Shown: in pieces, positions 1 to 64,000 of the stretch
How the letters are laid out: every line of letters begins with the position of its first letter
Numbering within the stretch: the stretch's first letter is position 1
From: Oscillospiraceae bacterium
GTDB taxonomy: Bacteria; Bacillota; Clostridia; Oscillospirales; Acutalibacteraceae
Reading direction: 5' to 3'
Length of the DNA: 64,000 nt
Assembly (NCBI GenBank): GCA_031280825.1
Contig: JAITGE010000006.1
Coordinates: 1 to 64,000, forward strand
Made by a program: the position numbers and the translations under genes
Notes under the pieces: generated by a model
The model's input: the letters and a program-made list of their open reading frames with translations, nothing else
Told to the model about the DNA's origin: nothing
The model's database searches: none

Positions 1-62
1 ATAAAGCCCGATTTTACATACTCTCCCGCGCCACATTTCTTGCATATGATTTCTGTTTTCAT
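1..62 (-). CDS. Partial zinc-ribbon protein, possibly an IS1-type transposase N-terminus
   Basis: Only the first 20 codons lie in the window. Read on the minus strand from ATG at 62, the product begins MKTEIICKKCGAGEYVKSGF. The CxxCG pair followed by a YVKSGF-like stretch resembles the N-terminal zinc ribbon of IS1-type transposases, where such a motif precedes RYKCKxC. A good ribosome site (AAGGAG) sits 8-9 bases upstream, and a near-consensus promoter lies at 83-111. The family call rests on a very short sequence; any small zinc-ribbon protein would fit. If it is an insertion sequence, it would explain why the next gene lacks a clear start. Confidence 0.35.
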   Translation of the reverse strand, partial: MKTEIICKKCGAGEYVKSGF

Positions 63-82
63 ACTATCATCTCCTTGATAAT

Positions 83-111
83 AGTATATCACATTATCGT
101 TCCTTTGTCAA
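83..111 (-). promoter_or_regulatory. Sigma-A type promoter for the leftward zinc-ribbon gene
   Basis: On the minus strand TTGACA (106-111) and TATACT (83-88) are separated by exactly 17 bases. The predicted start near 76 leaves a short leader containing the AAGGAG ribosome site of the gene at 1-62. It reads away from the peptide cluster. Confidence 0.75.
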
Positions 112-137
112 CACTCCACAAAATTGAACCCATTAGT

Positions 138-545
138 ATGGACAACGGTTGTCGAGTCATTAACTCTCTTGTTCCGCTTGCAGAGGCACTTTTGTCATAT
201 TATAAAGGTAATATTTATGAGTTAACGACAGCATTATCCAATGTGGATTACTGTGACATTAATTATAGCTTTGCTAAAAAACAATTTGTTAAAATGAAAT
301 TATTTGAGCAAATATTAAGAAAAAAAGAAGGGATTGATTCAGCGTTAGATGGATATTTGAATCGGATTTACGACGTATCTGAGATTGATGAATTAGCGAG
401 GTTATTATTTAACAATAACTTTTACACTGAAGCTTTGGGAGTTGTTGAGCAAGCGCTAAAAAAAGGGAACTCAACAACAAAAATCAAGCGCCAATTATTT
501 AGATTGCTATATGATTTAATAAATAGCAAAAGACAAATTGTGTAA
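138..545 (+). CDS. Hypothetical protein, possibly 5'-truncated, at the head of the peptide cluster
   Basis: A 135-residue reading frame from ATG 138 that I do not recognise. It is mainly helical in character, and the segment FYTEALGVVEQALKKG resembles a TPR-like helix pair. An in-frame ATG at 75 overlaps the divergent promoter and is unlikely; neither start has a clear ribosome site. This suggests the gene is the 3' end of a longer protein cut by the element on its left. It ends 13 bases before the start of the HemN-like radical SAM gene, so it probably belongs to the same transcript. Confidence 0.5.
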   Translation: MDNGCRVINSLVPLAEALLSYYKGNIYELTTALSNVDYCDINYSFAKKQFVKMKLFEQILRKKEGIDSALDGYLNRIYDVSEIDELARLLFNNNFYTEALGVVEQALKKGNSTTKIKRQLFRLLYDLINSKRQIV

Positions 546-558
546 GAAAGGATATGCT

Positions 559-1653
559 ATGCTTCTAAAAGACTTGAACTCATCGAATAGCATAATAAAA
601 TCGCGCACTCTAAATTGTCTTGATGCAATTCTTGTTAGTCCAGCTATGAAGCAAAAATATTTCATATCAAAGTTTATTGGAGATAAATCATCGAGAAATG
701 TTCTTTACGTCCACACTCCCTTTTGTCCATCAAAATGCCTGTACTGCGATTGTTCATCATATGTACCAGCTGAAGCTGCTGAGATAAGTTTACATCTAAT
801 GGAAATACAAAATCAAATTATCGGATACCAAGGTATCTTTGATGAAGTGTCGTTTCAGCAGGTATATTTCGGTGGAGGTACTCCATCTATCTTAAATGTT
901 GAGCAACTTGAGTCATTGTTTAGCTACATCCCTAAATTCATTTCAATTCCGTTGAAATGTATTGAAGTATCCCCTACCACTGTGACAGATGAGCATTTAG
1001 AGTTGTTACAGAAATATCGTTTTTCGTTTATTTCAATGGGCGTTCAGTCTATTAATAGGTCTGAGTGTGCAAAATGGAATAGACCATATGTTAGTAGAAG
1101 CGAATTGCAAAATATTGCAGGGCACCTAATAAAATCAGAAATATATTTTAACATTGACCTTATATGTTTTCTGGATAAAGGAGATATCAGAGACCTTTAT
1201 GAGTTTGAAAAGAATTTGCGCTTTATACTAGCAGAATGCAATCCTTCATCAGTAACTATACATCAGCTGTATCAATCACACTTTACCATGGAAAGAACGT
1301 ACTCATTAATACAAGTATTACGTGACGTGTTGAATTGCCATAGTGATTATACGTGCGTAAATAGTCTTTTAGAAGATGGTGATCAATACTTTGACACTTT
1401 GCATCAAGCCGAATATAGATTAGCAACAAGAGATTTAGAATTTACGCATTATATGTGGAATAAGTTTGCTAGTATGCCTATAAAGGGTTATAATATACTA
1501 TCGTTAGGATATTCTAACCGGTTCCAGACTGTCTCAAATGCAGGCAACCTTTTATATCATCCAGGAAAAGACGCAATAAAGTTATTTAAGTATGATGATT
1601 TTATTGACAATGAATATTGTAGAATAAGAAAACAAAAAAGTCTTCCAATTTAA
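559..1653 (+). CDS. HemN/HemW-like radical SAM protein
   Basis: A 364-residue radical SAM enzyme. The 4Fe-4S binding motif CPSKCLYC (C56, C60, C63) is preceded by YVHTPF and followed by a GGGTPS motif (near residue 100), the layout of the coproporphyrinogen-oxidase-like HemN/HemW family. ATG 559 is preferred over TTG 538 because AAGAAAGGA lies six bases upstream. No heme genes are near; the next gene is a 35-residue Cys-rich peptide and two more radical SAM enzymes follow. The inferred role is a radical modification of that peptide, perhaps methylation or crosslinking, rather than porphyrin chemistry. HemN-like proteins in natural-product clusters have varied reactions, so the chemistry cannot be assigned. 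Confidence 0.85.
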   Translation: MLLKDLNSSNSIIKSRTLNCLDAILVSPAMKQKYFISKFIGDKSSRNVLYVHTPFCPSKCLYCDCSSYVPAEAAEISLHLMEIQNQIIGYQGIFDEVSFQQVYFGGGTPSILNVEQLESLFSYIPKFISIPLKCIEVSPTTVTDEHLELLQKYRFSFISMGVQSINRSECAKWNRPYVSRSELQNIAGHLIKSEIYFNIDLICFLDKGDIRDLYEFEKNLRFILAECNPSSVTIHQLYQSHFTMERTYSLIQVLRDVLNCHSDYTCVNSLLEDGDQYFDTLHQAEYRLATRDLEFTHYMWNKFASMPIKGYNILSLGYSNRFQTVSNAGNLLYHPGKDAIKLFKYDDFIDNEYCRIRKQKSLPI

Positions 1654-1718
1654 ATGAAAAGCTAAATAATCGGGTTATGCATGGAATTCAGGATATTTTA
1701 TAACAAGGAGGTGAGAAA

Positions 1719-1826
1719 ATGGATAAGTATGAAAAGGCCACATTCGAATATATCGAACTTATTCCGGATGAGGTCGTAGCATTGGGTTGTTGGAACTGTG
1801 GCGGATCTAGCGGCGGTAGTTGCTAA
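1719..1826 (+). CDS. RiPP precursor peptide, Cys-rich core
   Basis: A 35-residue peptide, too short for most gene callers, with a near-perfect ribosome site (AAGGAGGTG) six bases before ATG 1719. The N-terminal half is acidic and leader-like (FEYIELIPDEVVAL, residues 9-22). The C-terminal 13 residues, GCWNCGGSSGGSC, form a plausible core with Cys24, Cys27 and Cys35, one Trp, four Gly after Cys27 and three Ser. It lies between the HemN-like gene and the PqqD/SPASM radical SAM pair, the usual position of a precursor. Possible modifications are Cys thioethers (sactipeptide or ranthipeptide type), C-methylation by the B12 enzyme and Ser phosphorylation by the HprK-like protein. The cleavage site is not determined; the stretch before Gly23 is a guess. 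Confidence 0.85.
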   Translation: MDKYEKATFEYIELIPDEVVALGCWNCGGSSGGSC

Positions 1827-1898
1827 CATTTTCTAGCATTGGCCCCCACACTTAAACTATGAATTCTGTGCTTGCCATACTGGCGAAACCTGCAGTCG

Positions 1899-1938
1899 CA
1901 TCCCTGCTTTTGCGTTCATCTCCACAAAGGCAGGGATG
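1899..1938 (+). promoter_or_regulatory. Strong stem-loop between precursor and maturation genes
   Basis: CATCCCTGCTTTTG (1899-1912) pairs with CAAAGGCAGGGATG (1925-1938), 14 base pairs with one wobble and a 12-base loop. No T-run follows, so it is not a typical terminator. It lies after the precursor stop codon and before the PqqD start, where a partial terminator or an RNA 3'-end stabiliser would raise precursor output relative to the enzymes. That role is inferred. Confidence 0.6.
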
Positions 1939-1996
1939 TCAGACAAAATATCGTTTCAGCTATTCACAAATACTTATGCAGAAAGAAGAATTGATT

Positions 1997-2296
1997 ATGC
2001 TCAATAGTGAACTGGTTTTCAAAAAGCAAGATGGAATTGTAGTAACGCCACTGGATGACTGTTACTTGATTTTCCCCAATCACACAGATGAAACCAATAA
2101 GCCGTATCTATGTAAGGTCAATAAAACTGCTTATGCGATTTTTGAATATGTCGATGGAATTATGTCTGTCGCAGATATAATAGCGGTGATGATCAATCGA
2201 TATGACGAACAAAAGGCAGAAATAGAGGCGGATGTTTACGAAATTCTGGAGAATTTAGAGGACAAAAAAATAGTAAAGCGTCTTGCTAACAAATAG
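1997..2296 (+). CDS. PqqD-like peptide recognition protein
   Basis: A 99-residue protein of PqqD size. After an N-terminal strand region (LVFKKQDGIVVTPLDDCYLIF) comes VNKTAYAIFEYVDGIMSVADIIAVM, matching the family pattern of a hydroxyl or Asn-rich turn, aromatic helix and a short winged-helix-like segment. PqqD proteins bind the leader of a RiPP precursor and present it to a radical SAM enzyme. ATG 1997 is chosen; longer in-frame starts at 1859 and 1976 would add residues encoded by the stem-loop region and lack good ribosome sites. It is followed 53 bases later by a SPASM radical SAM gene, its expected partner. Confidence 0.8.
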   Translation: MLNSELVFKKQDGIVVTPLDDCYLIFPNHTDETNKPYLCKVNKTAYAIFEYVDGIMSVADIIAVMINRYDEQKAEIEADVYEILENLEDKKIVKRLANK

Positions 2297-2349
2297 ATCT
2301 TTCTAGCGCAACTTTTAGATTGCATCAAGATTGATTTGGGAGGTAGCAT

Positions 2350-3402
2350 ATGGATAACCAAGAATTTATTCAGTTTAAAGAAAATATGCTAGCTGCTGCT
2401 ACTAGTCATAACTATTTGGTGGCAGCAACAATTGAGTTAACCAATATCTGCAACTTTAAGTGCCATCATTGCTATTTAGGGGATAGAGAGCATAATACTT
2501 TAGATGTGGTTTTAGTGAAACGATTCCTTGATGAGTTAAAAGAACAGGGCTGCATAATGTTGCTTTTGACTGGAGGAGAACCCCTCTTGCATCCGCATTT
2601 CAAGGAAATATATATATATGCAAAGCAGAAAGGCTTTATTATTACTGTTTTTACAAACGGCTCGATGCTAAGTAAAGAATACATTGAGTTGTTTCTTTTG
2701 TATAAACCTTATTTGATTGAGGTAAGTCTATACGGGATTGATGTTGATTCATATGTTGCGTTCACAGGAGTTAAGGATTCATATTATAAAGTAAAAAGTT
2801 CCCTTAATCTCATGGCCGAAAATCATATCTCTTTTCGCTTGAAAACAATGTTAATGAAGCAAACGCTTCCATATATCCAAGGAATGGAGCAACTTGCCAA
2901 AATATATGATGTTCAATTCAGATGGGATAGTTATATCGTACCAACACTAAATGGAGACATCAATGTTTTGGAAAACCATTTACTTGACGAAGAAACAATT
3001 TGTACAGCCATATTGTCTAATAATGATTTGAGGACAATTGTAAAAAATAAGCTCGAAAGCACCGTATTGAATGATGAACAAGCAATACAAAGACTTTATT
3101 TTTGTGATGCTGGCAGGACAAATGTGTTTATAAGCTCAGACGCAAAAATGTCACTGTGCGTTATAGCAAGAGAGCCATTTTACGATCTAATAAAAGGTAC
3201 CATTAAAAATGGCAGGCAGGTTTTATATGAGTATTCAGAGCAACCGATGCCAGTTGATTATAAATGCAAGGGTTGTAAAAGAATTCAGTTTTGTAGATAT
3301 TGTCCATCTAAGTTTAAACTTGAATCCGGTTCAATCGCTCCTGTAGAACGGTATTGCAGAATAGCTGAAAGACTATATAATGCTTTGCAGGTGGAAATAT
3401 GA
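2350..3402 (+). CDS. Radical SAM/SPASM peptide maturase (PqqE-like)
   Basis: A 350-residue enzyme with a radical SAM core (CNFKCHHC, C34-C38-C41; TGGEP at 74-78) and a C-terminal SPASM-type region with C306, C309, C315, C318 and C336, plus a Cys near residue 257 (YFCDAG). SPASM domains hold auxiliary iron-sulfur clusters and are common in peptide maturases that form thioether or carbon-carbon bonds. ATG 2350 has GGGAGG upstream. Neighbours are the precursor and the PqqD-like protein, so it probably installs the main crosslink in the Cys-rich core. The next gene overlaps its stop, indicating translational coupling. Confidence 0.9.
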   Translation: MDNQEFIQFKENMLAAATSHNYLVAATIELTNICNFKCHHCYLGDREHNTLDVVLVKRFLDELKEQGCIMLLLTGGEPLLHPHFKEIYIYAKQKGFIITVFTNGSMLSKEYIELFLLYKPYLIEVSLYGIDVDSYVAFTGVKDSYYKVKSSLNLMAENHISFRLKTMLMKQTLPYIQGMEQLAKIYDVQFRWDSYIVPTLNGDINVLENHLLDEETICTAILSNNDLRTIVKNKLESTVLNDEQAIQRLYFCDAGRTNVFISSDAKMSLCVIAREPFYDLIKGTIKNGRQVLYEYSEQPMPVDYKCKGCKRIQFCRYCPSKFKLESGSIAPVERYCRIAERLYNALQVEI

Positions 3403-4298
3403 TAGTACAAAACTTTACAGTTTCCATTGGGGAAATTCTTATATCTTATCAATATGATAAAAGCATAATCGCAAAAGGCAACGAGCCGTTTGTTGCCTTT
3501 TTGACTCCACAATATATGCCTGACGGCAAGTCACATATAATGAATTACGTTTCTGTAGTAGATAAAATTCCGTCAGCAAACATTGATGTAGAAATGACTG
3601 CTTCAACAATCTACTGGAAAATGTGGACTGTCAGCTCTGGCTATCACATTGAATTTTTTAATAACGAAGGTCTGCTTACGAGTATTGTAAAAAGCAATAA
3701 CAATTTTACTGTTAACAAAATTATTATGTTGAGAGACATACTAAATTCAACCGTATTCTTGCCCTCCGATGTCCATGCTTTTTTGCTAATTGGTTACTTC
3801 GGTTTTCGTGACATTGGTTTATTTATTCACGGCTCTATGATTAGGTATCAAGATAAAGGAGTGATTTTTTCAGGGATTTCTGGTTCGGGAAAGAGTACAA
3901 TTTGTGCTCTAGCTTCAGAGTTTCTCAACCAAAAGATCATAACGGATGATAGAATTTTAGTGCGTTTTAATGATGGTGTTGAGTGTTATAGTACGCCATA
4001 TGACTGGAAAATAGAACGATGCAATAATATTAAAACTCACATGGGTTGTATTGTTTATTTAAAACACGGATCTTCTAACTGGATACGAAAACTGAGTTAT
4101 GATGAAAAAATGATGAAGCTCTTTTCGACAAATTTGCTGCCATTTTTTGTGCCAGAAGGAATGCTAAGAATAGCAAAAGCGTTCGACTTAATCGTAAATT
4201 CTGTACCTATTATCGAATACCATTTTAAACCAGATCGTAGTGCAATAGAGTATTTGTTATTATATTTAAGACAGAACACTTCTTGTTTCGGAGAATAA
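3399..4298 (+). CDS. HprK-like serine kinase domain protein
   Basis: A 299-residue protein whose C-terminal half carries the P-loop SGISGSGKST (residues 158-167) after IHGS, with an acidic pair (ITDDR, D183-D184) about 18 residues later. This is the signature of the HPr kinase/phosphorylase fold. The first 130 residues are not recognised and replace the usual HprK N-terminal domain. HprK-like proteins occur in lasso peptide and other RiPP clusters, and a few of them phosphorylate a Ser of the precursor. The core peptide here has three Ser near its C-terminus, so Ser phosphorylation is a reasonable but untested inference. The start codon overlaps the upstream stop. Confidence 0.75.
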   Translation: MIVQNFTVSIGEILISYQYDKSIIAKGNEPFVAFLTPQYMPDGKSHIMNYVSVVDKIPSANIDVEMTASTIYWKMWTVSSGYHIEFFNNEGLLTSIVKSNNNFTVNKIIMLRDILNSTVFLPSDVHAFLLIGYFGFRDIGLFIHGSMIRYQDKGVIFSGISGSGKSTICALASEFLNQKIITDDRILVRFNDGVECYSTPYDWKIERCNNIKTHMGCIVYLKHGSSNWIRKLSYDEKMMKLFSTNLLPFFVPEGMLRIAKAFDLIVNSVPIIEYHFKPDRSAIEYLLLYLRQNTSCFGE

Positions 4299-4300
4299 AA

Positions 4301-4738
4301 ATGAAAGTGACAATAGTTATCCCTCCTTACATTAATAAGGGCTACTATATGCCTGCGCTTGGCGTATATGTTTTAGCACGCAAATTGATGGATTTAGATA
4401 TAACCGTTAGGGTTGTAGACTACTCTTTTGACCTTATGACTGGGAAAATGATTGCTTCTTCTAGGATTTATAAGGAGTGTGCCAATGATATTTTAACTGA
4501 TAATCCTGATGCAATTTGCTTTTCTTGTAACTGTATGACAATTTTGCCAGCAATGCAGATATCGAAATTGATAAAACAGACTATGAATGTTCCAATTATT
4601 ATAGGAGGACCGATTGCCACAACAAGCGCAGATGAAATTCTAAAATATACTTGTGTTAATTATGTCATTGTGGGCGAAGGTGAAAACAGCCTACCAGAAC
4701 TAATATTGTCATTGCAAAAAAAAAAATTTGCAAAATAG
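4301..4738 (+). CDS. B12-binding N-terminal domain of a split cobalamin radical SAM enzyme
   Basis: 145 residues from ATG 4301 (GGAG upstream). It begins KVTIVIPPYINKGYYMPALG and runs through a Rossmann-like B12-binding pattern (NPDAICFSCNC, PIIIGGPIATTSADEIL, VIVGEGENSLPELI), exactly as in the N-terminal half of B12-binding radical SAM proteins. The frame ends at TAG 4736 just after an 11-A run. Removing one A joins it directly to the downstream frame in the expected order, giving LSLQKKNLQNRGIVLPD. The full protein would have about 587 residues. Either the gene is broken, the assembly has one extra A, or slippage yields the full protein. Confidence 0.8.
   Translation: MKVTIVIPPYINKGYYMPALGVYVLARKLMDLDITVRVVDYSFDLMTGKMIASSRIYKECANDILTDNPDAICFSCNCMTILPAMQISKLIKQTMNVPIIIGGPIATTSADEILKYTCVNYVIVGEGENSLPELILSLQKKKFAK
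4716..4726 (+). repeat. A11 homopolymer at the frame break
   Basis: Eleven consecutive A residues at the junction of the two halves of the B12 radical SAM gene. Runs of nine or more A are known sites of replication and RNA polymerase slippage. Loss of one A, or addition of two, restores a single reading frame. Confidence 0.9.
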
Positions 4739-6065
4739 GGGTATAGTTTTGCCTGATAATCAGATTAATTACTCAAGTTATAGCACCATTCCTGCATATG
4801 AATTAATGCCTTCCAAATCCGAAATCGAAAAAATAAATCGCGGGAAAGTTTTTATACCGTGTGAAGCTGGGCGTGGATGTTCTTTTAATTGCGCGTTTTG
4901 CTGCTCTAGTTCAATATGGAATAGACGTGTTGTGTTTTTTAACACAGATATCATTTTGAAGCAGTTAGATGAAATTAGGGCACGATACGGAGAAATAACT
5001 ATATATTTTACCTGCGACAATTTAATATATAATCATGATCTAATAGATTTTTTGTGTAAAGCCTTAAAAGGTAGAGAATTAAAATGGCAATGCAGAGGCA
5101 GGCTAGATATTGATTGTGACTATGAAAAACTATATAATTCTGGCTGTGAGATGATTATGGTTGGAATAGAATCAGCACAATCTAAAACATGGAAAAAAAT
5201 ACAGAAGGGTAGGTTCCCTGAAGATATTATAGCGAAAATATCTGATATTACAAACATAGGATTAGGTGTTACTGCTACTTATATTGTGGGGTTTCCTTTT
5301 GAAACAAGATTTGATGTATCGAACACATTATTACACGCCATAAGGGTATCAAGCAACCCAAATAGCGATGTGTCAGTTCACGCACTTACTCCTTTACCAA
5401 AAACTGCGATATATGATTCTTATCAGGATATACATTTCAATAATGGAACAGATTTAGTGCGAGGTCTGGAGTTTTCTGACGGCTTGCTTCCTATTGACGT
5501 TTCACTAATTAAGTCTGATGCAAACCTATTTCTTGGTTTCTATAGCTTTAACTGTGGAATAGATAATATTATTTCGATTGCAGAAACAGCAACAGCTCTG
5601 TGCAAGACATCGATTTTCACAAATGCTCTATTAGAATATTGCAAATTTACTATAGATGTCGTTTTTAATCTGTCAGAAGACTCATATGAGCAGGAAAAGT
5701 TGGAAAGAAAAATTATAACATTAATAGACACATGTGACTTCTTGAAAAACGAAGAAAAAATTGTTTTGCGCGAATTGTTTGAAATTGAAAGCTGTTTGAG
5801 AGGACTAAAACAACTAGACTTTGAGAAATTTGGTATGCCGCAACAATTCCATCTAGCAAGAGATGCTGGCTTTTTGGTTATACTGTGTTCATATAATTTC
5901 AGCAAAATATTTAATTCAAGATTATTTTCTTTTAGCATGAATATGTATGCTGGCGCAAACAGCTATGCTATTATTTTCAACCCAAGCAACAAAAAATATG
6001 TTCTTTTGAAAACAGGTACATCTATTGAAAACATTGTTTATTCAACTTATTTATTAAGGAAATAG
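4728..6065 (+). CDS. Radical SAM domain of a split cobalamin-dependent radical SAM enzyme
   Basis: 445 codons open from 4728; the first codon is only where the frame opens and no ribosome site supports an independent start. The motif CSFNCAFC (C51, C55, C58 counted from 4728) after CEAGRG binds the 4Fe-4S cluster. Downstream QCRGRLDIDCDYEKLYNSGCEMIMVGIESA and YIVGFPFET are typical of the BchE/B12-binding radical SAM group. Members methylate unactivated carbon or phosphorus or do other cobalamin chemistry. With the domain at 4301-4738 it forms one enzyme, likely the third maturase of the peptide. The last 200 residues are not recognised. Confidence 0.85.
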   Translation: MQNRGIVLPDNQINYSSYSTIPAYELMPSKSEIEKINRGKVFIPCEAGRGCSFNCAFCCSSSIWNRRVVFFNTDIILKQLDEIRARYGEITIYFTCDNLIYNHDLIDFLCKALKGRELKWQCRGRLDIDCDYEKLYNSGCEMIMVGIESAQSKTWKKIQKGRFPEDIIAKISDITNIGLGVTATYIVGFPFETRFDVSNTLLHAIRVSSNPNSDVSVHALTPLPKTAIYDSYQDIHFNNGTDLVRGLEFSDGLLPIDVSLIKSDANLFLGFYSFNCGIDNIISIAETATALCKTSIFTNALLEYCKFTIDVVFNLSEDSYEQEKLERKIITLIDTCDFLKNEEKIVLRELFEIESCLRGLKQLDFEKFGMPQQFHLARDAGFLVILCSYNFSKIFNSRLFSFSMNMYAGANSYAIIFNPSNKKYVLLKTGTSIENIVYSTYLLRK

Positions 6066-6069
6066 TTAT

Positions 6070-6522
6070 ATGAAAATGTTCCTATGTCAAGGTATAAGCA
6101 TGGACAAGTTAATAAGAGCTAATGATATCATTGTCGTGGATGAGTCTGTTTCTTTTAAGGCTTTTGATGTTATTGTTTTCTACTATAACGATGTTTTGTT
6201 CTGCCATAGATGTATGCTTAACTTTAAACATCGTGCAATTGAGTTTGGAGAGAACTCGAAATCACCAAAGTGGATTTCCAAGGAAAAGATGGTTGGCCGT
6301 TGTATTGGCATAATACGAGATCATGTATTTTACAAATGGGGGGATTTTTCTCGACAGTATTACGCTCTTCTTTGGATGATTCTTGTACTCAAAGTGTTAT
6401 TCTTTAAATTGCATCTAATATATGGAGGTCATTATGCGAAAATAATAAGCAAGTTAAATTCTCGCTTATGGATACATCAATGCAATTACCTGCTGCCTGA
6501 GCATTTTATGAAGTATGAATAA
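6070..6522 (+). CDS. S26 signal-peptidase-like protein with a His in place of the catalytic Lys
   Basis: A 150-residue protein. GISM (Ser10) matches the nucleophile box GxSM, FDVIVF the box-C strand, and CHRC (His46) the position where bacterial enzymes have Lys and archaeal/eukaryotic-type (S26B) enzymes have His. FGENSKSPKWISKEKMVGRCIG matches the GDNxxxSDSR..G region. Residues 103-122 form a probable C-terminal membrane segment. ATG 6070 has AAGGA upstream. The neighbouring exporters lack a C39 peptidase domain, so this protein is the best candidate leader protease of the cluster. That link is inference. Confidence 0.65.
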   Translation: MKMFLCQGISMDKLIRANDIIVVDESVSFKAFDVIVFYYNDVLFCHRCMLNFKHRAIEFGENSKSPKWISKEKMVGRCIGIIRDHVFYKWGDFSRQYYALLWMILVLKVLFFKLHLIYGGHYAKIISKLNSRLWIHQCNYLLPEHFMKYE

Positions 6523-6542
6523 AATCTCTAGAGGTGTTACAC

Positions 6543-8348
6543 ATGGAAAATGTCAAACGCGTAAAAATCATGCCGAATCTTTCTTACATGATTAAAAATT
6601 GGTATCGTTGGGATAAAAAAGGGATTGCTGTTTGCCTAATCCGAATTCCTGCTTTAATTGCTCTCCCTGCTATAACCGCTTTTATTCCGAAAATCATGAT
6701 AGACTATATACAAACTCAAGTTGAGATTAATAGATTTGTAATAACGGTTGCTTTCCTTTCAATCGTTGTTGCGTTGTTATCATGGATTGATCCTTATCTA
6801 CTGGAAATCGCACATTCGGTAGGGCAAAACATTCGTATGCGGTATAGGATATTGGCGTTTGATAAGATACTTAACATGGATTACGCAAATTTGGAAAGTT
6901 ATGAAGGTCGATTGAAATTTGAACGCGGAAAAGAATTTGCGTTTGGAGGGAGAAACTCTGGTAGCGAAAACTTTCTTTATACGTTACTAGACTTTTTCAC
7001 CGCCGTCCTAGGTGTATTTGCTTATATAGCTTTGCTTTCACAAATAGATTTTATTCTACTCTTAATTATCATTATGACTTGCGGGATAGAAACTTGCATA
7101 TCACAAGCCATAAATCAATTAGAACATAAACATAGGGACGAAGAGGTTGGCGGGTGGTATAAACTAGCTTATTTATTTCAAGTAGCAACAAATCCAAAGA
7201 GTGGCAAAGATATACGTATGTATAATGCAAAAGATTGGTTTATCCAATTAATGTTGCAGATTACATCGAGGCATCAAAAAATGATACAGTTACTCACAAA
7301 AAAAACAGTGCATTTGTCAGCATTTCAAGCACTTTGCTCGTTAGTGCGTGAACTCAGTGCTTATGGATTTTTAGTTGCAAAAGTTCTCTCTAATGGTATA
7401 GATGTTGCGAATTTTGTGTTTTATATTGGACTTGTTTTAGGTTTCTCCTCTTGGATTTCTGGAATATCAAATAAAATCATAGTGTTACAGAAAATATTTG
7501 AAAGTTGTGAGAAATTTCGTGCATTTTTGGAGATAGAGGATCGCGTTAAGAGTGTGGACGCTAGTTCTGCTCCCAGAATAATTGAGAATATTGAGTTTAA
7601 AAACATATTTTTCAGCTATGAGCAAGATGGAGCAAACGTATTAAAGGATGTTAGCTTTTCTGTTTCGGCTGGTGAGAAAATTGCAATAGTTGGCGAAAAT
7701 GGTGCTGGAAAAACTACAATGATTAAACTTCTCTGTGGCTTATATGCACCGACTTTGGGCGAAATTTGTATAAACGGTGTCAGAATGGATTCCATTGATC
7801 GTGAAAGCTATTTTGAGTTGTTTAGTGTTGTCTTTCAAGACTTTAATTTTTTGCCAGCGAGTATTGGCGTTAATATTTGTATTACTGAACATGAGGATAT
7901 CGACTATTTAAATCTTGAAAGCGTATTGGAGCAATCAGGTTTGCTGAACAAGATTCAATCCTTGCCAGCGGGAATTGAGAGCAAGCTTATAAGACAAATG
8001 GATTGTGAAGCTGTAGAACTATCAGGTGGAGAAAAACAGCGGCTATTATTGGCAAGAGCACTTTACAAAAATGCTCCTATCTTAATATTAGATGAACCAA
8101 CGGCAGCTCTAGATCCAATTGCGGAGAAACATATATATGATACGTATAACACCCTTACAAAAAATAAGACGGCTTTTTTTATCTCACATCGGCTAGCATC
8201 GACTCGCTTTTGTGACCGAATATTGTATATGAAAGATGGGCACATAACAGAAATTGGATCACACGATGATTTGCTCAATGCGAAAGGCGATTATTGGCGC
8301 ATGTTTCAAACGCAATGCGCTTACTATCACGAGGAGGTGGATCAGTAA
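6543..8348 (+). CDS. ABC transporter half (permease-ATPase), peptide exporter type
   Basis: 601 residues: a membrane domain with several hydrophobic segments in the first 320 residues, then an ATPase with Walker A GENGAGKT (near 384), signature LSGGEKQR (near 493) and Walker B ILILDEP (near 513). AGAGGTG precedes ATG 6543. There is no N-terminal C39 Cys-protease domain. It overlaps the next half-transporter by one base, and the two probably form a heterodimer exporting the modified peptide or giving self-immunity. Confidence 0.9.
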   Translation: MENVKRVKIMPNLSYMIKNWYRWDKKGIAVCLIRIPALIALPAITAFIPKIMIDYIQTQVEINRFVITVAFLSIVVALLSWIDPYLLEIAHSVGQNIRMRYRILAFDKILNMDYANLESYEGRLKFERGKEFAFGGRNSGSENFLYTLLDFFTAVLGVFAYIALLSQIDFILLLIIIMTCGIETCISQAINQLEHKHRDEEVGGWYKLAYLFQVATNPKSGKDIRMYNAKDWFIQLMLQITSRHQKMIQLLTKKTVHLSAFQALCSLVRELSAYGFLVAKVLSNGIDVANFVFYIGLVLGFSSWISGISNKIIVLQKIFESCEKFRAFLEIEDRVKSVDASSAPRIIENIEFKNIFFSYEQDGANVLKDVSFSVSAGEKIAIVGENGAGKTTMIKLLCGLYAPTLGEICINGVRMDSIDRESYFELFSVVFQDFNFLPASIGVNICITEHEDIDYLNLESVLEQSGLLNKIQSLPAGIESKLIRQMDCEAVELSGGEKQRLLLARALYKNAPILILDEPTAALDPIAEKHIYDTYNTLTKNKTAFFISHRLASTRFCDRILYMKDGHITEIGSHDDLLNAKGDYWRMFQTQCAYYHEEVDQ

Positions 8349-10153
8349 TGCATAAAAAAAATGTGATCGCACGAGGCTATCGTGAAATTTGGACTCTAAG
8401 AAAAAGCGCAATGCCACTTATGATATTCCAAAACTTTATTGGAGCTGTTATACCTTTTGTAAACATTTGGTTTCCTGCTCGAATAATTGATGTTCTTGGC
8501 GACACGAAGAATATTAAAGAGCTATCATTGTATATTGGAACTGCAGCATTTCTCAATGCCGTGTTTTTTTTGATAAATACATGGCTCAACCGAAAGAATG
8601 AAAGTGCAATTGACTTTTTTTGGGCGCATGAGCAAAATAGTGTTAGTCGAAAACTATATAAGATAAATTATCACCATTTAGAGGATGCTGAATTTTTTTC
8701 AAAGGTAGGTCGTCATGTAGATGATGTAAGAACAAGCATGGGAATATTTGCAACACTTACATCAATGCTTAAAACTTTTGTTTCGGTTGCAACGAGAATT
8801 GCAACTTCATTGTTTCTTGGTTTCCCCTTTTTTGTGTTCATGTTTCGACGCACTGGGACTAGTTTTTGGGAATCTCCTTGGTTAGCGTTAGTAATAGTTG
8901 TTGGAATAGGAATTTTTATTGCAGTCTTCTTTCCATTGACTAACGTGGTAAACAAGCGGAGCGTTGACATTCGTCGGCAGTATTTAGATATATATCATAT
9001 ATTTGGCTACTATTGCGACATGCTCTCAGATTATAAAAGCGGAAAAGAGATTAGACTGTTCAAGGAGCAAGACTTTATTACAAAGCACGCAACAAAAGAA
9101 ATGGTAGAGAAAGGCATAAGATTAGAAAAGCAAAGAGGTCGAATGCTTGCTTTCAATAATGGACTTATGACTTTTTCAATGTCGTTTGTTGGATTTGCCG
9201 TTTACCTAATCATTGGCTTGAAAGCTATGGCAGGCTTATATAGTATTGGTAGTATAGTTCTTTACATTGGCGCTTGCTTTCAGATTGTTAAGGCAATTTC
9301 TGATGGAGTAAGTGTCTTTGGACAACTTAACTCCATCAAACCCCGCATGCAGTTATACTATGAAATTCTTGATACGCCTAACCAGGACTCTATAGAAGGT
9401 GATGTGCCGGAAAGAAAAAGCTATGATATCAAGTGCGAAAATGTAAGCTTTCGTTATAAGGATGACTTGCCATTTGCCATTAAAAATATTAACTTGATAA
9501 TAAATCAAGGGGAGAAAATTGCGATTGTCGGAGAAAATGGATCAGGAAAAACTACGTTTGTCAAGTTATTGTGTCGTTTGTATCAAGTTACAAATGGTGA
9601 ATTTTTATTAGGAAACAAAAGTATTGCTTTTTATGATCAAGAAGAATATCGAAAATTATTTTCTGTTGTATTCCAAGACTATCAAATCTTTTCTCTTCCT
9701 TTAGGTGAAAATGTAGCAGCAACGCAGGATGTAGATCAAGCATTTGCTCTAGAGTGTTTGAAAAAAGCAGGGTTTGGGGATAGATATGGACTTGATCAAT
9801 ACATTTATAAGGATTGTGATAAAGACGGTATTGAAATATCCGGCGGCGAAAGCCAAAAGATCGCTTTGGCAAGAGCTCTCTATAAAGATGCTCCAATTAT
9901 TATACTTGATGAACCAACATCAGCTCTTGATCCGTTTGCAGAGGCTGAAATATATTCAAAAATTGATGAATTGACTCAAGACAAAACAGTTATATATATT
10001 TCTCACCGATTATCTTCATGTTGCTTTTGTGATAAAATAGCAGTTTTCGAAAATGGGCAAATTGTTCAGCACGGAACACATAAAGAACTGCTGAAAGACG
10101 AGAATGGTAAGTATTTTAAATTATGGAGTGCGCAAGCAAAGTATTATGCATAA
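8348..10153 (+). CDS. ABC transporter half (permease-ATPase), partner of the preceding gene
   Basis: 601 residues from ATG 8348, which overlaps the upstream stop and has GAGGAGGTG upstream. The membrane domain occupies about residues 20-330, followed by Walker A GENGSGKT (near 395), signature ISGGESQK (near 496) and Walker B IIILDEP. It is the same length as the preceding half-transporter and diverged from it, as usual for heterodimeric exporters. No protease domain is present. Confidence 0.9.
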   Translation: MHKKNVIARGYREIWTLRKSAMPLMIFQNFIGAVIPFVNIWFPARIIDVLGDTKNIKELSLYIGTAAFLNAVFFLINTWLNRKNESAIDFFWAHEQNSVSRKLYKINYHHLEDAEFFSKVGRHVDDVRTSMGIFATLTSMLKTFVSVATRIATSLFLGFPFFVFMFRRTGTSFWESPWLALVIVVGIGIFIAVFFPLTNVVNKRSVDIRRQYLDIYHIFGYYCDMLSDYKSGKEIRLFKEQDFITKHATKEMVEKGIRLEKQRGRMLAFNNGLMTFSMSFVGFAVYLIIGLKAMAGLYSIGSIVLYIGACFQIVKAISDGVSVFGQLNSIKPRMQLYYEILDTPNQDSIEGDVPERKSYDIKCENVSFRYKDDLPFAIKNINLIINQGEKIAIVGENGSGKTTFVKLLCRLYQVTNGEFLLGNKSIAFYDQEEYRKLFSVVFQDYQIFSLPLGENVAATQDVDQAFALECLKKAGFGDRYGLDQYIYKDCDKDGIEISGGESQKIALARALYKDAPIIILDEPTSALDPFAEAEIYSKIDELTQDKTVIYISHRLSSCCFCDKIAVFENGQIVQHGTHKELLKDENGKYFKLWSAQAKYYA

Positions 10154-10509
10154 ATCAATTGAAGTTTAGAAGATTATTCCGTATCTAATTTTCGATAACA
10201 ATGCGTTAGTTGGTTTTTACTATATCGAATAAAGGGTATAGTTGCACTTAGATGAACTTCAAATTGCCCAGTCGAAGCAAGGCGGCTTTATAATTTTTCC
10301 AACGCTATCAAACGCTATCAAACAAATTGTTGAACGACAAAAAACAGAAGGCACAACGGTTATTAGAAAAAATATTAAATTGTCTTGGTCTTGTAGTTGT
10401 TGGCGAAACCCTTCGCAGCGAAGTTGTCAATATAAAGGCAAAAAAACAGATGCCATTCAGTGGTACAATGCACGTAATTTACAGAAATGATGAAACTGGG
10501 GAGATGACT
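10154..10509 (+). pseudogene. Possible frameshifted 5' end of the nucleotidyltransferase gene
   Basis: A frame opens at TTG 10242 (AAAGGG upstream) and reads LHLDELQIAQSKQGGFII before it runs into an exact 10-bp tandem duplication at 10301-10320. Removing one copy joins this frame to the frame of the downstream nucleotidyltransferase without a stop codon, giving a gene of about 441 residues. This suggests the true gene starts at 10242 and carries a duplication frameshift. The alternative is that 10154-10509 is a leader region and translation begins at 10510. Nothing else is recognised in this gap. Confidence 0.4.
10301..10320 (+). repeat. 10-bp perfect tandem duplication
   Basis: AACGCTATCA occurs twice in direct succession. 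Ten is not a multiple of three, so gain or loss of a copy changes the reading frame. Confidence 0.9.
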
Positions 10510-11577
10510 ATGAATAAAGGAAACGCGGAAGTTTTGATTCACTATTGCGAAGACAAACTAATTCAAAACGAACATTTTAAAGAATATGTACTTAAGAATC
10601 CTTATTTCATATTACTTCAACTAAACGATGAGCTATTTGAAAATCAATTAAAGCGAGAGAAAAAAAGAATTGTACACGCGGCTCTATATCAAAAAAGACG
10701 AACAAATGAATTGATCATGGAATTTCGTCGTCTTCACTTACCCTCTGACCAAATTGTCGGGTTAAAAGGTTTTTTTCTCCAAGATACATATTGGCCCTCT
10801 AATCAAATCAGATTTTTTGGCGATATTGATTTGCTTGCATCCCAATCAGATTGTATTCCAATTCGTAAACACATCGTAAATTGTGGATATGGAGTTTCAG
10901 GCGTGCCTAAATGCCTAATAAGATTTCATTCTAAGAAAGGATATTTTCGTAAATACTTGCACTTGTCTCTTGAAAGAGATGGATTTTTGATTGAACTTCA
11001 CAGCAACTTAAATCATATTCATTGTGGATGCGGCCCTTCGTTTAATTGTGATCGCATGGTAGAAGAGTCAATAATTAAAACAAACGGCGACCAGAGCTAT
11101 CGTATTCTTTCTCCAATTGACAATATCTTGTTTCTTATGTATCACGCCATAAAACACCTAAGTTATGTAGAGCAAGAAAATGCGGTTCTGTCTATCAATT
11201 TGCAAAAATTCTATGATGTAGCGCAAGTAATTGACAATGAGGAAATTGATTGGGATCTGTTTGTTGAACGCACCATTGAATACAAGCTGTCGCCCTACGT
11301 AGTGCTGTTCCTCAGAATGTTTACTGATATTTTTCCAGATATTATCCCTCAGGGGGTATACGAAAAAGTCCTCCAGTCTGTCGATTCTGTTGACTTCCTG
11401 TGGAAAAATATTTTTTGCGAAGTAATAAAATTAAATCCAGCAGACTTAATCCTTGGAGATTACAGTTCTGTTCCACTTGTATTCGATGCATATACTCTCG
11501 CAAAATCTTGTTCTTCTAATTCTAAGAAGAGAAGAATATGGAAAAAATGCATCGAAAATTCTTTGAGAAGAGACTAA
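10510..11577 (+). CDS. NTP_transf_5-type nucleotidyltransferase family protein
   Basis: 355 residues from ATG 10510 (GGGGAG seven bases upstream). The segment LKGFF followed by IRFFGDIDLLASQSD is the nucleotidyltransferase motif with the GD(x)D metal-binding pair, typical of the uncharacterised nucleotidyltransferase family found in lasso and radical SAM peptide clusters. Further along, FLIELHSNLN and LMYHAIKHL match the conserved C-terminal part. The substrate is unknown. The frame is open upstream to beyond 10327, and part of the N-terminus may be lost through a frameshift. It is the last gene of the AT-rich cluster. Confidence 0.7.
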   Translation: MNKGNAEVLIHYCEDKLIQNEHFKEYVLKNPYFILLQLNDELFENQLKREKKRIVHAALYQKRRTNELIMEFRRLHLPSDQIVGLKGFFLQDTYWPSNQIRFFGDIDLLASQSDCIPIRKHIVNCGYGVSGVPKCLIRFHSKKGYFRKYLHLSLERDGFLIELHSNLNHIHCGCGPSFNCDRMVEESIIKTNGDQSYRILSPIDNILFLMYHAIKHLSYVEQENAVLSINLQKFYDVAQVIDNEEIDWDLFVERTIEYKLSPYVVLFLRMFTDIFPDIIPQGVYEKVLQSVDSVDFLWKNIFCEVIKLNPADLILGDYSSVPLVFDAYTLAKSCSSNSKKRRIWKKCIENSLRRD

Positions 11578-11595
11578 AAAGAAAGGGGTTCCATT

Positions 11596-13380
11596 TTGGC
11601 GCGAGTATTATCTACTGCGTTGCATGCTATTTCTTTTGCAGCCGAGAGCCTTCTCGGCTTCATCAGCATCGTCCGCAACGGCAAACCAGGCAACAACGAC
11701 ATTGATGCTGTCTTCAGAAAAATCCATTTAGCCAAAACCGTATATGTGGTCAACCATCAAAACTTAACCCAAGAAGAATATGTAGTTCTAGTATTTCTAC
11801 AAGGATTAACCGCGAAAAAAGAAGCCGCCATTTATATAGATGACAGCATTGACACCTATGATATGCACCGTAAATACATCAAAGAATACCAAAAGCGTTA
11901 CGTTGATACGGGAAAATCAAATGTTACTTTTGATTACAGCATTCAAAATATGTGGACATTAGTTGAGATGTTCAAAGATAGCTTCGACAGCAAGTTTGTT
12001 ACATATGGGAGCTTCGAGGAAAGCGATCCCACGATCAATATGGCCGCGACAATTGCTGGCGTAGATTGTGTGCTTGGTATCCCTGCCGCGTTGCGTGACG
12101 AAGCCCTTGCGCATGGCTTGACGGAGGTTCGTGACCTTCGCACAATCAAGGGAGACTATATAGAAAAACAAAAGGCAATTTTTGAAGAGTATAAAGATAA
12201 ACTCAATAAACACCTTTTGATTCATGTGAATCCGCAGGATATTGGTGTACGCGATTTAGGTATCGCGAATGACTGTTTCCACTTTTTCACCCACGACAGA
12301 GAAAATTCGCCTCGCACCTTTCTCCCGGAGCGCGGTTTTCGGCATGAGGTTTATCGCTGGTCTGAATACAACGCGCTAATTTTAGGCTTCTGGGCTTGGG
12401 GCGATGAAATCGTTTTTCTTGACGATATGTCCCATTACGGAAAATCGTTTTTGCCACATTCCGGCAGGAACAACGGTACACTGCTGATGGCCTTGGAGGG
12501 CAAAGAAAAAGTCGCACAATCTTGGAGAGTAAATGATGCCGTTCCGAAGGCAAAAGCTGTCGAAGGGAAACACACCATTGCGTTCTACGTGACAGACGGG
12601 GATAATATCAGCGGCGGAGAAAAGGGCGGCGGCGTGTGCGCGCCCTATGAAACGATGCTGAAACAGCGCGCAACATCCGGCGACACCTTCAAAATGACCT
12701 ATTCTATTGCGCCTTTGTTGGGGAAACTCTCTCCCTTTACCGCCGAATATCTCTATGACAACGAAGATTCTTATGGCCTTGGGGAGTATGATTCCTATGT
12801 TGGCTGCACATCGGGCATGAGCATTATCAACGCTTCTTCCTATCCTAGGCGAACATTGAAAAGTTTTGCGAAAATGACCGCCGAAACAATGGATCGGATG
12901 GATATCCGCGTCATGACGCCGATTGATCAAATTTGGCATAATATGTTTTTCATATTTCGCACCAAAGACATTTGGGGTAAGTTCGCGAAATATGACAGCA
13001 TTAATGGCGGTATTTGGCAAATTGATGTGCCACGATATTATGTGGGGCGGGGCTTGGTTGTCTGGGCAAAAGGTAAGCCATGGGTTTCGGTTAGAACCGC
13101 TCTTTGGGGGCCTGATGATACACATAATTCAGTCACCCATGAATGGTTAGATAAAATCGCCGTCTCACTCAATCAACGCTGTACTAATCCGCATAAAATT
13201 GACGGTTATTCCGTAATCGGGATTCATCCCTGGTCAATCCATTACAGCGATATTCATTATTTGGTTTCGAAGTTGGACATGGATAAGGTGCAGCTTGTTT
13301 TTGGGGAGGAACTGATTGATATGGTGACAGAAAATGTGCCGCATCGGTTTGCTATTCCGAAGCGGGAGTTGGCGAACTGA
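11596..13380 (+). CDS. GxGYxYP-like domain protein
   Basis: 594 residues from TTG 11596 (GAAAGGGG upstream). KTVYVVNHQNLTQEEYVVLVFLQGLTAKKEAAIYID resembles the N-terminal domain of GxGYxYP proteins, and FYVTDGDNISGG the DGDN motif of their C-terminal domain, a family suspected of glycan hydrolysis. The hallmark itself is altered: GCTSGMSIINASSYP aligns with the region that should read SGxGYxYP. No clear signal peptide is seen. Its first 400 bases are AT-richer than the rest, so it spans the composition step between the island and the chromosome. Assignment is moderate. Confidence 0.55.
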   Translation: MARVLSTALHAISFAAESLLGFISIVRNGKPGNNDIDAVFRKIHLAKTVYVVNHQNLTQEEYVVLVFLQGLTAKKEAAIYIDDSIDTYDMHRKYIKEYQKRYVDTGKSNVTFDYSIQNMWTLVEMFKDSFDSKFVTYGSFEESDPTINMAATIAGVDCVLGIPAALRDEALAHGLTEVRDLRTIKGDYIEKQKAIFEEYKDKLNKHLLIHVNPQDIGVRDLGIANDCFHFFTHDRENSPRTFLPERGFRHEVYRWSEYNALILGFWAWGDEIVFLDDMSHYGKSFLPHSGRNNGTLLMALEGKEKVAQSWRVNDAVPKAKAVEGKHTIAFYVTDGDNISGGEKGGGVCAPYETMLKQRATSGDTFKMTYSIAPLLGKLSPFTAEYLYDNEDSYGLGEYDSYVGCTSGMSIINASSYPRRTLKSFAKMTAETMDRMDIRVMTPIDQIWHNMFFIFRTKDIWGKFAKYDSINGGIWQIDVPRYYVGRGLVVWAKGKPWVSVRTALWGPDDTHNSVTHEWLDKIAVSLNQRCTNPHKIDGYSVIGIHPWSIHYSDIHYLVSKLDMDKVQLVFGEELIDMVTENVPHRFAIPKRELAN

Positions 13381-13388
13381 TAAAGCAA

Positions 13389-13420
13389 GGCCCCAGCAAT
13401 TGCAGGGGCATAATTTTATT
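13389..13420. terminator. Bidirectional terminator between convergent genes
   Basis: GCCCC (13390-13394) pairs with GGGGC (13405-13409), with a self-complementary GCAATTGC inside the loop. T-rich sequence follows on the plus strand. It lies between the GxGYxYP-like gene and the convergent DUF262 gene. Confidence 0.6.
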
Positions 13421-14399
13421 TCTTGGCCTTTCTCCCCAGCACGGCATCCTCCATAATCGTAACTCTCGTCTGCACATTCCCCCGCTTCGCGCTGCCGGAT
13501 TTGCAAGCTGCCATATATTCTCCATTCTCATCCAAGCCTTCAAAGAAAGCATCCAGCCTTGCGGCAAATTCGTCGCAGGGCATTTCTTTTTCACGGGCTT
13601 GCTTCGCAACCAGTAGCACCATGGGCAGATGAACCAACTTCAGATATTGGCGCTTTTCCTCAATTGCGGCATCTAAATAATCAAGCACAGCTTGAATATG
13701 GCCTTCCTCCAACTTCTCTTCGCTATTCTTGATATCGTCACAGAAGCTCATGATTTCAGTGCCAGAAAAGCCCATGCTGACCCGCTTGCACAAAATCAAA
13801 TATTGCAGCAGAATGCGTAGATCATCATGCTTGCGGCGGGCAGGCGCGGTCAGTTTAATTTTGGTCTGCATGAAGTTATGTTCGCAAAGCCGCGCGAAAG
13901 CGTCCATGGCCTCCTCGCCCAGCATAACCAGCGACAAGTCTATTTTGGAAAGAGCCACGGCCTGGTTGCGCATAAAGAACACCGTGGCGCGCTCCTCGGC
14001 ATCCAACGAGCGTAGGATGGAGATGGACAACTCGTACTCTAGAATCTGATTCTGCAACGCTTCGGGCAGCATAGAGAATTTTAATCCTGCCAACGACTGC
14101 CCATCTAATGCCTTCACGCGAATCTTCGGCGAGAACGCGAATTCATCCGAAACGAACGCGCACAGCGTGAGTGTGCGCTGCTTGCCATCCAGCACGTTGT
14201 GGCTTTCACCTTCCGCTTCCTCGAACAACAGGCTTTCAATCGGAATATCAAGCAGAAGCGAAACGATGAGGTTGCTTTTCTTCTCAGCGTCCCACACCTC
14301 TTTGCGCTGGATGGAGATGTTCTTGTTAAGCTTGCCCTCTGCGTCTTGCCGCTTGAGCCAGCTGACGGTGTGTTTCTCCAGATTGCTCTTGATGGCCAT
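13416..14399 (-). CDS. DUF262 domain protein
   Basis: 327 residues. ISIQRKEVWDAEKKSNLIVSLLLDIPIESLLF followed by NVLDGKQRTLTL is the DUF262 signature, including the DGKQR motif (DGQQR in most members). DUF262 is a ParB-like nuclease or NTPase domain, best known from the N-terminal half of GmrSD type IV restriction enzymes and from stand-alone accessory proteins. The DUF1524 HNH half is absent. AAAGGGAGAA precedes the ATG. It borders a zone of gene debris and may be a remnant of a defence locus. Confidence 0.8.
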   Translation of the reverse strand: MAIKSNLEKHTVSWLKRQDAEGKLNKNISIQRKEVWDAEKKSNLIVSLLLDIPIESLLFEEAEGESHNVLDGKQRTLTLCAFVSDEFAFSPKIRVKALDGQSLAGLKFSMLPEALQNQILEYELSISILRSLDAEERATVFFMRNQAVALSKIDLSLVMLGEEAMDAFARLCEHNFMQTKIKLTAPARRKHDDLRILLQYLILCKRVSMGFSGTEIMSFCDDIKNSEEKLEEGHIQAVLDYLDAAIEEKRQYLKLVHLPMVLLVAKQAREKEMPCDEFAARLDAFFEGLDENGEYMAACKSGSAKRGNVQTRVTIMEDAVLGRKAKK

Positions 14400-14856
14400 G
14401 AAGCGTTCTCCCTTTGAATGTTTTCTTTATTCTAACATTTTTTGAGCGAAAAAGCAAGAGGGATTCTCGAATTTTGCAAGGAATTTTTCTTGCACCACTG
14501 GGAGAGAAAAAGCGGGAACAAAATTTCGCTTGCACCCTGCCTCCATATCAACGCACTTAGACATCTTATTAACAAGTCGTTGATACAAGAAATCCGTCGC
14601 AGTTCGCGGCGGACTTTTTGTATGCCGAGCGCCACAAACCCAGCTATAGCAAGGTTTTTCGACTGTTCCCCAAAATGCGAACACCGAAAATGCACCCCCT
14701 TGAAGTCGCCCGGCAGACGCCAGCGGGATTTTCTCTGAAAAATTTGCACCCCCCTAAGGGCCGCCCAAAAGGGGGTGCATTCAAATGGTGGACTTAAACC
14801 TCCTCTGGATTTTGGGCGAAAAAACAGCCCGTCACATGGAGCGGACTGTCTTAGCC
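14400..14856. other. Non-coding stretch with an inverted repeat
   Basis: No gene is supported. GCACCCCC (14746-14753) and GGGGGTGC (14771-14778) form an inverted repeat, and TTGCACC-like words recur at several points upstream. These may be the end of a lost element. No tRNA is seen. Confidence 0.4.
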
Positions 14857-15114
14857 TTACATCTGATATGTTACCCCAGTGAGCCGCTCAGAGATTTCCC
14901 ACAGCTTCCCCGCCAGCGCATCGTCCGTAGCCTTTTCCGGCATTTTGCGCTGCCCCGCCGAGCCTTTGTTGAATCGTCCTGTGGGACCGAAGAACATCCC
15001 CGACTTCACATCCAGCTGTGTTGCGGCATAAAGTGCGGGCAAAGCGCAATCCTCCACAGGCTGCCCGGCAAACTTCATGAGAAATGAAGCTGCGCCCATA
15101 AACGCCTTTGGCGT
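14857..15114 (-). pseudogene. C-terminal fragment of a short-chain dehydrogenase/reductase
   Basis: About 85 codons matching the end of retinol-dehydrogenase-like SDR proteins: LPALYAATQLDVKSGMFFGP and ALAGKLWEISERLTGVTY. The NAD-binding Rossmann motif and the catalytic YxxxK are missing. The matching part begins right after the end of the recombinase remnant. Confidence 0.7.
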
Positions 15115-15131
15115 ATGTCGCTGTAAGCCTG

Positions 15132-15662
15132 TCATTGGGCATTCTGCTCGAACCTCCTTTGTCTGGCGGCTTCTTTCATTTCGTCCGTCCAACTGTCGCG
15201 GCGGGTGATGTGCCATTCTTTTTCAATTTCCGCGCCGCTGCCCAGCCTGAATATCAGTCGATTCGGCGCGGGAACGAGTATCTCGGCGATATTGCCCATT
15301 CCGCCAAACTCGGCGGCGAAACCGTCTAAAATGCGTTCAGGGATTTGCTGTGCAGGGCAAGCGTCCCGACCTTCGGTGAGATAAATCCCGCATTGCCAGT
15401 AGAATACTCCTACGCCCTTTTTGCGCTTGTAATTCTTGCCGCAGTTCCCGCAGCGTATTTTGCCCGTATAAGGGTAGCGAAGCGCACTGGTATCACGCAC
15501 TTTGAAGCGGACGGCGCGCGCTGCCATTATCTCCTGCACCTTTTCAAAGACGTCGCTCGGAATAATGGCAGGGTGCGTTCCTTCCGAAAAATACTGTTCT
15601 TTCTCGCCGCGATTGCGAACACGCTTTTTGGTTAGGTGGCTCTCGGTAAATGTTTTTTGCAG
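15132..15662 (-). pseudogene. C-terminal fragment of a large serine recombinase
   Basis: GTHPAIIPSDVFEKVQEIMAAR is the end of a recombinase domain, and CGNCGKNYKRKKG with a second Cys pair is its zinc ribbon; the tail RRDSWTDEMKEAARQRRF is also typical. The N-terminal catalytic resolvase domain with its Ser nucleophile is missing. The match stops at about 15662, only about 20 bases from where an unrelated plus-strand fragment begins, so the gene was cut by a rearrangement. It is evidence for a former integrative element here. Confidence 0.8.
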
Positions 15663-15683
15663 CAGAGCAGAGATTGGAGCGGA

Positions 15684-16367
15684 AACCTTTTTGATTTTTA
15701 TTTTCGCGTTTGCAGCAGAATCACACAGGAAGTAAAAACGCCATTCAAACTGGAAGGAATGACGCGCATAGATGACACGCCTGTCCACAAGGCACTCCGC
15801 GAGGCGCTTGCCAATGCGTTGATTCACGCCAATTATTATGATACACAGGGCTTGGTGATTCATCGGCGGCCGCAAAGCATTACCATCGCCAACCCCGGCG
15901 GACTTCGCATCAGCATTGCCGACGCTTTAGGCGGCGGAATGTCCGACCCGCGAAATTTCACATTGTTCAAGCTGTTTAATATGCTCAGCATCGGCGAACG
16001 CGCCGGCAGCGGTATTCCCAACATTCATCATGTGTGGAAGGCGCAAGACTGGCAGGAACCGACACTGGAAGAAAAATTCAATCCCGACAGAACCGTTTTA
16101 TCGCTTGTTTTATCGCAATCGGCAAGTAAAAAACTTGCGATAAAAAGTAGCGATAAAGAAAAACTTGCGATAAGTGACAAGCAAAAGCAGCAAATCGTGG
16201 AGTATTTGGCCACGCACGACATCTGTAAAGCCGCAGAATTAGCAGACTTATTCGGTGTCACCGGTGCGCGCGTCAGGGTACTGTTATCGCAATTGGTCGA
16301 GGACGGCATTGTTTTGTCCGAGGGCGGCAACCGAAACCGCACCTATCGGCTGAACCCGCAGGCGTGA
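15684..16367 (+). pseudogene. C-terminal part of an AlbA/RecG-like (HATPase_c_4) regulator
   Basis: The frame opens upstream, but homology starts at NLFDFYFRV (15684) and runs through HKALREALANALIHANY, ANPGGLRISIADAL and GERAGSGIPNIHHVW, the conserved GHKL-like part of these putative regulators. A winged-helix end (AAELADLFGVTGARVRVLLSQLVEDGIV) follows. The N-terminal AlbA-type DNA-binding domain is absent. A short repeated stretch (AAACTTGCGATAA twice, 16131-16173) encodes KLAI twice. No ribosome site precedes the fragment. Confidence 0.75.
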
Positions 16368-16417
16368 GGAAAGGAAAATACTTGTCAATCAGAATACTCA
16401 TCTTTTGGAGGTTATTT

Positions 16418-16558
16418 ATGCGTTTTTTTCGTAAGGTCGTCGGTGAGCGGTTGTATCTTTCGCCCTTTGATGCCGATGACGCAGAAATGCACATCCGATG
16501 GGCGGGATGGATGAAACTCTCGATGGCATACCGTTTGGATAGTCCCTTTGTTACGTAG
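16418..16558 (+). pseudogene. GNAT acetyltransferase N-terminal fragment
   Basis: ATG 16418 has GGAGG seven bases upstream. The first 27 residues (MRFFRKVVGERLYLSPFDAD and onward) match the start of GNAT acetyltransferases of the RimJ/RimL type. The frame stops after 46 residues, without the acetyl-CoA binding motif, so most of the gene is gone. Confidence 0.55.
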
Positions 16559-16560
16559 GT

Positions 16561-16813
16561 TCATATACAGAACGCCGCATACAGCGGAACAATCTTTTTG
16601 CCGCCCGTAAAGTCGAAGTTTTTTGTGGACAGCTTGATGGCGTAAGGTGGCTTGTACGCTCCGATATATACGGCAAGGCTTTTGGCCTGCGTGTTGTCCG
16701 CCGACTTCACCTCTATGGGGATGATTTTTCCCTCACGCTGAATGATAAAGTCCACCTCCGCACTATGGACTGTTCTTCCAGTTAATCAGATATTGGCTGG
16801 TTTTGCGGATCAT
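16561..16813 (-). pseudogene. DUF4143 ATPase with the core deleted
   Basis: ATG at 16813 starts MIRKTSQYLINWKNS, the usual N-terminus of AAA/DUF4143 ATPases, just before where the Walker A region (GARQVGKT) should follow. Instead the sequence passes, in another frame, straight to VHSAEVDFIIQ and IIPIEVKSADNTQAKSL, the C-terminal nuclease-like end of the same family. An internal deletion of several hundred codons is therefore likely. A promoter remains upstream at 16840-16868. Confidence 0.7.
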
Positions 16814-16839
16814 AAAAACGCCCTGTTCTGTATGAACAT

Positions 16840-16868
16840 AGTATACCGAAAACTCGTGTAAAAATCAA
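16840..16868 (-). promoter_or_regulatory. Promoter of the deleted DUF4143 ATPase gene
   Basis: Minus-strand TTGATT (16863-16868) and TATACT (16840-16845), spaced 17 bases. The start codon of the remnant lies about 27 bases downstream. The rest of 16814-17060 shows AT-rich sequence and no gene. Confidence 0.55.
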
Positions 16869-17060
16869 GTGTCTTTTTAATTTTTATTTGCAAATATTCA
16901 CACCACTATTTTTTTGTTTTTCGCATTTGCCCTGTGCTTCCGACTTTGGCGCAAATAAAGAAAAGCGCGGCGGCCGTCCATGATGAACGGTTGCCGGGGC
17001 TTTGGGTGTTTGCGTTCCGCAACGGGCTATACTGAGCAAAGAGATCTGCGCGCGGGACGC

Positions 17061-17089
17061 TTGCTTTTTTTGCTTGCATGATATATAAT
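17061..17089 (+). promoter_or_regulatory. Sigma-A promoter of the SIS-ROK operon
   Basis: TTGCTT (17061-17066) and TATAAT (17084-17089) with a 17-base spacer. Transcription should begin near 17096, which favours the TTG start at 17126 over the ATG at 17102. Confidence 0.7.
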
Positions 17090-17125
17090 TGAGGCGCACT
17101 AATGGGGAGAGGGGGCTTTTTCGCC

Positions 17126-17773
17126 TTGAATAGCGCGGCAAAGGCATACGTAGCGGACTTTTATGCCCGGGAAGACGGCTTGGCGGATACCCGCGCGGCG
17201 CTGGAAGCGGCCGTAACGGGAACGCTGGAAAGTTATGCCAAGGGCGGGAAGCTCCTGACAGCGGGCAACGGCGGAAGCGCCGCGGACGCGGAGCATATCA
17301 CGGGCGAGCTGCTCAAGAGCTTCCGCTGCCGCCGTCCGCTAAGCGCCGCTTTTGCGGCAGAATACGAGCGCCTGTTTGGCGGCGAGCCTTTGCCCGCCGG
17401 ACTGGAGGGCAGTCTGCCGGCGATTTTTTTGGGCGGCAATTTTGCCGTTGCCACCGCGATTGTGAATGATTTGGGCGGGGAAGCCCTGTTTGCGCAGCAA
17501 GCCATGGGCTTGTGCGCCGCGGGGGACGTGCTTTTGTGCGTCAGCACCTCGGGCGACGCCAAGCCACTGTTGGCGGCGATGCGCGTCGCTAAGGCAAAGC
17601 GCTGCACCTGCGTTGCGCTCACGGGGCGCGGCGGCGGCGCGATGCGCGCGCTGGCGGATGTTTGCATCCAAGCGCCGGCGGAGGAAACCTATCTGGTGCA
17701 GGAGCAGCATATCAAGCTCTACCACACCTACTGCGCGGCGATTGAAGCACATTATTGGGGAAGCTGCCAATGA
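17126..17773 (+). CDS. SIS-domain phosphosugar isomerase (GmhA-like)
   Basis: 215 residues. TAGNGGSAADAEHITGELLKSF is the GmhA/DiaA hallmark (sedoheptulose-7-phosphate isomerase family), and LCVSTSGDAKPLLAAM and QEQHIKLYHTYCAAIE complete the SIS fold. TTG 17126 is favoured because GGGGAGAGGGG lies upstream within the predicted transcript; ATG 17102 would have almost no leader. It overlaps the ROK kinase gene. The pair suggests isomerisation and phosphorylation of a heptose or a similar sugar, but no other heptose gene is near. DiaA-like function is an alternative. Confidence 0.8.
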   Translation: MNSAAKAYVADFYAREDGLADTRAALEAAVTGTLESYAKGGKLLTAGNGGSAADAEHITGELLKSFRCRRPLSAAFAAEYERLFGGEPLPAGLEGSLPAIFLGGNFAVATAIVNDLGGEALFAQQAMGLCAAGDVLLCVSTSGDAKPLLAAMRVAKAKRCTCVALTGRGGGAMRALADVCIQAPAEETYLVQEQHIKLYHTYCAAIEAHYWGSCQ

Positions 17774-18669
17774 CATACGCGGGCTTTGATTTGGGTGGCA
17801 CGAAATGCGCGGCAATTTTGGCAGATGTCACGGGCGGCGAAATCGGTTTTCTTGCGCGCAAGGAGGTTGAAACCGCAGGCGCGTGGGAAGACATCATGAC
17901 CGTGTTGACGGATTTTTTGCGCGGCGAATGCGCGGCGCGCGGGCGCACCCTCGCGGGCTGCGGCATCAGCTGCGGCGGACCGCTGGATAGCGGGGCGGGC
18001 GTAATTCTGACGCCGCCGAATCTGGCGTCCTTCGCGCACGCGCCGGTGACCGCTTGGGCGGAGCGGGCGCTCGGCTGCCCGGCGTGGCTGCAAAATGACG
18101 CCGACGCCTGCGGCTTGGCCGAATGGCGCTTCGGCGCGGGGCAAGGCACGCGGAACATGATTTTTTTGACCTTCGGCACAGGTCTGGGCGCGGGGCTGAT
18201 ACTGAATGGGCGCTTGTATACCGGTGCGCACAACCTGGCGGGGGAGGTTGGGCATATACGCCTGGAGCCGGACGGACCTGTGGGATACCGCAAGGCAGGC
18301 TCGTTTGAGGGCTTTTGCAGCGGCGGCGGCATCAAACAATTTTTGCACAGCCGCACGGGGGAAGCCATGGATGCCCGCACCCTGTTTGAACGCGCTGAAG
18401 CAGGCGACGCGCGGGCAACCGCGCTTTGGCGGGAAATCGGACTGCGCTTTGGGCGGGGTCTGGCCGTGCTGGTGGATATACTGAACCCCGAAGCGATTGT
18501 CGCGGGCAGCATTTTTGCGCGGGCGTATACGTATCTTTACGACGCGGCGATGGAGGGCTTGGCTGAGGAGGCGCTGCCGGAAGCTCTTGCGGGGCTGCGT
18601 CTGTTACCGGCAAGGCTGGGCGATCAGATTGGGGATTATGCCGCGATTGCAATCGCGGCGGGCGAATGA
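17770..18669 (+). CDS. ROK-family sugar kinase lacking the zinc motif
   Basis: 299 residues; ATG 17770 overlaps the upstream stop. GFDLGGTKCAA is the ROK phosphate loop, GPLDSGAGVILTPPNL and QNDADACGLAEWRFGAG carry the sugar-binding and catalytic Asp, and LTFGTGLGAGLILNGRL the adenosine motif. The zinc-binding CxCGxxGCxE box is replaced by VGYRKAGSFEGFCSGGG, with its usual Cys set missing. Substrate is unknown; coupling to the SIS gene points to a phosphosugar route. Confidence 0.85.
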   Translation: MTYAGFDLGGTKCAAILADVTGGEIGFLARKEVETAGAWEDIMTVLTDFLRGECAARGRTLAGCGISCGGPLDSGAGVILTPPNLASFAHAPVTAWAERALGCPAWLQNDADACGLAEWRFGAGQGTRNMIFLTFGTGLGAGLILNGRLYTGAHNLAGEVGHIRLEPDGPVGYRKAGSFEGFCSGGGIKQFLHSRTGEAMDARTLFERAEAGDARATALWREIGLRFGRGLAVLVDILNPEAIVAGSIFARAYTYLYDAAMEGLAEEALPEALAGLRLLPARLGDQIGDYAAIAIAAGE

Positions 18670-18743
18670 GAACCCCCGCTACCGGGCTTTAGCAGGCAAG
18701 GATCACGCTATTGTGGAACGTGGAACACAGAAAGGAGTCCTAT

Positions 18744-19667
18744 ATGTCACTGGAAATCAAGGAGCTTACCAAGCGCTTCGGCGCAAAAACGGCGGTGGAC
18801 GCGCTTAGCCTCAGCCTGCGTGAGCCGGGGGTTTACGGGCTGATCGGCACCAACGGCGCGGGGAAAACCACCACCATCCGAATGCTGCTGGGGATGCTCC
18901 CGGCTGACGGCGGCAGCGCGCTCTGGAACGGCGCGGCGATCCCGCAAAGCGGGCTGCGCTATGGCTATATGCCGGAGGAGCGGGGCATCTATATGAAAAC
19001 AAGAGTGGGCGAACAGCTGGTTTATTTTGCGCGGCTGCGCGGGATGCGAAAGGCGGACGCAATGGCTTCCGCGGATCGTTTGCTGGATCGCCTGGGCGTG
19101 GCGGAATACAAAAGCATGCTGGCGGAAAAGCTTAGTAAGGGCAACCAGCAAAAGATCCAGCTGATTGCGACGCTTCTGCACGACCCGGATCTTTTGATTC
19201 TGGATGAGCCCTTCAGCGGCTTGGATCCGCTGAACACGCAGCTTTTCCGCGAGCTGATTGAAGAGCTGGCGAGCAAGGGGAAATATATCATTCTCAGCTC
19301 CCACCAAATGGCGGTGGTGGAGGAATACTGCCGCGAAATCACGCTGCTGCACCGGGGCAAAACGATTCTGCAGGGTGATTTACGGCGGATCAAGGCGGGC
19401 TACGGGCACACCAAGCTGGTGGTCGCCGTGCCGGACGCCGCGCTGGATATGGCGCAGAGCTTCGGCTTGCGCGTAACGGAGCGCCGCGCGGCGGAAGCGG
19501 ATCTTGCGCTCCCGCCGCAGGACGCGGACGCGCGCGCGGAGGAATACCTTAAAGCCATGCTGGCGGCGGGGATTTTGCCCGCGAAGTTCCAGCTCAGTGA
19601 GCCGACGCTGCATGAAATCTTTATCGAGAAGGTCGGCGAAGCGGTGGAAGGGGGTGCTGCGGCATGA
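18744..19667 (+). CDS. ABC transporter ATPase, NatA-like
   Basis: 307 residues from ATG 18744 (AAAGGAG upstream). Walker A GTNGAGKTT (near residue 40), signature LSKGNQQK and Walker B LLILDEPFSGLDP, followed by SSHQM. The C-terminal extension after residue 215 is typical of NatA/DUF4162-type exporter ATPases. It overlaps the permease gene by four bases, so the two form one transporter, possibly for sodium or a drug. Confidence 0.85.
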   Translation: MSLEIKELTKRFGAKTAVDALSLSLREPGVYGLIGTNGAGKTTTIRMLLGMLPADGGSALWNGAAIPQSGLRYGYMPEERGIYMKTRVGEQLVYFARLRGMRKADAMASADRLLDRLGVAEYKSMLAEKLSKGNQQKIQLIATLLHDPDLLILDEPFSGLDPLNTQLFRELIEELASKGKYIILSSHQMAVVEEYCREITLLHRGKTILQGDLRRIKAGYGHTKLVVAVPDAALDMAQSFGLRVTERRAAEADLALPPQDADARAEEYLKAMLAAGILPAKFQLSEPTLHEIFIEKVGEAVEGGAAA

Positions 19668-20920
19668 ACCAGGTCTTTACTGTTGCGGCGTTTACGCTGC
19701 GTGACGGCGTGCGCAAGAAAGCGTTTTTGGTTACGAACATCATCCTGGTGCTGACGGTGCTCGTGGCGGCGTTCTTGCTCCCGCGCATCGGGAATTCTGC
19801 CGGCGGGGAGGAACCGACCGACGGGGATACGTCTTTCGCAGACGAGGGCGTTTGTTATTTGCTGGATGCCTCCGGCGGCGCGATCCCCGACGCCGCGCAG
19901 GCGCTGGAGCTGGGCGGATTTTCCGTTACAGAGCTTCAATCCGCCGCGCAAATGGAAAACGCGCGGGAGAAAATCAAAGATGATGAGGCTGATATCATCA
20001 TCCATATTTTGCCCGGCGGTGACGCCCCGGAGTTGGAGGCTTATACCAAGGATATGCTGACAGGGGCTTCCGTAAGCGTGGTTGCCGAACTCCTGAATGA
20101 CGCGTGGCGCACGGCGCGGCTGCGCGCGGCGGGCGTGCCGGAGGGGGAGCTGGCGCTGGTGCTGCCGGGCATGCCGCTCCGGCAGCTCTATGTGGATAAC
20201 GCCGGGGTATCAAACCTTGTCGCCGGCGGCGCTTTGATGTTCCTGATGTTCTTCGCCATCTATTATTACGGCATGAGCGTCGCGATGAGCGTTGCGACCG
20301 AAAAATCCAGCCGCGTGATGGAAACACTGATCGTTTCGGCGAGACCCGGGCGCATCCTGCTGGGCAAATGCCTTGGCTCGGGAGCGCTCGGACTGCTCCA
20401 GTTCGCGGGGCTGATTCTTTTCGCGGTGGGGAGCGTCAAGCTGTTCATCCCGGCGAGCGTTGAACTGCCCTTTGCGCTGCCGCAGCTGCGCGCGCACAGC
20501 GTTATTCTGATTTTGCTGTACTTTATCTTGGGTTACGCGCTTTTTGCGTTGCTCAACTCTGTTTGCGGAGCGATGGTGAGTAAGATGGAAGATCTGAATG
20601 CCGCGCTGATGCCCGTGACGCTGATCACCATGGCGTCGTTTTACGGCGGTTACTTCACGAACCTCGCGGGGGGCTTGAGTGGCACGGAAAGCGGCGGAAA
20701 GCTTACCTTGCTGATCCCATTCACTTCACCCTTCTCCGTTCCCTTCCAGCTGCTGGGCGACGCGGCGGATTACAAAACGATCGCGGCTTCACTTGCGCTG
20801 CTGGCGGCGACGGTGATTTTGGTCGCCTTCATTTCCGCGCGGATATATGCGGCGTCGGTGCTGCACTACGGCGGGCGACTGCGCCTGAAGGATTTGAAGG
20901 GAATGCTGGGCAAAAACTGA
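19664..20920 (+). CDS. ABC-2 type permease, NatB-like
   Basis: 418 residues. One N-terminal membrane segment (about 22-42), a long extracytoplasmic loop to about 180, then five or more hydrophobic segments containing SVATEKSSRVMETLIVSARPGRILLGK, a conserved ABC-2 permease motif. This layout matches NatB. Its partner ATPase lies immediately upstream. The substrate is not evident. Confidence 0.85.
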   Translation: MNQVFTVAAFTLRDGVRKKAFLVTNIILVLTVLVAAFLLPRIGNSAGGEEPTDGDTSFADEGVCYLLDASGGAIPDAAQALELGGFSVTELQSAAQMENAREKIKDDEADIIIHILPGGDAPELEAYTKDMLTGASVSVVAELLNDAWRTARLRAAGVPEGELALVLPGMPLRQLYVDNAGVSNLVAGGALMFLMFFAIYYYGMSVAMSVATEKSSRVMETLIVSARPGRILLGKCLGSGALGLLQFAGLILFAVGSVKLFIPASVELPFALPQLRAHSVILILLYFILGYALFALLNSVCGAMVSKMEDLNAALMPVTLITMASFYGGYFTNLAGGLSGTESGGKLTLLIPFTSPFSVPFQLLGDAADYKTIAASLALLAATVILVAFISARIYAASVLHYGGRLRLKDLKGMLGKN

Positions 20921-20953
20921 GAATGTAAAACGCGAAAGCGAGGGGGCGGCGGT

Positions 20954-22516
20954 ATGCGCGTGCGCAGGGGAATTTGTTTTGGGTTGGCTTGGCTGCTCCT
21001 GGTGCTGACCGGCTGTGCGCAAGCGCCGCAGCCGGTGGATGCGACCGTGCCCTCCGGCACCGTGCCGCAGGGCGTGACGGCTGCGCCGCTGCCTGCGGAT
21101 GTGCTTTCACTCCCCTTTGCGGCGCGGGATGTGCTGAACCCTTACCTTGCCGAAAGCCAGCTGAACCGGGATTTGGGCGCGTTGCTCTATGAGGGTCTGT
21201 TCGCTTTGGACGACAGCCTGAGACCGCAGCCTGTTTTGGCGGTGAAGGCGGAAAAAATCGGCGCACTGCAATGGCGCGTGGTTTTGCGGGCCGGGCGGGT
21301 TTTCCATGGCGGTGCGGCGGTTACGGCGGCCGATGTTGTGTACTCCTTTAAAAAAGCCAAGGCCAGCCCACGTTACGCCGCACATTTGGCGGATGTCTCG
21401 GCGGTCACGCTGCAAAGAGATGGGTCGCTGCTGTTGCAGCTGAGCCGCGCGAATGAATATCTGCCCGCTGTTCTGGATTTCCCAATCGTACCGGAAAAAA
21501 GTGCGGAGGCGGCGCGGCTTCCCCAAGCCGAAGGCGGCTATTATTTTCGCGCGGGGGATACGCCGCCCGGCACGGGACGCTATGCACTCACGCAGCGCGG
21601 CGGCGCGTTCGTCTTAGCGGCCGACACGAACCATCCGGGCGAAGCGCCAAAGCGCAAAACACTGCAGCTGTATGCCGTGAAGGATGGCGCATCGCTGCTG
21701 TATGGATTGGAAATGGGCAATTATCAGTTCTGCTATGACGACTTAAGCAGCGGCACTTTGCAGCGCATGAGCGCGGCGACAGCGCATGTGCCGACCTTGA
21801 ACTTTGTCTATTTGGGTATCCAGGGCGGGCGCGCGGCTTTGAGCGACGCGAAGCTGCGGCAGGTGCTGGCGGCTTGCTTGGACGCGGCAAAGCTGCGTGA
21901 AGCCTTTCAAGGCTTTTTTACGGCTTCGGCGACGCCCTTCCCGCCCGCGTGGTATGGGCTGCAGACGGCGGATTTTGCGCAGCCATATGATCCGGCGGCG
22001 GCAAAGCGGCGGCTGGAGGATTTGGGATATAATGAAATCCGCGGCGGCGTGCGCGCGTCGAAATCCCGCAAGCTGCAATTCACTTTGCTGGTGAACGCGG
22101 ATAATGCGTGTAAGCTGGCGGCGGCGAACGTCATCAAAAACCATCTGGCGCAATGCCAGATTGGGGTTGTGGTTGAAGCGCTGCCGGAAGCCGAATACTT
22201 GGCGGCGGTAAAAGCCGGACGGTTTGATTTGTATCTGGGGGAGGTGCGGCTCACGCCTGATTGCAGCCTTAGCCCGCTGCTCCGCGCGGGCGGCGCGGCG
22301 GCGGCGGGCGTCAATGTGTGGGGCAAGGCGGGCGTAAGCTACGGGCAGCTGCTGGAGGGGAAGGCTACGGCGGCGCAGTTTATGGCGGTTTTTCGCGAAG
22401 AGCAGCCGTTTATCCCCTTGGGTTACCGCGAGGGCATGGCGGTCATGGCGCGCCAAATGAACCGCACACCCAAATGCCGCCCGGGGAATCTGTTTGCGGA
22501 TATTGAAAATTGGTGA
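20954..22516 (+). CDS. Peptide-binding lipoprotein (SBP_bac_5 family)
   Basis: 520 residues. A basic start and hydrophobic stretch end in the lipobox VLTGC (Cys21). LNPYLAESQLNRDLGALLYEGLF and VTAADVVYSFKKAK are typical of extracellular solute-binding proteins family 5 (OppA/DppA). No oligopeptide permease genes are adjacent; the upstream transporter is of another type, so this may be an orphan receptor for a permease elsewhere. Confidence 0.85.
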   Translation: MRVRRGICFGLAWLLLVLTGCAQAPQPVDATVPSGTVPQGVTAAPLPADVLSLPFAARDVLNPYLAESQLNRDLGALLYEGLFALDDSLRPQPVLAVKAEKIGALQWRVVLRAGRVFHGGAAVTAADVVYSFKKAKASPRYAAHLADVSAVTLQRDGSLLLQLSRANEYLPAVLDFPIVPEKSAEAARLPQAEGGYYFRAGDTPPGTGRYALTQRGGAFVLAADTNHPGEAPKRKTLQLYAVKDGASLLYGLEMGNYQFCYDDLSSGTLQRMSAATAHVPTLNFVYLGIQGGRAALSDAKLRQVLAACLDAAKLREAFQGFFTASATPFPPAWYGLQTADFAQPYDPAAAKRRLEDLGYNEIRGGVRASKSRKLQFTLLVNADNACKLAAANVIKNHLAQCQIGVVVEALPEAEYLAAVKAGRFDLYLGEVRLTPDCSLSPLLRAGGAAAAGVNVWGKAGVSYGQLLEGKATAAQFMAVFREEQPFIPLGYREGMAVMARQMNRTPKCRPGNLFADIENW

Positions 22517-22556
22517 TCCGCGCAAAGAAAAATATAAACAAAAGAAGGGTGTTAGT

Positions 22557-23750
22557 ATGAAAAAGTGCGTTTCGATTCTGTCGGCGGTCGCCCTGCTTTG
22601 CCTGGGCGCGTCCCCCGCGCGGGCAGCGCCGCGTGCTGCCGCCGCGGGCGGCGCATACCGTGTTTTGGTGTTCAGTGATGTGCACCAGCGGGCGAATGAG
22701 GGGGCGGTGACGACGGCTTTCATGAACGCCGCCCTGAAGCACTACGCGGGCAAGCTGGATTTGGTGGTGTTCACAGGCGACATCATGTGCCAGACCGCCT
22801 GTGCAACAGTGGAAAGCATCCGCGCTGCCGTGCGGGTCGTGCTTGCGCCTGTGAAGGCGGCGGCTGTTCCGTTTGTTATCGTTTTCGGCAATCACGATTA
22901 CGGAGATGTGCCGGAAACGGTCAAAACACAGATCACCAAAACCGGCATCCTGCAAATGTACATTGAAGAGGGCGCGGGGCTGTGCGTAAACGCGATAGAA
23001 ACAGCCTATGCCGACGCAAACGGCGGGATCACGAATTTTGGCTTCCCCATCCAAAATGACGCCGACGAGGATTTTGCCGCGCTGTATTTTTTTGATGAGG
23101 GCGGGCATAAGCCCGGCGTGGGCGGCGACCGCGCCGTGATGCAGGATCAGCTTGCCGTCTTCGCGCGGGATCAGGCGGCTTGGGGATATCCGCAAACCTT
23201 CGTGTTTCAGCACATTGCCCTGCCCGAGGTTTATGACGCAGCGCTTCAGGCGCCGAAATATGTGCCGGGGCTGACGGGGGGCTGGGATGGCAACGCGCAC
23301 CTGCTGCTCCCGGGGCTGCGCATGGACGGCGTAATGCTGGAGCCGCCCTGCCCGCCGCATTTTTCGGATGGCGAGTACGAGGCGCTCACCGCCGAAGGCA
23401 ATGTCCGCGCCGTGTTTTTCGGGCACGACCATGTGAACGACTATGTCGTGCGTGACGAGGCGGCGGATTTTGACATGGTAAACATTCCCGGTCTGTGCTG
23501 GGAGGTGTACGGCACGTTCCCCCTGCGCGGAGCGCGCTTGATCACCCTCACCCAAGGCGCCGGCGGGAAAGTCGGTTATGCGCAGGAAAATTACACTTAC
23601 CTGCGGGCGCGGCTCACGAAAGGCAGCGGCGTCACCAAAACCGTTGCGGATGCAAGCGATTTCTTCCGGGGCGTGTTTCAGTATTCTTTTGCGTGGCTTT
23701 GGAACGCCATGCTGCAGCCCGTCCGGTATTTTGCGCGTTTTGGCAAATAA
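22557..23750 (+). CDS. Secreted metallophosphoesterase
   Basis: 397 residues from ATG 22557, with a signal peptide (KKCVSILSAVALLCLGASPARA). Metal-binding motifs in order: VFSDVH, FTGDIM, FGNHDY and FFGHDHVND, the calcineurin-like phosphoesterase set. A hydrophobic segment is weak at the C-terminus. The substrate is unknown; similar exported enzymes act on nucleotides or phosphoesters. It begins 40 bases after the lipoprotein stop. Confidence 0.85.
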   Translation: MKKCVSILSAVALLCLGASPARAAPRAAAAGGAYRVLVFSDVHQRANEGAVTTAFMNAALKHYAGKLDLVVFTGDIMCQTACATVESIRAAVRVVLAPVKAAAVPFVIVFGNHDYGDVPETVKTQITKTGILQMYIEEGAGLCVNAIETAYADANGGITNFGFPIQNDADEDFAALYFFDEGGHKPGVGGDRAVMQDQLAVFARDQAAWGYPQTFVFQHIALPEVYDAALQAPKYVPGLTGGWDGNAHLLLPGLRMDGVMLEPPCPPHFSDGEYEALTAEGNVRAVFFGHDHVNDYVVRDEAADFDMVNIPGLCWEVYGTFPLRGARLITLTQGAGGKVGYAQENYTYLRARLTKGSGVTKTVADASDFFRGVFQYSFAWLWNAMLQPVRYFARFGK

Positions 23751-23844
23751 TGCTTTTCCGCAAGGTTTTTTGCAAGATCAATCGACAAATAGGCGGCATA
23801 AACTGTATTATATGAAGCAAACCGTAGAGTGAGGGGAAAAGCGG

Positions 23845-24207
23845 ATGATCCGGCTGGAAAATCATCTGGGGTTGATTGAGGTTTCGCAGGAATATTTTAA
23901 CACGATCGTCGGCGATGCCGTTTCCGCGTGCTTTGGCGTGGCGGGGATGGCGAACAGCAACGCGCGGCAAGGGCTGCGCTCTGTGCTGCGGCGCAAGGAG
24001 GCCTTCCCCGACCAGGGCGTGCGCGTTTACCGCGACGGGAACGGCTTGGTGGTGGATTTGCACATCCTTGTAACCTACGGCTTGAATATCTCCGTGATTG
24101 TGCGCAGCATCGTGAACAAAGTGCACTACACCGTAGAGCAGGCGACCGGGCTTGAGGTTCACAAGGTGAACGTCTTTGTGGACGGCATGCTGAATAGTGA
24201 AAATTGA
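23845..24207 (+). CDS. Asp23/Gls24 family protein
   Basis: 120 residues with GLIEVSQEYFNTIVGDAVSACFGVAGM and a C-terminal VEQATGLEVHKVNVFVDGM, the Asp23 (YloU-like) pattern. In Firmicutes this gene normally precedes the fatty acid kinase gene fakA, as it does here 15 bases downstream. AGGGGAAA precedes ATG 23845. Confidence 0.9.
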   Translation: MIRLENHLGLIEVSQEYFNTIVGDAVSACFGVAGMANSNARQGLRSVLRRKEAFPDQGVRVYRDGNGLVVDLHILVTYGLNISVIVRSIVNKVHYTVEQATGLEVHKVNVFVDGMLNSEN

Positions 24208-24222
24208 CGGAGGGCACGGGTT

Positions 24223-25881
24223 TTGCTGAACGGAAAAATGTTGAAAGCGGGCATCCTCGGCGCGGCGCAGTATTTGGGGCTGCATACGGCGGAGGTGGAC
24301 TCTCTCAACGTGTTCCCGGTGCCGGACGGTGACACCGGCACGAACATGACAATGACCGTTTCGGCGGCGGCGCGGGAGATTGCGCTGGTGCCGGACGAAA
24401 GCGGCTTTGATGAAGCCGCCGAACGCGTGGCGTCGGCGATGCTGCGCGGCGCGCGCGGCAATTCCGGGGTGATCCTTTCACTGATTTTTCGCGGTATCGC
24501 CAAGAGCGTGAAAGGAATGCGCGATGTGGACGGGCTGGATTTGGCGCAGGCGCTGGAGCAGGGCAGTGACGCGGCGTATAAGGCTGTGATGAAGCCCACC
24601 GAAGGCACGATTCTGACGGTTGTGCGGCTGGCGGCACAAAAGGCGGTTGAAAGCGCGCGTGAGTTCGCGCCCGACGCCGTCGCCGTTTGGAGCGCCGCTC
24701 TGCACGGCGCGAAGGACGCGCTTGCGCAAACGACGTCCATGCTGCCCGTGCTGCAAAAAGCCGGTGTGGTGGATGCCGGCGGGCAGGGCTTGGTCTATAT
24801 CATGGAAGGCTTGCTGCACGGCTTTTTGGGCAAAACGGTGGAGAAGGACGCGCCGGTTATTTTGGAAGCGCCGCAGGGCAAGCCCGCTGCGGCAAGCGCA
24901 GAGGAAGAGATCCGTTTTGCTTATTGCACCGAATTTTTGGTGGAGCGCAGCGGCGACGCCGCGCGGAAGGACGCCGGCGCGCTGCGCGCCGCGCTGACGG
25001 AAATCGGCGATTGCGTTGTTGTGGTGGATGACGAAGAAGTCATCAAGGGACACGTGCATAACAATACGCCGGGCACAGTCATCAGCTTGGCGCAGGCCTA
25101 TGGAATGCTTCTGCAGGTCAAAGTTGAAAACATGCGCGAGCAGCATAAGGAAACCGGCTGGGCGCAGGGAGAGACAGAAGCTCGGGATGCGAATGCGCAA
25201 AGCGTTGCGCCGCCCGAAAAGCAATATGGCATCATCGCCGTCGCCAACGGCGATGGTGTGGTGGAGCTGTTTGCCGAATTGGGTGTGGACGAGGTCGTCG
25301 CCGGAGGGCAGAGCATGAACCCCAGCACGGAGGATCTGCTGCGGGCGGTCAACCGCTGCCCGGCTGAGCACGTGTTTATTTTGCCGAACAACAAGAATAT
25401 TATCATGACCGCCGAGCAGGTCGCGCCGCTCACGGAGCGCGGCGTGAGCGTTGTGCAAACCCGCTCCGTGGTGCAGGGCGTAGGCGCGGTGCTGGCGTTT
25501 GAAGAGGACGCGGGCGTTGAAGCCAACCATGTGCAAATGCAGCGCGCGGCCGAAAAGGTGCAGACAGGTCTTGTGACCTTCGCCGCGCGGGATAGCAGTG
25601 TGGAGGATATGGAGATCCGCAAGGGAGCTGTGATCGGGCTGGAAAACGGGAAGATCACCCAAACCGACGCCGACCCCGTCCGTGTGGCGGAGCGCGTTGC
25701 GCGGCATTTGGTGCGCAAGCACGGCGGCACAATGATAACCCTTTATAGCGGGGAGGATATTGCGGTGGAGCAAACGGATCAGCTTTGCGCCGCGCTCGAA
25801 AAACGCTATGGCGGCGATGTGGAAATCACGGCGATCCCCGGCGGGCAGCCGTTGTATTATTTCATGATTGCGGTGGAATAG
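24223..25881 (+). CDS. fakA: Fatty acid kinase subunit FakA (DAK2 domain)
   Basis: 552 residues from TTG 24223 with GGAGGG upstream. The DhaL-like N-terminal domain has NVFPVPDGDTGTNM (metal and ATP binding) and VVDAGGQGLVYIMEGLL; the C-terminal half is the YloV/FakA-type region (PEKQYGIIAVANGDGVVELF, QSMNPSTEDLL, LPNNKNIIMTAEQV). FakA phosphorylates fatty acids bound to a FakB protein so they can enter phospholipid synthesis. The FakB gene is not in the window. The protein family is certain; the substrate follows from its family. Confidence 0.88.
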   Translation: MLNGKMLKAGILGAAQYLGLHTAEVDSLNVFPVPDGDTGTNMTMTVSAAAREIALVPDESGFDEAAERVASAMLRGARGNSGVILSLIFRGIAKSVKGMRDVDGLDLAQALEQGSDAAYKAVMKPTEGTILTVVRLAAQKAVESAREFAPDAVAVWSAALHGAKDALAQTTSMLPVLQKAGVVDAGGQGLVYIMEGLLHGFLGKTVEKDAPVILEAPQGKPAAASAEEEIRFAYCTEFLVERSGDAARKDAGALRAALTEIGDCVVVVDDEEVIKGHVHNNTPGTVISLAQAYGMLLQVKVENMREQHKETGWAQGETEARDANAQSVAPPEKQYGIIAVANGDGVVELFAELGVDEVVAGGQSMNPSTEDLLRAVNRCPAEHVFILPNNKNIIMTAEQVAPLTERGVSVVQTRSVVQGVGAVLAFEEDAGVEANHVQMQRAAEKVQTGLVTFAARDSSVEDMEIRKGAVIGLENGKITQTDADPVRVAERVARHLVRKHGGTMITLYSGEDIAVEQTDQLCAALEKRYGGDVEITAIPGGQPLYYFMIAVE

Positions 25882-25905
25882 CCGACTGCCCATCCGCGCG
25901 TTCCG

Positions 25906-25944
25906 CCGCCCCGGTTGTTTCACCGGGGCGGTAAAAGCTTTTTG
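25906..25944 (+). terminator. Terminator of the asp23-fakA operon
   Basis: Perfect 9-bp stem CCGCCCCGG (25906-25914) with CCGGGGCGG (25923-25931), 8-base loop, followed by TAAAAGCTTTTT. It ends 24 bases after the fakA stop. Confidence 0.8.
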
Positions 25945-25949
25945 TGCAT

Positions 25950-25978
25950 TTGACAACTGCGCCGTTGTGTGATATCAT
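25950..25978 (+). promoter_or_regulatory. Sigma-A promoter of the M28 peptidase operon
   Basis: TTGACA (25950-25955) and TATCAT (25973-25978), spaced by 17 bases, immediately after the fakA terminator. Confidence 0.75.
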
Positions 25979-26026
25979 TGTGCGCGTATGAACGATACCG
26001 GCACGGTGAGAAAAGAGGGGATCGCG

Positions 26027-27328
26027 ATGCAGCCGGCTCCGAATATGACGCTGCACTTGGCGGATACCGCCGCTTGGTGCGCGGAGCAAATCAAGGCGCT
26101 GATCGCCCGCTTCGGTCCGCGCGCGCCGGGCAGTCCGGCGGAATGGGACGCCCAGCAGGCAATGGCGGAGCAGCTGCGACCTTGGGCGGATACGGTGGAA
26201 ACGGAGGGCTTCCCCGTGCACCGGCAGGCGTTTATGGGGTTCATCCCCTTCACGGTGCTGCTTACGATGGCGGCTTGCGGACTGTTTTGGTTCGGTCGTC
26301 CGGTCGCCGGTCTGACTTTGGTGACGTTGGCCGCCCTCCCGTTGGTGCTGGAATTTGCCATGTACCGGCAGTTCATCGATCGCCTCTTTAAAGCGTATCC
26401 CTCCCACAATGTGGTTGCGCGGCGCAAGCCCGCGGGCGAAATCAAAAAGCGCATTTATTTGGTCGGTCATGCGGATTCGCAATACGAATGGACGCTGAAC
26501 TACCGCTTGGGCGGCGTGGGTATGAAGCTGGTGCTGATCCCCGCAGTGGTGGGCATGGTGATTTGTTTTTGCGCCAATTTGCTGCGTTTTTTGCTGTTCG
26601 ATATCGCCGCGCTGCCAAACGAAGGCTTCCTGTATTGGCTTTTCAAAATCACCGGGATCGTCTTGTTTTGCCTTTTCCCCTGTGACGTTGGTTTTTTGTT
26701 TTTTCAAAGCCGCCGCCGCGGCGTGCCCGGCGCGAACGACAACCTTTCCGGCTGTTACACCGCGATGGCGATCCTCAAGGAAATGCGTGAGGGACAAATC
26801 TCTTTTGAGGATACGGAGGTCGTTGTGCTGCTCACAGGTTCGGAGGAAGCCGGTCTGCGCGGGGCGAAGGCATATGTGGAGCGCCACAAGGCGGAGCTGC
26901 ATGATCCTGCAATTGAAACGGTCGCGGTGGGGCTGGATACCTTTCGGGATTTGAAGGATATTGCCATTTACAACCGTGATTTAAGCGGTACGGTGCGCCA
27001 TAGCCCGAAAATGCAGCGCCTGATGTGGGAAGCGGGAAAGCGCTGCGGCTATGATTTGCCTTCGGCGTCGATCTACATCGGCGCGTGTGACGCGGTCGCC
27101 TTCACACAGGCGGGTATCCCCGCCACAGGCTTTGCGGCGATGGATCCTACCCCTCCGCGATGGTACCACACGCGGCTTGATAACGCGGAGCGACTCGAAC
27201 CCAAAGCGATTGAGGTCGGCGCGGCGATTGCGCTGGAGGCCGTGCGGCTTTTTGCCGGCTTCGGTCTGGCTTTGCCGGATGGAACGGCGGAAGCAGAATC
27301 TATGACAGCGTCGGGTGCAACCACATGA
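26027..27328 (+). CDS. Membrane-associated M28 family metallopeptidase
   Basis: 433 residues from ATG 26027, which has GAGGGG upstream (an in-frame ATG at 25988 does not). Zinc-ligand motifs of M28 enzymes are visible: VGHADSQ, PGANDNLSG, LTGSEEAGLRGAK, GLDTF and WYHTRLD. Hydrophobic segments near residues 80-110 and 175-225 precede the second half of the catalytic domain, so it is anchored in the membrane. An aminopeptidase-like role is likely. The next gene overlaps its stop. Confidence 0.8.
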   Translation: MQPAPNMTLHLADTAAWCAEQIKALIARFGPRAPGSPAEWDAQQAMAEQLRPWADTVETEGFPVHRQAFMGFIPFTVLLTMAACGLFWFGRPVAGLTLVTLAALPLVLEFAMYRQFIDRLFKAYPSHNVVARRKPAGEIKKRIYLVGHADSQYEWTLNYRLGGVGMKLVLIPAVVGMVICFCANLLRFLLFDIAALPNEGFLYWLFKITGIVLFCLFPCDVGFLFFQSRRRGVPGANDNLSGCYTAMAILKEMREGQISFEDTEVVVLLTGSEEAGLRGAKAYVERHKAELHDPAIETVAVGLDTFRDLKDIAIYNRDLSGTVRHSPKMQRLMWEAGKRCGYDLPSASIYIGACDAVAFTQAGIPATGFAAMDPTPPRWYHTRLDNAERLEPKAIEVGAAIALEAVRLFAGFGLALPDGTAEAESMTASGATT

Positions 27329-28368
27329 AACGAACGAAATGGACGAAGAAGGCGACGCTGCTGCTAGCGGCGGTTTGCTTGATATTTGTTTCCGTGCAAG
27401 GCGCAGTCGCCCCGCAGGCAGCGGGTGATTGGTTGCTGCAGGTGGATGGCTTGCCGGTTTACCGTGAGCTGTACGCGTATTTTTTGACCGAAGCGCTCCT
27501 CGACCCCGCGTATGCGGAGGCGGGGGCGGACGAGGTCTCGCGCGAGGCGCTGCGAAAGGAAGTAACTGCCCGCTGCGTTGCTTTTGTCGCAATCAACAGC
27601 GAGCTGCGCAACCGCTGGCAGGTGCTGGGGCAGCAATATAAGCTCCAGGCAGCCGAGCGAACCGGGTTCCTTTGGCGCACCTTCGGGGATTATTACAGCA
27701 CGTTGGGCATCAGCAAGCAAACCCTTGCGTTGGTGCAAACGGGCAAAGCAAACGAAAAGCAGCTCTTTCTTGCAATTTATGATGCCGGCGGTGTGCGCGC
27801 GGTGCCGGAGCAGCAAATAAAGGATGCTTATTACCGCGGTCACGCGGCATATGAAGGCTTGCGCGTTTTCCGAACAGTGGTGGAAACGGCGGCTGACGGC
27901 GTAACGGCGCGGGAGCGCCCCATGACGGCGGAGGAGAGCGCGGCGCTCAAGGGCAAGCTGGATGTTATCGCGGCGGAAATAAGCGCGGGCAAGGATTTCT
28001 TTGCGGCCTGCGAGGAGCACGCCGAAACGCTCAGCTATGCAGCAGCGGGTTCAGCGGAAATCCGCAAAAGCGACCCGGATTTCACCGAAGCGGAATTCGA
28101 AAGCATCCGGCAGCTCTCGCCTTCCGCGGTGCGTGTGCTGGAGTTCCCGGGCTTTTATCTGCTGGCGCGGGGCGTGGACATGGGCGAAAGCCCGGAGGAA
28201 TACTATCTGCTGGGGCGCGAAGAAACGCTTTGGGAAATGCGCGGCGCGGAATACAGGAGCTTACTGTCAGATTTGAAGAGCAGCTATCACGCCGAAGAAA
28301 ATGTGGCGGCGGCAAAGGCTTTGCTGGATGCATGGGAGTGGAAATCAAATGCGAAAGACGCGGGATAA
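27325..28368 (+). CDS. Exported protein, possibly SurA/PpiC-like
   Basis: 347 residues with a signal peptide (TLLLAAVCLIFVSVQGAVA). VDGLPVYRELYAYFLTEAL resembles the N-terminal helix of SurA/PrsA-type foldases, and a charged helical body follows. No clear parvulin motif is seen, so the foldase idea is tentative. It overlaps the M28 gene upstream and the lipoprotein gene downstream. Confidence 0.55.
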   Translation: MKRTKWTKKATLLLAAVCLIFVSVQGAVAPQAAGDWLLQVDGLPVYRELYAYFLTEALLDPAYAEAGADEVSREALRKEVTARCVAFVAINSELRNRWQVLGQQYKLQAAERTGFLWRTFGDYYSTLGISKQTLALVQTGKANEKQLFLAIYDAGGVRAVPEQQIKDAYYRGHAAYEGLRVFRTVVETAADGVTARERPMTAEESAALKGKLDVIAAEISAGKDFFAACEEHAETLSYAAAGSAEIRKSDPDFTEAEFESIRQLSPSAVRVLEFPGFYLLARGVDMGESPEEYYLLGREETLWEMRGAEYRSLLSDLKSSYHAEENVAAAKALLDAWEWKSNAKDAG

Positions 28369-29302
28369 AATGATTGTCGGGCTTTGCGCGGGGGCGTTGC
28401 TTTTTGCGGCGGGCTGCGGTGGCGGTGCACGCACGGCGGCGGCGCCAAAAACAAACCACACGGCGCGCTTGGCCGCGAACATCAACAACGGCGGCTATGT
28501 GCTGCTGCAGGGCGAAACGCTTTATTATACAGCCTTTGGCAATGAACGCAGGCTCAGCTGCATACCTGCGGCGGGCGGCGTGCCGCAAGCCCTGACGCAG
28601 ACCGGCGCGGTTGCCTTGAACGCTGACGACACATATCTTTATTACAAAATCCGCGAAAAGAACCATACGCTCTGGCGCACGCGCAGGGACGGAACGGGGC
28701 AGCCGCAGCAGCTGACGGAGGACGCGGTCATGTATCCGCAGCTGGTGAATGAAAAGCTTTATTTTTTGCGGATGGATGATAAATCTCTTTGGCGCATGGA
28801 TTTGGACGGTGCGGCGCGGGAGCAGATCAGCGCGGATGCGTGCGCCTATCCGAACGCAGCGGAAAACGCCGTTTATTACATGAACGCGGCCGACGGCTAT
28901 AAGCTCTATCGCTGCGCCGCCGATGGCAAAGCCGCCCCTGAAAAGCTGCTGGAGCTTGGCGGGACGCAGCTCAACATCCAAGCGGGCGTCGCTTATTTCA
29001 TCGGTCTTGCCGATCATATGATTTACCGTTGGGCAATGGATGGCGGCACGGCGCCGCAAGCGCTCTACGGGGCGCAGGCAGGCAGTCTTTTGGTGGCGCA
29101 CGGCGAGGCGCTTTATTTCACAAGCGCGGGGAATTTACTGCGGCTACCTGTAACGGGCGGCAGCGCGCAGGTGCTGGCGGATGGATGCACACCGCAAAAT
29201 CTCTTTGCCGCCGGGGAGCGCATCTATTGGCTGCCGAAAAACGCCATGGCGCTGGAAAGCGTGCTTGCGCTTGACGGAACGGATAAAATTACCTTACAAT
29301 GA
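28349..29302 (+). CDS. DUF5050-like beta-propeller lipoprotein
   Basis: 317 residues from ATG 28349. The signal ends in a lipobox (LFAAGC, Cys22). Repeats of about 45 residues carry YY/LYxxxxDxxLYR-like motifs (TYLYYKIREKNHTLWRTRRD, EKLYFLRMDDKSLWRMDLDG, NAVYYMNAADGYKLYRCAAD), the pattern of DUF5050 propeller domains. A binding or scaffold role at the cell surface is likely. It overlaps the upstream gene by 20 bases. Confidence 0.75.
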   Translation: MRKTRDKMIVGLCAGALLFAAGCGGGARTAAAPKTNHTARLAANINNGGYVLLQGETLYYTAFGNERRLSCIPAAGGVPQALTQTGAVALNADDTYLYYKIREKNHTLWRTRRDGTGQPQQLTEDAVMYPQLVNEKLYFLRMDDKSLWRMDLDGAAREQISADACAYPNAAENAVYYMNAADGYKLYRCAADGKAAPEKLLELGGTQLNIQAGVAYFIGLADHMIYRWAMDGGTAPQALYGAQAGSLLVAHGEALYFTSAGNLLRLPVTGGSAQVLADGCTPQNLFAAGERIYWLPKNAMALESVLALDGTDKITLQ

Positions 29303-29318
29303 ATGAAGGAGAACATAT

Positions 29319-30332
29319 ATGCCGGAGGAAATAAAGACCGCGCGGCGCAAGCGCGTGCTGAGCCTGATTCAGCCAACCGCCGTGCCGCACATCGGCAATT
29401 ATATTGGAGCGCTGCGCAATTGGGCGGCTATGGCGGAGGAATACGATTGCGTTTATGGCGTGGCGGATCTCCACGCCCTGACCGTGCGCCCGGAGCCGGC
29501 CGTGCTCCAAAAGCAAAGCATGGAAGCCTTCGCGATTCTGCTTGCCCTAGATTTGCGGCGGGGGAACAACATTGTTTTTGTGCAGAGTCACGCGCCCGCG
29601 CATTGCCAGCTGAACTGGCTGCTCAATTGCTACACCCAGTTTGGCGAGGCTTCGCGCATGACGCAGTTCAAGGATAAGGCTGCCGAGCACGCCGATAATG
29701 TGAACGCGGGGCTGTTCACGTATCCGATCCTCATGGCGGCGGACATTTTGATTCATCAGGCGGATTATGTTCCTATCGGCGAGGATCAAAAGCAGCACTT
29801 GGAGCTTGCGCGGAATATCGCCGAGCGCTTCAACGGGGCATACGGGCAGGTCTTCACCGTGCCCGAACCGTTTTTAGGCAAAATCGGCAGCCGCGTGAAG
29901 AGCTTGCAAAACCCGACCCAAAAGATGAGCAAGAGCGACCGGAACCCAAAGGCAAGCATTTCGATTTTGGATACACCCGAAGCCATCCTGAAAAAGTGCA
30001 AGGCGGCGGTGACGGACAGCGAGTCCATCGTCCGCTACGCGGAAGGCAAGGAGGGCATCAATAACCTGATGACCGTGCTTGCGGCTTGCACAGGCAGCAG
30101 CTATGAACAAATTGAGCGGGATTTTGCGGGCAAGGGCTACGGTGATTTCAAAGCCGCCGTCGCCGAGGCGATCATTGAAGAGCTGCGCCCCTTCCAGGCG
30201 GAATACAAGCGCCTGCTGGCGGATAAAGCTTATTTGGAGCAGACCGCCCGCGAAGGCGCGGAGGCCGCCCAGCGTCACGCCATGCGCACAACGGCGAAGG
30301 CGATGAAAAAGGTGGGGCTGTGGGGGACGTGA
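29319..30332 (+). CDS. trpS: Tryptophanyl-tRNA synthetase
   Basis: 337 residues, the normal length. Class I signatures PHIGNYIGAL (HIGH) and QKMSKSD (KMSKS) are present, plus AADILIHQADYVPIGEDQKQHLE. It charges tRNA-Trp in the cytoplasm. AAGGAG precedes ATG 29319. The 16-base gap to the previous gene leaves no room for a T-box leader, so it is probably cotranscribed with the lipoprotein. Confidence 0.95.
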   Translation: MPEEIKTARRKRVLSLIQPTAVPHIGNYIGALRNWAAMAEEYDCVYGVADLHALTVRPEPAVLQKQSMEAFAILLALDLRRGNNIVFVQSHAPAHCQLNWLLNCYTQFGEASRMTQFKDKAAEHADNVNAGLFTYPILMAADILIHQADYVPIGEDQKQHLELARNIAERFNGAYGQVFTVPEPFLGKIGSRVKSLQNPTQKMSKSDRNPKASISILDTPEAILKKCKAAVTDSESIVRYAEGKEGINNLMTVLAACTGSSYEQIERDFAGKGYGDFKAAVAEAIIEELRPFQAEYKRLLADKAYLEQTAREGAEAAQRHAMRTTAKAMKKVGLWGT

Positions 30333-30393
30333 AATTACAAACGCAGGGTTTTAATAACTGAATATGTATTTGAATGAAGAAAGGGAAAACGTT

Positions 30394-31617
30394 ATGCAAG
30401 CCATCAAAAAAGTCGTGCTCATGTATTCCGGAGGATTGGACACCTCTATTATTATCCCCTGGCTGAAGGAGAATTACGAGGGCTGCGAGGTGATCGCGGT
30501 TTCCGGCGATGTGGGGCAGGGCACGGAGCTGGACGGATTGGAGGAAAAAGCACGCAAGACCGGCGCGTCTAAGCTTTATATCGAAGATTTGCGCCGCGAG
30601 CTTGTGGAGGATTTTATCTGGCCGACGCTCAAGGCGGGGGCACGCTATGAGAAGGATTATCTGTTGGGCACAAGCTTTGCGCGCCCCTTGATCGCCAAGC
30701 GCGTAGCGGAAATTGCCCGCGCGGAGGGCGCGGACGCGATTTGCCACGGCTGCACCGGCAAGGGCAACGATCAGGTGCGTTTTGAATTGACCTTTAAGCA
30801 TTTTGCCCCGGAAATGCAAATCATTGCTCCTTGGCGTATTTGGGATATCAAGAGCCGCGAGGAGGAAATTGAATACGCCGAAGCGCACAATATTCCGCTG
30901 AAAATCAACCGCGAAACGAATTATTCCAAGGATAAGAATCTGTGGCATTTGAGCCATGAGGGGTTGGATTTGGAAGACCCGGCGAACGAGCCGCCATATC
31001 AAAAGCCCGGTTTTTTGGAGCTGGGGATTTCGCCCGAGCAAGCGCCCGACGAGCCGACCTATGTAACCATCAATTTTGAAAAGGGCATTCCCGTGGCGCT
31101 GAACGGCGAGCGCATGGATGGCATCGCGCTGTTAGCCGCGCTGAACGCCGTTGGCGGCGCAAACGGCGTAGGTATTGACGATCTGGTCGAAAACCGGCTG
31201 GTGGGCATGAAGTCGCGCGGGGTCTATGAAAATCCGGCCGGGAAGATCCTCTTTCGCGCGCACGAAGTGCTTGAAACCATCACCTTGGATCGCGACACCC
31301 AGCACTACAAGGAGTTGCTGGCGCAGCGCTATGCGGAGCTGGTTTATTTTGGGCAGTGGTACAGCCCCTTGCGCGAGGCGCTGGATGCCTTTGTGAATAA
31401 AACGCAGGAAACCTGCACCGGGCAGGTGCGCCTGAAGCTCTATAAAGGCAATATCATCAACGCTGGGGTGCAAAGTCCGCATTCGCTTTGGAGCGAAGCC
31501 TTTGCCACCTTTGATGGCGACGACGTCTACGACCAAAAGGATTCGGCAGGGTTCATTAACTTGTTCGGCTTGCCGATCAAGGTGAAGGCGCTGCTGGAAA
31601 ACAGCCGTAATGCCTGA
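30394..31617 (+). CDS. argG: Argininosuccinate synthase
   Basis: 407 residues from ATG 30394 (GAAAGGGAA upstream; an in-frame ATG at 30364 is weaker). [16 protein letters not shown] is the PP-loop, and [16 protein letters not shown] and [17 protein letters not shown] are diagnostic. It joins citrulline and aspartate with ATP in arginine synthesis. argH is not next to it. Confidence 0.95.
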
Positions 31618-31672
31618 GCGCGTTGTTTTTCACAATGTAAATGCTGCTGCCGTGATCCGGGCGCGAAACATG

Positions 31673-31701
31673 TTGCGCTTTCCCGCGGAACGTGCTATAA
31701 T
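31673..31701 (+). promoter_or_regulatory. Promoter of the alpha-galactosidase gene
   Basis: TTGCGC (31673-31678) and TATAAT (31696-31701) with a 17-base spacer and a TG extension (TGCTATAAT). Confidence 0.7.
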
Positions 31702-31739
31702 GCGCTTGCCTAACAAACAACATATGAAAGGAAGCAGCC

Positions 31740-33917
31740 ATGCCAATTCTTTACAACGAGCAAACCCGCATCCTGAAGCTGGACGCGGGCGATTCCACCT
31801 ATGCCATGCACATCAGCGATGCGGGCTATCTGTTCCACATCTATTATGGAGGGCATATCAGCGACACCGATTTGGAGCATCTGGAAATACACGGCGGCGG
31901 CGCGTCGTTCTCCCCCAGCCCTGCCGACGCGCCGCACCTGAGCCTAGATACGGCGCTGCAGGAATACCCGACCGCCGGCACGGGGGATTTCCGCCGCCCC
32001 TGCTTGGGTGTGATGGAGGAAAACGGCGCGAGCGGCGCGCGGCTGCAATATGTCTCGCATGACATTTTGCAGGGGCAAAAGCCCGCGCTGCAGGGGCTGC
32101 CGGCGACCTATCTGAACGCGCCGGGTGAAGCCGATACGCTTGCGATTCACATGGAGGACAAGCACCTGGGCTTGCGCGTGACGCTCTACTATTGCGTGTT
32201 TACGCAAAGCAGCGTGATCACCCGTTGGGCGGTGCTGGAAAACGGCGGCGCGCAAGATCTGGAGCTGCGCAGCGCCTTGAGTGCCTGCGTGGAATTTTGC
32301 GAGAGTGATTTTGATATGATCAGTCTGCGTGGCGCCTGGTGTCGGGAACGCTCTGTGGAACGGCATCCGCTGTTCCACGGGGCGACCGCGCTCGAAAGCC
32401 GCCGCGGCTCGACGGGGCACCAGCTGAATTCCTTTGCCATTCTCTGCGAAAAAGGCGCGACCGAGGATTATGGGCAGGCATACGGCTTTCAGCTGGTTTA
32501 CAGCGGCAATTTTTTGCTTGAAGCCGAAGTGAGCCAAATGAATTCCACCCGCGTGAGCATCGGCGTGAACCCTTATGATTTTGGCTGGCAGCTCAAGCCC
32601 GGCGACGCCTTCACAACGCCGGAGGCTGTTTTGACGTATTCAAACGAAGGCTTGGGCGGCATCTCGCGCACGCTGCACCGGCTTTACCGCAAAAATTTGT
32701 GCCGCGGGGAATGGCGCGACAAGCCCCGCCCGATCCTGATCAACAACTGGGAAGCCACATTTTTTAAATTTAACGCAGAAAAGCTCGTCGCCATCGCAAG
32801 GGAAGCCGCCAAAGCGGATATCGATATGCTGGTGATGGACGACGGCTGGTTCGGTCAGCGGTATGACGACCACCGCGCCTTGGGCGATTGGGTGCTGAAC
32901 GAGGAGAAGATGGGCTGCTCCCTCGGCGAGCTGGTGGAGCGCGTCAAAGCCGAGGGCTTGCGCTTTGGCATCTGGTTTGAGCCGGAAATGATTTCGCCGG
33001 ACAGCGACCTTTACCGCGCGCATCCGGATTGGGCGCTGCACATCCCCGGGCGCAGCCTCACCCTTGGGCGCGACCAAAGCGTGCTGAACCTCACGCTGCC
33101 GGAGGTGCGCGCCTACCTCATTGACAGCATCGGCAAGGTGCTCGAAAGCGCGGAGATCTCCTATGTGAAGTGGGATTTTAACCGCAACCTTACGGAGGTG
33201 TTCTCCGCCGCGCTGCCTGCCGCGCAAAGCCGCGAGGTTTGGCACCGGTATGTGCTGGGGCTTTATGAGATCATGGAGGCGCTGGTGCAGCGCTTCCCGC
33301 ACATCCTGTTCGAAAGCTGCTCCGGCGGCGGCGGACGTTTTGACCCCGCGATGCTGTATTATATGCCGCAAACCTGGTGCAGCGACAATACGGACGCCGC
33401 GGATCGTTTAAAAATCCAATACGGCACGTCTTTTTGCTTCCCTGTGGTGACCATGGGCGCACACGTGGCGGTTTGCCATAACGGGCGCGAGATCCCGCTG
33501 CGCTTCCGCGCCGCGGTGGCGATGGCGGGGAGCTTCGGCTACGAGCTGGATTTAACAAAGCTCCCGCCGGAGCAGATTGCCGAAATGAAAGAGATGAACG
33601 CGGATTTCCGCGCGTGGCAAAGCGTGATTGATACCGGCGATTTTTATCGCCTGCGCAGCCCCTTTGAAGGGGAAGAAACGGCATGGATGTTCGTGAGCGA
33701 GGATAAAAGCGAGGCGTTGGTGCAATATTTCAGGACGCGCGTCACAGGCAACAGCTGGGCAACACGCCTGACACTGCGCGGGCTGGCACCGGAAGCGCTT
33801 TATAGCTTCAAGGGGAAACAGCTGCGCGGGGATACCCTGATGCGCGGCGGTCTGGTGCTGGGCGGCAGAAATGACTTTGCGCACCATGAAATTTGGCTGC
33901 AGCGCGTGCCGGAATAG
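31740..33917 (+). CDS. GH36 alpha-galactosidase
   Basis: 725 residues, the length of GH36 bacterial alpha-galactosidases. MDDGWFGQRYDDHRALGDW, GLRFGIWFEPEMISPDSDLY, YVKWDFNRN (the Asp is the nucleophile) and SCSGGGGRFDPAML with WCSDNTDA (acid/base Asp) match the catalytic core. It removes alpha-1,6-linked galactose from melibiose or raffinose-type oligosaccharides. No signal peptide, so cytoplasmic; no sugar transporter is adjacent. AAAGGAAG precedes ATG 31740. Confidence 0.93.
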   Translation: MPILYNEQTRILKLDAGDSTYAMHISDAGYLFHIYYGGHISDTDLEHLEIHGGGASFSPSPADAPHLSLDTALQEYPTAGTGDFRRPCLGVMEENGASGARLQYVSHDILQGQKPALQGLPATYLNAPGEADTLAIHMEDKHLGLRVTLYYCVFTQSSVITRWAVLENGGAQDLELRSALSACVEFCESDFDMISLRGAWCRERSVERHPLFHGATALESRRGSTGHQLNSFAILCEKGATEDYGQAYGFQLVYSGNFLLEAEVSQMNSTRVSIGVNPYDFGWQLKPGDAFTTPEAVLTYSNEGLGGISRTLHRLYRKNLCRGEWRDKPRPILINNWEATFFKFNAEKLVAIAREAAKADIDMLVMDDGWFGQRYDDHRALGDWVLNEEKMGCSLGELVERVKAEGLRFGIWFEPEMISPDSDLYRAHPDWALHIPGRSLTLGRDQSVLNLTLPEVRAYLIDSIGKVLESAEISYVKWDFNRNLTEVFSAALPAAQSREVWHRYVLGLYEIMEALVQRFPHILFESCSGGGGRFDPAMLYYMPQTWCSDNTDAADRLKIQYGTSFCFPVVTMGAHVAVCHNGREIPLRFRAAVAMAGSFGYELDLTKLPPEQIAEMKEMNADFRAWQSVIDTGDFYRLRSPFEGEETAWMFVSEDKSEALVQYFRTRVTGNSWATRLTLRGLAPEALYSFKGKQLRGDTLMRGGLVLGGRNDFAHHEIWLQRVPE

Positions 33918-33952
33918 CACGGACAAGGTACTTCGGACAAGCCAAAATCTTT

Positions 33953-33975
33953 TTTGTCAACCCGCTTTGACAAAA
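33953..33975. promoter_or_regulatory. Inverted pair of Spo0A (0A) boxes upstream of spoIIGA
   Basis: TTTGTCAAC (33953-33961) matches the 0A box TTTGTCRAA at eight of nine positions. TTTGACAAAA (33966-33975) is a perfect 0A box on the opposite strand and overlaps the -35 element. Spo0A control of spoIIG is established in Bacillus and clostridia. Confidence 0.7.
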
Positions 33976-33999
33976 TCTACCACGCTTGCCCGCTATAAT
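33967..33999 (+). promoter_or_regulatory. spoIIGA promoter with an over-long spacer
   Basis: Consensus TTGACA (33967-33972) and TATAAT (33994-33999) are separated by 21 bases instead of 17. The Bacillus subtilis spoIIG promoter has a 22-base spacer and depends on Spo0A to be used, so the same mode of activation is likely. Confidence 0.65.
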
Positions 34000-34033
34000 G
34001 AAAGCATCCTCCGCAAGGAAGGGTGCTTTTGTT

Positions 34034-34912
34034 TTGAGCGAAGTGGTTTACGTCGATGTTCTGGTCGCCATCAATATTTTCACAACGTTCCTTTTGCTGG
34101 CCGCCGCGCATTTTTTCTCGGGCATACAGCCCAAACGCTGGCGGCTGCTGGCGGCATCGCTCCTGGGCGGCGCAAGCGCGCTGCTGATTTTTCTGCCCCC
34201 CTCGCCCTGGTATTTTTTGCTGCCAACCAAGCTTTTGTGCAGTATACTGATCGTTTGGGCAGCGTTTGGGTTTGGCGGACGAAAGCGGTTTTTGCGCTGC
34301 TTCGCGGCATTTTTCGCAGTCAGCTTCGCGTTTGCGGGCATCATGCTCGCCCTCTGGCTCACACTGCACCCCGGCGGGATGTTCTACCAAAACGGCGCAG
34401 TCTACTTTGATGTGAACCTGATCACCTTTGTTGTTTTCGCCTGCCTTTGCTATGCCGCTGTGCGCGGGCTTGTGGCGCTGCTGCGGCGGCGGCATCCCGG
34501 CGCGAACCTCTGCCACGCGACCATCCAGATGCCCGGTCAAAGCATTACCCTGCCGGCGTTTTATGATTCGGGGAACCGCCTGACCGACGGCTTCACAGGC
34601 GCGCCGGTCGTCGTTGCGGAATTCGCGGCGCTCCGCTCTTTTTTGCCGGCGGCGCTGCACCCGTTCTTTCGCGGGGAGGAAAGCATCGCCCTGCTCCCGG
34701 AGGAGGAGGCTTGGCGGGCGCGGCTGCGCGAAATCCCATACCACGCGCTGGGGCGCAAGGGTCTGCTGCCCGCCTTCCGCAGCGATCTTGTGACAGTCAA
34801 GGCAAAGGATATGGTACAGCCCACGGCGCAGGCAATTGTCGCCGTCACGAACGAAAGCCTCGGGGATGGGAGCTATCATTTGCTCCTGCAAGCAACTATG
34901 CTGGAAAAATGA
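34034..34912 (+). CDS. spoIIGA: Sigma-E processing protease SpoIIGA
   Basis: 292 residues from TTG 34034 (AAGGAAGGG upstream), or slightly longer from ATG 33998. Five hydrophobic segments fill the first 160 residues, then a cytoplasmic domain with the aspartic-protease motif LPAFYDSGN (DSG for the usual DTG) and IPYHALGRKGLLPAFRSD. SpoIIGA sits in the asymmetric septum and removes the pro-sequence of sigma-E. The sigE gene follows 41 bases downstream. Confidence 0.9.
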   Translation: MSEVVYVDVLVAINIFTTFLLLAAAHFFSGIQPKRWRLLAASLLGGASALLIFLPPSPWYFLLPTKLLCSILIVWAAFGFGGRKRFLRCFAAFFAVSFAFAGIMLALWLTLHPGGMFYQNGAVYFDVNLITFVVFACLCYAAVRGLVALLRRRHPGANLCHATIQMPGQSITLPAFYDSGNRLTDGFTGAPVVVAEFAALRSFLPAALHPFFRGEESIALLPEEEAWRARLREIPYHALGRKGLLPAFRSDLVTVKAKDMVQPTAQAIVAVTNESLGDGSYHLLLQATMLEK

Positions 34913-34953
34913 CGCGTTCAACATAGAAATTGGAAGAAAGCGGGTGTTGATTC

Positions 34954-35676
34954 ATGGGGATGAAGGGATGGCTCCGGCGGCTGCGTCTGTGGCTTCGAAG
35001 ACTCTTCCGCAGGCGGAAGGGGGATATTTACTATATCAACGGTCCGCAGACGCTGCCCTATCCGCTGAGCCAGGAGGAAGAAACGGAGGCTATGGAGCGG
35101 CTGCGCAGCGGCGACGAAAGCGTGCGCGAAACACTTATCACGCGCAACCTGCGGCTGGTTGTTTATATCGCGAAAAAATTTGACAACAGCGGCGTGGGTG
35201 TGGAGGATTTGATTTCCATCGGCACGATAGGGCTGATCAAAGCGGTGCACACCTTTTGCCCGGAAAAAAACATCAAGCTGGCGACCTATGCCTCCCGCTG
35301 CATCGAAAATGAGATTTTGATGCACCTGCGCAAAATCCTGCCCACGCGCGGCGATGTTTCGATCGACGAGCCGCTCAACGTGGATTGGGATGGCAACGAG
35401 CTGCTGCTCTCGGATATTTTGGGCAGCGACGCCGACGCCATAAACATCGATGTGGAAGAGGCGGATGAGCGCAGCCTAATGATGCGCTGCGTGAACGCTT
35501 TGGAGGAACGCGAGCGCACCATTATGTGTATGCGTTTTGGCGTCGCGGGGCGCCGGGAGCACACGCAGAAGGAGGTCGCGGAGCTGCTGGGGATTTCGCA
35601 AAGCTATATTTCGCGGTTAGAAAAAAAGATCATCGGTCAGCTGAAGCGCGAAATGGAAATCGGCGCGGGACGATAA
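34954..35676 (+). CDS. sigE: Sporulation sigma factor SigE (pro-form)
   Basis: 240 residues. The Arg/Leu-rich N-terminal pro-region (about 1-25) is followed by [20 protein letters not shown], the conserved junction cleaved by SpoIIGA. Region 2 ([34 protein letters not shown]) and region 4 ([21 protein letters not shown]) are intact. It directs early mother-cell transcription in sporulation, so the host is a spore former. Confidence 0.95.
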
Positions 35677-35691
35677 TCCCGCGCCTTTTTT
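35662..35691 (+). terminator. Terminator overlapping the sigE stop codon
   Basis: Perfect 9-bp stem GGCGCGGGA (35662-35670) with TCCCGCGCC (35677-35685), 6-base loop, then six T. The stop codon lies in the loop, so the last codons are part of the terminator. Confidence 0.85.
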
Positions 35692-35720
35692 GTAAACGTA
35701 AAGCCCCGCCGCACGCACGG

Positions 35721-36269
35721 CTACAGCTGCGCCGCGATCCACTTGTGGGCAGTTTCAAAAACGGTCGCGCCCAGCTCGCGCAAATCCGGGTTGTCCTCCT
35801 GCCCGCAAACCTGCGCAAAAACCGCGCCGACGCGCGCACGCGCGCTATCCTGCTTTTCCGCACCGCCGCGCAGCGCCAGCATATATTGCGTAAAAATACG
35901 CCCGTCCGAAACGGTATCCCAGAACGCCTTTTCGCGGTTGATGAGCGTGTTGTTCATCGTGGTGAGCGCCGCCTCCGCCAAAAGCTCCGGCGTGAGCAGC
36001 TCACGCAGCGCCGTTTGCGCCGAAAATAGCATCAGCACATGCAAATGCTGCTCCCATTCCGGGCACGGCGTAAAACCAAAGCTCTGCGCCAGGGCGACCA
36101 GCTCCGGGCTGCGCGCCGAAAAAGTTGCCAAATCGCGCCCCAGCTGCTTCGCCTTCCCCAGTTGTCCGCTCTGCCGCTGCGCTTCGGTTTCCTGCGCCAA
36201 AGCATCCAAATCCGCGGCGGCTGCTCCGGTGACGCCGGTAAAAATCCGGATATCCTCGTCCCGCTCCAT
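35721..36269 (-). CDS. Hypothetical protein
   Basis: 182 residues, not recognised. The composition is helical and soluble, with no signal peptide or membrane segment. The first 60 residues are charged and coiled-coil-like (DLDALAQETEAQRQSGQLGKAKQLGRDL). GGGGGGAA lies before ATG 36269. The gene follows the PHP gene by 45 bases on the same strand, so they are likely cotranscribed. Confidence 0.65.
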   Translation of the reverse strand: MERDEDIRIFTGVTGAAAADLDALAQETEAQRQSGQLGKAKQLGRDLATFSARSPELVALAQSFGFTPCPEWEQHLHVLMLFSAQTALRELLTPELLAEAALTTMNNTLINREKAFWDTVSDGRIFTQYMLALRGGAEKQDSARARVGAVFAQVCGQEDNPDLRELGATVFETAHKWIAAQL

Positions 36270-36314
36270 TGCCTTCCCCCCTCTGAAGCCTGCGCCGCAA
36301 AGCCCCGCGCAAGC

Positions 36315-37184
36315 CTAAACAGCCGCTACCTGCCGCCGCGTACGGCGCATACGCGTTTTATAGCTCAGCAGGGAGCTAACCTGCGCATCGTTCACCTGCT
36401 CACAGCCGATGGTAACACAGCCGTTGCCATACATCCCGCGGAAGTCGCTGCCGCCGGTAACCAATATGTTCTCCGCCTTCGCCAGCGCCAGGAGCTGCTT
36501 CTGCGCCTCACGCGTGTTGGCGCGGTGGTAGACCTCAATGCCATCCAAGCCCAAGGGCAGCAAGCCCTCCAGCAGCTCGCTCACGCCGTTTTCGCCGGGA
36601 TGCGCCAAAACCGCAATGCCGCCGGCCTGGCGCACGGCGTCTATGACCTCCGCCGGGGAGGGGAATTTGGGCTGCACCAGGATATTTTCATCGCTTTCGG
36701 GGGAAAACAACGCTTCATAAACCGCACCGTAGATGCGGTCGGTCATCCCGCTCTCCAGCAGCGCGCGAAGCATGTGCTGCGGATAAACGCAGGTCGCCCC
36801 CTTCGCGCATTCCTGCACCAACTCGGCGCTGATGGGGAAGCGCTGCAAAAGCTTCAGCAGCATGTATTGGCTGGCGCGCTTACGCGCCTGAATATTGTCG
36901 TGGCACAGCCCCTCCAGGCGATCGGGGCTTTCGGGCAGATAGCAAAGGATGTGCACTTCCTTCCCCGTGGCGGCGTCGGTGGAGGAAAGCTCCACCCCGG
37001 GGATGACCTGCACCCCGAAGCGATCTCCCATAACGCGGGCGCGCTCCGTGCCGCCCAGGCAATCCTGGTCTGTGACGGCAATCGTCGCCATGCCCTGCTT
37101 TTTTGCCAGCGTAATAATATCGCCAATCCCCATGGAGCCGTCCGATAATCGCGTATGACAATGTAAATCCCCCGCCAAAGCCAT
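36315..37184 (-). CDS. PHP-domain phosphoesterase with altered metal ligands
   Basis: 289 residues. GDLHCHTRLSDGS and IPGVELSS are PHP motifs I and III, and LAHPG is the next metal-binding box. Two positions depart from the family: motif II reads TDQDCLGG rather than TDHD, and the last motif reads GSDFRG rather than GSDFHG. Relatives (YciV/RNase AM type) hydrolyse nucleoside 3',5'-bisphosphates or short RNA. The substitutions may change metal number or activity. A promoter lies upstream. Confidence 0.8.
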   Translation of the reverse strand: MALAGDLHCHTRLSDGSMGIGDIITLAKKQGMATIAVTDQDCLGGTERARVMGDRFGVQVIPGVELSSTDAATGKEVHILCYLPESPDRLEGLCHDNIQARKRASQYMLLKLLQRFPISAELVQECAKGATCVYPQHMLRALLESGMTDRIYGAVYEALFSPESDENILVQPKFPSPAEVIDAVRQAGGIAVLAHPGENGVSELLEGLLPLGLDGIEVYHRANTREAQKQLLALAKAENILVTGGSDFRGMYGNGCVTIGCEQVNDAQVSSLLSYKTRMRRTRRQVAAV

Positions 37185-37210
37185 TTCCCCCTTACAATTA
37201 CTCCCATCTT

Positions 37211-37239
37211 ATTATAAAGCATTGCAAGAAAAATTGCAA
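37211..37239 (-). promoter_or_regulatory. Promoter of the PHP operon
   Basis: Minus-strand TTGCAA (37234-37239) and TATAAT (37211-37216), 17-base spacer; the start codon is 27 bases further. Confidence 0.75.
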
Positions 37240-37304
37240 GCGCAAATTTTAGCAAAATGCGCCAAATATATCCGGTTGGGGCGGCAGCCTGCTTTCCATC
37301 CTGC

Positions 37305-39377
37305 TTACCCCAGCAGCTCGCCTTCCGCCTGCTCCTTTACCATGGAACCCATAGAACCAAAATAATATTCGTATATGTCACGGACAATGGGCATCGTCGG
37401 CTCCGAATTGTTGCAGCCCTCACCCACGGCGATCACGGCAATTTCCGGCTTATCATAGGGCGCGAAGGTGATGAAGATACCGTTGTTGATCCGCGTTGGC
37501 ACTCCGTTCACGCTGCGCACCACCTGGCTCGTGCCTGTCTTCGCGGCGACCTCCACGGGCAGCCCGCCCAAATAACGCTCCGCCGATCCGCCGGAATACG
37601 TGCCGGCGCGGAGCATGGCCGAACGCACCAGCGCGTAATGCTCTTTGGCGACGCCCGTCGTTCCAAGCACCTCCGGCTGGTTCACAAGCAGCGGCTCCAT
37701 CGTCGTGCTGTTGCGCACGCTTTGGATGAAATGCGCCCGGTAACGCGTGCCGCCGTTGGCAATCGTCGCGGCATACACCGCGATTTGCATGGGCGTGAAC
37801 AGGTTGTTTTGCCCGATGCCCGTTTGGATGTTATAGCCGGCAAACCACTGCTGCCCCAAAAGCGCGCGGCGTTCAGGGGAATCCATCACCCCGGTTTCTT
37901 CCGGCAGCTCCGTTCCGGTTTTTTGCCCCAGCCCCATCGAAAGCCGGTAGGCGTTGAGCTTTTCATAGGTCAGAATCCGCCCCATCTCATAGAAGAAGGA
38001 ATTGCAGCTATCCACCAGCGCTTTATAGACATTCAACGGTCTTCCGCCGTGGTAGCGCACCTGGTCGCACTTAAAGGTCGTATCTAGAAAATGATATTTC
38101 CCCGTGCAGTTGTAGGTGTAATTTTCGGTGATGATCCCCTCCTGCAGCGCCGCCAAAGCGCCGGAGGGCTTAATGGTTGATCCAGGCTCATATGTTCCGC
38201 GCAGGACCCGGTCCCACAGCGGCGCGGCGGGATCCTTCGCAAGCGCGGCGACATTCTCGGCATATGCGGTCACGTCATAATCCGGGTAGCTTACGGCGGC
38301 AAGCACCGCGAAGCTGTTCACGTCCAACACGACGACCGCCCCGCCAATGGGGACGTCCGCCCGTTTGCTTTCAAATTGCGTCATGTATTTTGGAAAGGCG
38401 TCCTGCACCATACGCTGCAAGCCGCTGTCGATGGTCAAAACGACTGTGTTGCCCTGCACGGCCTCCTGCACGCGCACCGTTTCGGCATTCCCGTTGGAAT
38501 CCACCATCACCTGGTTCAGACCCTCGTGCCCGCGCAGCCAGCCCTCCGCCGCGCGCTCTATGCCGGAAGCGCCGTAGACATCGTTGAGCTTATAGCCTTC
38601 CTCCTTGTGCGCTGCGTAATCGCTTTCGCTGATTGCGCCCACGCGCCCCAGGATATGCGGGGCAAGCGTCCCATCCAAATAGGAGCGGATGGGCACGACC
38701 TTGCTGTTCACGCCGGCATACAGCGTGCTGTTTTCCTTAATGACCGAAACCAGCGCGCCGGGCACGTCTTCGGCAAAGGTATACGGTGTGCTGGTGGTGT
38801 AGCCGACGCGCCACATGCCATATTGCACCGAAGCCAGCTTGCGCGCTGTAACGGCGTCATAGTCTTTCAGGTCATAGCGTTCCGCCAGCGCGTCCAGGCA
38901 ATTCTGCGCCGTGGCGTAGGTGTTGAGGTTGAGCTTGCCGGGGCTTTTCAGCTCCGCGATTTCCGTTTCCATTTCCGGCAGAAATTCCGCCTGCCCCGCC
39001 GCGTTCCACTGAATCGGCAAGGGATCCAGCCAATCCGCACCGTGCTTTTCAAACAGGGCAAGCAGCGAAACCAGCAGCGCGTTGCGCCTCGCCTGCCCCG
39101 CGGCGGAGCTGCGATCCGGAAAATACGGATGCTCAAAAATCAGCGACACGCTCGCCTTGTTTTCCACCAGAGGGATCCCGCTGCGATCCAAGAGTATCCC
39201 GCGCGCAGCAGGAACAGCGACGCTGGAGCTGGTGATCGCGCGAATCTCGCTGATCCGCGGACCATCCACCAGCTGCACCTTGGCAAGCGTCGCCACAAAG
39301 CCGGAAAGTACCGCCAGCAGCAGCCCCAGTAGCCATCCGCCGCGCCGGTTCAGTTTTTTCAGCGTTACAGTCTTCAT
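37305..39377 (-). CDS. Class B penicillin-binding protein (transpeptidase)
   Basis: 690 residues: one N-terminal membrane anchor (GGWLLGLLLAVLSGFVATLA), a dimerisation region with RGILLDRSGIPLVEN, then a transpeptidase with the active-site YEPGSTIKP (SxxK), SCNSFF (SxN) and KTGTSQ (KTG). It crosslinks peptidoglycan outside the membrane. The PBP2/SpoVD group fits, but elongation and sporulation roles cannot be separated from sequence. Its ATG overlaps the dnaN stop, an unusual coupling. Confidence 0.9.
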   Translation of the reverse strand: MKTVTLKKLNRRGGWLLGLLLAVLSGFVATLAKVQLVDGPRISEIRAITSSSVAVPAARGILLDRSGIPLVENKASVSLIFEHPYFPDRSSAAGQARRNALLVSLLALFEKHGADWLDPLPIQWNAAGQAEFLPEMETEIAELKSPGKLNLNTYATAQNCLDALAERYDLKDYDAVTARKLASVQYGMWRVGYTTSTPYTFAEDVPGALVSVIKENSTLYAGVNSKVVPIRSYLDGTLAPHILGRVGAISESDYAAHKEEGYKLNDVYGASGIERAAEGWLRGHEGLNQVMVDSNGNAETVRVQEAVQGNTVVLTIDSGLQRMVQDAFPKYMTQFESKRADVPIGGAVVVLDVNSFAVLAAVSYPDYDVTAYAENVAALAKDPAAPLWDRVLRGTYEPGSTIKPSGALAALQEGIITENYTYNCTGKYHFLDTTFKCDQVRYHGGRPLNVYKALVDSCNSFFYEMGRILTYEKLNAYRLSMGLGQKTGTELPEETGVMDSPERRALLGQQWFAGYNIQTGIGQNNLFTPMQIAVYAATIANGGTRYRAHFIQSVRNSTTMEPLLVNQPEVLGTTGVAKEHYALVRSAMLRAGTYSGGSAERYLGGLPVEVAAKTGTSQVVRSVNGVPTRINNGIFITFAPYDKPEIAVIAVGEGCNNSEPTMPIVRDIYEYYFGSMGSMVKEQAEGELLG

Positions 39378-40486
39378 TCTGCTTTTAGTCGAACCGGCAG
39401 CACCATAAAGAGGAAGCTATCCCCCTCCGGGGGCAAAATAAGCGCCGGCGCGACGGGCCCGGCAAAGCGCAGGCGCACCTCGTCGGTGTCGCAGGCGCGC
39501 AGGGCATCCAGCAAAAAGCGGTTGTTAAAGCCAACCTCAAACGGCTCGCCGCTGATATCCGCCCCCACGGAATCCCGCGCCGTCCCCACCCCGGTGACGC
39601 AGGTTAGCTCCAGCCGTCCCAGATCCGTTTGCAGCTCGCAGCGAATCGGGCTTTTGATTTTTTCTGTGATAATGAGGGATATGCGCTCAATCGCGCTGAT
39701 CAGCGCGCGGGTATCCATCGCCGCCTCCGCCGTGTGCTCGGCGGGGATCGCCATTTCGTAGTTCATGAATTCGCCGTCAAGCAAACGCGAAACCACATGG
39801 TATCCGCCCAAATCAAACACGATGTGCCGCTTGCCAACGGCAATGGAAACCTCGCCCTCCTCCGCCGCCAGCTTCACCAGCTCGTTGAGCGTTTTCGGCG
39901 GCACGACAAAGCTCAGTTCCTCGCCTTCATAGGCAATCGGCTCGCGGCGCAGCGCCAGGCGGAAGCCGTCAATGGCCGCCAGACGAAGCTCACCCGAGCG
40001 AAGCTCAAACTTCACGCCCGTGTGCACCGGCTTGGTATCCGGGTTGATTGCCACGGCAAAAATGGTCTGCCGGATCATTTCTTTTAAGATGCCCTGCGGC
40101 AAAACCAGCGGGGAACCGCCGGTAATGGATGGCAGCTCCGGGTATTCCTCCGGGCTTTGCCCGTTAATACGGTAGCTGCTCTCGCCGCTGGTGATGCCGG
40201 CAAGGCAGCGTGCGTCTGATTCCAGCGAAACGGTGTCGCCCGGCACGCGGCGCAAAATTTCGCAGAGAACGCGGGCGTTTAGGACCAAAGCGCCTTCCTC
40301 CTGCACCTCCGCCTCCATGCTGGTTTGGATGCCGACCTCAAGGTCATAGCCGGTGAGCCAGAGACGCCCTTCTCCGGCGCGGATTAAAATGCCCTCCAGC
40401 GCGGGGATCGTCGTTTTGCCGGAAATTGCCCGCTGCACATTCTGGCAGCAAGCAGAAAGAAGCTCCGCAGCGCAAACGAATTTCAT
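39374..40486 (-). CDS. dnaN: DNA polymerase III beta subunit (sliding clamp)
   Basis: 370 residues, normal for DnaN. Three clamp repeats are evident; the N-terminus MKFVCAAELLSACCQNVQRAIS and the C-terminal FLFMVLPVRL are typical. It forms the ring that holds polymerase on DNA. AAAGGTGG precedes ATG 40486. dnaA is not adjacent: recR lies upstream and a class B PBP gene overlaps downstream, unlike the common dnaA-dnaN order. Confidence 0.95.
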   Translation of the reverse strand: MKFVCAAELLSACCQNVQRAISGKTTIPALEGILIRAGEGRLWLTGYDLEVGIQTSMEAEVQEEGALVLNARVLCEILRRVPGDTVSLESDARCLAGITSGESSYRINGQSPEEYPELPSITGGSPLVLPQGILKEMIRQTIFAVAINPDTKPVHTGVKFELRSGELRLAAIDGFRLALRREPIAYEGEELSFVVPPKTLNELVKLAAEEGEVSIAVGKRHIVFDLGGYHVVSRLLDGEFMNYEMAIPAEHTAEAAMDTRALISAIERISLIITEKIKSPIRCELQTDLGRLELTCVTGVGTARDSVGADISGEPFEVGFNNRFLLDALRACDTDEVRLRFAGPVAPALILPPEGDSFLFMVLPVRLKAE

Positions 40487-40882
40487 GAATAAACCACCTT
40501 TCCGGAATGAATGTATGTTATCTATCTATATTTAGTAGTAGTAGTAGGGGCGGTGAAAAAGCGGGAAAACGCGCGGAGCGCTTAAGCAGCACGGAAAACG
40601 GGGGTTGAGGACAACGGAAAACCTGTGAACAACATTTTGTTTTCAACAGGGGGGAGAACGGTGCGGTGGAACGTGTTGAAAGGGCGGCGGTTGATAAGGA
40701 AAAAAGACGGTTGAAAAGCGGAAAAAGAGGGGACGGTGAAAAAGGCTGTGAAAAGAGGCGGAAGACGCGGTGGAGGAAGGGACGCGTTCTTTTCTGAAGA
40801 AAAGAACCAAAAGACTTTCGCCGCTGCGCGCTTGTGGAAAACCTCTTTGTTGAAAATAATGTGTGCTTTGGGGCGGTAAAGG
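40487..40882. other. Purine-rich intergenic region between recR and dnaN
   Basis: A gap of 396 bases with no credible gene. The plus strand is strongly purine-rich, with repeated GGTGAAAA, GGTTGAAAA and GGTTGATAAGG words. One DnaA-box-like word (TGTGGAAAA, 40833-40841) differs from TGTGGATAA at one position and another (TGTGAACAA, 40624-40632) at two. A perfect 10-bp hairpin with a 2-base loop spans 40786-40807. A (TAG)5-like run lies near 40532-40546. It must hold the dnaN promoter; an origin-type function is only a possibility. Confidence 0.5.
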
Positions 40883-41494
40883 TTACATAGAACGGCGCCC
40901 TTCAAGTGCTCTGGCAAGGGTGACCTCGTCGGCATATTCCAAATCGGCGCCGACAGGCACGCCGTAGGCTAAGCGGCTCACGCGCACGCCCAGGGGAAGG
41001 AGCAGGCGGGAAAGGTAGATTGCCGTGGCTTCGCCTTCCACGGTTGGGTTTGTCGCCATGATGATCTCTTGGAGCGCTCCGCCCTCGAGGCGGGCGAGCA
41101 GCTCCTTTACGGTCAAATCCTCCGGCCCGATGCCGTTCAGCGGGGAAATCACGCCGTGCAGGACGTGGTACAGCCCGTGGAATTCATGCGTACGTTCAAT
41201 TGCGGCGACGTCGCGCGGGTCTTCAACGACGCAAAGGGTTGCGGGATCCCGCTTTGCGCTGCGGCAAATGGCGCAGATATCAGAATCTGTCCAATCGCAG
41301 CAAAGCGCGCAGCGGCGAATGGTTTCGCGCGCGGAAAGAATCGCTTCGGCAAAAGCCTTTGCCTTGCCTTCTTCCATTGTGATCACGGCGTGCGCCAGCC
41401 GCTGGGCGCTTTTCCGCCCGACACCGGGCAGCGCCCCGAATTGCTCCGCCAAGCGCGCCAGAGGCGCAATCTGCTGTTCCAAAAATGACGACAC
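40883..41494 (-). CDS. recR: Recombination protein RecR
   Basis: 203 residues. GALPGVGRKSAQRLA is the helix-hairpin-helix, CALCCDWTDSDICAIC the zinc finger, and LCVVEDPRDVAAIERT with the following Toprim segment is complete. RecR acts with RecF/RecO in loading RecA at gaps. It sits downstream of dnaX and ybaB, the standard Firmicutes order. Confidence 0.95.
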   Translation of the reverse strand: MSSFLEQQIAPLARLAEQFGALPGVGRKSAQRLAHAVITMEEGKAKAFAEAILSARETIRRCALCCDWTDSDICAICRSAKRDPATLCVVEDPRDVAAIERTHEFHGLYHVLHGVISPLNGIGPEDLTVKELLARLEGGALQEIIMATNPTVEGEATAIYLSRLLLPLGVRVSRLAYGVPVGADLEYADEVTLARALEGRRSM

Positions 41495-41521
41495 TCCATT
41501 ATTCAGTGTTACGCATAGCTT

Positions 41522-41860
41522 TTACAGCATCCCGGGCACGGAAAGCCCGCCCTGGGCGCGCTGTATGCCCTCTTCCATGGCGGCGTCCGCTTTGGAGAGC
41601 GCTTCGTTGAGCGCGGCCATGAGGAGATCCTCGAGCATTTCTGTGTCATCCGGGTCAACGACCTCGGGTTTAATTTTGATGCTGCGCACCTCGTGCTTGC
41701 CGTTCACCTCGGCGGTCACCGCGCCGCCGCCCACGCTTGCGCAAAAAGCGGTATTCTCTACCTCCTCCTGCGTGCGCGCGACTTCCTCCTGCATTTTTTG
41801 CAGGCGCTGCAGCATCGCGGCTTGCCCGCCCCTGTATTCCTCCGGCAACCGTGCTTTCAT
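41522..41860 (-). CDS. YbaB/EbfC nucleoid-associated protein
   Basis: 112 residues. LQKMQEEVARTQEEVENTAF and GGGAVTAEVNGKHEVRSIKIKPEVVDPDD match YbaB/EbfC, a small DNA-binding dimer. Located between dnaX and recR, as expected. Confidence 0.93.
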   Translation of the reverse strand: MKARLPEEYRGGQAAMLQRLQKMQEEVARTQEEVENTAFCASVGGGAVTAEVNGKHEVRSIKIKPEVVDPDDTEMLEDLLMAALNEALSKADAAMEEGIQRAQGGLSVPGML

Positions 41861-41901
41861 ATGAATTCTCCCATTCTGTTTATAGGGCGTGTCAACATAC
41901 C

Positions 41902-43389
41902 CTAGTTTCCAAGCTCCGCGGCTTTTTCCGCAAGCTGCGCAAGGGGATCCTTGGGCGGCGCTTCATTTTCCGGGCGGAAAATCCCGAGCCGGAGACTTTG
42001 CCCGGTGGCGTTTGCGATGGCGTCCTTCAGGCTGTTCGCCTGCGCGCTTTGCTTGATGAACATAGGGAAGGCGGGGTTCTCACTTTTGATGAGCACAAAG
42101 CCGTCCCTTGTGACGGCGCTTGAGCCGGCTAGAATTCCGGCCAGCGGCGGATTGGCGGTCTGCAGCGCCGTGAGCACGCTCTCCCATTGCGGGAAGGCGT
42201 GGAGGACGCCGCCGGTCGTCTGCGCGGGGGGCTTTGGCGCGGAAGGCTTTGCGTCCTCCTTCGGCGGGGCTTGCGGCTTTGCTTCCCGCGCGCCGTCTTT
42301 TATCTCCGCTGCCGCGCACAGGCGGATCAGCGCGATTTCCATTTCCATGCGCTTATCGCTGCTGCGGCGCAGGCTGCCCGCCGCGGCTTCAAGCCGTTCC
42401 ATAAAGCCCAGCAGCTGCGCGGCGCTGCTTTTGCCGGCTTGGGTTTTGTAGAGGGTAAAATCCTCCTCGGTGCAAACGACAAGCTCACGCGGACTCTTCA
42501 CCACCAGCAGCACCAAAAGGTTCCGCAGGTGAAACAGCAGATCCTCACACAGGCGTTCCATGTCACAGGCATCCTGGTAGAGTGTTTGAACGAGCGCCAG
42601 GGCGGCGGGGATATCGCCGGAAAGGCAGGCGTCTGTCAGCGCGAACAGGTAGTGCCTGTCTGCCATCCCGATGCAGCGCGCCACGTGCGCGGCGGTGACG
42701 GTGTCGGTTTCCACGCGGCAGCGGTCGAGCAGCGAGAGGGCGTCGCGCATGGCGCCGTCGGCAATGCGGGCGAGCAGGAGCGCGGCCTCCGCCTCGAGGG
42801 TAAACTGCTCCTGTTCGGCAATAAAGCGGAGCCGCGCGGCAATATCCTCCGCGCTGATGCGGTGAAAATCAAAGCGCTGGCAGCGGGATAACACCGTCGC
42901 AGGGAGCTTATGCACCTCCGTCGTCGCCAAAATAAAGATGACGTATTCCGGTGGCTCTTCAAGCGTTTTGAGCAGGGCGTTGAACGCGCCCGCCGAAAGC
43001 ATGTGCACCTCGTCAATAATATAAACGCGGAATTTGCCCTGGGCGGGCAAAAAGGAGGTTTCCTCGCGCAGGTCGCGGATGTTATCCACGCCATTGTTGC
43101 TGGCGGCGTCGATTTCGATCACATCCATCACTGCGCCGCTGTCGATGCCGCGGCAAAGGGCGCAGACGTTGCACGGCTCGCCATCCCGGGGTTCCCGGCA
43201 GTTGACCGCCTTTGCAAGCAAACGGGCGCAGGAGGTTTTGCCCGTTCCGCGCGGCCCGGTGAAAAGATAGGCATGACCCAAACGACCCGACGCCAGCGCG
43301 TGGCGCAGCGTAGTCGTCACGTGCGGCTGCCCGGAAATCTCGCCGAAGGTTCGTGACCGCCATTTGCGGTAGAGCACTTGGTAGGACAT
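41902..43389 (-). CDS. dnaX: DNA polymerase III gamma/tau subunit
   Basis: 495 residues from ATG 43389 (MSYQVLYRKWRSRTF). Walker A GPRGTGKTS, a zinc-binding Cys set (CREPRDGEPCNVCALC) and IDEVHMLS are clear, followed by the AAA+ sensor GATTEVHKLPATVLSRCQRF in near form. The C-terminal third is the less conserved tau region. It is the clamp-loader motor. The longer open frame to 43575 is the SRP RNA gene read through and is not coding. Confidence 0.95.
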   Translation of the reverse strand: MSYQVLYRKWRSRTFGEISGQPHVTTTLRHALASGRLGHAYLFTGPRGTGKTSCARLLAKAVNCREPRDGEPCNVCALCRGIDSGAVMDVIEIDAASNNGVDNIRDLREETSFLPAQGKFRVYIIDEVHMLSAGAFNALLKTLEEPPEYVIFILATTEVHKLPATVLSRCQRFDFHRISAEDIAARLRFIAEQEQFTLEAEAALLLARIADGAMRDALSLLDRCRVETDTVTAAHVARCIGMADRHYLFALTDACLSGDIPAALALVQTLYQDACDMERLCEDLLFHLRNLLVLLVVKSPRELVVCTEEDFTLYKTQAGKSSAAQLLGFMERLEAAAGSLRRSSDKRMEMEIALIRLCAAAEIKDGAREAKPQAPPKEDAKPSAPKPPAQTTGGVLHAFPQWESVLTALQTANPPLAGILAGSSAVTRDGFVLIKSENPAFPMFIKQSAQANSLKDAIANATGQSLRLGIFRPENEAPPKDPLAQLAEKAAELGN

Positions 43390-43445
43390 AGAGCACCTGT
43401 TTAAAATAAATATAATTATGAAAATGCGGCATTTTTTGCGTCCGA

Positions 43446-43603
43446 AAAAAGTCTTTGCCCCGGTCATACGGCGCACGGGTGGGCTGCGGCGCGCGCGGCG
43501 GTTCGCTGAATGCTGCTCGGTTCCCCGCCTGACATGGTTCGCGATGCCGCGCCGCGCAGAACCCGCACGCCGCATGACCGGGGCAAAGCCCGCTTCATAC
43601 TGG
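43446..43603 (-). ncRNA. ffs: Signal recognition particle RNA (small bacterial type)
   Basis: Read on the minus strand, CTTTGCCCCGGTCATGCGGC pairs almost perfectly with its counterpart that ends in GACCGGGGCAAAG (arms at 43570-43588 and 43453-43471), closing a rod-like hairpin of about 136 bases. Its tip carries the SRP domain IV hallmark: GTCAGG, a CGG-GGAA-CCG tetraloop stem, then AGCAGC (43511-43536). A run of T follows at 43445-43450. Lying upstream of dnaX is typical of Firmicutes. It guides Ffh-bound ribosomes to the membrane. No Alu domain is seen. Confidence 0.92.
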
Positions 43604-43610
43604 TGTAATT

Positions 43611-43639
43611 ATTATAAACGATTGAGCCGAAAAATGCAA
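43611..43639 (-). promoter_or_regulatory. Promoter of the SRP RNA gene
   Basis: Minus-strand TTGCAT (43634-43639) and TATAAT (43611-43616), spacing 17. Start predicted near 43604. Confidence 0.75.
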
Positions 43640-43665
43640 GCGAAAATTTATGCGTTCAAAAACGC

Positions 43666-43694
43666 TTGATAAACGAAAAAATATGTGTTATGCT
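43666..43694 (+). promoter_or_regulatory. Promoter-like pair reading toward the membrane protein
   Basis: TTGATA (43666-43671) and TATGCT (43689-43694), spacer 17. The stretch after it (43719-43922) has a 67-codon frame beginning MPKLPIFLYDYKFEDFW that looks protein-like but has no ribosome site; it could be a small gene or a leader. Confidence 0.45.
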
Positions 43695-43829
43695 AAAAAG
43701 AGAAAGCATACCCTGACGATGCCCAAACTCCCAATTTTTCTCTACGATTACAAGTTCGAGGACTTTTGGATCGAGCCGGCTAAGCACGTGGATGCGCAGC
43801 TGCACAAGAATACGCCGCTTAAAAAAGGC

Positions 43830-43858
43830 TTGCATGTCCTGTTGTTTTGTGCTATGAT
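43830..43858 (+). promoter_or_regulatory. Promoter of the 618-residue membrane protein gene
   Basis: TTGCAT (43830-43835) and TATGAT (43853-43858), spacer 17, with a TG extension (TGCTATGAT). The gene starts 56 bases downstream. Confidence 0.65.
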
Positions 43859-43914
43859 GTGTTTGGGTAATTGCAGGGGAGCTTGTTTGACATTGAAAAC
43901 ATGGAGGAGACGCA

Positions 43915-45771
43915 ATGGGTGAGCCAATTCAGGTGGATTTTTCGGATAAAACAAAAAAAAGCGGGCCAAAGGCGCCAATTATTATTCCGCCGGAGCGTGC
44001 GGGGCTGCGCGTTTTGCTGAGCCTTGCCGGCACGGTCTTGACGGCGCTGATCGGTTTTTTTGTGCTGCTGCCGCCGATCAACCTGCACGCGCAGGAGTTC
44101 TATTATTATATCGGGTTGGTGTTGATTTCGTTCCCGGTGCTTCTGTTCATTTTTTCGGGCACGGCAAAGCAGCCGGAATACGCGCCGTTTGTGAAAAAAA
44201 GGTCGATGCTGCCGCTGTTTGCCGTGGCGGTTGTCGCCGTGATTTTCGGTGTCGCCTTGGCGATCAGCTCGCCGCTCTTTCAGGCAAAGAGCTACCGCGA
44301 TATCATGACGGAGGGCGCAAGGTTTGAGGAGGCCAAGTTCGAAGAGCGGATGCTGTCTGCGGATTTTAGCGCCATCCCGAAGCTGGACGAGGACACTGCC
44401 CGCGCTGCCGCGAACCGCGCTTTGGGTGATATGGCGACGACGACAGGTCGGGTTTCGCAGTTCACGCTTGCGCCTACAAACACGCAAATCAATCTGGGGA
44501 ACAAGCCATATCGCGTTGTGACGCTTGCCTATGCCAGCGTCATCAAGTGGTTCACAAACACGGGGGAGGGCTTGCCGGGTTACGTCAAGGTGAACATGGA
44601 TGACCGCAACGCGAGTTTTGTTGAAAGTCCGATCCGTTATTCTGATCAAGAGCATTTTTTCAAGCTGCTGAAGCGGCATTTGCGCTTTAAGTTCCCGACG
44701 CTGATGTTCGGTGAGGCGAATTTTGAGGTGGACGACAGCGATAAGCCCTGGTGGGTGGTGCCGATCCTGACAAAAAAGGCGGGGTTGCTCAGTGGCGAGG
44801 ATGTGACAGGCATCGTCATCGTTGATCCGGACAACGGCGAATGCACCCGTTACAGCATGGAGCAGGTGCGTGAAGGCAAAGAGCTGCAATGGATTGACCG
44901 CATTTACAGCGCTGCCCTGCTCACAAAGCAGTATAATTTTCACGGCAAATATGTGAACGGCTTTTGGAATTCCTTCCTTGGGCAGAACGACGTGACCATC
45001 ACCACCAACGGCTACAATTATATTGCGCAGGATGGCGATGTTTGGATGTATACCGGCGTGACTTCCGCCACCAGCGACGACTCCATCGTGGGCTTTTTGA
45101 TGGTGAACCAGCGCACGCGTGATACGCTTTATTACCGCGGCAGCAACGTTAGCGGCGCGACGGAGGATTCCGCAAGCGCGGTGGCGAATTCCTTGGTTTC
45201 AGATTTGCGCTGGAAGGCTTCCTTCCCGCTGCTGATCAATGTTGGCGCGCAGCCAACCTATTTTGTTTCGCTGAAGAATGAGGATAATAACGCCGTCAAC
45301 GCGTTCGCGATGGTGCATGTGGTGAATTTCAGCACGGTTCGCGCCAAGGGGGATACGGTATTGGAGTGCCTGCAGGCTTATGTCGCCGCCATGAAGAAGG
45401 CGGGCTTGGAGGTGGACGACAAGAAGGTCAATACAAACTTTAATGAGGCAAAGCAAAATGAACAGCAAAGCACCGAAACGCCGGTCGGTGACGAGGGTGA
45501 AACGCCCAAGAACATTGTGAAGAAGGGCGTTATTGCCGATATCCGCAGCCAAAATGTGGATGGAACGACGGTTTATTATATTCAATTGCAGGGCGAAACG
45601 GTCTATTACAGCATTTCTGCCGCCGCGCAGGAGGATGTGATCTTCCTCGCCAACGGCGCGAATGTTGTGGTTACCTTCCTGGTGGAGGATCCGACGGCGC
45701 AGATCCTTCCGGTGGAGAGTGTCGAGAAGCTGCAAGCGGAGGCGTCGGTTACACCTGAAATGCCGCAGTAG
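43915..45771 (+). CDS. Conserved membrane protein with a large soluble domain
   Basis: 618 residues from ATG 43915 (GGAGACGCA upstream). Three membrane segments (about 33-52, 61-80, 99-118) are followed by a soluble region of about 500 residues. Motifs include DKPWWVVPILTKKAGLLSGEDVTG, GYNYIAQDGDVWMYTGVTSAT and GFLMVNQRTRDTLYYRGSNVSGATEDSA, which recur in a family of uncharacterised bacterial membrane proteins. The last 70 residues look like a small beta-barrel (OB-like) domain. I cannot name its function. Confidence 0.75.
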   Translation: MGEPIQVDFSDKTKKSGPKAPIIIPPERAGLRVLLSLAGTVLTALIGFFVLLPPINLHAQEFYYYIGLVLISFPVLLFIFSGTAKQPEYAPFVKKRSMLPLFAVAVVAVIFGVALAISSPLFQAKSYRDIMTEGARFEEAKFEERMLSADFSAIPKLDEDTARAAANRALGDMATTTGRVSQFTLAPTNTQINLGNKPYRVVTLAYASVIKWFTNTGEGLPGYVKVNMDDRNASFVESPIRYSDQEHFFKLLKRHLRFKFPTLMFGEANFEVDDSDKPWWVVPILTKKAGLLSGEDVTGIVIVDPDNGECTRYSMEQVREGKELQWIDRIYSAALLTKQYNFHGKYVNGFWNSFLGQNDVTITTNGYNYIAQDGDVWMYTGVTSATSDDSIVGFLMVNQRTRDTLYYRGSNVSGATEDSASAVANSLVSDLRWKASFPLLINVGAQPTYFVSLKNEDNNAVNAFAMVHVVNFSTVRAKGDTVLECLQAYVAAMKKAGLEVDDKKVNTNFNEAKQNEQQSTETPVGDEGETPKNIVKKGVIADIRSQNVDGTTVYYIQLQGETVYYSISAAAQEDVIFLANGANVVVTFLVEDPTAQILPVESVEKLQAEASVTPEMPQ

Positions 45772-45880
45772 CAGCACAGAAATCACGCAGCCCGCACCCC
45801 AGCCCTGTCTTTCGCGGGGTTGGGGTGTTTTGAATGGGATACGAAAGCGGATCGGCAAAAAACACGGAGGAGGATGTGAG

Positions 45881-46615
45881 ATGGGTGCGTTTTCGCGCAC
45901 GACGCGGCTTTTGGGGCAGGCGGCTGTGGAGCGTCTGGCGGCGTCCCGCGTGGCATTGTTTGGCGTGGGTGGTGTGGGCGGTTTTGCCGCCGAGGCGCTC
46001 GGGCGTGCCGGGGTGGGCGCAATTGATTTGGTGGACAGCGATATTGTTGTGGAAAGCAACATAAATCGACAAATTGTCGCACTGCATTCTACTATTGGGA
46101 TGGAAAAGGTCGCGGTCATGCGCGATCGCCTGCTGGATATTCATCCGGCTTGCGTTGTGACTGCGCAGGCTATGTTTTTGGATCACACGACGGCGGCGTT
46201 ATTCGATTTCCGAAAATATGATTTTGTGCTGGATGCGGTTGACATGGTTACGGCGAAGCTGCTCCTTGTGGAACGTTGCCGTGCCGCCGGAACATCGATC
46301 GTTAGTTGCATGGGCGCGGGCAACAAGCTGCACGCAGATTTTGAAGTAACGGATATTTATAAAACCAGCGGTTGCCCGCTTGCAAAAGTGATGCGGCATG
46401 AGCTGCGCAAGCGCGGTATTCCTGCGCTGCGGGTGGTCTCTTCGAGGAAGCAGCCAATTGTCCCGCAAACGGATGAATCGGTGGAGGTGCCCGGGCGGCG
46501 GCAGACGCCGGGGAGCATATCCTTTGCGCCGGCTGTTGCGGGGATGCTGTTGGCTGCCGAAGCGATTCAGACTTTGGTGCGAGGGGAGGGGGCAGCAGAT
46601 GGAACGGAGCTGTGA
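45881..46615 (+). CDS. tcdA: tRNA threonylcarbamoyladenosine dehydratase (ThiF/E1-like)
   Basis: 244 residues from ATG 45881 (GGAGGAGG upstream). GVGGVGGFAAEALGRAGVG and DLVDSDIVVESNINRQ form the E1-like ATP site; SCMGAGNKLHADFEVTDIYKTSGCPLAKVMR is characteristic of TcdA/YgdL. It cyclises t6A at position 37 of tRNAs. It overlaps the start of mnmE, another tRNA modification gene. Confidence 0.88.
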   Translation: MGAFSRTTRLLGQAAVERLAASRVALFGVGGVGGFAAEALGRAGVGAIDLVDSDIVVESNINRQIVALHSTIGMEKVAVMRDRLLDIHPACVVTAQAMFLDHTTAALFDFRKYDFVLDAVDMVTAKLLLVERCRAAGTSIVSCMGAGNKLHADFEVTDIYKTSGCPLAKVMRHELRKRGIPALRVVSSRKQPIVPQTDESVEVPGRRQTPGSISFAPAVAGMLLAAEAIQTLVRGEGAADGTEL

Positions 46616-47984
46616 CACAATCGCCGCAATTTCCACGGCTGCAAGCCCCGGCGGCATCGGTATCGTGCGAATAAGCGGCGATTCCGCAATTTTTATTGCA
46701 AAAAGGCTGTTTCACCAAAAAAATCCAATCATTTGGAGCGAATGGAAAGGGAACGAGGCGAGGGTTGGCTCAATCAGAGGAACGCAATTGGCTGAAAACG
46801 AGAGCTTAGATGCTTGTGTTTGTCTTCTGTTTCGCGCGCCAAAGAGCTATACCTGCGAGGATGTCGTGGAATTTCACTGCCACGGTGGGACATTGGTGCT
46901 TCGGCGCGTTTTGCTTGCTGTCTTGGCAGCCGGCGCCCGCGCCGCCGCCCCCGGGGAATTTACGCGCCGCGCGTTTTTGAACGGGCGCATAGATTTGGCG
47001 CAGGCGGAAGCGGTCATGCGGCTTGTCGGCGCACAGACTGAGCAAGCTGCCCGCGCGGCGAAAGCGAATCTTAGCGGCACATTGAGCCGCAGGATTGAAG
47101 CGGTGCGCAGCACACTCACGCATTTGGCAGCAGAAATTGCCGCTTGGGTGGATTACCCGGAGGATATGCCCGTTGCTTTGCAGCCGGCGCGGCTCGGTGC
47201 GGCAATCACTGCGGCGATTTCTGATATTAATGAATTAACGCAAAAGAGCGAGGCGATGGCTCCCATTGCCGAAGGCGTTGAAACAGTGCTCTTGGGGCGA
47301 CCCAATGTGGGAAAATCTACCCTGATGAATCACTTGCTCGGGTATGACCGCTCAATTGTGACCGAATTTGCGGGAACCACGCGCGACACTGTGAGTGAAA
47401 TGCTGCAGTTCGGCAATCTGTCGCTGCGGTTAATTGATACGGCAGGCATTTGTGCGGCAGACGATCCGATTGAGAGGGAGGGTGTGGCGCGCAGCCGTGC
47501 GGCGGTTGCAAGCGCGTCGCTCGTATTTTGCTTGTTGGATGCTTCCCGATCGCTTGGCACGGAGGATGAAGCGCTGTTGCGTGAATGCGATCCGATGCGG
47601 ACGGTCTTGCTTTGCAATAAGAGCGATTTGGGCGTGAAGCTGCATTTGGGCGACTTGAAATTGCGCTTTCGGTACGTTTTTTGCTGCTCCGCGAAAAGCG
47701 GCAAGGGGCTGGAAGGACTTCCGGATGCGGCGGCGGCGCTTCTTAACGTGAAGGAAATCATGCCATGGCAGGGCTTGCTCAGCACGCAGCGGCAGTTTGA
47801 CTGTGCGAAGTCCGCAGCAAACGCATTGCTGGAGGCACAGAACGCCTTACTTGCGGGCTTCCCTTTGGATGCCGTTGGCATTTGCTTGGAGGATGCGATC
47901 CAAGCCTTGCTTTCTCTTACAGGCGAACGCGCATCGGATGCTGTCGTGGATGCGGTGTTTGCGTCTTTTTGCGTGGGAAAATGA
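46599..47984 (+). CDS. mnmE: tRNA modification GTPase MnmE
   Basis: 461 residues from ATG 46599 (GGGGAGGGGG upstream). Features: N-terminal folate-binding region with FHCHGGTLVLRRVL, G1 GRPNVGKST, G2/G3 TTRDTVSE and DTAGI, G4 NKSD, and the C-terminal FCVGK (Cys-x-Gly-Lys). With MnmG it installs carboxymethylaminomethyl on wobble uridine. mnmG follows after a gap holding two parS sites. Confidence 0.95.
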   Translation: MERSCDTIAAISTAASPGGIGIVRISGDSAIFIAKRLFHQKNPIIWSEWKGNEARVGSIRGTQLAENESLDACVCLLFRAPKSYTCEDVVEFHCHGGTLVLRRVLLAVLAAGARAAAPGEFTRRAFLNGRIDLAQAEAVMRLVGAQTEQAARAAKANLSGTLSRRIEAVRSTLTHLAAEIAAWVDYPEDMPVALQPARLGAAITAAISDINELTQKSEAMAPIAEGVETVLLGRPNVGKSTLMNHLLGYDRSIVTEFAGTTRDTVSEMLQFGNLSLRLIDTAGICAADDPIEREGVARSRAAVASASLVFCLLDASRSLGTEDEALLRECDPMRTVLLCNKSDLGVKLHLGDLKLRFRYVFCCSAKSGKGLEGLPDAAAALLNVKEIMPWQGLLSTQRQFDCAKSAANALLEAQNALLAGFPLDAVGICLEDAIQALLSLTGERASDAVVDAVFASFCVGK

Positions 47985-47990
47985 GTAAAA

Positions 47991-48006
47991 TGTTTCACGT
48001 GAAACT
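47991..48006. promoter_or_regulatory. parS site 1 (ParB/Spo0J binding)
   Basis: TGTTTCACGTGAAACT: 15 of 16 bases of the parS palindrome TGTTTCACGTGAAACA. It lies seven bases after the mnmE stop. Confidence 0.9.
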
Positions 48007-48055
48007 TTTGTGGTCTTTGAAAAACGCGCGAAGCGGGTGTAGGCGGCTCAGCCGC

Positions 48056-48071
48056 TGTTTCACGTGAAACA
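48056..48071. promoter_or_regulatory. parS site 2 (perfect)
   Basis: TGTTTCACGTGAAACA, an exact parS palindrome, 18 bases before the mnmG start. Confidence 0.95.
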
Positions 48072-48089
48072 ATTCTGCTTGGAGGTTAT

Positions 48090-49994
48090 ATGTACGACGT
48101 TCTAATCATTGGCGGTGGACATGCCGGAATTGAGGCGGCGCTGGCTTCGGCGCGGTTGGGCTGCTGCACGGCATTGTTTACGATTGCTATGGATTGGATT
48201 GGCAATATGCCTTGTAATCCTGCCATTGGTGGCACTTCGAAGGGGCATTTGGTGCGGGAAATTGATGCTCTCGGCGGTGAAATGGCGCGCGCGGCGGATG
48301 AAAATGCAATTCAGTGCCGAATGCTGAATTTAGGGAAAGGTGCGGCGGTGCATAGCCCGCGCGCACAGATTGATCGCCGCGCCTATGCCGGCAGCATGAA
48401 GCGGCGCTTAGAGCGGCAAGAAAATTTAGATATTCGCCAAGGCGAAATTATAGGCTTGTATAAAAACGTTTCACGTGAAACATTTTGTGACATCGGGCAA
48501 GCGCACGAAGCGGGGGAAGGCGGCGCAGCCAAAACGTTTTGGGTGGTTCAAACGCGCACAGGAATGCAATATGCGGCGAAGTGCGTGGTTTTGGCTACCG
48601 GAACATTTCTGCGTGGCAAAATACATATTGGCGAAGCGAGCTTTGCCGGCGGACCGGATGGTATGCCACCAGCCGTTGGATTGACGGATGCCTTGCGACG
48701 GCTGGCGATCCCTTTGCGTAGGTTCAAAACAGGAACACCGCCACGGGTTCTGCGCGGGAGCATTGACTTTAGCAAAACAGAGGAGCAGCGCGGCGATTGT
48801 GAGGCGGTGCCGTTTGCGTTGGAAGGCGGAGCGCCGCGGCAACGGGCTTTGTGTTATTTAACATACACGACGGAAGAAACAAAGCGTGTGATTTTGGAAA
48901 ATCTGCACCGCTCACCGCTGTTCGGGGGGCAGATTGAAGGTGTGGGTCCGCGCTATTGCCCAAGCATTGAGGATAAGGTTGTTCGTTTCCCTGAAAAAGA
49001 ACGTCACCCTGTTTTTCTGGAGCCGTGCGGGATGGAAACGGAGGAGTTTTATTTGCAGGGACTTTCGTCGTCCCTGCCGGAGGACGTGCAGCTGGCGCTT
49101 TTGCGAACGATCCCGGGCCTGGAGCACTGCCATGTGATGCGACCTGCTTACGCGATTGAGTATGACTGCGTGGATCCGTTGGCGTTGCGCCCCAGCCTGG
49201 AATTCAAGAGCCTGCCGGGTCTTTTCGGCGCGGGGCAGTTCAATGGCTCAAGCGGATATGAGGAGGCAGCGGCACAAGGGCTTGTGGCGGGCATCAACGC
49301 TGCCCACAAGGTTTTGGGGCGTGAAGCGTTGGTTCTGTCCCGCATGGAATCGTATATCGGCACATTGATTGATGATTTGGTCACAAAGGGCTGCCGTGAA
49401 CCGTATCGGATGATGACTTCGCGGTCGGAATGCAGACTTTTGCTGCGGCACGATACGGCGGATCGCCGTCTTTTGCCCGTTGGCTATCGACTGGGGCTTG
49501 TATCTGAGGCGCGTTGGACGGCGTTTGAGCAAAAACAGGCTGCGCTGGCAGCAGAACGAATGCGTGCGGAAACCGCAATACTACAACCAAGTGAAGCGCT
49601 GAACGCCTTGCTGGAGCGATGCGGTACGTCGCCTATCCAAAGTGGCGCCAGGCTTGCCGAGCTTCTGCGCCGTCCGCAAATGAATTATGCGGAGCTGGAA
49701 GCGTTTGACGGCACGCGCCCGGTTCTGCCGGCGGCGTGGCTGCGTGAAATTGAAACTGACCTGAAGTATGAAGGCTATATACGGCGGCAGGAGGCGCAGG
49801 TGCGCGAGATGAAGCGTTTGGAGGAGCAGCGCTTGCCGTTGGGGCTGAATTACGCCGAAATTACGGCGCTTCGGCTGGAAGCGCGTGAAAAACTCAACGC
49901 CGCCCAACCCGAAACGCTCGGGCAGGCGGCGCGGATTTCCGGGGTTAACCCGGCGGATATTTCGGTCTTGATGATTTGGCTGCATAAAAAATGA
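48090..49994 (+). CDS. mnmG: tRNA modification enzyme MnmG (GidA)
   Basis: 634 residues. GGGHAGIEAALASARLG is the FAD-binding site; MPCNPAIGGTSKGHLVREIDALGGEM, ATGTFLRGKIHIGE and TGTPPRV are diagnostic. TTGGAGG precedes ATG 48090. Residues NVSRETF (near 127-133) are encoded by a third parS site, a feature also seen in other Firmicutes gidA genes. rsmG and parAB, often next in line, are absent; the next gene is on the other strand. Confidence 0.96.
   Translation: MYDVLIIGGGHAGIEAALASARLGCCTALFTIAMDWIGNMPCNPAIGGTSKGHLVREIDALGGEMARAADENAIQCRMLNLGKGAAVHSPRAQIDRRAYAGSMKRRLERQENLDIRQGEIIGLYKNVSRETFCDIGQAHEAGEGGAAKTFWVVQTRTGMQYAAKCVVLATGTFLRGKIHIGEASFAGGPDGMPPAVGLTDALRRLAIPLRRFKTGTPPRVLRGSIDFSKTEEQRGDCEAVPFALEGGAPRQRALCYLTYTTEETKRVILENLHRSPLFGGQIEGVGPRYCPSIEDKVVRFPEKERHPVFLEPCGMETEEFYLQGLSSSLPEDVQLALLRTIPGLEHCHVMRPAYAIEYDCVDPLALRPSLEFKSLPGLFGAGQFNGSSGYEEAAAQGLVAGINAAHKVLGREALVLSRMESYIGTLIDDLVTKGCREPYRMMTSRSECRLLLRHDTADRRLLPVGYRLGLVSEARWTAFEQKQAALAAERMRAETAILQPSEALNALLERCGTSPIQSGARLAELLRRPQMNYAELEAFDGTRPVLPAAWLREIETDLKYEGYIRRQEAQVREMKRLEEQRLPLGLNYAEITALRLEAREKLNAAQPETLGQAARISGVNPADISVLMIWLHKK
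48467..48482. promoter_or_regulatory. parS site 3, inside mnmG
   Basis: CGTTTCACGTGAAACA: 15 of 16 bases of parS, read as NVSRET in the MnmG frame. Confidence 0.9.
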
Positions 49995-50022
49995 CGGGAA
50001 ATGGGCGAAAAGTGACTTTGAT

Positions 50023-51126
50023 TTAATACGAGAAATCGCTGAAGCTGATTTTTACCGAGGCGGAGCCGGTGTTGTTTTTATAGGGTGTGCCGCTCATGAC
50101 CAGCACTTCGCTCAGGTTGACCGTTTGGTTATACGTCACAACAAGGGAAATCAGCTTGCCTTCGCCATCCAGGCGGGCGGTGAAGATGACGCGTTCGGTG
50201 CTCTCGGAAATATCGATTGGCTCAATGGAAAACACGCCGACAAGGCTGTTGACGTTGTAGTTGTTTATCATGGAAAAGATGCGGTCGGCACTCATGTGGT
50301 CATAAACGCCGCCGTCGCCGGTTGCAAGCGCCAGGGGTCCTTTATCGATGGGCGAATCGCCGCTCACGCCGCTGCCAAAGAGCTTCTTTTGCTGGCGCGT
50401 GCTTCCGTTTTTCACGTTCAGGGTAACAAGCCAATCCGAACCGTCGCGCTTGTAGCTTACGCCGCCATCCTTCAAATCACCCATCGCGAAGGGATCGTTG
50501 CGCAGCACGTTATGCGTGTCGCCCTTATAAAAGGTAGCGGTGCGCGCGCCGCTGTTGATTGCGCTGCCAATGGATTGGAAGATCGTTTGCGAATAATCCC
50601 CCACGATGGGGAAGGTCAGCGCCGTTTGCAGGTTCGGGTCGAGCGACCAGTTCTTGTAGGTTACGAGATGATCCTTGGAAAAACCGGGCTTTGCGTTCAT
50701 CACTCTTGCGATGGAATCGTTGAACGCTTTGAGCGCGCCTTCGCTGGAGTTGATGGTGATGGGGTTGGCGAAAAATTGGGTAGACTTTGGCTTTTGCGTG
50801 GTTGTTGTGGGCTTCTGCGTTGTCTTTTGCGTGCTGGGGTTTGGCGTCGCAGGTGGGTTCGTTTTACCGGATGCGGCAGCCGCCGGCGGCTTTGTTTGGC
50901 TGCTGCCCGAGGCGGAGCTGCTTGCGGGCGAAGAGCTGTCCCAAGGATAGCTCCAGCTTTCGCTGCTTGTTTCGCTTGTGGCGCTGGTTTGGCTTTCGCT
51001 GCTGCTTTCTGTCGTGCTGCGGCTGGGCAGGTTGAAGGTATCGCCGTCGGTTTGCTCCTGTTCGCCGCAGCCAAAGAAGCCTGCCGCCAGCGCGAGCGCA
51101 AACAGGATCACAATTGCTTTTTTCAT
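50023..51126 (-). CDS. Lipoprotein with Ser/Thr/Pro linker
   Basis: 367 residues. The signal ends in a lipobox (AAGFFGC, Cys20). Residues 33-120 are a low-complexity Ser, Thr, Pro and Lys linker (repeated TQKPTTTTQKP-like stretches), followed by a globular domain of about 240 residues with no recognised motif. It probably holds a binding domain away from the membrane through the cell wall. GAGGAG precedes ATG 51126. Confidence 0.75.
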   Translation of the reverse strand: MKKAIVILFALALAAGFFGCGEQEQTDGDTFNLPSRSTTESSSESQTSATSETSSESWSYPWDSSSPASSSASGSSQTKPPAAAASGKTNPPATPNPSTQKTTQKPTTTTQKPKSTQFFANPITINSSEGALKAFNDSIARVMNAKPGFSKDHLVTYKNWSLDPNLQTALTFPIVGDYSQTIFQSIGSAINSGARTATFYKGDTHNVLRNDPFAMGDLKDGGVSYKRDGSDWLVTLNVKNGSTRQQKKLFGSGVSGDSPIDKGPLALATGDGGVYDHMSADRIFSMINNYNVNSLVGVFSIEPIDISESTERVIFTARLDGEGKLISLVVTYNQTVNLSEVLVMSGTPYKNNTGSASVKISFSDFSY

Positions 51127-51169
51127 GGTAAACGCACACTCCTCTTAATTGTTTAACGTTTTTTCGCGC

Positions 51170-51226
51170 AAAAACGGGCTGCCCCACAGCCAGCCCCTGC
51201 GGAGCCGAGCGGACGCAGCCCGTCTT
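51170..51226 (-). terminator. Terminator of the 77-residue protein gene
   Basis: ACGGGCTGC (51174-51182) and GCAGCCCGT (51215-51223) pair perfectly over nine bases; a T-run follows on the minus strand. Confidence 0.65.
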
Positions 51227-51244
51227 TCCCCTTGCGCGCTTCAC

Positions 51245-51478
51245 TTAGATGAACTGCTGCACGATCCGAACCACGAAATCAATCAGATCCGTAAAGGCAT
51301 AGGCAACATTGCGCTCGCCGAAAATATCGCTGAGCTTCGCAATGAAGTCGTTTAGCCCGGCCGTGATGCTTTCGGAAGTGAACGAGCCGGTGAGCCAATT
51401 CACAAAGCCCTCGGCAATGTCAAAAAGAAAGCCCTCAAAAAAGTTCATTGCCTCGCGCGGGGTTTCGGGATCAAACAT
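51245..51478 (-). CDS. Small hypothetical protein, amphipathic
   Basis: 77 residues with a strong ribosome site (AAAGGTGG) before ATG 51478. Sequence such as FFEGFLFDIAEGFVNWLTGSF and TDLIDFVVRIVQQFI predicts amphipathic, membrane-associating helices. It has a probable promoter (51541-51546) and its own terminator, so it is a genuine single-gene unit. Function unknown. Confidence 0.65.
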   Translation of the reverse strand: MFDPETPREAMNFFEGFLFDIAEGFVNWLTGSFTSESITAGLNDFIAKLSDIFGERNVAYAFTDLIDFVVRIVQQFI

Positions 51479-51540
51479 TGTTATGCCACCTTTCTGTCTT
51501 TTATGTTGAGGGAATACAGAAACTCCCCCTGCTTAACATG

Positions 51541-51546
51541 AGTATA
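51541..51546 (-). promoter_or_regulatory. Extended -10 promoter element of the 77-residue protein gene
   Basis: Minus-strand TGCTATACT gives a TG-extended -10 box; no good -35 box is present at the usual distance. Confidence 0.5.
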
Positions 51547-51619
51547 GCATGTTTACGCAGATTTTTTTTTCTCGATAAGAATAATAAATATTAAATTTTC
51601 TGGAAAACGCGTTCCGCGC

Positions 51620-52894
51620 CTACCGCGCTGCTTCCAGCGCCTTTTTTCCGATATCCTTGCGGTAAAACGCGCCTTCAAAACAAATGTCTGCGGCGGCGGC
51701 ATAGGCTTTTTGCAGCGCCTGCGGCAAATCCGCGCCCATGGCGCACACGTTCAGCACGCGCCCGCCCGCGGTCACAGCCGTGCCGTCCGCTGCGCGCTTT
51801 GTGCCGGCGTGGTAAATGAAGGCTTCGCCCAAAGCTCCAAACGTGATGGGGAAGCCTGTTTGGTATTTTTCCGGATAGCCGCCGGAGGCGATCACCACGC
51901 AAGCGGCGGCGCCGGGCTTCCAGCGCACCGGGCAGCGGTCGAGCGTGCCGGCCTGCACGGCGAGAAAAATATCCAAAAGCTCGCTATCCAGCAGCGGCAG
52001 CACGACCTGCGCCTCAGGGTCGCCAAAGCGGCAGTTGTATTCGATCACCTTCGGGCCCTGCGCGGTGAGCATCAGCCCAAAATATAAACAGCCCTTAAAG
52101 GGACATCCCTCGGCTTGCATGGCGCGAATGGTGGGCAGAAAAATCTCCTCCATGCACCGCGCGGCGATTTCCCGCGTGTAATAGGGGCTGGGCGCGATGG
52201 TTCCCATGCCGCCGGTGTTCAGCCCCCCGTCGCCATCCTTGGCGCGCTTATGATCGGTGGAAGCGACCATCGGCACAATGGTTTTGCCGTCGGTGAAGCT
52301 CAAAACACTGACCTCGGGTCCGGTCAGAAATTCTTCAATCACGATGGAATTCCCGCTCGCACCGAATTTTTTAGTCTCCATCATGTCGCGCACGGCGGCA
52401 AGCGCCGCAGGCTTATCCGGCGCGATGATCACGCCCTTGCCCAGCGCAAGCCCGTCCGCCTTGATAACCAGCGGGAAGGTGCTTGCCTGCTCCACGTAGG
52501 CAAGCGCGGCGTTCGGCTCCGAAAAATCGGCGAAGGCGGCGGTGGGGATGTTATATTTTTGCATAAGCGCTTTGGAGAATACCTTGCTGCCCTCAATGGC
52601 GGCGGCGGCTTTGCCGGGTCCGAAGCAAGGGATTCCCGCATTCTCCAGCAGGTCCACCGCGCCGGCGACCAATGGATCGTCCGCTGCCGGGATGGCAAAA
52701 TTCACCCCGTGCGCAAGGGCAAATTCGCGGATTTTCACCAGCTCCGTTGCCTTGATATCCGGCACGCATTCGGCGATCTCCGCAATGCCGCCGTTGCCGG
52801 GGATGGCGTAAAGCTTTGCCACCGCCGGATGCTTCACCAACGCGGCGGCAATGGCGTGCTCACGCCCGCCCGAACCAATCACAAGCAGTATCAC
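51620..52894 (-). CDS. purD: Phosphoribosylamine-glycine ligase
   Basis: 424 residues, the normal PurD length. The N-terminus ILLVIGSGGREHAIAAALVK, ATP-grasp region VIKADGLALGKGVIIA and NTGGMGTIAPSPYY with EYNCRFGDPEAQVVLPLL are diagnostic. It makes glycinamide ribonucleotide in purine synthesis. It follows the ECF operon by 21 bases and may be cotranscribed with it; no other pur gene is in the window. Confidence 0.96.
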   Translation of the reverse strand: MILLVIGSGGREHAIAAALVKHPAVAKLYAIPGNGGIAEIAECVPDIKATELVKIREFALAHGVNFAIPAADDPLVAGAVDLLENAGIPCFGPGKAAAAIEGSKVFSKALMQKYNIPTAAFADFSEPNAALAYVEQASTFPLVIKADGLALGKGVIIAPDKPAALAAVRDMMETKKFGASGNSIVIEEFLTGPEVSVLSFTDGKTIVPMVASTDHKRAKDGDGGLNTGGMGTIAPSPYYTREIAARCMEEIFLPTIRAMQAEGCPFKGCLYFGLMLTAQGPKVIEYNCRFGDPEAQVVLPLLDSELLDIFLAVQAGTLDRCPVRWKPGAAACVVIASGGYPEKYQTGFPITFGALGEAFIYHAGTKRAADGTAVTAGGRVLNVCAMGADLPQALQKAYAAAADICFEGAFYRKDIGKKALEAAR

Positions 52895-52915
52895 GCAAAG
52901 TCCCTCCTTGATTTT

Positions 52916-53755
52916 CTAGACGATTTTGCCAAAAAACACATTCAGCGTGACGACGCCGCCCAAAAGGAGCAGCACGGCTGAAAGGGCGATATAGTCGCGC
53001 GCGCGCAGACGAAGCTGCTTCATGCCGGTGCGCTCGTTTGTGCCGGTGTAGCAGCGGCTTTCCATGGCGTTGGCGAGCTCCGCCGCGCGGCGAAACGCCG
53101 ATATAAACAGCGGAACCAGCACGGGCACAAAGGCCTTCACCCGCTGGAGCAGACTCCCGGTTTCCAAATTGGAGCCGCGCGATTTTTGCGCGTTCATGAT
53201 TCTGTCCGTTTCTTCCACCAGCGTTGGCACAAAGCGCAGGGCAAGCGTCATCATCATGGCAAAGGCGGCGACGGGAACGCGCAGCTTGGCCAGTGGCTTG
53301 AGCAGATGCTCCAGCCCAGCGGTGAGCATCGAGGGCGTAGTGGTGTAGGTCAGCAGGGAGCTGACGAGCAGCAGGCAAAGAATCCGCACGGTTGTGAAGA
53401 TTGCCGTGAATGCGCCTTCCCGCGTGACGGTAATCACCCAGCCGCGAAAATGCAGCGGGATTTGCAGCAGCGCGTGTGTGTTTTCGTCGGTGGTGTAAAG
53501 CAAATTGAGCACGCTGGTGAACACGACGAGCATGACGATCGGGCGCAGGGAGCGCAGAAGCATCCCGCCGGGCACGCGGGAAAGGAGTGCCAGCGCCAGC
53601 GCAGCCAGCGCAATCAAGCCCAACGAAAAGAAGTTACCGCAAACGAAAATGACAATCATAAAAGCGAAGGTGAGCGCAAGCTTCATACGGGCGTCGCAGC
53701 GGTGCAGCGGGGAGTCGCCCGCAAAATACTGCCCAATGGTGATGTCGCGAATCAT
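52916..53755 (-). CDS. ecfT: ECF transporter T component
   Basis: 279 residues, five to six membrane segments. The N-terminus TIGQYFAGDSPLHRCDARMKL and the cytoplasmic coupling helices AQKSRGSNLE and AMESRCYTGTNERT (both with the ARx-like ...SRG and ESR.Y cores) are typical of EcfT. It links the two ATPases to substrate-binding S components encoded elsewhere. It overlaps ecfA2. Confidence 0.92.
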   Translation of the reverse strand: MIRDITIGQYFAGDSPLHRCDARMKLALTFAFMIVIFVCGNFFSLGLIALAALALALLSRVPGGMLLRSLRPIVMLVVFTSVLNLLYTTDENTHALLQIPLHFRGWVITVTREGAFTAIFTTVRILCLLLVSSLLTYTTTPSMLTAGLEHLLKPLAKLRVPVAAFAMMMTLALRFVPTLVEETDRIMNAQKSRGSNLETGSLLQRVKAFVPVLVPLFISAFRRAAELANAMESRCYTGTNERTGMKQLRLRARDYIALSAVLLLLGGVVTLNVFFGKIV

Positions 53756-54606
53756 AACAGCCCCCTTATCGCTTCCTCCGCCTGTGCGACCGTAAACACC
53801 TCCGCCGGGACGTTCACGCCCTTTTCGCGCAGCAGACGGAAAATGCGCGTGACAGGCGGAACGCTCAGACCCATGGCTTCCAGCTCCGCCGCGCGGGCGA
53901 AGACCTGCGCAGGAGTTCCGTGCATGGCCGCGTGTCCCCGATCCAGCACCAAAACGCGGTCGGCAAGCGCGGCGACGTCCTCCATGCTGTGGCTGATGAG
54001 CAGCACCGTGCGCCCTGTTTCGCGCCGAAAGCGGCGGATCATCGCGTGCATTTGCCCGCGTCCGTGCGGATCCAGCCCGGCGGTCGGTTCATCCAGCACC
54101 AAAACCTGCGGTTCCATAGCAACGACGCCCGCCACCGCCGCGCGGCGTTTTTCTCCGCCTGAAAGCTCCAAGGGCGATTTGGGCAGCAACGCCGCGTCCA
54201 GACCTACCAGCCCCGCCGCGCGGTGAACACGGGCAGCGATCTCCCCGGCGGGCAATTCCATGTTTTTCGGTCCGTAGGCGATGTCTTTTTCGACCGTTTC
54301 CTCAAAGAGCTGGTATTCGGGATACTGAAAACACAGCCCCACACGGAAGCGGGCTTCGCGGATGGCGTGCTTGTTTTCGTGGATGTTTTTGCCTTCGATG
54401 AGAACCGTGCCCGCGCTTGGCTTGAGCAGGGCGTTCAAGTGCTGCACCAGCGTGCTTTTGCCGGAGCCTGTGTGCCCGATGATCGCCAGCAGCGAGCCGC
54501 GCTCTACCGCAAGGGTGACGCCTTCCAGGGTATGCGGCGCATCCTTGCCGCCGTGCGGGTAGCGAAAGCAAAGCTCTTGCAGTTCTACGCTTACAGAGGC
54601 GTTCAT
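53752..54606 (-). CDS. ecfA2: ECF transporter ATPase EcfA2
   Basis: 284 residues from ATG 54606, which overlaps the ecfA1 stop. Walker A GHTGSGKST, signature LSGGEKRR and Walker B LVLDEPTAGLDP. The order A1-A2-T is standard for vitamin transporters of the ECF type. Confidence 0.93.
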   Translation of the reverse strand: MNASVSVELQELCFRYPHGGKDAPHTLEGVTLAVERGSLLAIIGHTGSGKSTLVQHLNALLKPSAGTVLIEGKNIHENKHAIREARFRVGLCFQYPEYQLFEETVEKDIAYGPKNMELPAGEIAARVHRAAGLVGLDAALLPKSPLELSGGEKRRAAVAGVVAMEPQVLVLDEPTAGLDPHGRGQMHAMIRRFRRETGRTVLLISHSMEDVAALADRVLVLDRGHAAMHGTPAQVFARAAELEAMGLSVPPVTRIFRLLREKGVNVPAEVFTVAQAEEAIRGLL

Positions 54607-55460
54607 GCGCCTGCCCCCTTTCGCAGCGCCGCAGCAATTGCTTCGGCGCATTGCTCTTCTGTTAAAACGCCGCTGGGCAGTGACGGCAGAACGGAGCGCA
54701 GCGCTTCGGCAAGCCGCGCGGGCGCTGGCAGCTCCAGACCGGCCGCGCGGAGCGCTTCCGGCTGTGCAAACACTTCGGCGGGCGTGCCTTGGAGCGCGAG
54801 CGATCCGCCGTCCATCACCAGCACGCGATCCGCCTGCGTGGCTTCTTCCATAAAGTGGGTGATCAGCAGTACCGTGATGCCGCGCTCTCGGTTGAGCCGC
54901 AACACGGTATCCATCACGTCGTGCCGCCCGCGCGGATCCAGCATCGCGGTGGCTTCATCCAGCACGATGCAGTCATTTTGCATTGCCAGCACTCCCGCGA
55001 TCGCCACGCGCTGCTTCTGCCCGCCCGAAAGCTTATGCGGTTCCGCCAGACGGTGCTCCAGCATCCCGACCTCCGCCAGCGCGGCGTCTACCCGCCGCCG
55101 GATTTCCTCCGGCGCGACGCAGAGATTTTCCGGTCCGAAGGCGACGTCGTCCTCCACAATCGCGGCGATGATCTGGTTATCCGGGTTTTGAAAGACCATC
55201 CCCACGCGGCGGCGGATTTCAAAAAGATTCTCTTCCAGAGAGGTATCCAGACCCCCCACGCGCACCTGCCCCGCCGTGGGCGTCAGCAAGCCGTTACAGA
55301 GCTTTGCGGCGGTGGATTTGCCCGAGCCGTTGCGCCCGAGCAGCGCGACAAACGCCCCCTGCTCCACGGCAAAGGAAAGCGCGCGCGCTGCCGGAGACGA
55401 TTCGCCCTCCACGGCATAGTGAAAGCTAACGTTATCAAATGTGATCAGCGGGCTTGGCAT
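54603..55460 (-). CDS. ecfA1: ECF transporter ATPase EcfA1
   Basis: 285 residues from ATG 55460 (GAAGGAAG upstream). Walker A GRNGSGKST, the Q-loop FQNPDNQI, signature LSGGQKQR and Walker B IVLDEATAMLDP. The FQNPDNQI segment is a good marker for EcfA. First gene of the operon. Confidence 0.93.
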   Translation of the reverse strand: MPSPLITFDNVSFHYAVEGESSPAARALSFAVEQGAFVALLGRNGSGKSTAAKLCNGLLTPTAGQVRVGGLDTSLEENLFEIRRRVGMVFQNPDNQIIAAIVEDDVAFGPENLCVAPEEIRRRVDAALAEVGMLEHRLAEPHKLSGGQKQRVAIAGVLAMQNDCIVLDEATAMLDPRGRHDVMDTVLRLNRERGITVLLITHFMEEATQADRVLVMDGGSLALQGTPAEVFAQPEALRAAGLELPAPARLAEALRSVLPSLPSGVLTEEQCAEAIAAALRKGAGA

Positions 55461-55498
55461 CGTTGCTTCCTTCCTGTGTTTTTGACCAACCGAAGAAT

Positions 55499-55527
55499 AG
55501 TATAGCACGCAAACGGTCATTTGTAAA
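55499..55527 (-). promoter_or_regulatory. Promoter of the ECF-purD operon
   Basis: Minus-strand TTTACA (55522-55527) and TATACT (55499-55504), 17-base spacer, with a TG extension (TGCTATACT). Confidence 0.7.
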
Positions 55528-55630
55528 GCCGCCGGCAAAAGGTTCCACGATGCGCGGCATTTGCAAAAAAGCGAAGCAATCACAGAAAAAACAGCGGAAA
55601 TTATGCGATATTGCAGAAAATGTTTCTGTT

Positions 55631-55648
55631 GCACCGGATTTCCGGTGC
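55631..55648. repeat. Palindrome upstream of the terminase genes
   Basis: GCACCGGA (55631-55638) and TCCGGTGC (55641-55648), perfect 8-bp arms two bases apart, 42 bases before the first head gene. It could be an operator or the end of an unseen leader; the rest of the gap shows nothing clear. Confidence 0.5.
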
Positions 55649-55689
55649 GGCACTGCCGTTTTCTGCCCGATGGATGAGGGGGTGTTGGT

Positions 55690-56208
55690 TTGGCAAAGCG
55701 TGAGGATGTGAAAACGGAAGGCGAATTGACGGCGCAGGAGCGCCTTTTCTGCGCGCTCTACCGCCAAACGCGCAACGGGCGCGAAGCCGCCGCGCAGGCG
55801 GGCTATTGCAAAAAGCCGCACAAGGTCGCCGTGGAGCTTTTGGCGCGGGAGAGCATCCGCCGTGAGTTGACGCGGGCGGAGCCGGAGGGTGCGCTCCGCG
55901 CGGAGGTGCTGGCGGGATACCGCCGCCTTGCGTTTGGGATGGGAACCGACGCGCTGCGGTTGCTCTTTGCGGATACGGACGAGCCGCCCACCCCCGAAGC
56001 ATTGGCGGAAATGGACATCTTCAATATCTGTGATATCAAACGCCCCAAGGGCGGCGGGCTGGAGGTTAAATTTTTCGACCGCTGTGAAGCGCTGCGGCGG
56101 CTGGAGGCGCTGGGCGGCGCGGCGGAGAACGAGGTGGGTGAAAAATCCTTTTACGCGGCGATCGAGCGTTCCGTCCAAACGGAGCGGGAGGAGGTTGCGG
56201 GGGAATGA
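55690..56208 (+). CDS. Phage terminase small subunit
   Basis: 172 residues from TTG 55690 (GAGGGGG upstream). LTAQERLFCALYRQTRNGREAAAQAGYCKKP is the helix-turn-helix typical of small terminase subunits, here followed by a longer C-terminal half. It recognises DNA for packaging. It overlaps the large subunit gene. Confidence 0.75.
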   Translation: MAKREDVKTEGELTAQERLFCALYRQTRNGREAAAQAGYCKKPHKVAVELLARESIRRELTRAEPEGALRAEVLAGYRRLAFGMGTDALRLLFADTDEPPTPEALAEMDIFNICDIKRPKGGGLEVKFFDRCEALRRLEALGGAAENEVGEKSFYAAIERSVQTEREEVAGE

Positions 56209-57473
56209 CGCTGCGGCAGATTCAGCGGTTTTCAAGCAAGCAGCTGCTGGCGCTCAACTGGTGGCATCCCGGCGGGGAGCACGCCGATTGCGACGCGGTG
56301 ATTTGCGACGGCGCGGTGCGCTCCGGCAAAACTATGTGCATGGGGATTTCCTTCATCGGCTGGGCGACGGCGGCGTTCCGTGGCTGCAGCTTTGCGCTTT
56401 GCGGCAAAACGGTCACCTCCCTGCGGCGCAATGTAGTGACACCGCTGCTGCCGCTGCTGCGGGAGCTGGGGTTTATCTGCACCGAAAAGCGCAGCCAAAG
56501 CCTCATCGAAATAGAATATGGCGGGCGGCGCAACCGTTTTTATCTTTTTGGCGGCAAGGATGAAGGCTCGGCGGCCTTGATTCAGGGCATGACGCTGGGC
56601 GGCGTTTTGCTGGATGAGGTCGCGCTTATGCCGCGCTCCTTCGTGGAGCAGGCGATTGCCCGCTGTTCGCTGGAAAGCTCCAAGCTTTGGTTCAACTGCA
56701 ACCCGGAATACCCCGCGCACTGGTTCCATACGGAATGGATTTGCAGGGCGGCGGAAAAGAACTGCCTGTATCTTCACTTCCGCATGGAGGACAATCCTTC
56801 CTTAAGCCCCGCGATGCTGGAGCGTTACAAAAAGCTCTACAGCGGCGCGTTTTACGCGCGGTTTGTGGAGGGGCGCTGGTCGGCGGCGGAAGGGCTGGTT
56901 TACCCGATGTTTTCCGCGGAAAAGCATGTTTTTGACGATCCGCCCGCCGTGTGCGAGGCTTATTGGATTTCCTGCGATTACGGCACGGTGAACCCGGCTT
57001 CCTTTGGCTTGTGGGGCTTGGCGGGCGGGCGGTGGCACCGTTTGCGCGAATATTATTGGGACAGCCGCAAGTGCGGCGAGCAACGCACGGATGAGGAGCA
57101 TTACGCCGCGCTGGAAGCCTTGGCAGGCGCGTACCCCTTGCGCGGCGTGATCTGCGATCCCTCCGCCGCCAGCTTCCTGGAGTGCATTCGCCGGCACGGG
57201 CGGTTCACGGCAATCCCCGCCAACAACGATGTGCTGTACGGTATACGCCGCGTTGCCGACGCGCTGCAGGAAAACCGGCTTGCGATCCACCGGGATTGCG
57301 CGGATTGCCTGCGTGAGTTTTCGCTTTACCGCTGGGAACCCGGCGGCGGGAAGGACGCGCCGCGCAAGGAAAACGACCACGCGATGGACGATCTGCGCTA
57401 TTTCGTTACCACGGCTTTGCGCGGCGAGAGCACAGGCGGCTTGTTCGCGACCGTGCGGCGGGGCGGCGGGTAA
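56205..57473 (+). CDS. Phage terminase large subunit
   Basis: 422 residues. ATPase: DGAVRSGKTM (Walker A) and GVLLDEVALMP (Walker B with catalytic Glu). Nuclease: ISCDYGTVNPASFGLW, GVICDPSAASF and AMDDLRYFVT with the expected acidic residues. All catalytic motifs are intact, similar to PBSX/SPP1-type terminases. It drives DNA into the procapsid. Confidence 0.9.
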   Translation: MTLRQIQRFSSKQLLALNWWHPGGEHADCDAVICDGAVRSGKTMCMGISFIGWATAAFRGCSFALCGKTVTSLRRNVVTPLLPLLRELGFICTEKRSQSLIEIEYGGRRNRFYLFGGKDEGSAALIQGMTLGGVLLDEVALMPRSFVEQAIARCSLESSKLWFNCNPEYPAHWFHTEWICRAAEKNCLYLHFRMEDNPSLSPAMLERYKKLYSGAFYARFVEGRWSAAEGLVYPMFSAEKHVFDDPPAVCEAYWISCDYGTVNPASFGLWGLAGGRWHRLREYYWDSRKCGEQRTDEEHYAALEALAGAYPLRGVICDPSAASFLECIRRHGRFTAIPANNDVLYGIRRVADALQENRLAIHRDCADCLREFSLYRWEPGGGKDAPRKENDHAMDDLRYFVTTALRGESTGGLFATVRRGGG

Positions 57474-57548
57474 GGTTGCTTCGGCAACAAGCCGCGTGTT
57501 GATTTCTGCCATTGAGCGCAGTATAAAATCTTGGATTGGAGTGATCTT

Positions 57549-58730
57549 ATGCCCGAAAATTCTGTTTTTTGGCGCAGACGCAAGCGGGCGGAGGCGCGTT
57601 CACCCGCGATCGCCCTTGCCGCGCGGAACGGGAAAGCCGCCGCCTTCCCGCTGCTGCACGCAGGTGAGACGAGCGCTTGCCCAACGCACGCGGAGCAAGC
57701 ATACCCCGGGGCGCAGGCGCGGCTGTATTACGCGCTGCGCGAAGCCGTGCCGCTCATTGACGCGGCGGTGTTCCATTTGGTGCGATTGCTGGGGGGCTTT
57801 CACGTGACCTGCGCCGAACCCCGCGCGGAGCATTGGCTGCGGGAGCAGCTGGCCCTGCTGCCCGTCGGCGGCAACCAGCAGGGCATCGCGGCGTTCGTGA
57901 GCACGTATTTTGAGCAGCTGTTAACCCTCGGCACGGCGGTGGGGGAGCTGATCTTGCGCGAGGACGGCACGCCCGCCGCGCTTTGGAACGCGCCCCCGGA
58001 GGGCGTCACGCTGCGCCGCGCGGCGGACAAAATCGGCGTTATGGTCTGCACGGGGGAGGGGGAGGACGCACGCCCTGTGCCGTACCCGGAGCTGGTGTAT
58101 CTGAGCGTGTTAAGCCCAACGCCCGGTGCGCTGGCGGGCAATTCCCTGCTCAAGGGCTTGCCGTTTGTGAGCGGCGTGCTGCTGCAGATTCTTGAAACGC
58201 TGGGGCAGAACTGGGAGCGGTTGGGCAATGTGCGGTTTGCCGTCACATATCAGCCCGGCGGCGACCCCGCCGAACGTATCCACACGCAGGACCGCGTGCA
58301 GGAGCTGGCCGAGCAATGGGAAAACGCTATGCGCGAGGGCGCGGGCGTGCGGGATTTCATCGCGGCAGGCAATGTGGGCATCAAAGTGATTGGCGCGGAA
58401 AGTCCGCTGCCGGATTGTGAGATCCCGCTGCGCCAGCTACTGGAGCAGATCGTAGCGAAAACCGGCTTGCCGCCGTTCCTTTTAGGGCTGAGCTGGTCGA
58501 GCACTGAGCGCATGAGCAGCCAGCAGGCGGATTTGCTGACCAGCGAGCTGGAGAGCTACCGCCGCATCCTGAATCCGGTGCTGCTGCGCATTTGCGCAAC
58601 GCTTTTGGCAAGCAGGGGTGTCGCCGCGCCCTGCGAGGTTATCTGGGAGGACATCACCTTGGCCGACGAGGTGGAGCAAGCGCGGGCGGCGCTTTTGCGT
58701 GCGCAGGCGCTCCGGCTGGCATCGGCATAA
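57549..58730 (+). CDS. Phage portal protein
   Basis: 393 residues from ATG 57549 (GGAG upstream). TPGALAGNSLLKGLPFVSGVLLQ and GLPPFLLGLSWSSTERMSSQQADLLTSELESYRRILNPVL are typical of portal proteins near the stem and clip regions. It forms the dodecameric DNA gate at one vertex of the head. Confidence 0.82.
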   Translation: MPENSVFWRRRKRAEARSPAIALAARNGKAAAFPLLHAGETSACPTHAEQAYPGAQARLYYALREAVPLIDAAVFHLVRLLGGFHVTCAEPRAEHWLREQLALLPVGGNQQGIAAFVSTYFEQLLTLGTAVGELILREDGTPAALWNAPPEGVTLRRAADKIGVMVCTGEGEDARPVPYPELVYLSVLSPTPGALAGNSLLKGLPFVSGVLLQILETLGQNWERLGNVRFAVTYQPGGDPAERIHTQDRVQELAEQWENAMREGAGVRDFIAAGNVGIKVIGAESPLPDCEIPLRQLLEQIVAKTGLPPFLLGLSWSSTERMSSQQADLLTSELESYRRILNPVLLRICATLLASRGVAAPCEVIWEDITLADEVEQARAALLRAQALRLASA

Positions 58731-58759
58731 AGCGATTATTTGAACGGAGGAAACCACCG

Positions 58760-59764
58760 ATGGACATCCAAAAAAACAGCCTTCCCGCGCCTTCCCCCTG
58801 CACGCCGACGGCGGCGGAGCTGCGGCTGATCCACACCTTCACGCGGGCGGAGCTTGCCGCGGAGGAGCTGTATGTCTTCCGCGCGGCGCTTTGCGACAAC
58901 GAAATCGACCGTGACGGCGAACGTTTCCCCACAGAGAGCCTGGTGAAGCTGGCGGAGCTGTTCCCCGGGAAAACCGGGCTGTTTGATCACAGCATGAGAG
59001 CCGCGGATCAGTGCATGCGCGTTTACTCGGCGGAGGTTGTGACCGACGCACAGCGCAAAAACAGCTTGGGCGAGCCTTATGCGGCGCTTGTGGGAAAGGT
59101 ATACCTTTTGCGCGGCGAGAGCACGGCGGCGCTGTGCAAGCAGATTGACGCGGGTATACACAAGGAAATCAGCGTGAGCTGCGCGGTGAAGCGCGTTCGC
59201 TGCTCTGTTTGCGGCAAGCCCTTCGGGCGGGAGGGCTGCACCCACCGCAAGGGGGAGAAAACGGACGGCGTACCCTGCCACGCGCTGCTGGAGGAACCGA
59301 CGGACGCTTACGAATTCTCGTTTGTCGCCGTCCCGGCACAGCCCGGCGCCGGTGTGACCAAGGCATATGCGCAAGAGGATATCCCACAGGAAAGGAGGAT
59401 GCAAACCATGGAAGATTTGCGTAAATTTCTGGACGCATGCGGCGGCGGCGCGGTGGAGCTGCAGCCGGAAGCCGCGCAAGCCATGCGCAAGGAGCTAAGC
59501 GAGCTGGAGGCGCTTGCGGAGGATGGGCGCGGCTACCGCGAAGCGCTGCAAGCCCGCGTTTGCAAGGCGTCGTTGGGCGCGCTGCCCGCGCTGGAGCAGG
59601 AGCTGCTGCGGCGCATGTGCGCTCCGCTGGCAAGCGGCGAGCTGGAAGCCCTTGCCCATGCGCTTGAAAAGCAGACGGGCAAGCTGATTCCCCTACGCCC
59701 GCAGCTTTGCCCGCCCGCGCAAAAAGCAGCGGAAGTTGAAAACCAAGGCTATCAGTTTAATTAG
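58760..59764 (+). CDS. Prohead protease fused to a scaffold-like domain
   Basis: 334 residues from ATG 58760 (GGAGG upstream). The first 200 residues fit a prohead protease: GLFDHSM supplies a possible catalytic His and HKEISVSCAVKR the Ser, as in head maturation proteases; a small Cys/His insert (CSVCGKPFGREGCTH) is unusual. Residues 217-334 are helical and scaffold-like. An internal start codon (59408) with AGGAAAGGAGG upstream suggests that the scaffold is also made separately. Confidence 0.75.
   Translation: MDIQKNSLPAPSPCTPTAAELRLIHTFTRAELAAEELYVFRAALCDNEIDRDGERFPTESLVKLAELFPGKTGLFDHSMRAADQCMRVYSAEVVTDAQRKNSLGEPYAALVGKVYLLRGESTAALCKQIDAGIHKEISVSCAVKRVRCSVCGKPFGREGCTHRKGEKTDGVPCHALLEEPTDAYEFSFVAVPAQPGAGVTKAYAQEDIPQERRMQTMEDLRKFLDACGGGAVELQPEAAQAMRKELSELEALAEDGRGYREALQARVCKASLGALPALEQELLRRMCAPLASGELEALAHALEKQTGKLIPLRPQLCPPAQKAAEVENQGYQFN
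59408..59764 (+). CDS. Scaffold protein from an internal start
   Basis: In-frame ATG at 59408 (and 59399) with the strong ribosome site AAAGGAGG at 59391-59398. It would give a 118-residue, mainly helical protein. Nested protease/scaffold genes are known in lambda (C and Nu3). Confidence 0.55.
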   Translation: MEDLRKFLDACGGGAVELQPEAAQAMRKELSELEALAEDGRGYREALQARVCKASLGALPALEQELLRRMCAPLASGELEALAHALEKQTGKLIPLRPQLCPPAQKAAEVENQGYQFN

Positions 59765-59835
59765 GACACACGGAGGCAAACGCGTTCCACAGCGAAAGCA
59801 GACAAAAAAACATATGAAAAAAGGAGAACCACACC

Positions 59836-60813
59836 ATGGCTTATGACAATCTAAAGCTGGAAAAATCCTTTTACGGCAGCCCAAAGGGCTTTGCGGGCGC
59901 GCTGGAAAGCGCCGACCCCACCGAGCAATACCGGGGCACGGCGTTGGGTGAGCTGGATGCTTATGAACGGCAGCTGAAGCGCTTTGGCATCCACGTGAGC
60001 GGCGCGGGCAGCGATCGGGTCGAAAAGTTCTTCCAGACCGCCGAAACCGCAACGCTCTTCCCGGAATACATTGCCCGCGCCGTGCGGCGCGGCATGGAGC
60101 GCGCGGATGTGCTGCCTCGCATTACCGCGACCACCACACAGTTCAGCGGCGTGGATTACCGCTCCATTGAAACCGCCGCCGGCACCGGCGACCCGCAGGC
60201 GGCGATCGGCGAGGCCGCGCAGTTACCGGAAACCCTTGTGCGAAACAAAACGGTACTCACAACGCTCAAAAAGCACGGGCGGCTGCTTTCGGCAAGCTAT
60301 GAGGCGATCCGCTTCCACCGCTTGGAGCTGCTGACCGTCGCCCTGCGCCAAATTGGCGCGGAAATTGCGAAAACCGTGCTTGCCGATGCGGTCGTCGTCT
60401 TGAGCGGTAACGCGCAAAGCGTGGATATGGCGGGCGCCGCCCCGGTCTACAACGACCTGCTGAGCGTTTGGAACAGCATGGAGCCGTTTGCTCTGACCAC
60501 GCTGCTTGCCCCTGCCGCGCAAATGCAGCAGTTGCTTGCGCTCCCGGAGCTGCGCGACGCAGCCGCAGGGTTGAACTTCCATGGCAGCGGGCAAATGGTC
60601 ACGCCCCTGGGCGCGGAGCTGATCAAATCCGACGCGGTGCCGGCAGGCAGCATTCTTGCGCTGGATAAAAACGCGGCGCTGGAGATGGTCACGGCGGGCG
60701 GCATCGTTACGGATTACGACAAGCTCATCGACCGCCAGCTTGAGCGTGCGGCGATCACCACGACGGTGGGCTTTGCAAAAATCCACGCAGGCGCAGTGAA
60801 GGTTTTGGCATAA
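59836..60813 (+). CDS. Major capsid protein (HK97-like)
   Basis: 325 residues from ATG 59836 (AAAAGGAGAA upstream). The layout, with an N-terminal helical arm (about 1-100), a core with DVLPRITATTTQFSGVDYRSI, and a C-terminal GSILALDKNAALEMVTAGGI, fits HK97-fold capsid proteins. Position after the protease and its own ribosome site support the call. Confidence 0.8.
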   Translation: MAYDNLKLEKSFYGSPKGFAGALESADPTEQYRGTALGELDAYERQLKRFGIHVSGAGSDRVEKFFQTAETATLFPEYIARAVRRGMERADVLPRITATTTQFSGVDYRSIETAAGTGDPQAAIGEAAQLPETLVRNKTVLTTLKKHGRLLSASYEAIRFHRLELLTVALRQIGAEIAKTVLADAVVVLSGNAQSVDMAGAAPVYNDLLSVWNSMEPFALTTLLAPAAQMQQLLALPELRDAAAGLNFHGSGQMVTPLGAELIKSDAVPAGSILALDKNAALEMVTAGGIVTDYDKLIDRQLERAAITTTVGFAKIHAGAVKVLA

Positions 60814-60822
60814 GCGCCAAAG

Positions 60823-60852
60823 GGCAGGGATACGGTACGCCGTATCCCTGCC
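60823..60852 (+). promoter_or_regulatory. Long hairpin after the capsid gene
   Basis: GGCAGGGATACGG (60823-60835) pairs perfectly with CCGTATCCCTGCC (60840-60852) around a TACG loop, 13 bp. No T-run follows, so it may be an RNA stabiliser or a partial terminator that sets high capsid gene output. Confidence 0.7.
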
Positions 60853-60881
60853 GGGGTTATCAACTGAAGGGGGAAGTAAGG

Positions 60882-61289
60882 ATGAGCCAGGCGACTGTTT
60901 TGGGGCAGCTCCGGCTGCTGATGGATTTGGACGACAGCACGGCGGCGGAGGCTCTGCCGTATTGCGCCGCCGCGCTCGCGCAGCTACACCCGATGCTCAG
61001 GGACGGGGCGGATATGAACGACCCGCGCGTTGACCGTGCCGCCGCAGGGATTGCCTATTGCCTGCTGCTGCAGCGCGCCGAAAGCCGCCAGGCGGCGCAG
61101 GAGCGCATTCAGAGCTTTAAGGCGGGCGATATTTCCGTCACCAAGGCTTCGGACGACGCCGCCCTTCTGCAGCGCTTTGCCCGCGCAGAGCAGCTCCGGA
61201 AGGAAGGCATGGAGGGCGTTCGGGCGTTGCTGCGGGATACCGGCTTTGCGGCTTGCTCCACCGCCTTCCGGAAGGAGGGCGCGGCATGA
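60882..61289 (+). CDS. Head-tail connector-like protein
   Basis: 135 residues (GAAGGGGGAAG upstream). Mainly helical; position right after the capsid gene and length fit gp6-like connector proteins. It overlaps the next gene. No sequence motif is decisive. Confidence 0.5.
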   Translation: MSQATVLGQLRLLMDLDDSTAAEALPYCAAALAQLHPMLRDGADMNDPRVDRAAAGIAYCLLLQRAESRQAAQERIQSFKAGDISVTKASDDAALLQRFARAEQLRKEGMEGVRALLRDTGFAACSTAFRKEGAA

Positions 61290-61627
61290 CGGAAGCAACC
61301 GGGGTTGCGGAAATCCTGCGCCGTTATGGGCGCACGGCGGCGCTTTGCCTGCCCGACGGCTGGCGAAGCCCCGCCTTCGGCGCGTTTATCCAGCCGCTGC
61401 GCTATAAAAACAAGATGTATCTGGGCGGGGTAAACACGCGCATCGGCTTTAACAGCGAGGGCTACTATCTTTATTTGGGACCGCCGGAGCATGATTTGAA
61501 TCAGCTCGGGCGCGCGGCGACCATCGAATGCGGCAGTGAAAGCTACACGGTGGACCGTGCCGAAACGGTATATTGCGGCGACACGCCCAGCCACGTCTGG
61601 GCAATTATTCGCAGCATTGTCGATTGA
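61286..61627 (+). CDS. Small phage structural protein, head-closure-like
   Basis: 113 residues; ATG 61286 overlaps the upstream stop. Beta-rich (KMYLGGVNTRIGF, GYYLYLGPPEHDL, AATIECGSESYTVDRAETVY), as in head-closure or minor capsid proteins. Assigned from position. Confidence 0.5.
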   Translation: MTEATGVAEILRRYGRTAALCLPDGWRSPAFGAFIQPLRYKNKMYLGGVNTRIGFNSEGYYLYLGPPEHDLNQLGRAATIECGSESYTVDRAETVYCGDTPSHVWAIIRSIVD

Positions 61628-61667
61628 CAGTGCGCCCTAGACGAGGGAAAACGGACGGAGGGATACA

Positions 61668-62513
61668 ATGAGTGCTATCAGTGCGATGCCGGAGGCAATC
61701 GCCCAATGGCTCAGCGCGCGCGCGGAGCTTGCGGGCATCGGCTTTTTGACCGAATATCCGGCGCTCAGCAAGGCGGTTCCTTTGCGCCGCGCAATGGTCG
61801 CCGTCGGCGTGGACGCGGTGGAATTGACCGATAAATTTGTCGCCAACGACGACGGCGTTTTGGAGCGGCAGGAGTATTGCCGCACGGCGGATATCCGTCT
61901 GCGCCTGGATATTCACGTGCCCTATGCCGAGGGCGGTGCGCGCTGCCATGAGATTTTTGCCCTTGTGCTGGATCTGCTTAGCTTTGCCAGCGATTTGGAG
62001 ATCCCGGCTTCCGGCTGCGGCGAGATAAAATCCCAGCGGGATACCGACGCCTTCGTGCTGGAAGCGTGGGCGCAGATCGTAGCGGATTTTTGCCCCGCGG
62101 AATCCACGGGGCTGGTGCTCAGCTCGTTCATCAGCAAGGAGCTGCTTTGCGGCGGGCACATCGGCGACGCCGCGATCCATCTTTCCGCCGCGCAGGCGGC
62201 GTGGGTCAACAGCCCCTGCCGCGCGGGCAGCTATACCGGCAACGGCGTGGCCTCGCGCACGGTGGAGGTCGTGGGCGGGCAGCCGCGCGCGGTGGTCGTC
62301 TTTGCGAAGGATCTGCCGCTGATCACCCCAAGCTTCACGGGCGGCGTGACGCAGAATTACTTCGGGTTCGCCACTGCGGGCGGCGGCTCCATGGGCATTG
62401 AGCTGGCGTCCGCCGGCTTTCGTTTAAAGAGCGGAAGCAGCGTCAATGCCGGGACAAATCAGGCCGCGCTGAACCAAAGCGCCACCGCCTATTGCTATTT
62501 TGCGTGGATGTAA
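61668..62513 (+). CDS. Phage-module terminal protein with a tip-like C-terminus
   Basis: 281 residues (GGAGGG upstream). The first 170 residues are compact and alpha/beta. The last 90, from SRTVEVVGGQPRAVVVF to SATAYCYFAWM, are Gly/Ser-rich with a terminal aromatic strand, as in fibre tips or phage surface-binding domains. It ends the operon; no tail tube, tape-measure or baseplate gene follows. Confidence 0.5.
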   Translation: MSAISAMPEAIAQWLSARAELAGIGFLTEYPALSKAVPLRRAMVAVGVDAVELTDKFVANDDGVLERQEYCRTADIRLRLDIHVPYAEGGARCHEIFALVLDLLSFASDLEIPASGCGEIKSQRDTDAFVLEAWAQIVADFCPAESTGLVLSSFISKELLCGGHIGDAAIHLSAAQAAWVNSPCRAGSYTGNGVASRTVEVVGGQPRAVVVFAKDLPLITPSFTGGVTQNYFGFATAGGGSMGIELASAGFRLKSGSSVNAGTNQAALNQSATAYCYFAWM

Positions 62514-62535
62514 GGCTGTGCCAACGGTCAAACAG

Positions 62536-62566
62536 AAAAGCCGCCCCGGTCTTCGGGGCGGCTTTT
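62536..62566. terminator. Bidirectional terminator closing the phage module
   Basis: Perfect 13-bp stem AAAAGCCGCCCCG (62536-62548) with CGGGGCGGCTTTT (62554-62566), 5-base loop. It lies between convergent genes. Confidence 0.85.
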
Positions 62567-62596
62567 GCGTTGTCGCGTTTGTTTTGTGTGTGCTGT

Positions 62597-63070
62597 TTAT
62601 TTGAATTCCTTGCTCGCGACCACCTCGCCGCTGCTGTTCAGGAACTCAAGGACGACTGCGCTGATGTCGTAGCCGGCGTTCTTGAAGGCGCCGATTTGCC
62701 CGCCGTAGGTCTGCCCGGCGGCGTCAAGCGCGGCTTGCAGCGCTTCTTGGGGGAGATCCATGGCGTAGGTGTAAGAATAAATCAGCTTGCTGCCGTCTGC
62801 TTTGACCTTGATGCTGTATTGCCCTGCGGACGCGGCATTTGCGGCCTCAAGCGCTTTGTTTTGCTCCGCGACCAGTGCTTCCAGCGTGGCGGGTGCGTTG
62901 TTGTTGTCGCCGTTGGGCGCGTCCGCTTTCTCGGGGGCGGTTGTGGTGACCTCGGTCGTGGTGGCTTTGGTCGTCGTGGGATCCGGATCCTTAGACGAGC
63001 AAGCCGTGAAAGCGACGGCGCCAACGGCAAGGGCGAGAACCAACAGGAGCGCGGAAATCCTTTTCTTCAT
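62597..63070 (-). CDS. Small lipoprotein, DUF4854-like
   Basis: 157 residues from ATG 63070 (GAGAGG upstream). The signal ends in AFTAC (Cys24). A Thr-rich linker (residues 31-50) leads to a globular domain with LEALVAEQNKALEAANAA and YTYAMDLPQEALQAALDAAG, which resembles DUF4854. Function unknown; exported and lipid-anchored. Confidence 0.65.
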   Translation of the reverse strand: MKKRISALLLVLALAVGAVAFTACSSKDPDPTTTKATTTEVTTTAPEKADAPNGDNNNAPATLEALVAEQNKALEAANAASAGQYSIKVKADGSKLIYSYTYAMDLPQEALQAALDAAGQTYGGQIGAFKNAGYDISAVVLEFLNSSGEVVASKEFK

Positions 63071-63269
63071 GTGAATGACCTCTCTCTTTTGTTGTGTATC
63101 ACGGGTAGGCGTAACCCGCAACCGAGTCATTATAGCACGGCTTTTTGAAAAACGCAAGACTTTTTGCGCGATTTCTTGCGTTTTCGGAGGGTTTATGCTA
63201 TGATAATTGCGCAAGGGATTTTTGGCGCGGCGACGGCGCCGCAGCATATAGGGGAAGGCGGCGCTTTTT

Positions 63270-64000
63270 ATGCACATCAAGCCTCTCATCCGCGATACGC
63301 GCAAGCAGATCTATCGCGCAAGTTCGATCCTTTTCATTGTGCAGCTGTTTGGCGCGCTGGGCGCGGGCTTCTTTTTTGTGGTGCAAAGCATTCTGGGTGT
63401 GGATGGGCTGCTTGGCGCGATAGAAAGCGAAAACGAACCGATCCTTTGGTTCATCCTCTTTTGGGGCACGGATTTTTTTGCCGTCGCCCTGTGCGCGGTC
63501 CTGTGCTATTTGATTGCCGGACTGCCGGGGCTTGCGCCCGGGCTGGCGCTTTCGGTTTATTTTGCGCATTTTGCGGGCGATGCGCCTATCACTGCGGCGG
63601 ACGGCTATTTCGCCTTCTTCGCCACGCCGCGCAACGGCGGCGGCGGTGTGAATATCGGTTATATGGGCTTCTTTTTGATGGCGCTGCTGTGCGCGTTGCT
63701 CATCAAGCTGCTTTATGCCGGCTGGAGCGAGGTCAAGGCGCGCCTGGGGCGGCGGCTGGATTGCCTTTTGGCGCGGCTGCGCAAAAAAACCAAAGCGCTG
63801 CCGCCAACGCTTACGGGCGAACAGGTGCTGGAAAACGCCGACCTGATCGTTTTGGTGCTGCTGATCCCCGTGGTGAGCGCGGCGCTGACCTTTATCGCCG
63901 TGCGCTATGGCATTCAGAAGCCCTTCGGCGCGCTTGCCCAAAGCATTGCCGCGCCGCTGGCGGAATTGGCGGAGAGGCATATCTGGCTGGCGGGTATCGT
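63270..64000 (+). CDS. Partial PTS EIIC-like (fructose family) membrane protein
   Basis: Open from ATG 63270 (GGGGAAGG upstream) to the window end, 243 codons without a stop. Six or more hydrophobic segments are seen. GLPGLAPGLALSVYFAHFAGD, GVNIGYMGFFLMALLCALLIKLLYAGW and LIVLVLLIPVVSAALTF resemble the EIIC domain of fructose-specific phosphotransferase systems. EIIA, EIIB and sugar kinase genes are not visible. The 3' part lies outside the window. Confidence 0.6.
   Translation, partial: MHIKPLIRDTRKQIYRASSILFIVQLFGALGAGFFFVVQSILGVDGLLGAIESENEPILWFILFWGTDFFAVALCAVLCYLIAGLPGLAPGLALSVYFAHFAGDAPITAADGYFAFFATPRNGGGGVNIGYMGFFLMALLCALLIKLLYAGWSEVKARLGRRLDCLLARLRKKTKALPPTLTGEQVLENADLIVLVLLIPVVSAALTFIAVRYGIQKPFGALAQSIAAPLAELAERHIWLAGI

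Follow-up and report, generated by a model that had tools for sequence, protein, structure and literature searches.

A short cysteine-rich frame in an Oscillospiraceae radical SAM–HprK cluster, best read as a RiPP precursor gene

In the 64-kb window analysed here (64,000 nucleotides of an Oscillospiraceae bacterium, starting at contig base 1), a short open reading frame on the + strand, with its ATG at 1719 and a TAA ending at 1826, is a real gene that is best read as encoding a RiPP precursor. The translated product, MDKYEKATFEYIELIPDEVVALGCWNCGGSSGGSC (35 aa), counts six acidic and two basic residues among its first 22, its last Asp or Glu lies no later than residue 18, and the predicted core is free of charged residues, Asp and Glu included. 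The initial annotation had described just such a passage from an acidic leader to a Cys-rich core, with cysteines at 24, 27 and 35 and a tryptophan at 25, and translation bore out both the shift and the positions. It had also ranked the ribosome site among the best, as our counts confirmed: the stretch aacAAGGAGGTGAgaaaATG matches the anti-SD complement over 10 bases, and AAGGAGGTGA occurs a single time in the 64 kb on either strand, namely at this precursor. Matches of at least 8 bases were found at two of the window's 1,436 start codons of 30–80-codon frames, the second being 8 bases long. No Pfam or NCBIfam model matched the frame, and none covers any of the ten precursors tried.

The frame is flanked by a HemN-like radical SAM gene on its 5′ side and, on its 3′ side, an operon for PqqD, SPASM, HprK, B12-radical-SAM, S24/S26, two ABC and NTP-transferase proteins, with all cluster genes on the + strand (Table 1). 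The HemN-like protein is a possible class C methylase, and the S24/S26-type protein is a candidate leader peptidase. The gene for the B12-radical SAM enzyme is split between two frames at an A11 run (about 4716–4726), for which assembly error, true mutation, phase variation and transcriptional slippage are all conceivable causes. The hairpin downstream of the precursor is a possible mRNA stabiliser or attenuator; no comparable long hairpin is evident just 3′ of the homologous precursor described below. At the far end of the cluster, the NTP-transferase gene shows no clear start in its N-terminal part (10242–10510), and its first 100 residues are without any match. Directly downstream (11596–14399), a putative glycoside hydrolase gene of the GxGYxYP type and, on the opposite strand, a gene for a GmrSD_N (DUF262-like) protein probably lie outside the cluster.

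Table 1 Coordinates of the precursor, its neighbouring genes and related peptides (positions in the window unless a locus is given)
Feature	Position	Strand	Remarks
HemN-like radical SAM protein	559–1653	+	CPSKCLYC motif
Ribosome-binding site AAGGAGGTGA	1705–1714	+	10-base match to anti-SD complement; unique in window
Precursor peptide gene, 35 aa	1719–1826	+	leader about residues 1–23; predicted core from Cys24 (CWNCGGSSGGSC)
Hairpin between precursor and PqqD genes	1897–1938	+	−28.6 kcal/mol, z −4.8; no U tract
PqqD-type RiPP recognition element	1970–2296	+	Pfam PqqD 41.7 bits; TIGR03859 42.6 bits, cut-off 46; exact start uncertain
Radical SAM/SPASM peptide maturase	2350–3402	+	CNFKCHHC and seven conserved C-terminal Cys
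HprK-like kinase	3399–4298	+	P-loop SGISGSGKST; altered loop STPYDWK
B12-binding half of B12-dependent radical SAM enzyme	4301–4738	+	Pfam B12-binding 55.8 bits; ApyD model 63.6 bits; frame stops after A11 run
Radical SAM half of B12-dependent enzyme, other frame	4728–6065	+	ApyD model 100 bits
S24/S26-type serine peptidase	6070–6522	+	ISM and CHR motifs; weak Pfam Peptidase_S24, E 0.002; weak signal peptidase I match
MsbA-like ABC exporter 1	6543–8348	+	
ABC exporter 2	8348–10153	+	
NTP_transf_5 nucleotidyltransferase-like protein	10327–11577	+	Pfam 88.6 bits; start uncertain
GCK...C...C...GS precursors beside same SPASM and kinase genes	L143:2982–3161, L144:1631–1810, L146:9060–9233, L147:9061–9243, L149:9001–9192		

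Using an alignment of SPASM enzymes (four rows, a 17-row set being too diverse), we scanned genomes of about 85,000 species and obtained 80 loci, the best of which (L142, Lachnospiraceae isolate B63) encodes a related peptide, MKRKFVMPKIQYVQLIPEEVVARGCWSCSANGMNFC, at 5810–5920, upstream of a PqqD gene (7705–7989). The same locus, broken up by transposase-like genes, holds a SPASM gene (7971–9023; product 36% identical to the window SPASM), an HprK gene (9831–10691) and an NTP_transf_5 gene (3352–4524). Common to the two peptides are the motif LIPxEVVAxGCWxC and a C-x2-C-x7-C spacing that runs to the C-terminal Cys. Searched with tblastn within the loci, the window precursor matched the L142 frame at E 9e-7; none of 20,000 shuffles reached the score of the pair, and none of 4,000 did so for the leader alone. 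The tBLASTn check put forward at the outset, which looked for an ELIPDE-like leader kept ahead of a variable core beside the same enzymes, was answered positively by L142, whose LIPEEVVARGCWSC stands beside PqqD, SPASM-radical-SAM, HprK and NTP-transferase homologues. The opposite outcome, a frame conserved nowhere among related clusters, was not seen; close relatives are very rare, L142 being the one close homologue. When a profile of the two precursors was run against the L142 family (299 genomes) and the window's order (295 genomes), just these two scored above chance, and a precursor search in sampled genomes of the window's family returned, besides itself, chance matches only. With its short reading frame, conserved leader and variable core next to an RRE and tailoring enzymes, the gene has the features by which RiPP precursors are recognised.

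More distant relatives were found in L147 (Deltaproteobacteria), L144 (Candidatus Tritonobacter) and L149 (Lentisphaerae), where peptides of the form Yx[KP]P...[DE]EVL[AG]xGCK..C..C..GS are encoded 3′ of the SPASM gene and 5′ of the kinase gene; their scores were reached by none of 4,000 shuffles for L147, none of 4,000 for L144 and two of 4,000 for L149. Two Aminicenantes loci (L143, L146) carry looser forms with GIGCK. The L144 order—PqqD, SPASM, precursor, HprK, S24/S26, ABC, NTP-transferase—is that of the window minus the HemN-like and B12 genes, except for the place of the precursor. A small-x-Gly block precedes Cys24 or its equivalent (ALG in the window, ARG in L142, GIG in L143, L144 and L146, AVG in L147, GTG in L149). 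Aligned with the L144 and L147 peptidases, the window peptidase gave no significant score (the L147 stretch used for this was out of frame), so that the link between these proteins rests on motifs and gene position. Queries with the B12 and HemN-like proteins in the window's family and class returned distant enzymes only; scanning viral contigs with single proteins gave nothing, and a plasmid search was empty.

HprK-like kinases are present in 96 of 300 genomes of the host's family, and small frames beside many of them share the leader [YF]xxPx[FLIM]E[VI]xx[FL]xx[ED][DE]V[IV]. With a leader profile built from 17 kinase-linked precursors of this family (the window sequence left out), the window precursor ranked first among the window's small frames (2,167 in the set), and an equal or better score came up 123 times when its leader was shuffled 50,000 times. 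Because the training leaders had been picked by eye, this match is supporting, not decisive, and weighs less than L142. A stricter profile made from YxxP leaders alone missed the window precursor, because Ala stands where Pro would be.

The likeliest modifier of the core is the SPASM enzyme, which has a CX3CX2C motif and conserved C-terminal cysteines, the SPASM cysteines being invariant. AlbA and SkfB are enzymes that form Cys-to-alpha-carbon thioethers; AlbA is the nearest curated model (73 bits; cut-off 850) and SkfB the nearest PDB match of the SPASM profile (117.6 bits). An AlphaFold model of the enzyme (pLDDT 83) matched the folds of SuiB (top), CteB, anSME, PqqE and SkfB, which supports peptide modification without distinguishing a thioether from a C–C bond. 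Neither the HemN-like nor the B12 radical SAM gene has a match near L142, and the B12 gene has none in the L142 genome either; since C24, W25, C27 and C35 are nevertheless common to both peptides, these residues are the expected SPASM targets. Cysteine thioethers would fit the conserved cysteines and the SPASM enzyme and are, judged from sequence, the likeliest chemistry and our first choice. A SPASM radical SAM maturase and core cysteines, the marks of a sactipeptide system, are both present, the alpha-carbon bond being inferred at most. PapB-type Cys–Asp/Glu links are unlikely because the core has neither acid.

The chief rival keeps the precursor and changes the bond: the SPASM enzyme would join Trp25 to Cys27, or to a neighbour, through carbon, giving a three-residue W-x-C cyclophane. 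W-x-C is found in both close members, and SuiB (Lys–Trp) is the top fold match, but the L144, L147 and L149 precursors have no Trp and yet keep the GC cysteine and a later one, and on the SPASM enzyme the AlbA and PapB models outscore those of cyclophane/dynobactin type. We hold such a ring to be unlikely; Trp25 stays a possible modification target because the tryptophan is shared by both close members.

What was observed directly is the frame with its homologues, the surrounding genes and the families of the enzymes they encode; from this we infer a pathway to a radical-SAM-modified RiPP that, taken as a whole, we consider probable. The PqqD protein would bind the leader around YEKATF, a version of the lasso/LPP-like [Y/W]xxPx[L/V/I/F] motif in which Ala takes the place of Pro, and present the core to the SPASM enzyme, which would most likely use Cys24, Cys27 and Cys35 to form between one and three thioether cross-links. 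The HemN-like and B12 radical SAM enzymes may add carbon-methyl-type changes peculiar to the window cluster, while the HprK-like kinase and the NTP-transferase would add phosphate and possibly a sugar. The S24/S26 peptidase would cut at the small-x-Gly block, between A21-L22-G23 and C24, to give the 12-mer CWNCGGSSGGSC, whose calculated [M+H]+ in linear form is 1117.350, or a product near it; small-x-Gly ahead of Cys24 fits a signal-peptidase-like cut. The 12-mer product, with any bioactivity it might have, would be exported by the ABC proteins. Counted against this explanation are the single close homologue known (L142), the AlbA score far below its cut-off, the weak peptidase match, the frameshift in the B12 gene and the lack of any Ser/Thr (hydroxyl) position common to the window and L142 cores.

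We compared 133 HprK-like kinases (some of them duplicates, fetched loci L067–L221 included), in which a G-x-P-x-x-G loop is nearly universal; both of its glycines are gone in the window and L142 kinases alone. The C-terminal residue of the window and L142 peptides is Cys, and Ser stands at the end of 16 of the 27 mechanically selected Cys-rich kinase-linked frames, as it also does in L143, L144, L146 and L147. One could imagine, though we give the idea little credence, that these two kinases switched substrate to the C-terminal Cys (thiol or carboxylate) instead of a C-terminal Ser, tied to the loss of the loop. That the two cores have no Ser/Thr position in common would fit such a switch. 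Because the window and L142 form one lineage, the Ser-to-Cys tail and the loop loss amount to a single evolutionary event. Were the switch real, the pathway would end in a radical-SAM-cross-linked peptide whose C-terminal Cys is phosphorylated or phosphate-activated, and we know of no precedent for such a product. The roles proposed above for kinase, NTP-transferase and peptidase are modelled on known pathways: the C-terminal Ser of paeninodin and pseudomycoidin receives its phosphate from an HprK-type kinase, and hexose addition to pseudomycoidin needs an NTP-transferase homologue (PMC9266682); in LPP, the kinase target is core Ser3 (PMC13381572).

These parallels raise the reading that the precursor belongs to the LPP or lasso peptides and that its cysteines stay unmodified, which we regard as very unlikely. 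Of the core set of LPP (lpp cluster, P. alginolyticus; PMC13381572), the discrete RRE, the HprK-like kinase, the NTP-transferase and the MsbA-like exporter have counterparts in the window cluster, together with a YxxP-like leader region, and the window leader resembles same-family kinase-linked leaders. The remaining member, a SpI-type leader peptidase (archaeal-type signal peptidase I), may have its counterpart in the S24/S26-type protein, which gives weak S24/S26 matches below cut-offs and has the ISM...CHR motifs. Of the LPP leader motif YxxPxVLxHQxIxFETxxS (PMC13381572), however, the window leader YEKATFEYIELIPDEVVALG lacks the Pro at that place, the HQ, the FET and the Ser, and the window differs in its three radical SAM enzymes, a family not mentioned in the main text of that paper, and in its Cys-rich 35-aa precursor. 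With the paeninodin/pseudomycoidin lasso systems (PMC9266682) it shares RRE, HprK-type kinase and NTP-transferase, but its core has no Asp or Glu to form the lasso ring and ends in Cys, not Ser, and neither a macrolactam synthetase nor a B2 protease was found among the cluster genes scanned. Most improbable is a chance frame or small non-RiPP protein, to which the mere 35 codons, the lack of Pfam/NCBIfam matches and the absence from sampled family genomes might point: it is largely refuted by L142, where the same enzymes adjoin a homologue whose Cys spacing is identical, and the strong ribosome site, unique in the window, also speaks against it.

The radical-SAM-modified precursor that we favour departs from known radical SAM RiPPs as well. 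Like the sactipeptides (subtilosin AlbA, SkfB), the system combines a radical SAM/SPASM maturase with a Cys-rich core, but it has a separate PqqD, a kinase and an NTP-transferase and falls far short of the cut-offs of the AlbA and SkfB models; the window peptide is not a proven sactipeptide, and its alpha-carbon link is at most suggested by the sequence. Similarity of the SPASM enzyme to PapB of the ranthipeptides is weak (53.6 bits; cut-off 340), and the Asp/Glu acceptor to which Cys is linked in PapB-type cores (PMC9413430) is missing from the window core. The B12-radical SAM enzyme resembles ApyD, the Tyr beta-carbon methylase of the Apy peptides (PMC10635010), but the P450 and MNIO of that pathway were not found in the window cluster, and the core has no Tyr. 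A literature search of incomplete coverage found no paper joining HprK, radical SAM and RiPP, and we file the window system as a variant of radical SAM RiPPs that is described by none of the family models or papers found. An unnamed radical-SAM RiPP operon, present in Bacillota and several distant lineages, would thereby gain a precursor whose core is short and testable; its leader/core border and its Ser-to-Cys tail with the altered kinase yield specific predictions, and the cluster ties radical SAM cross-linking to the kinase/NTP-transferase pathway known from phosphorylated peptides of the lasso and linear kinds.
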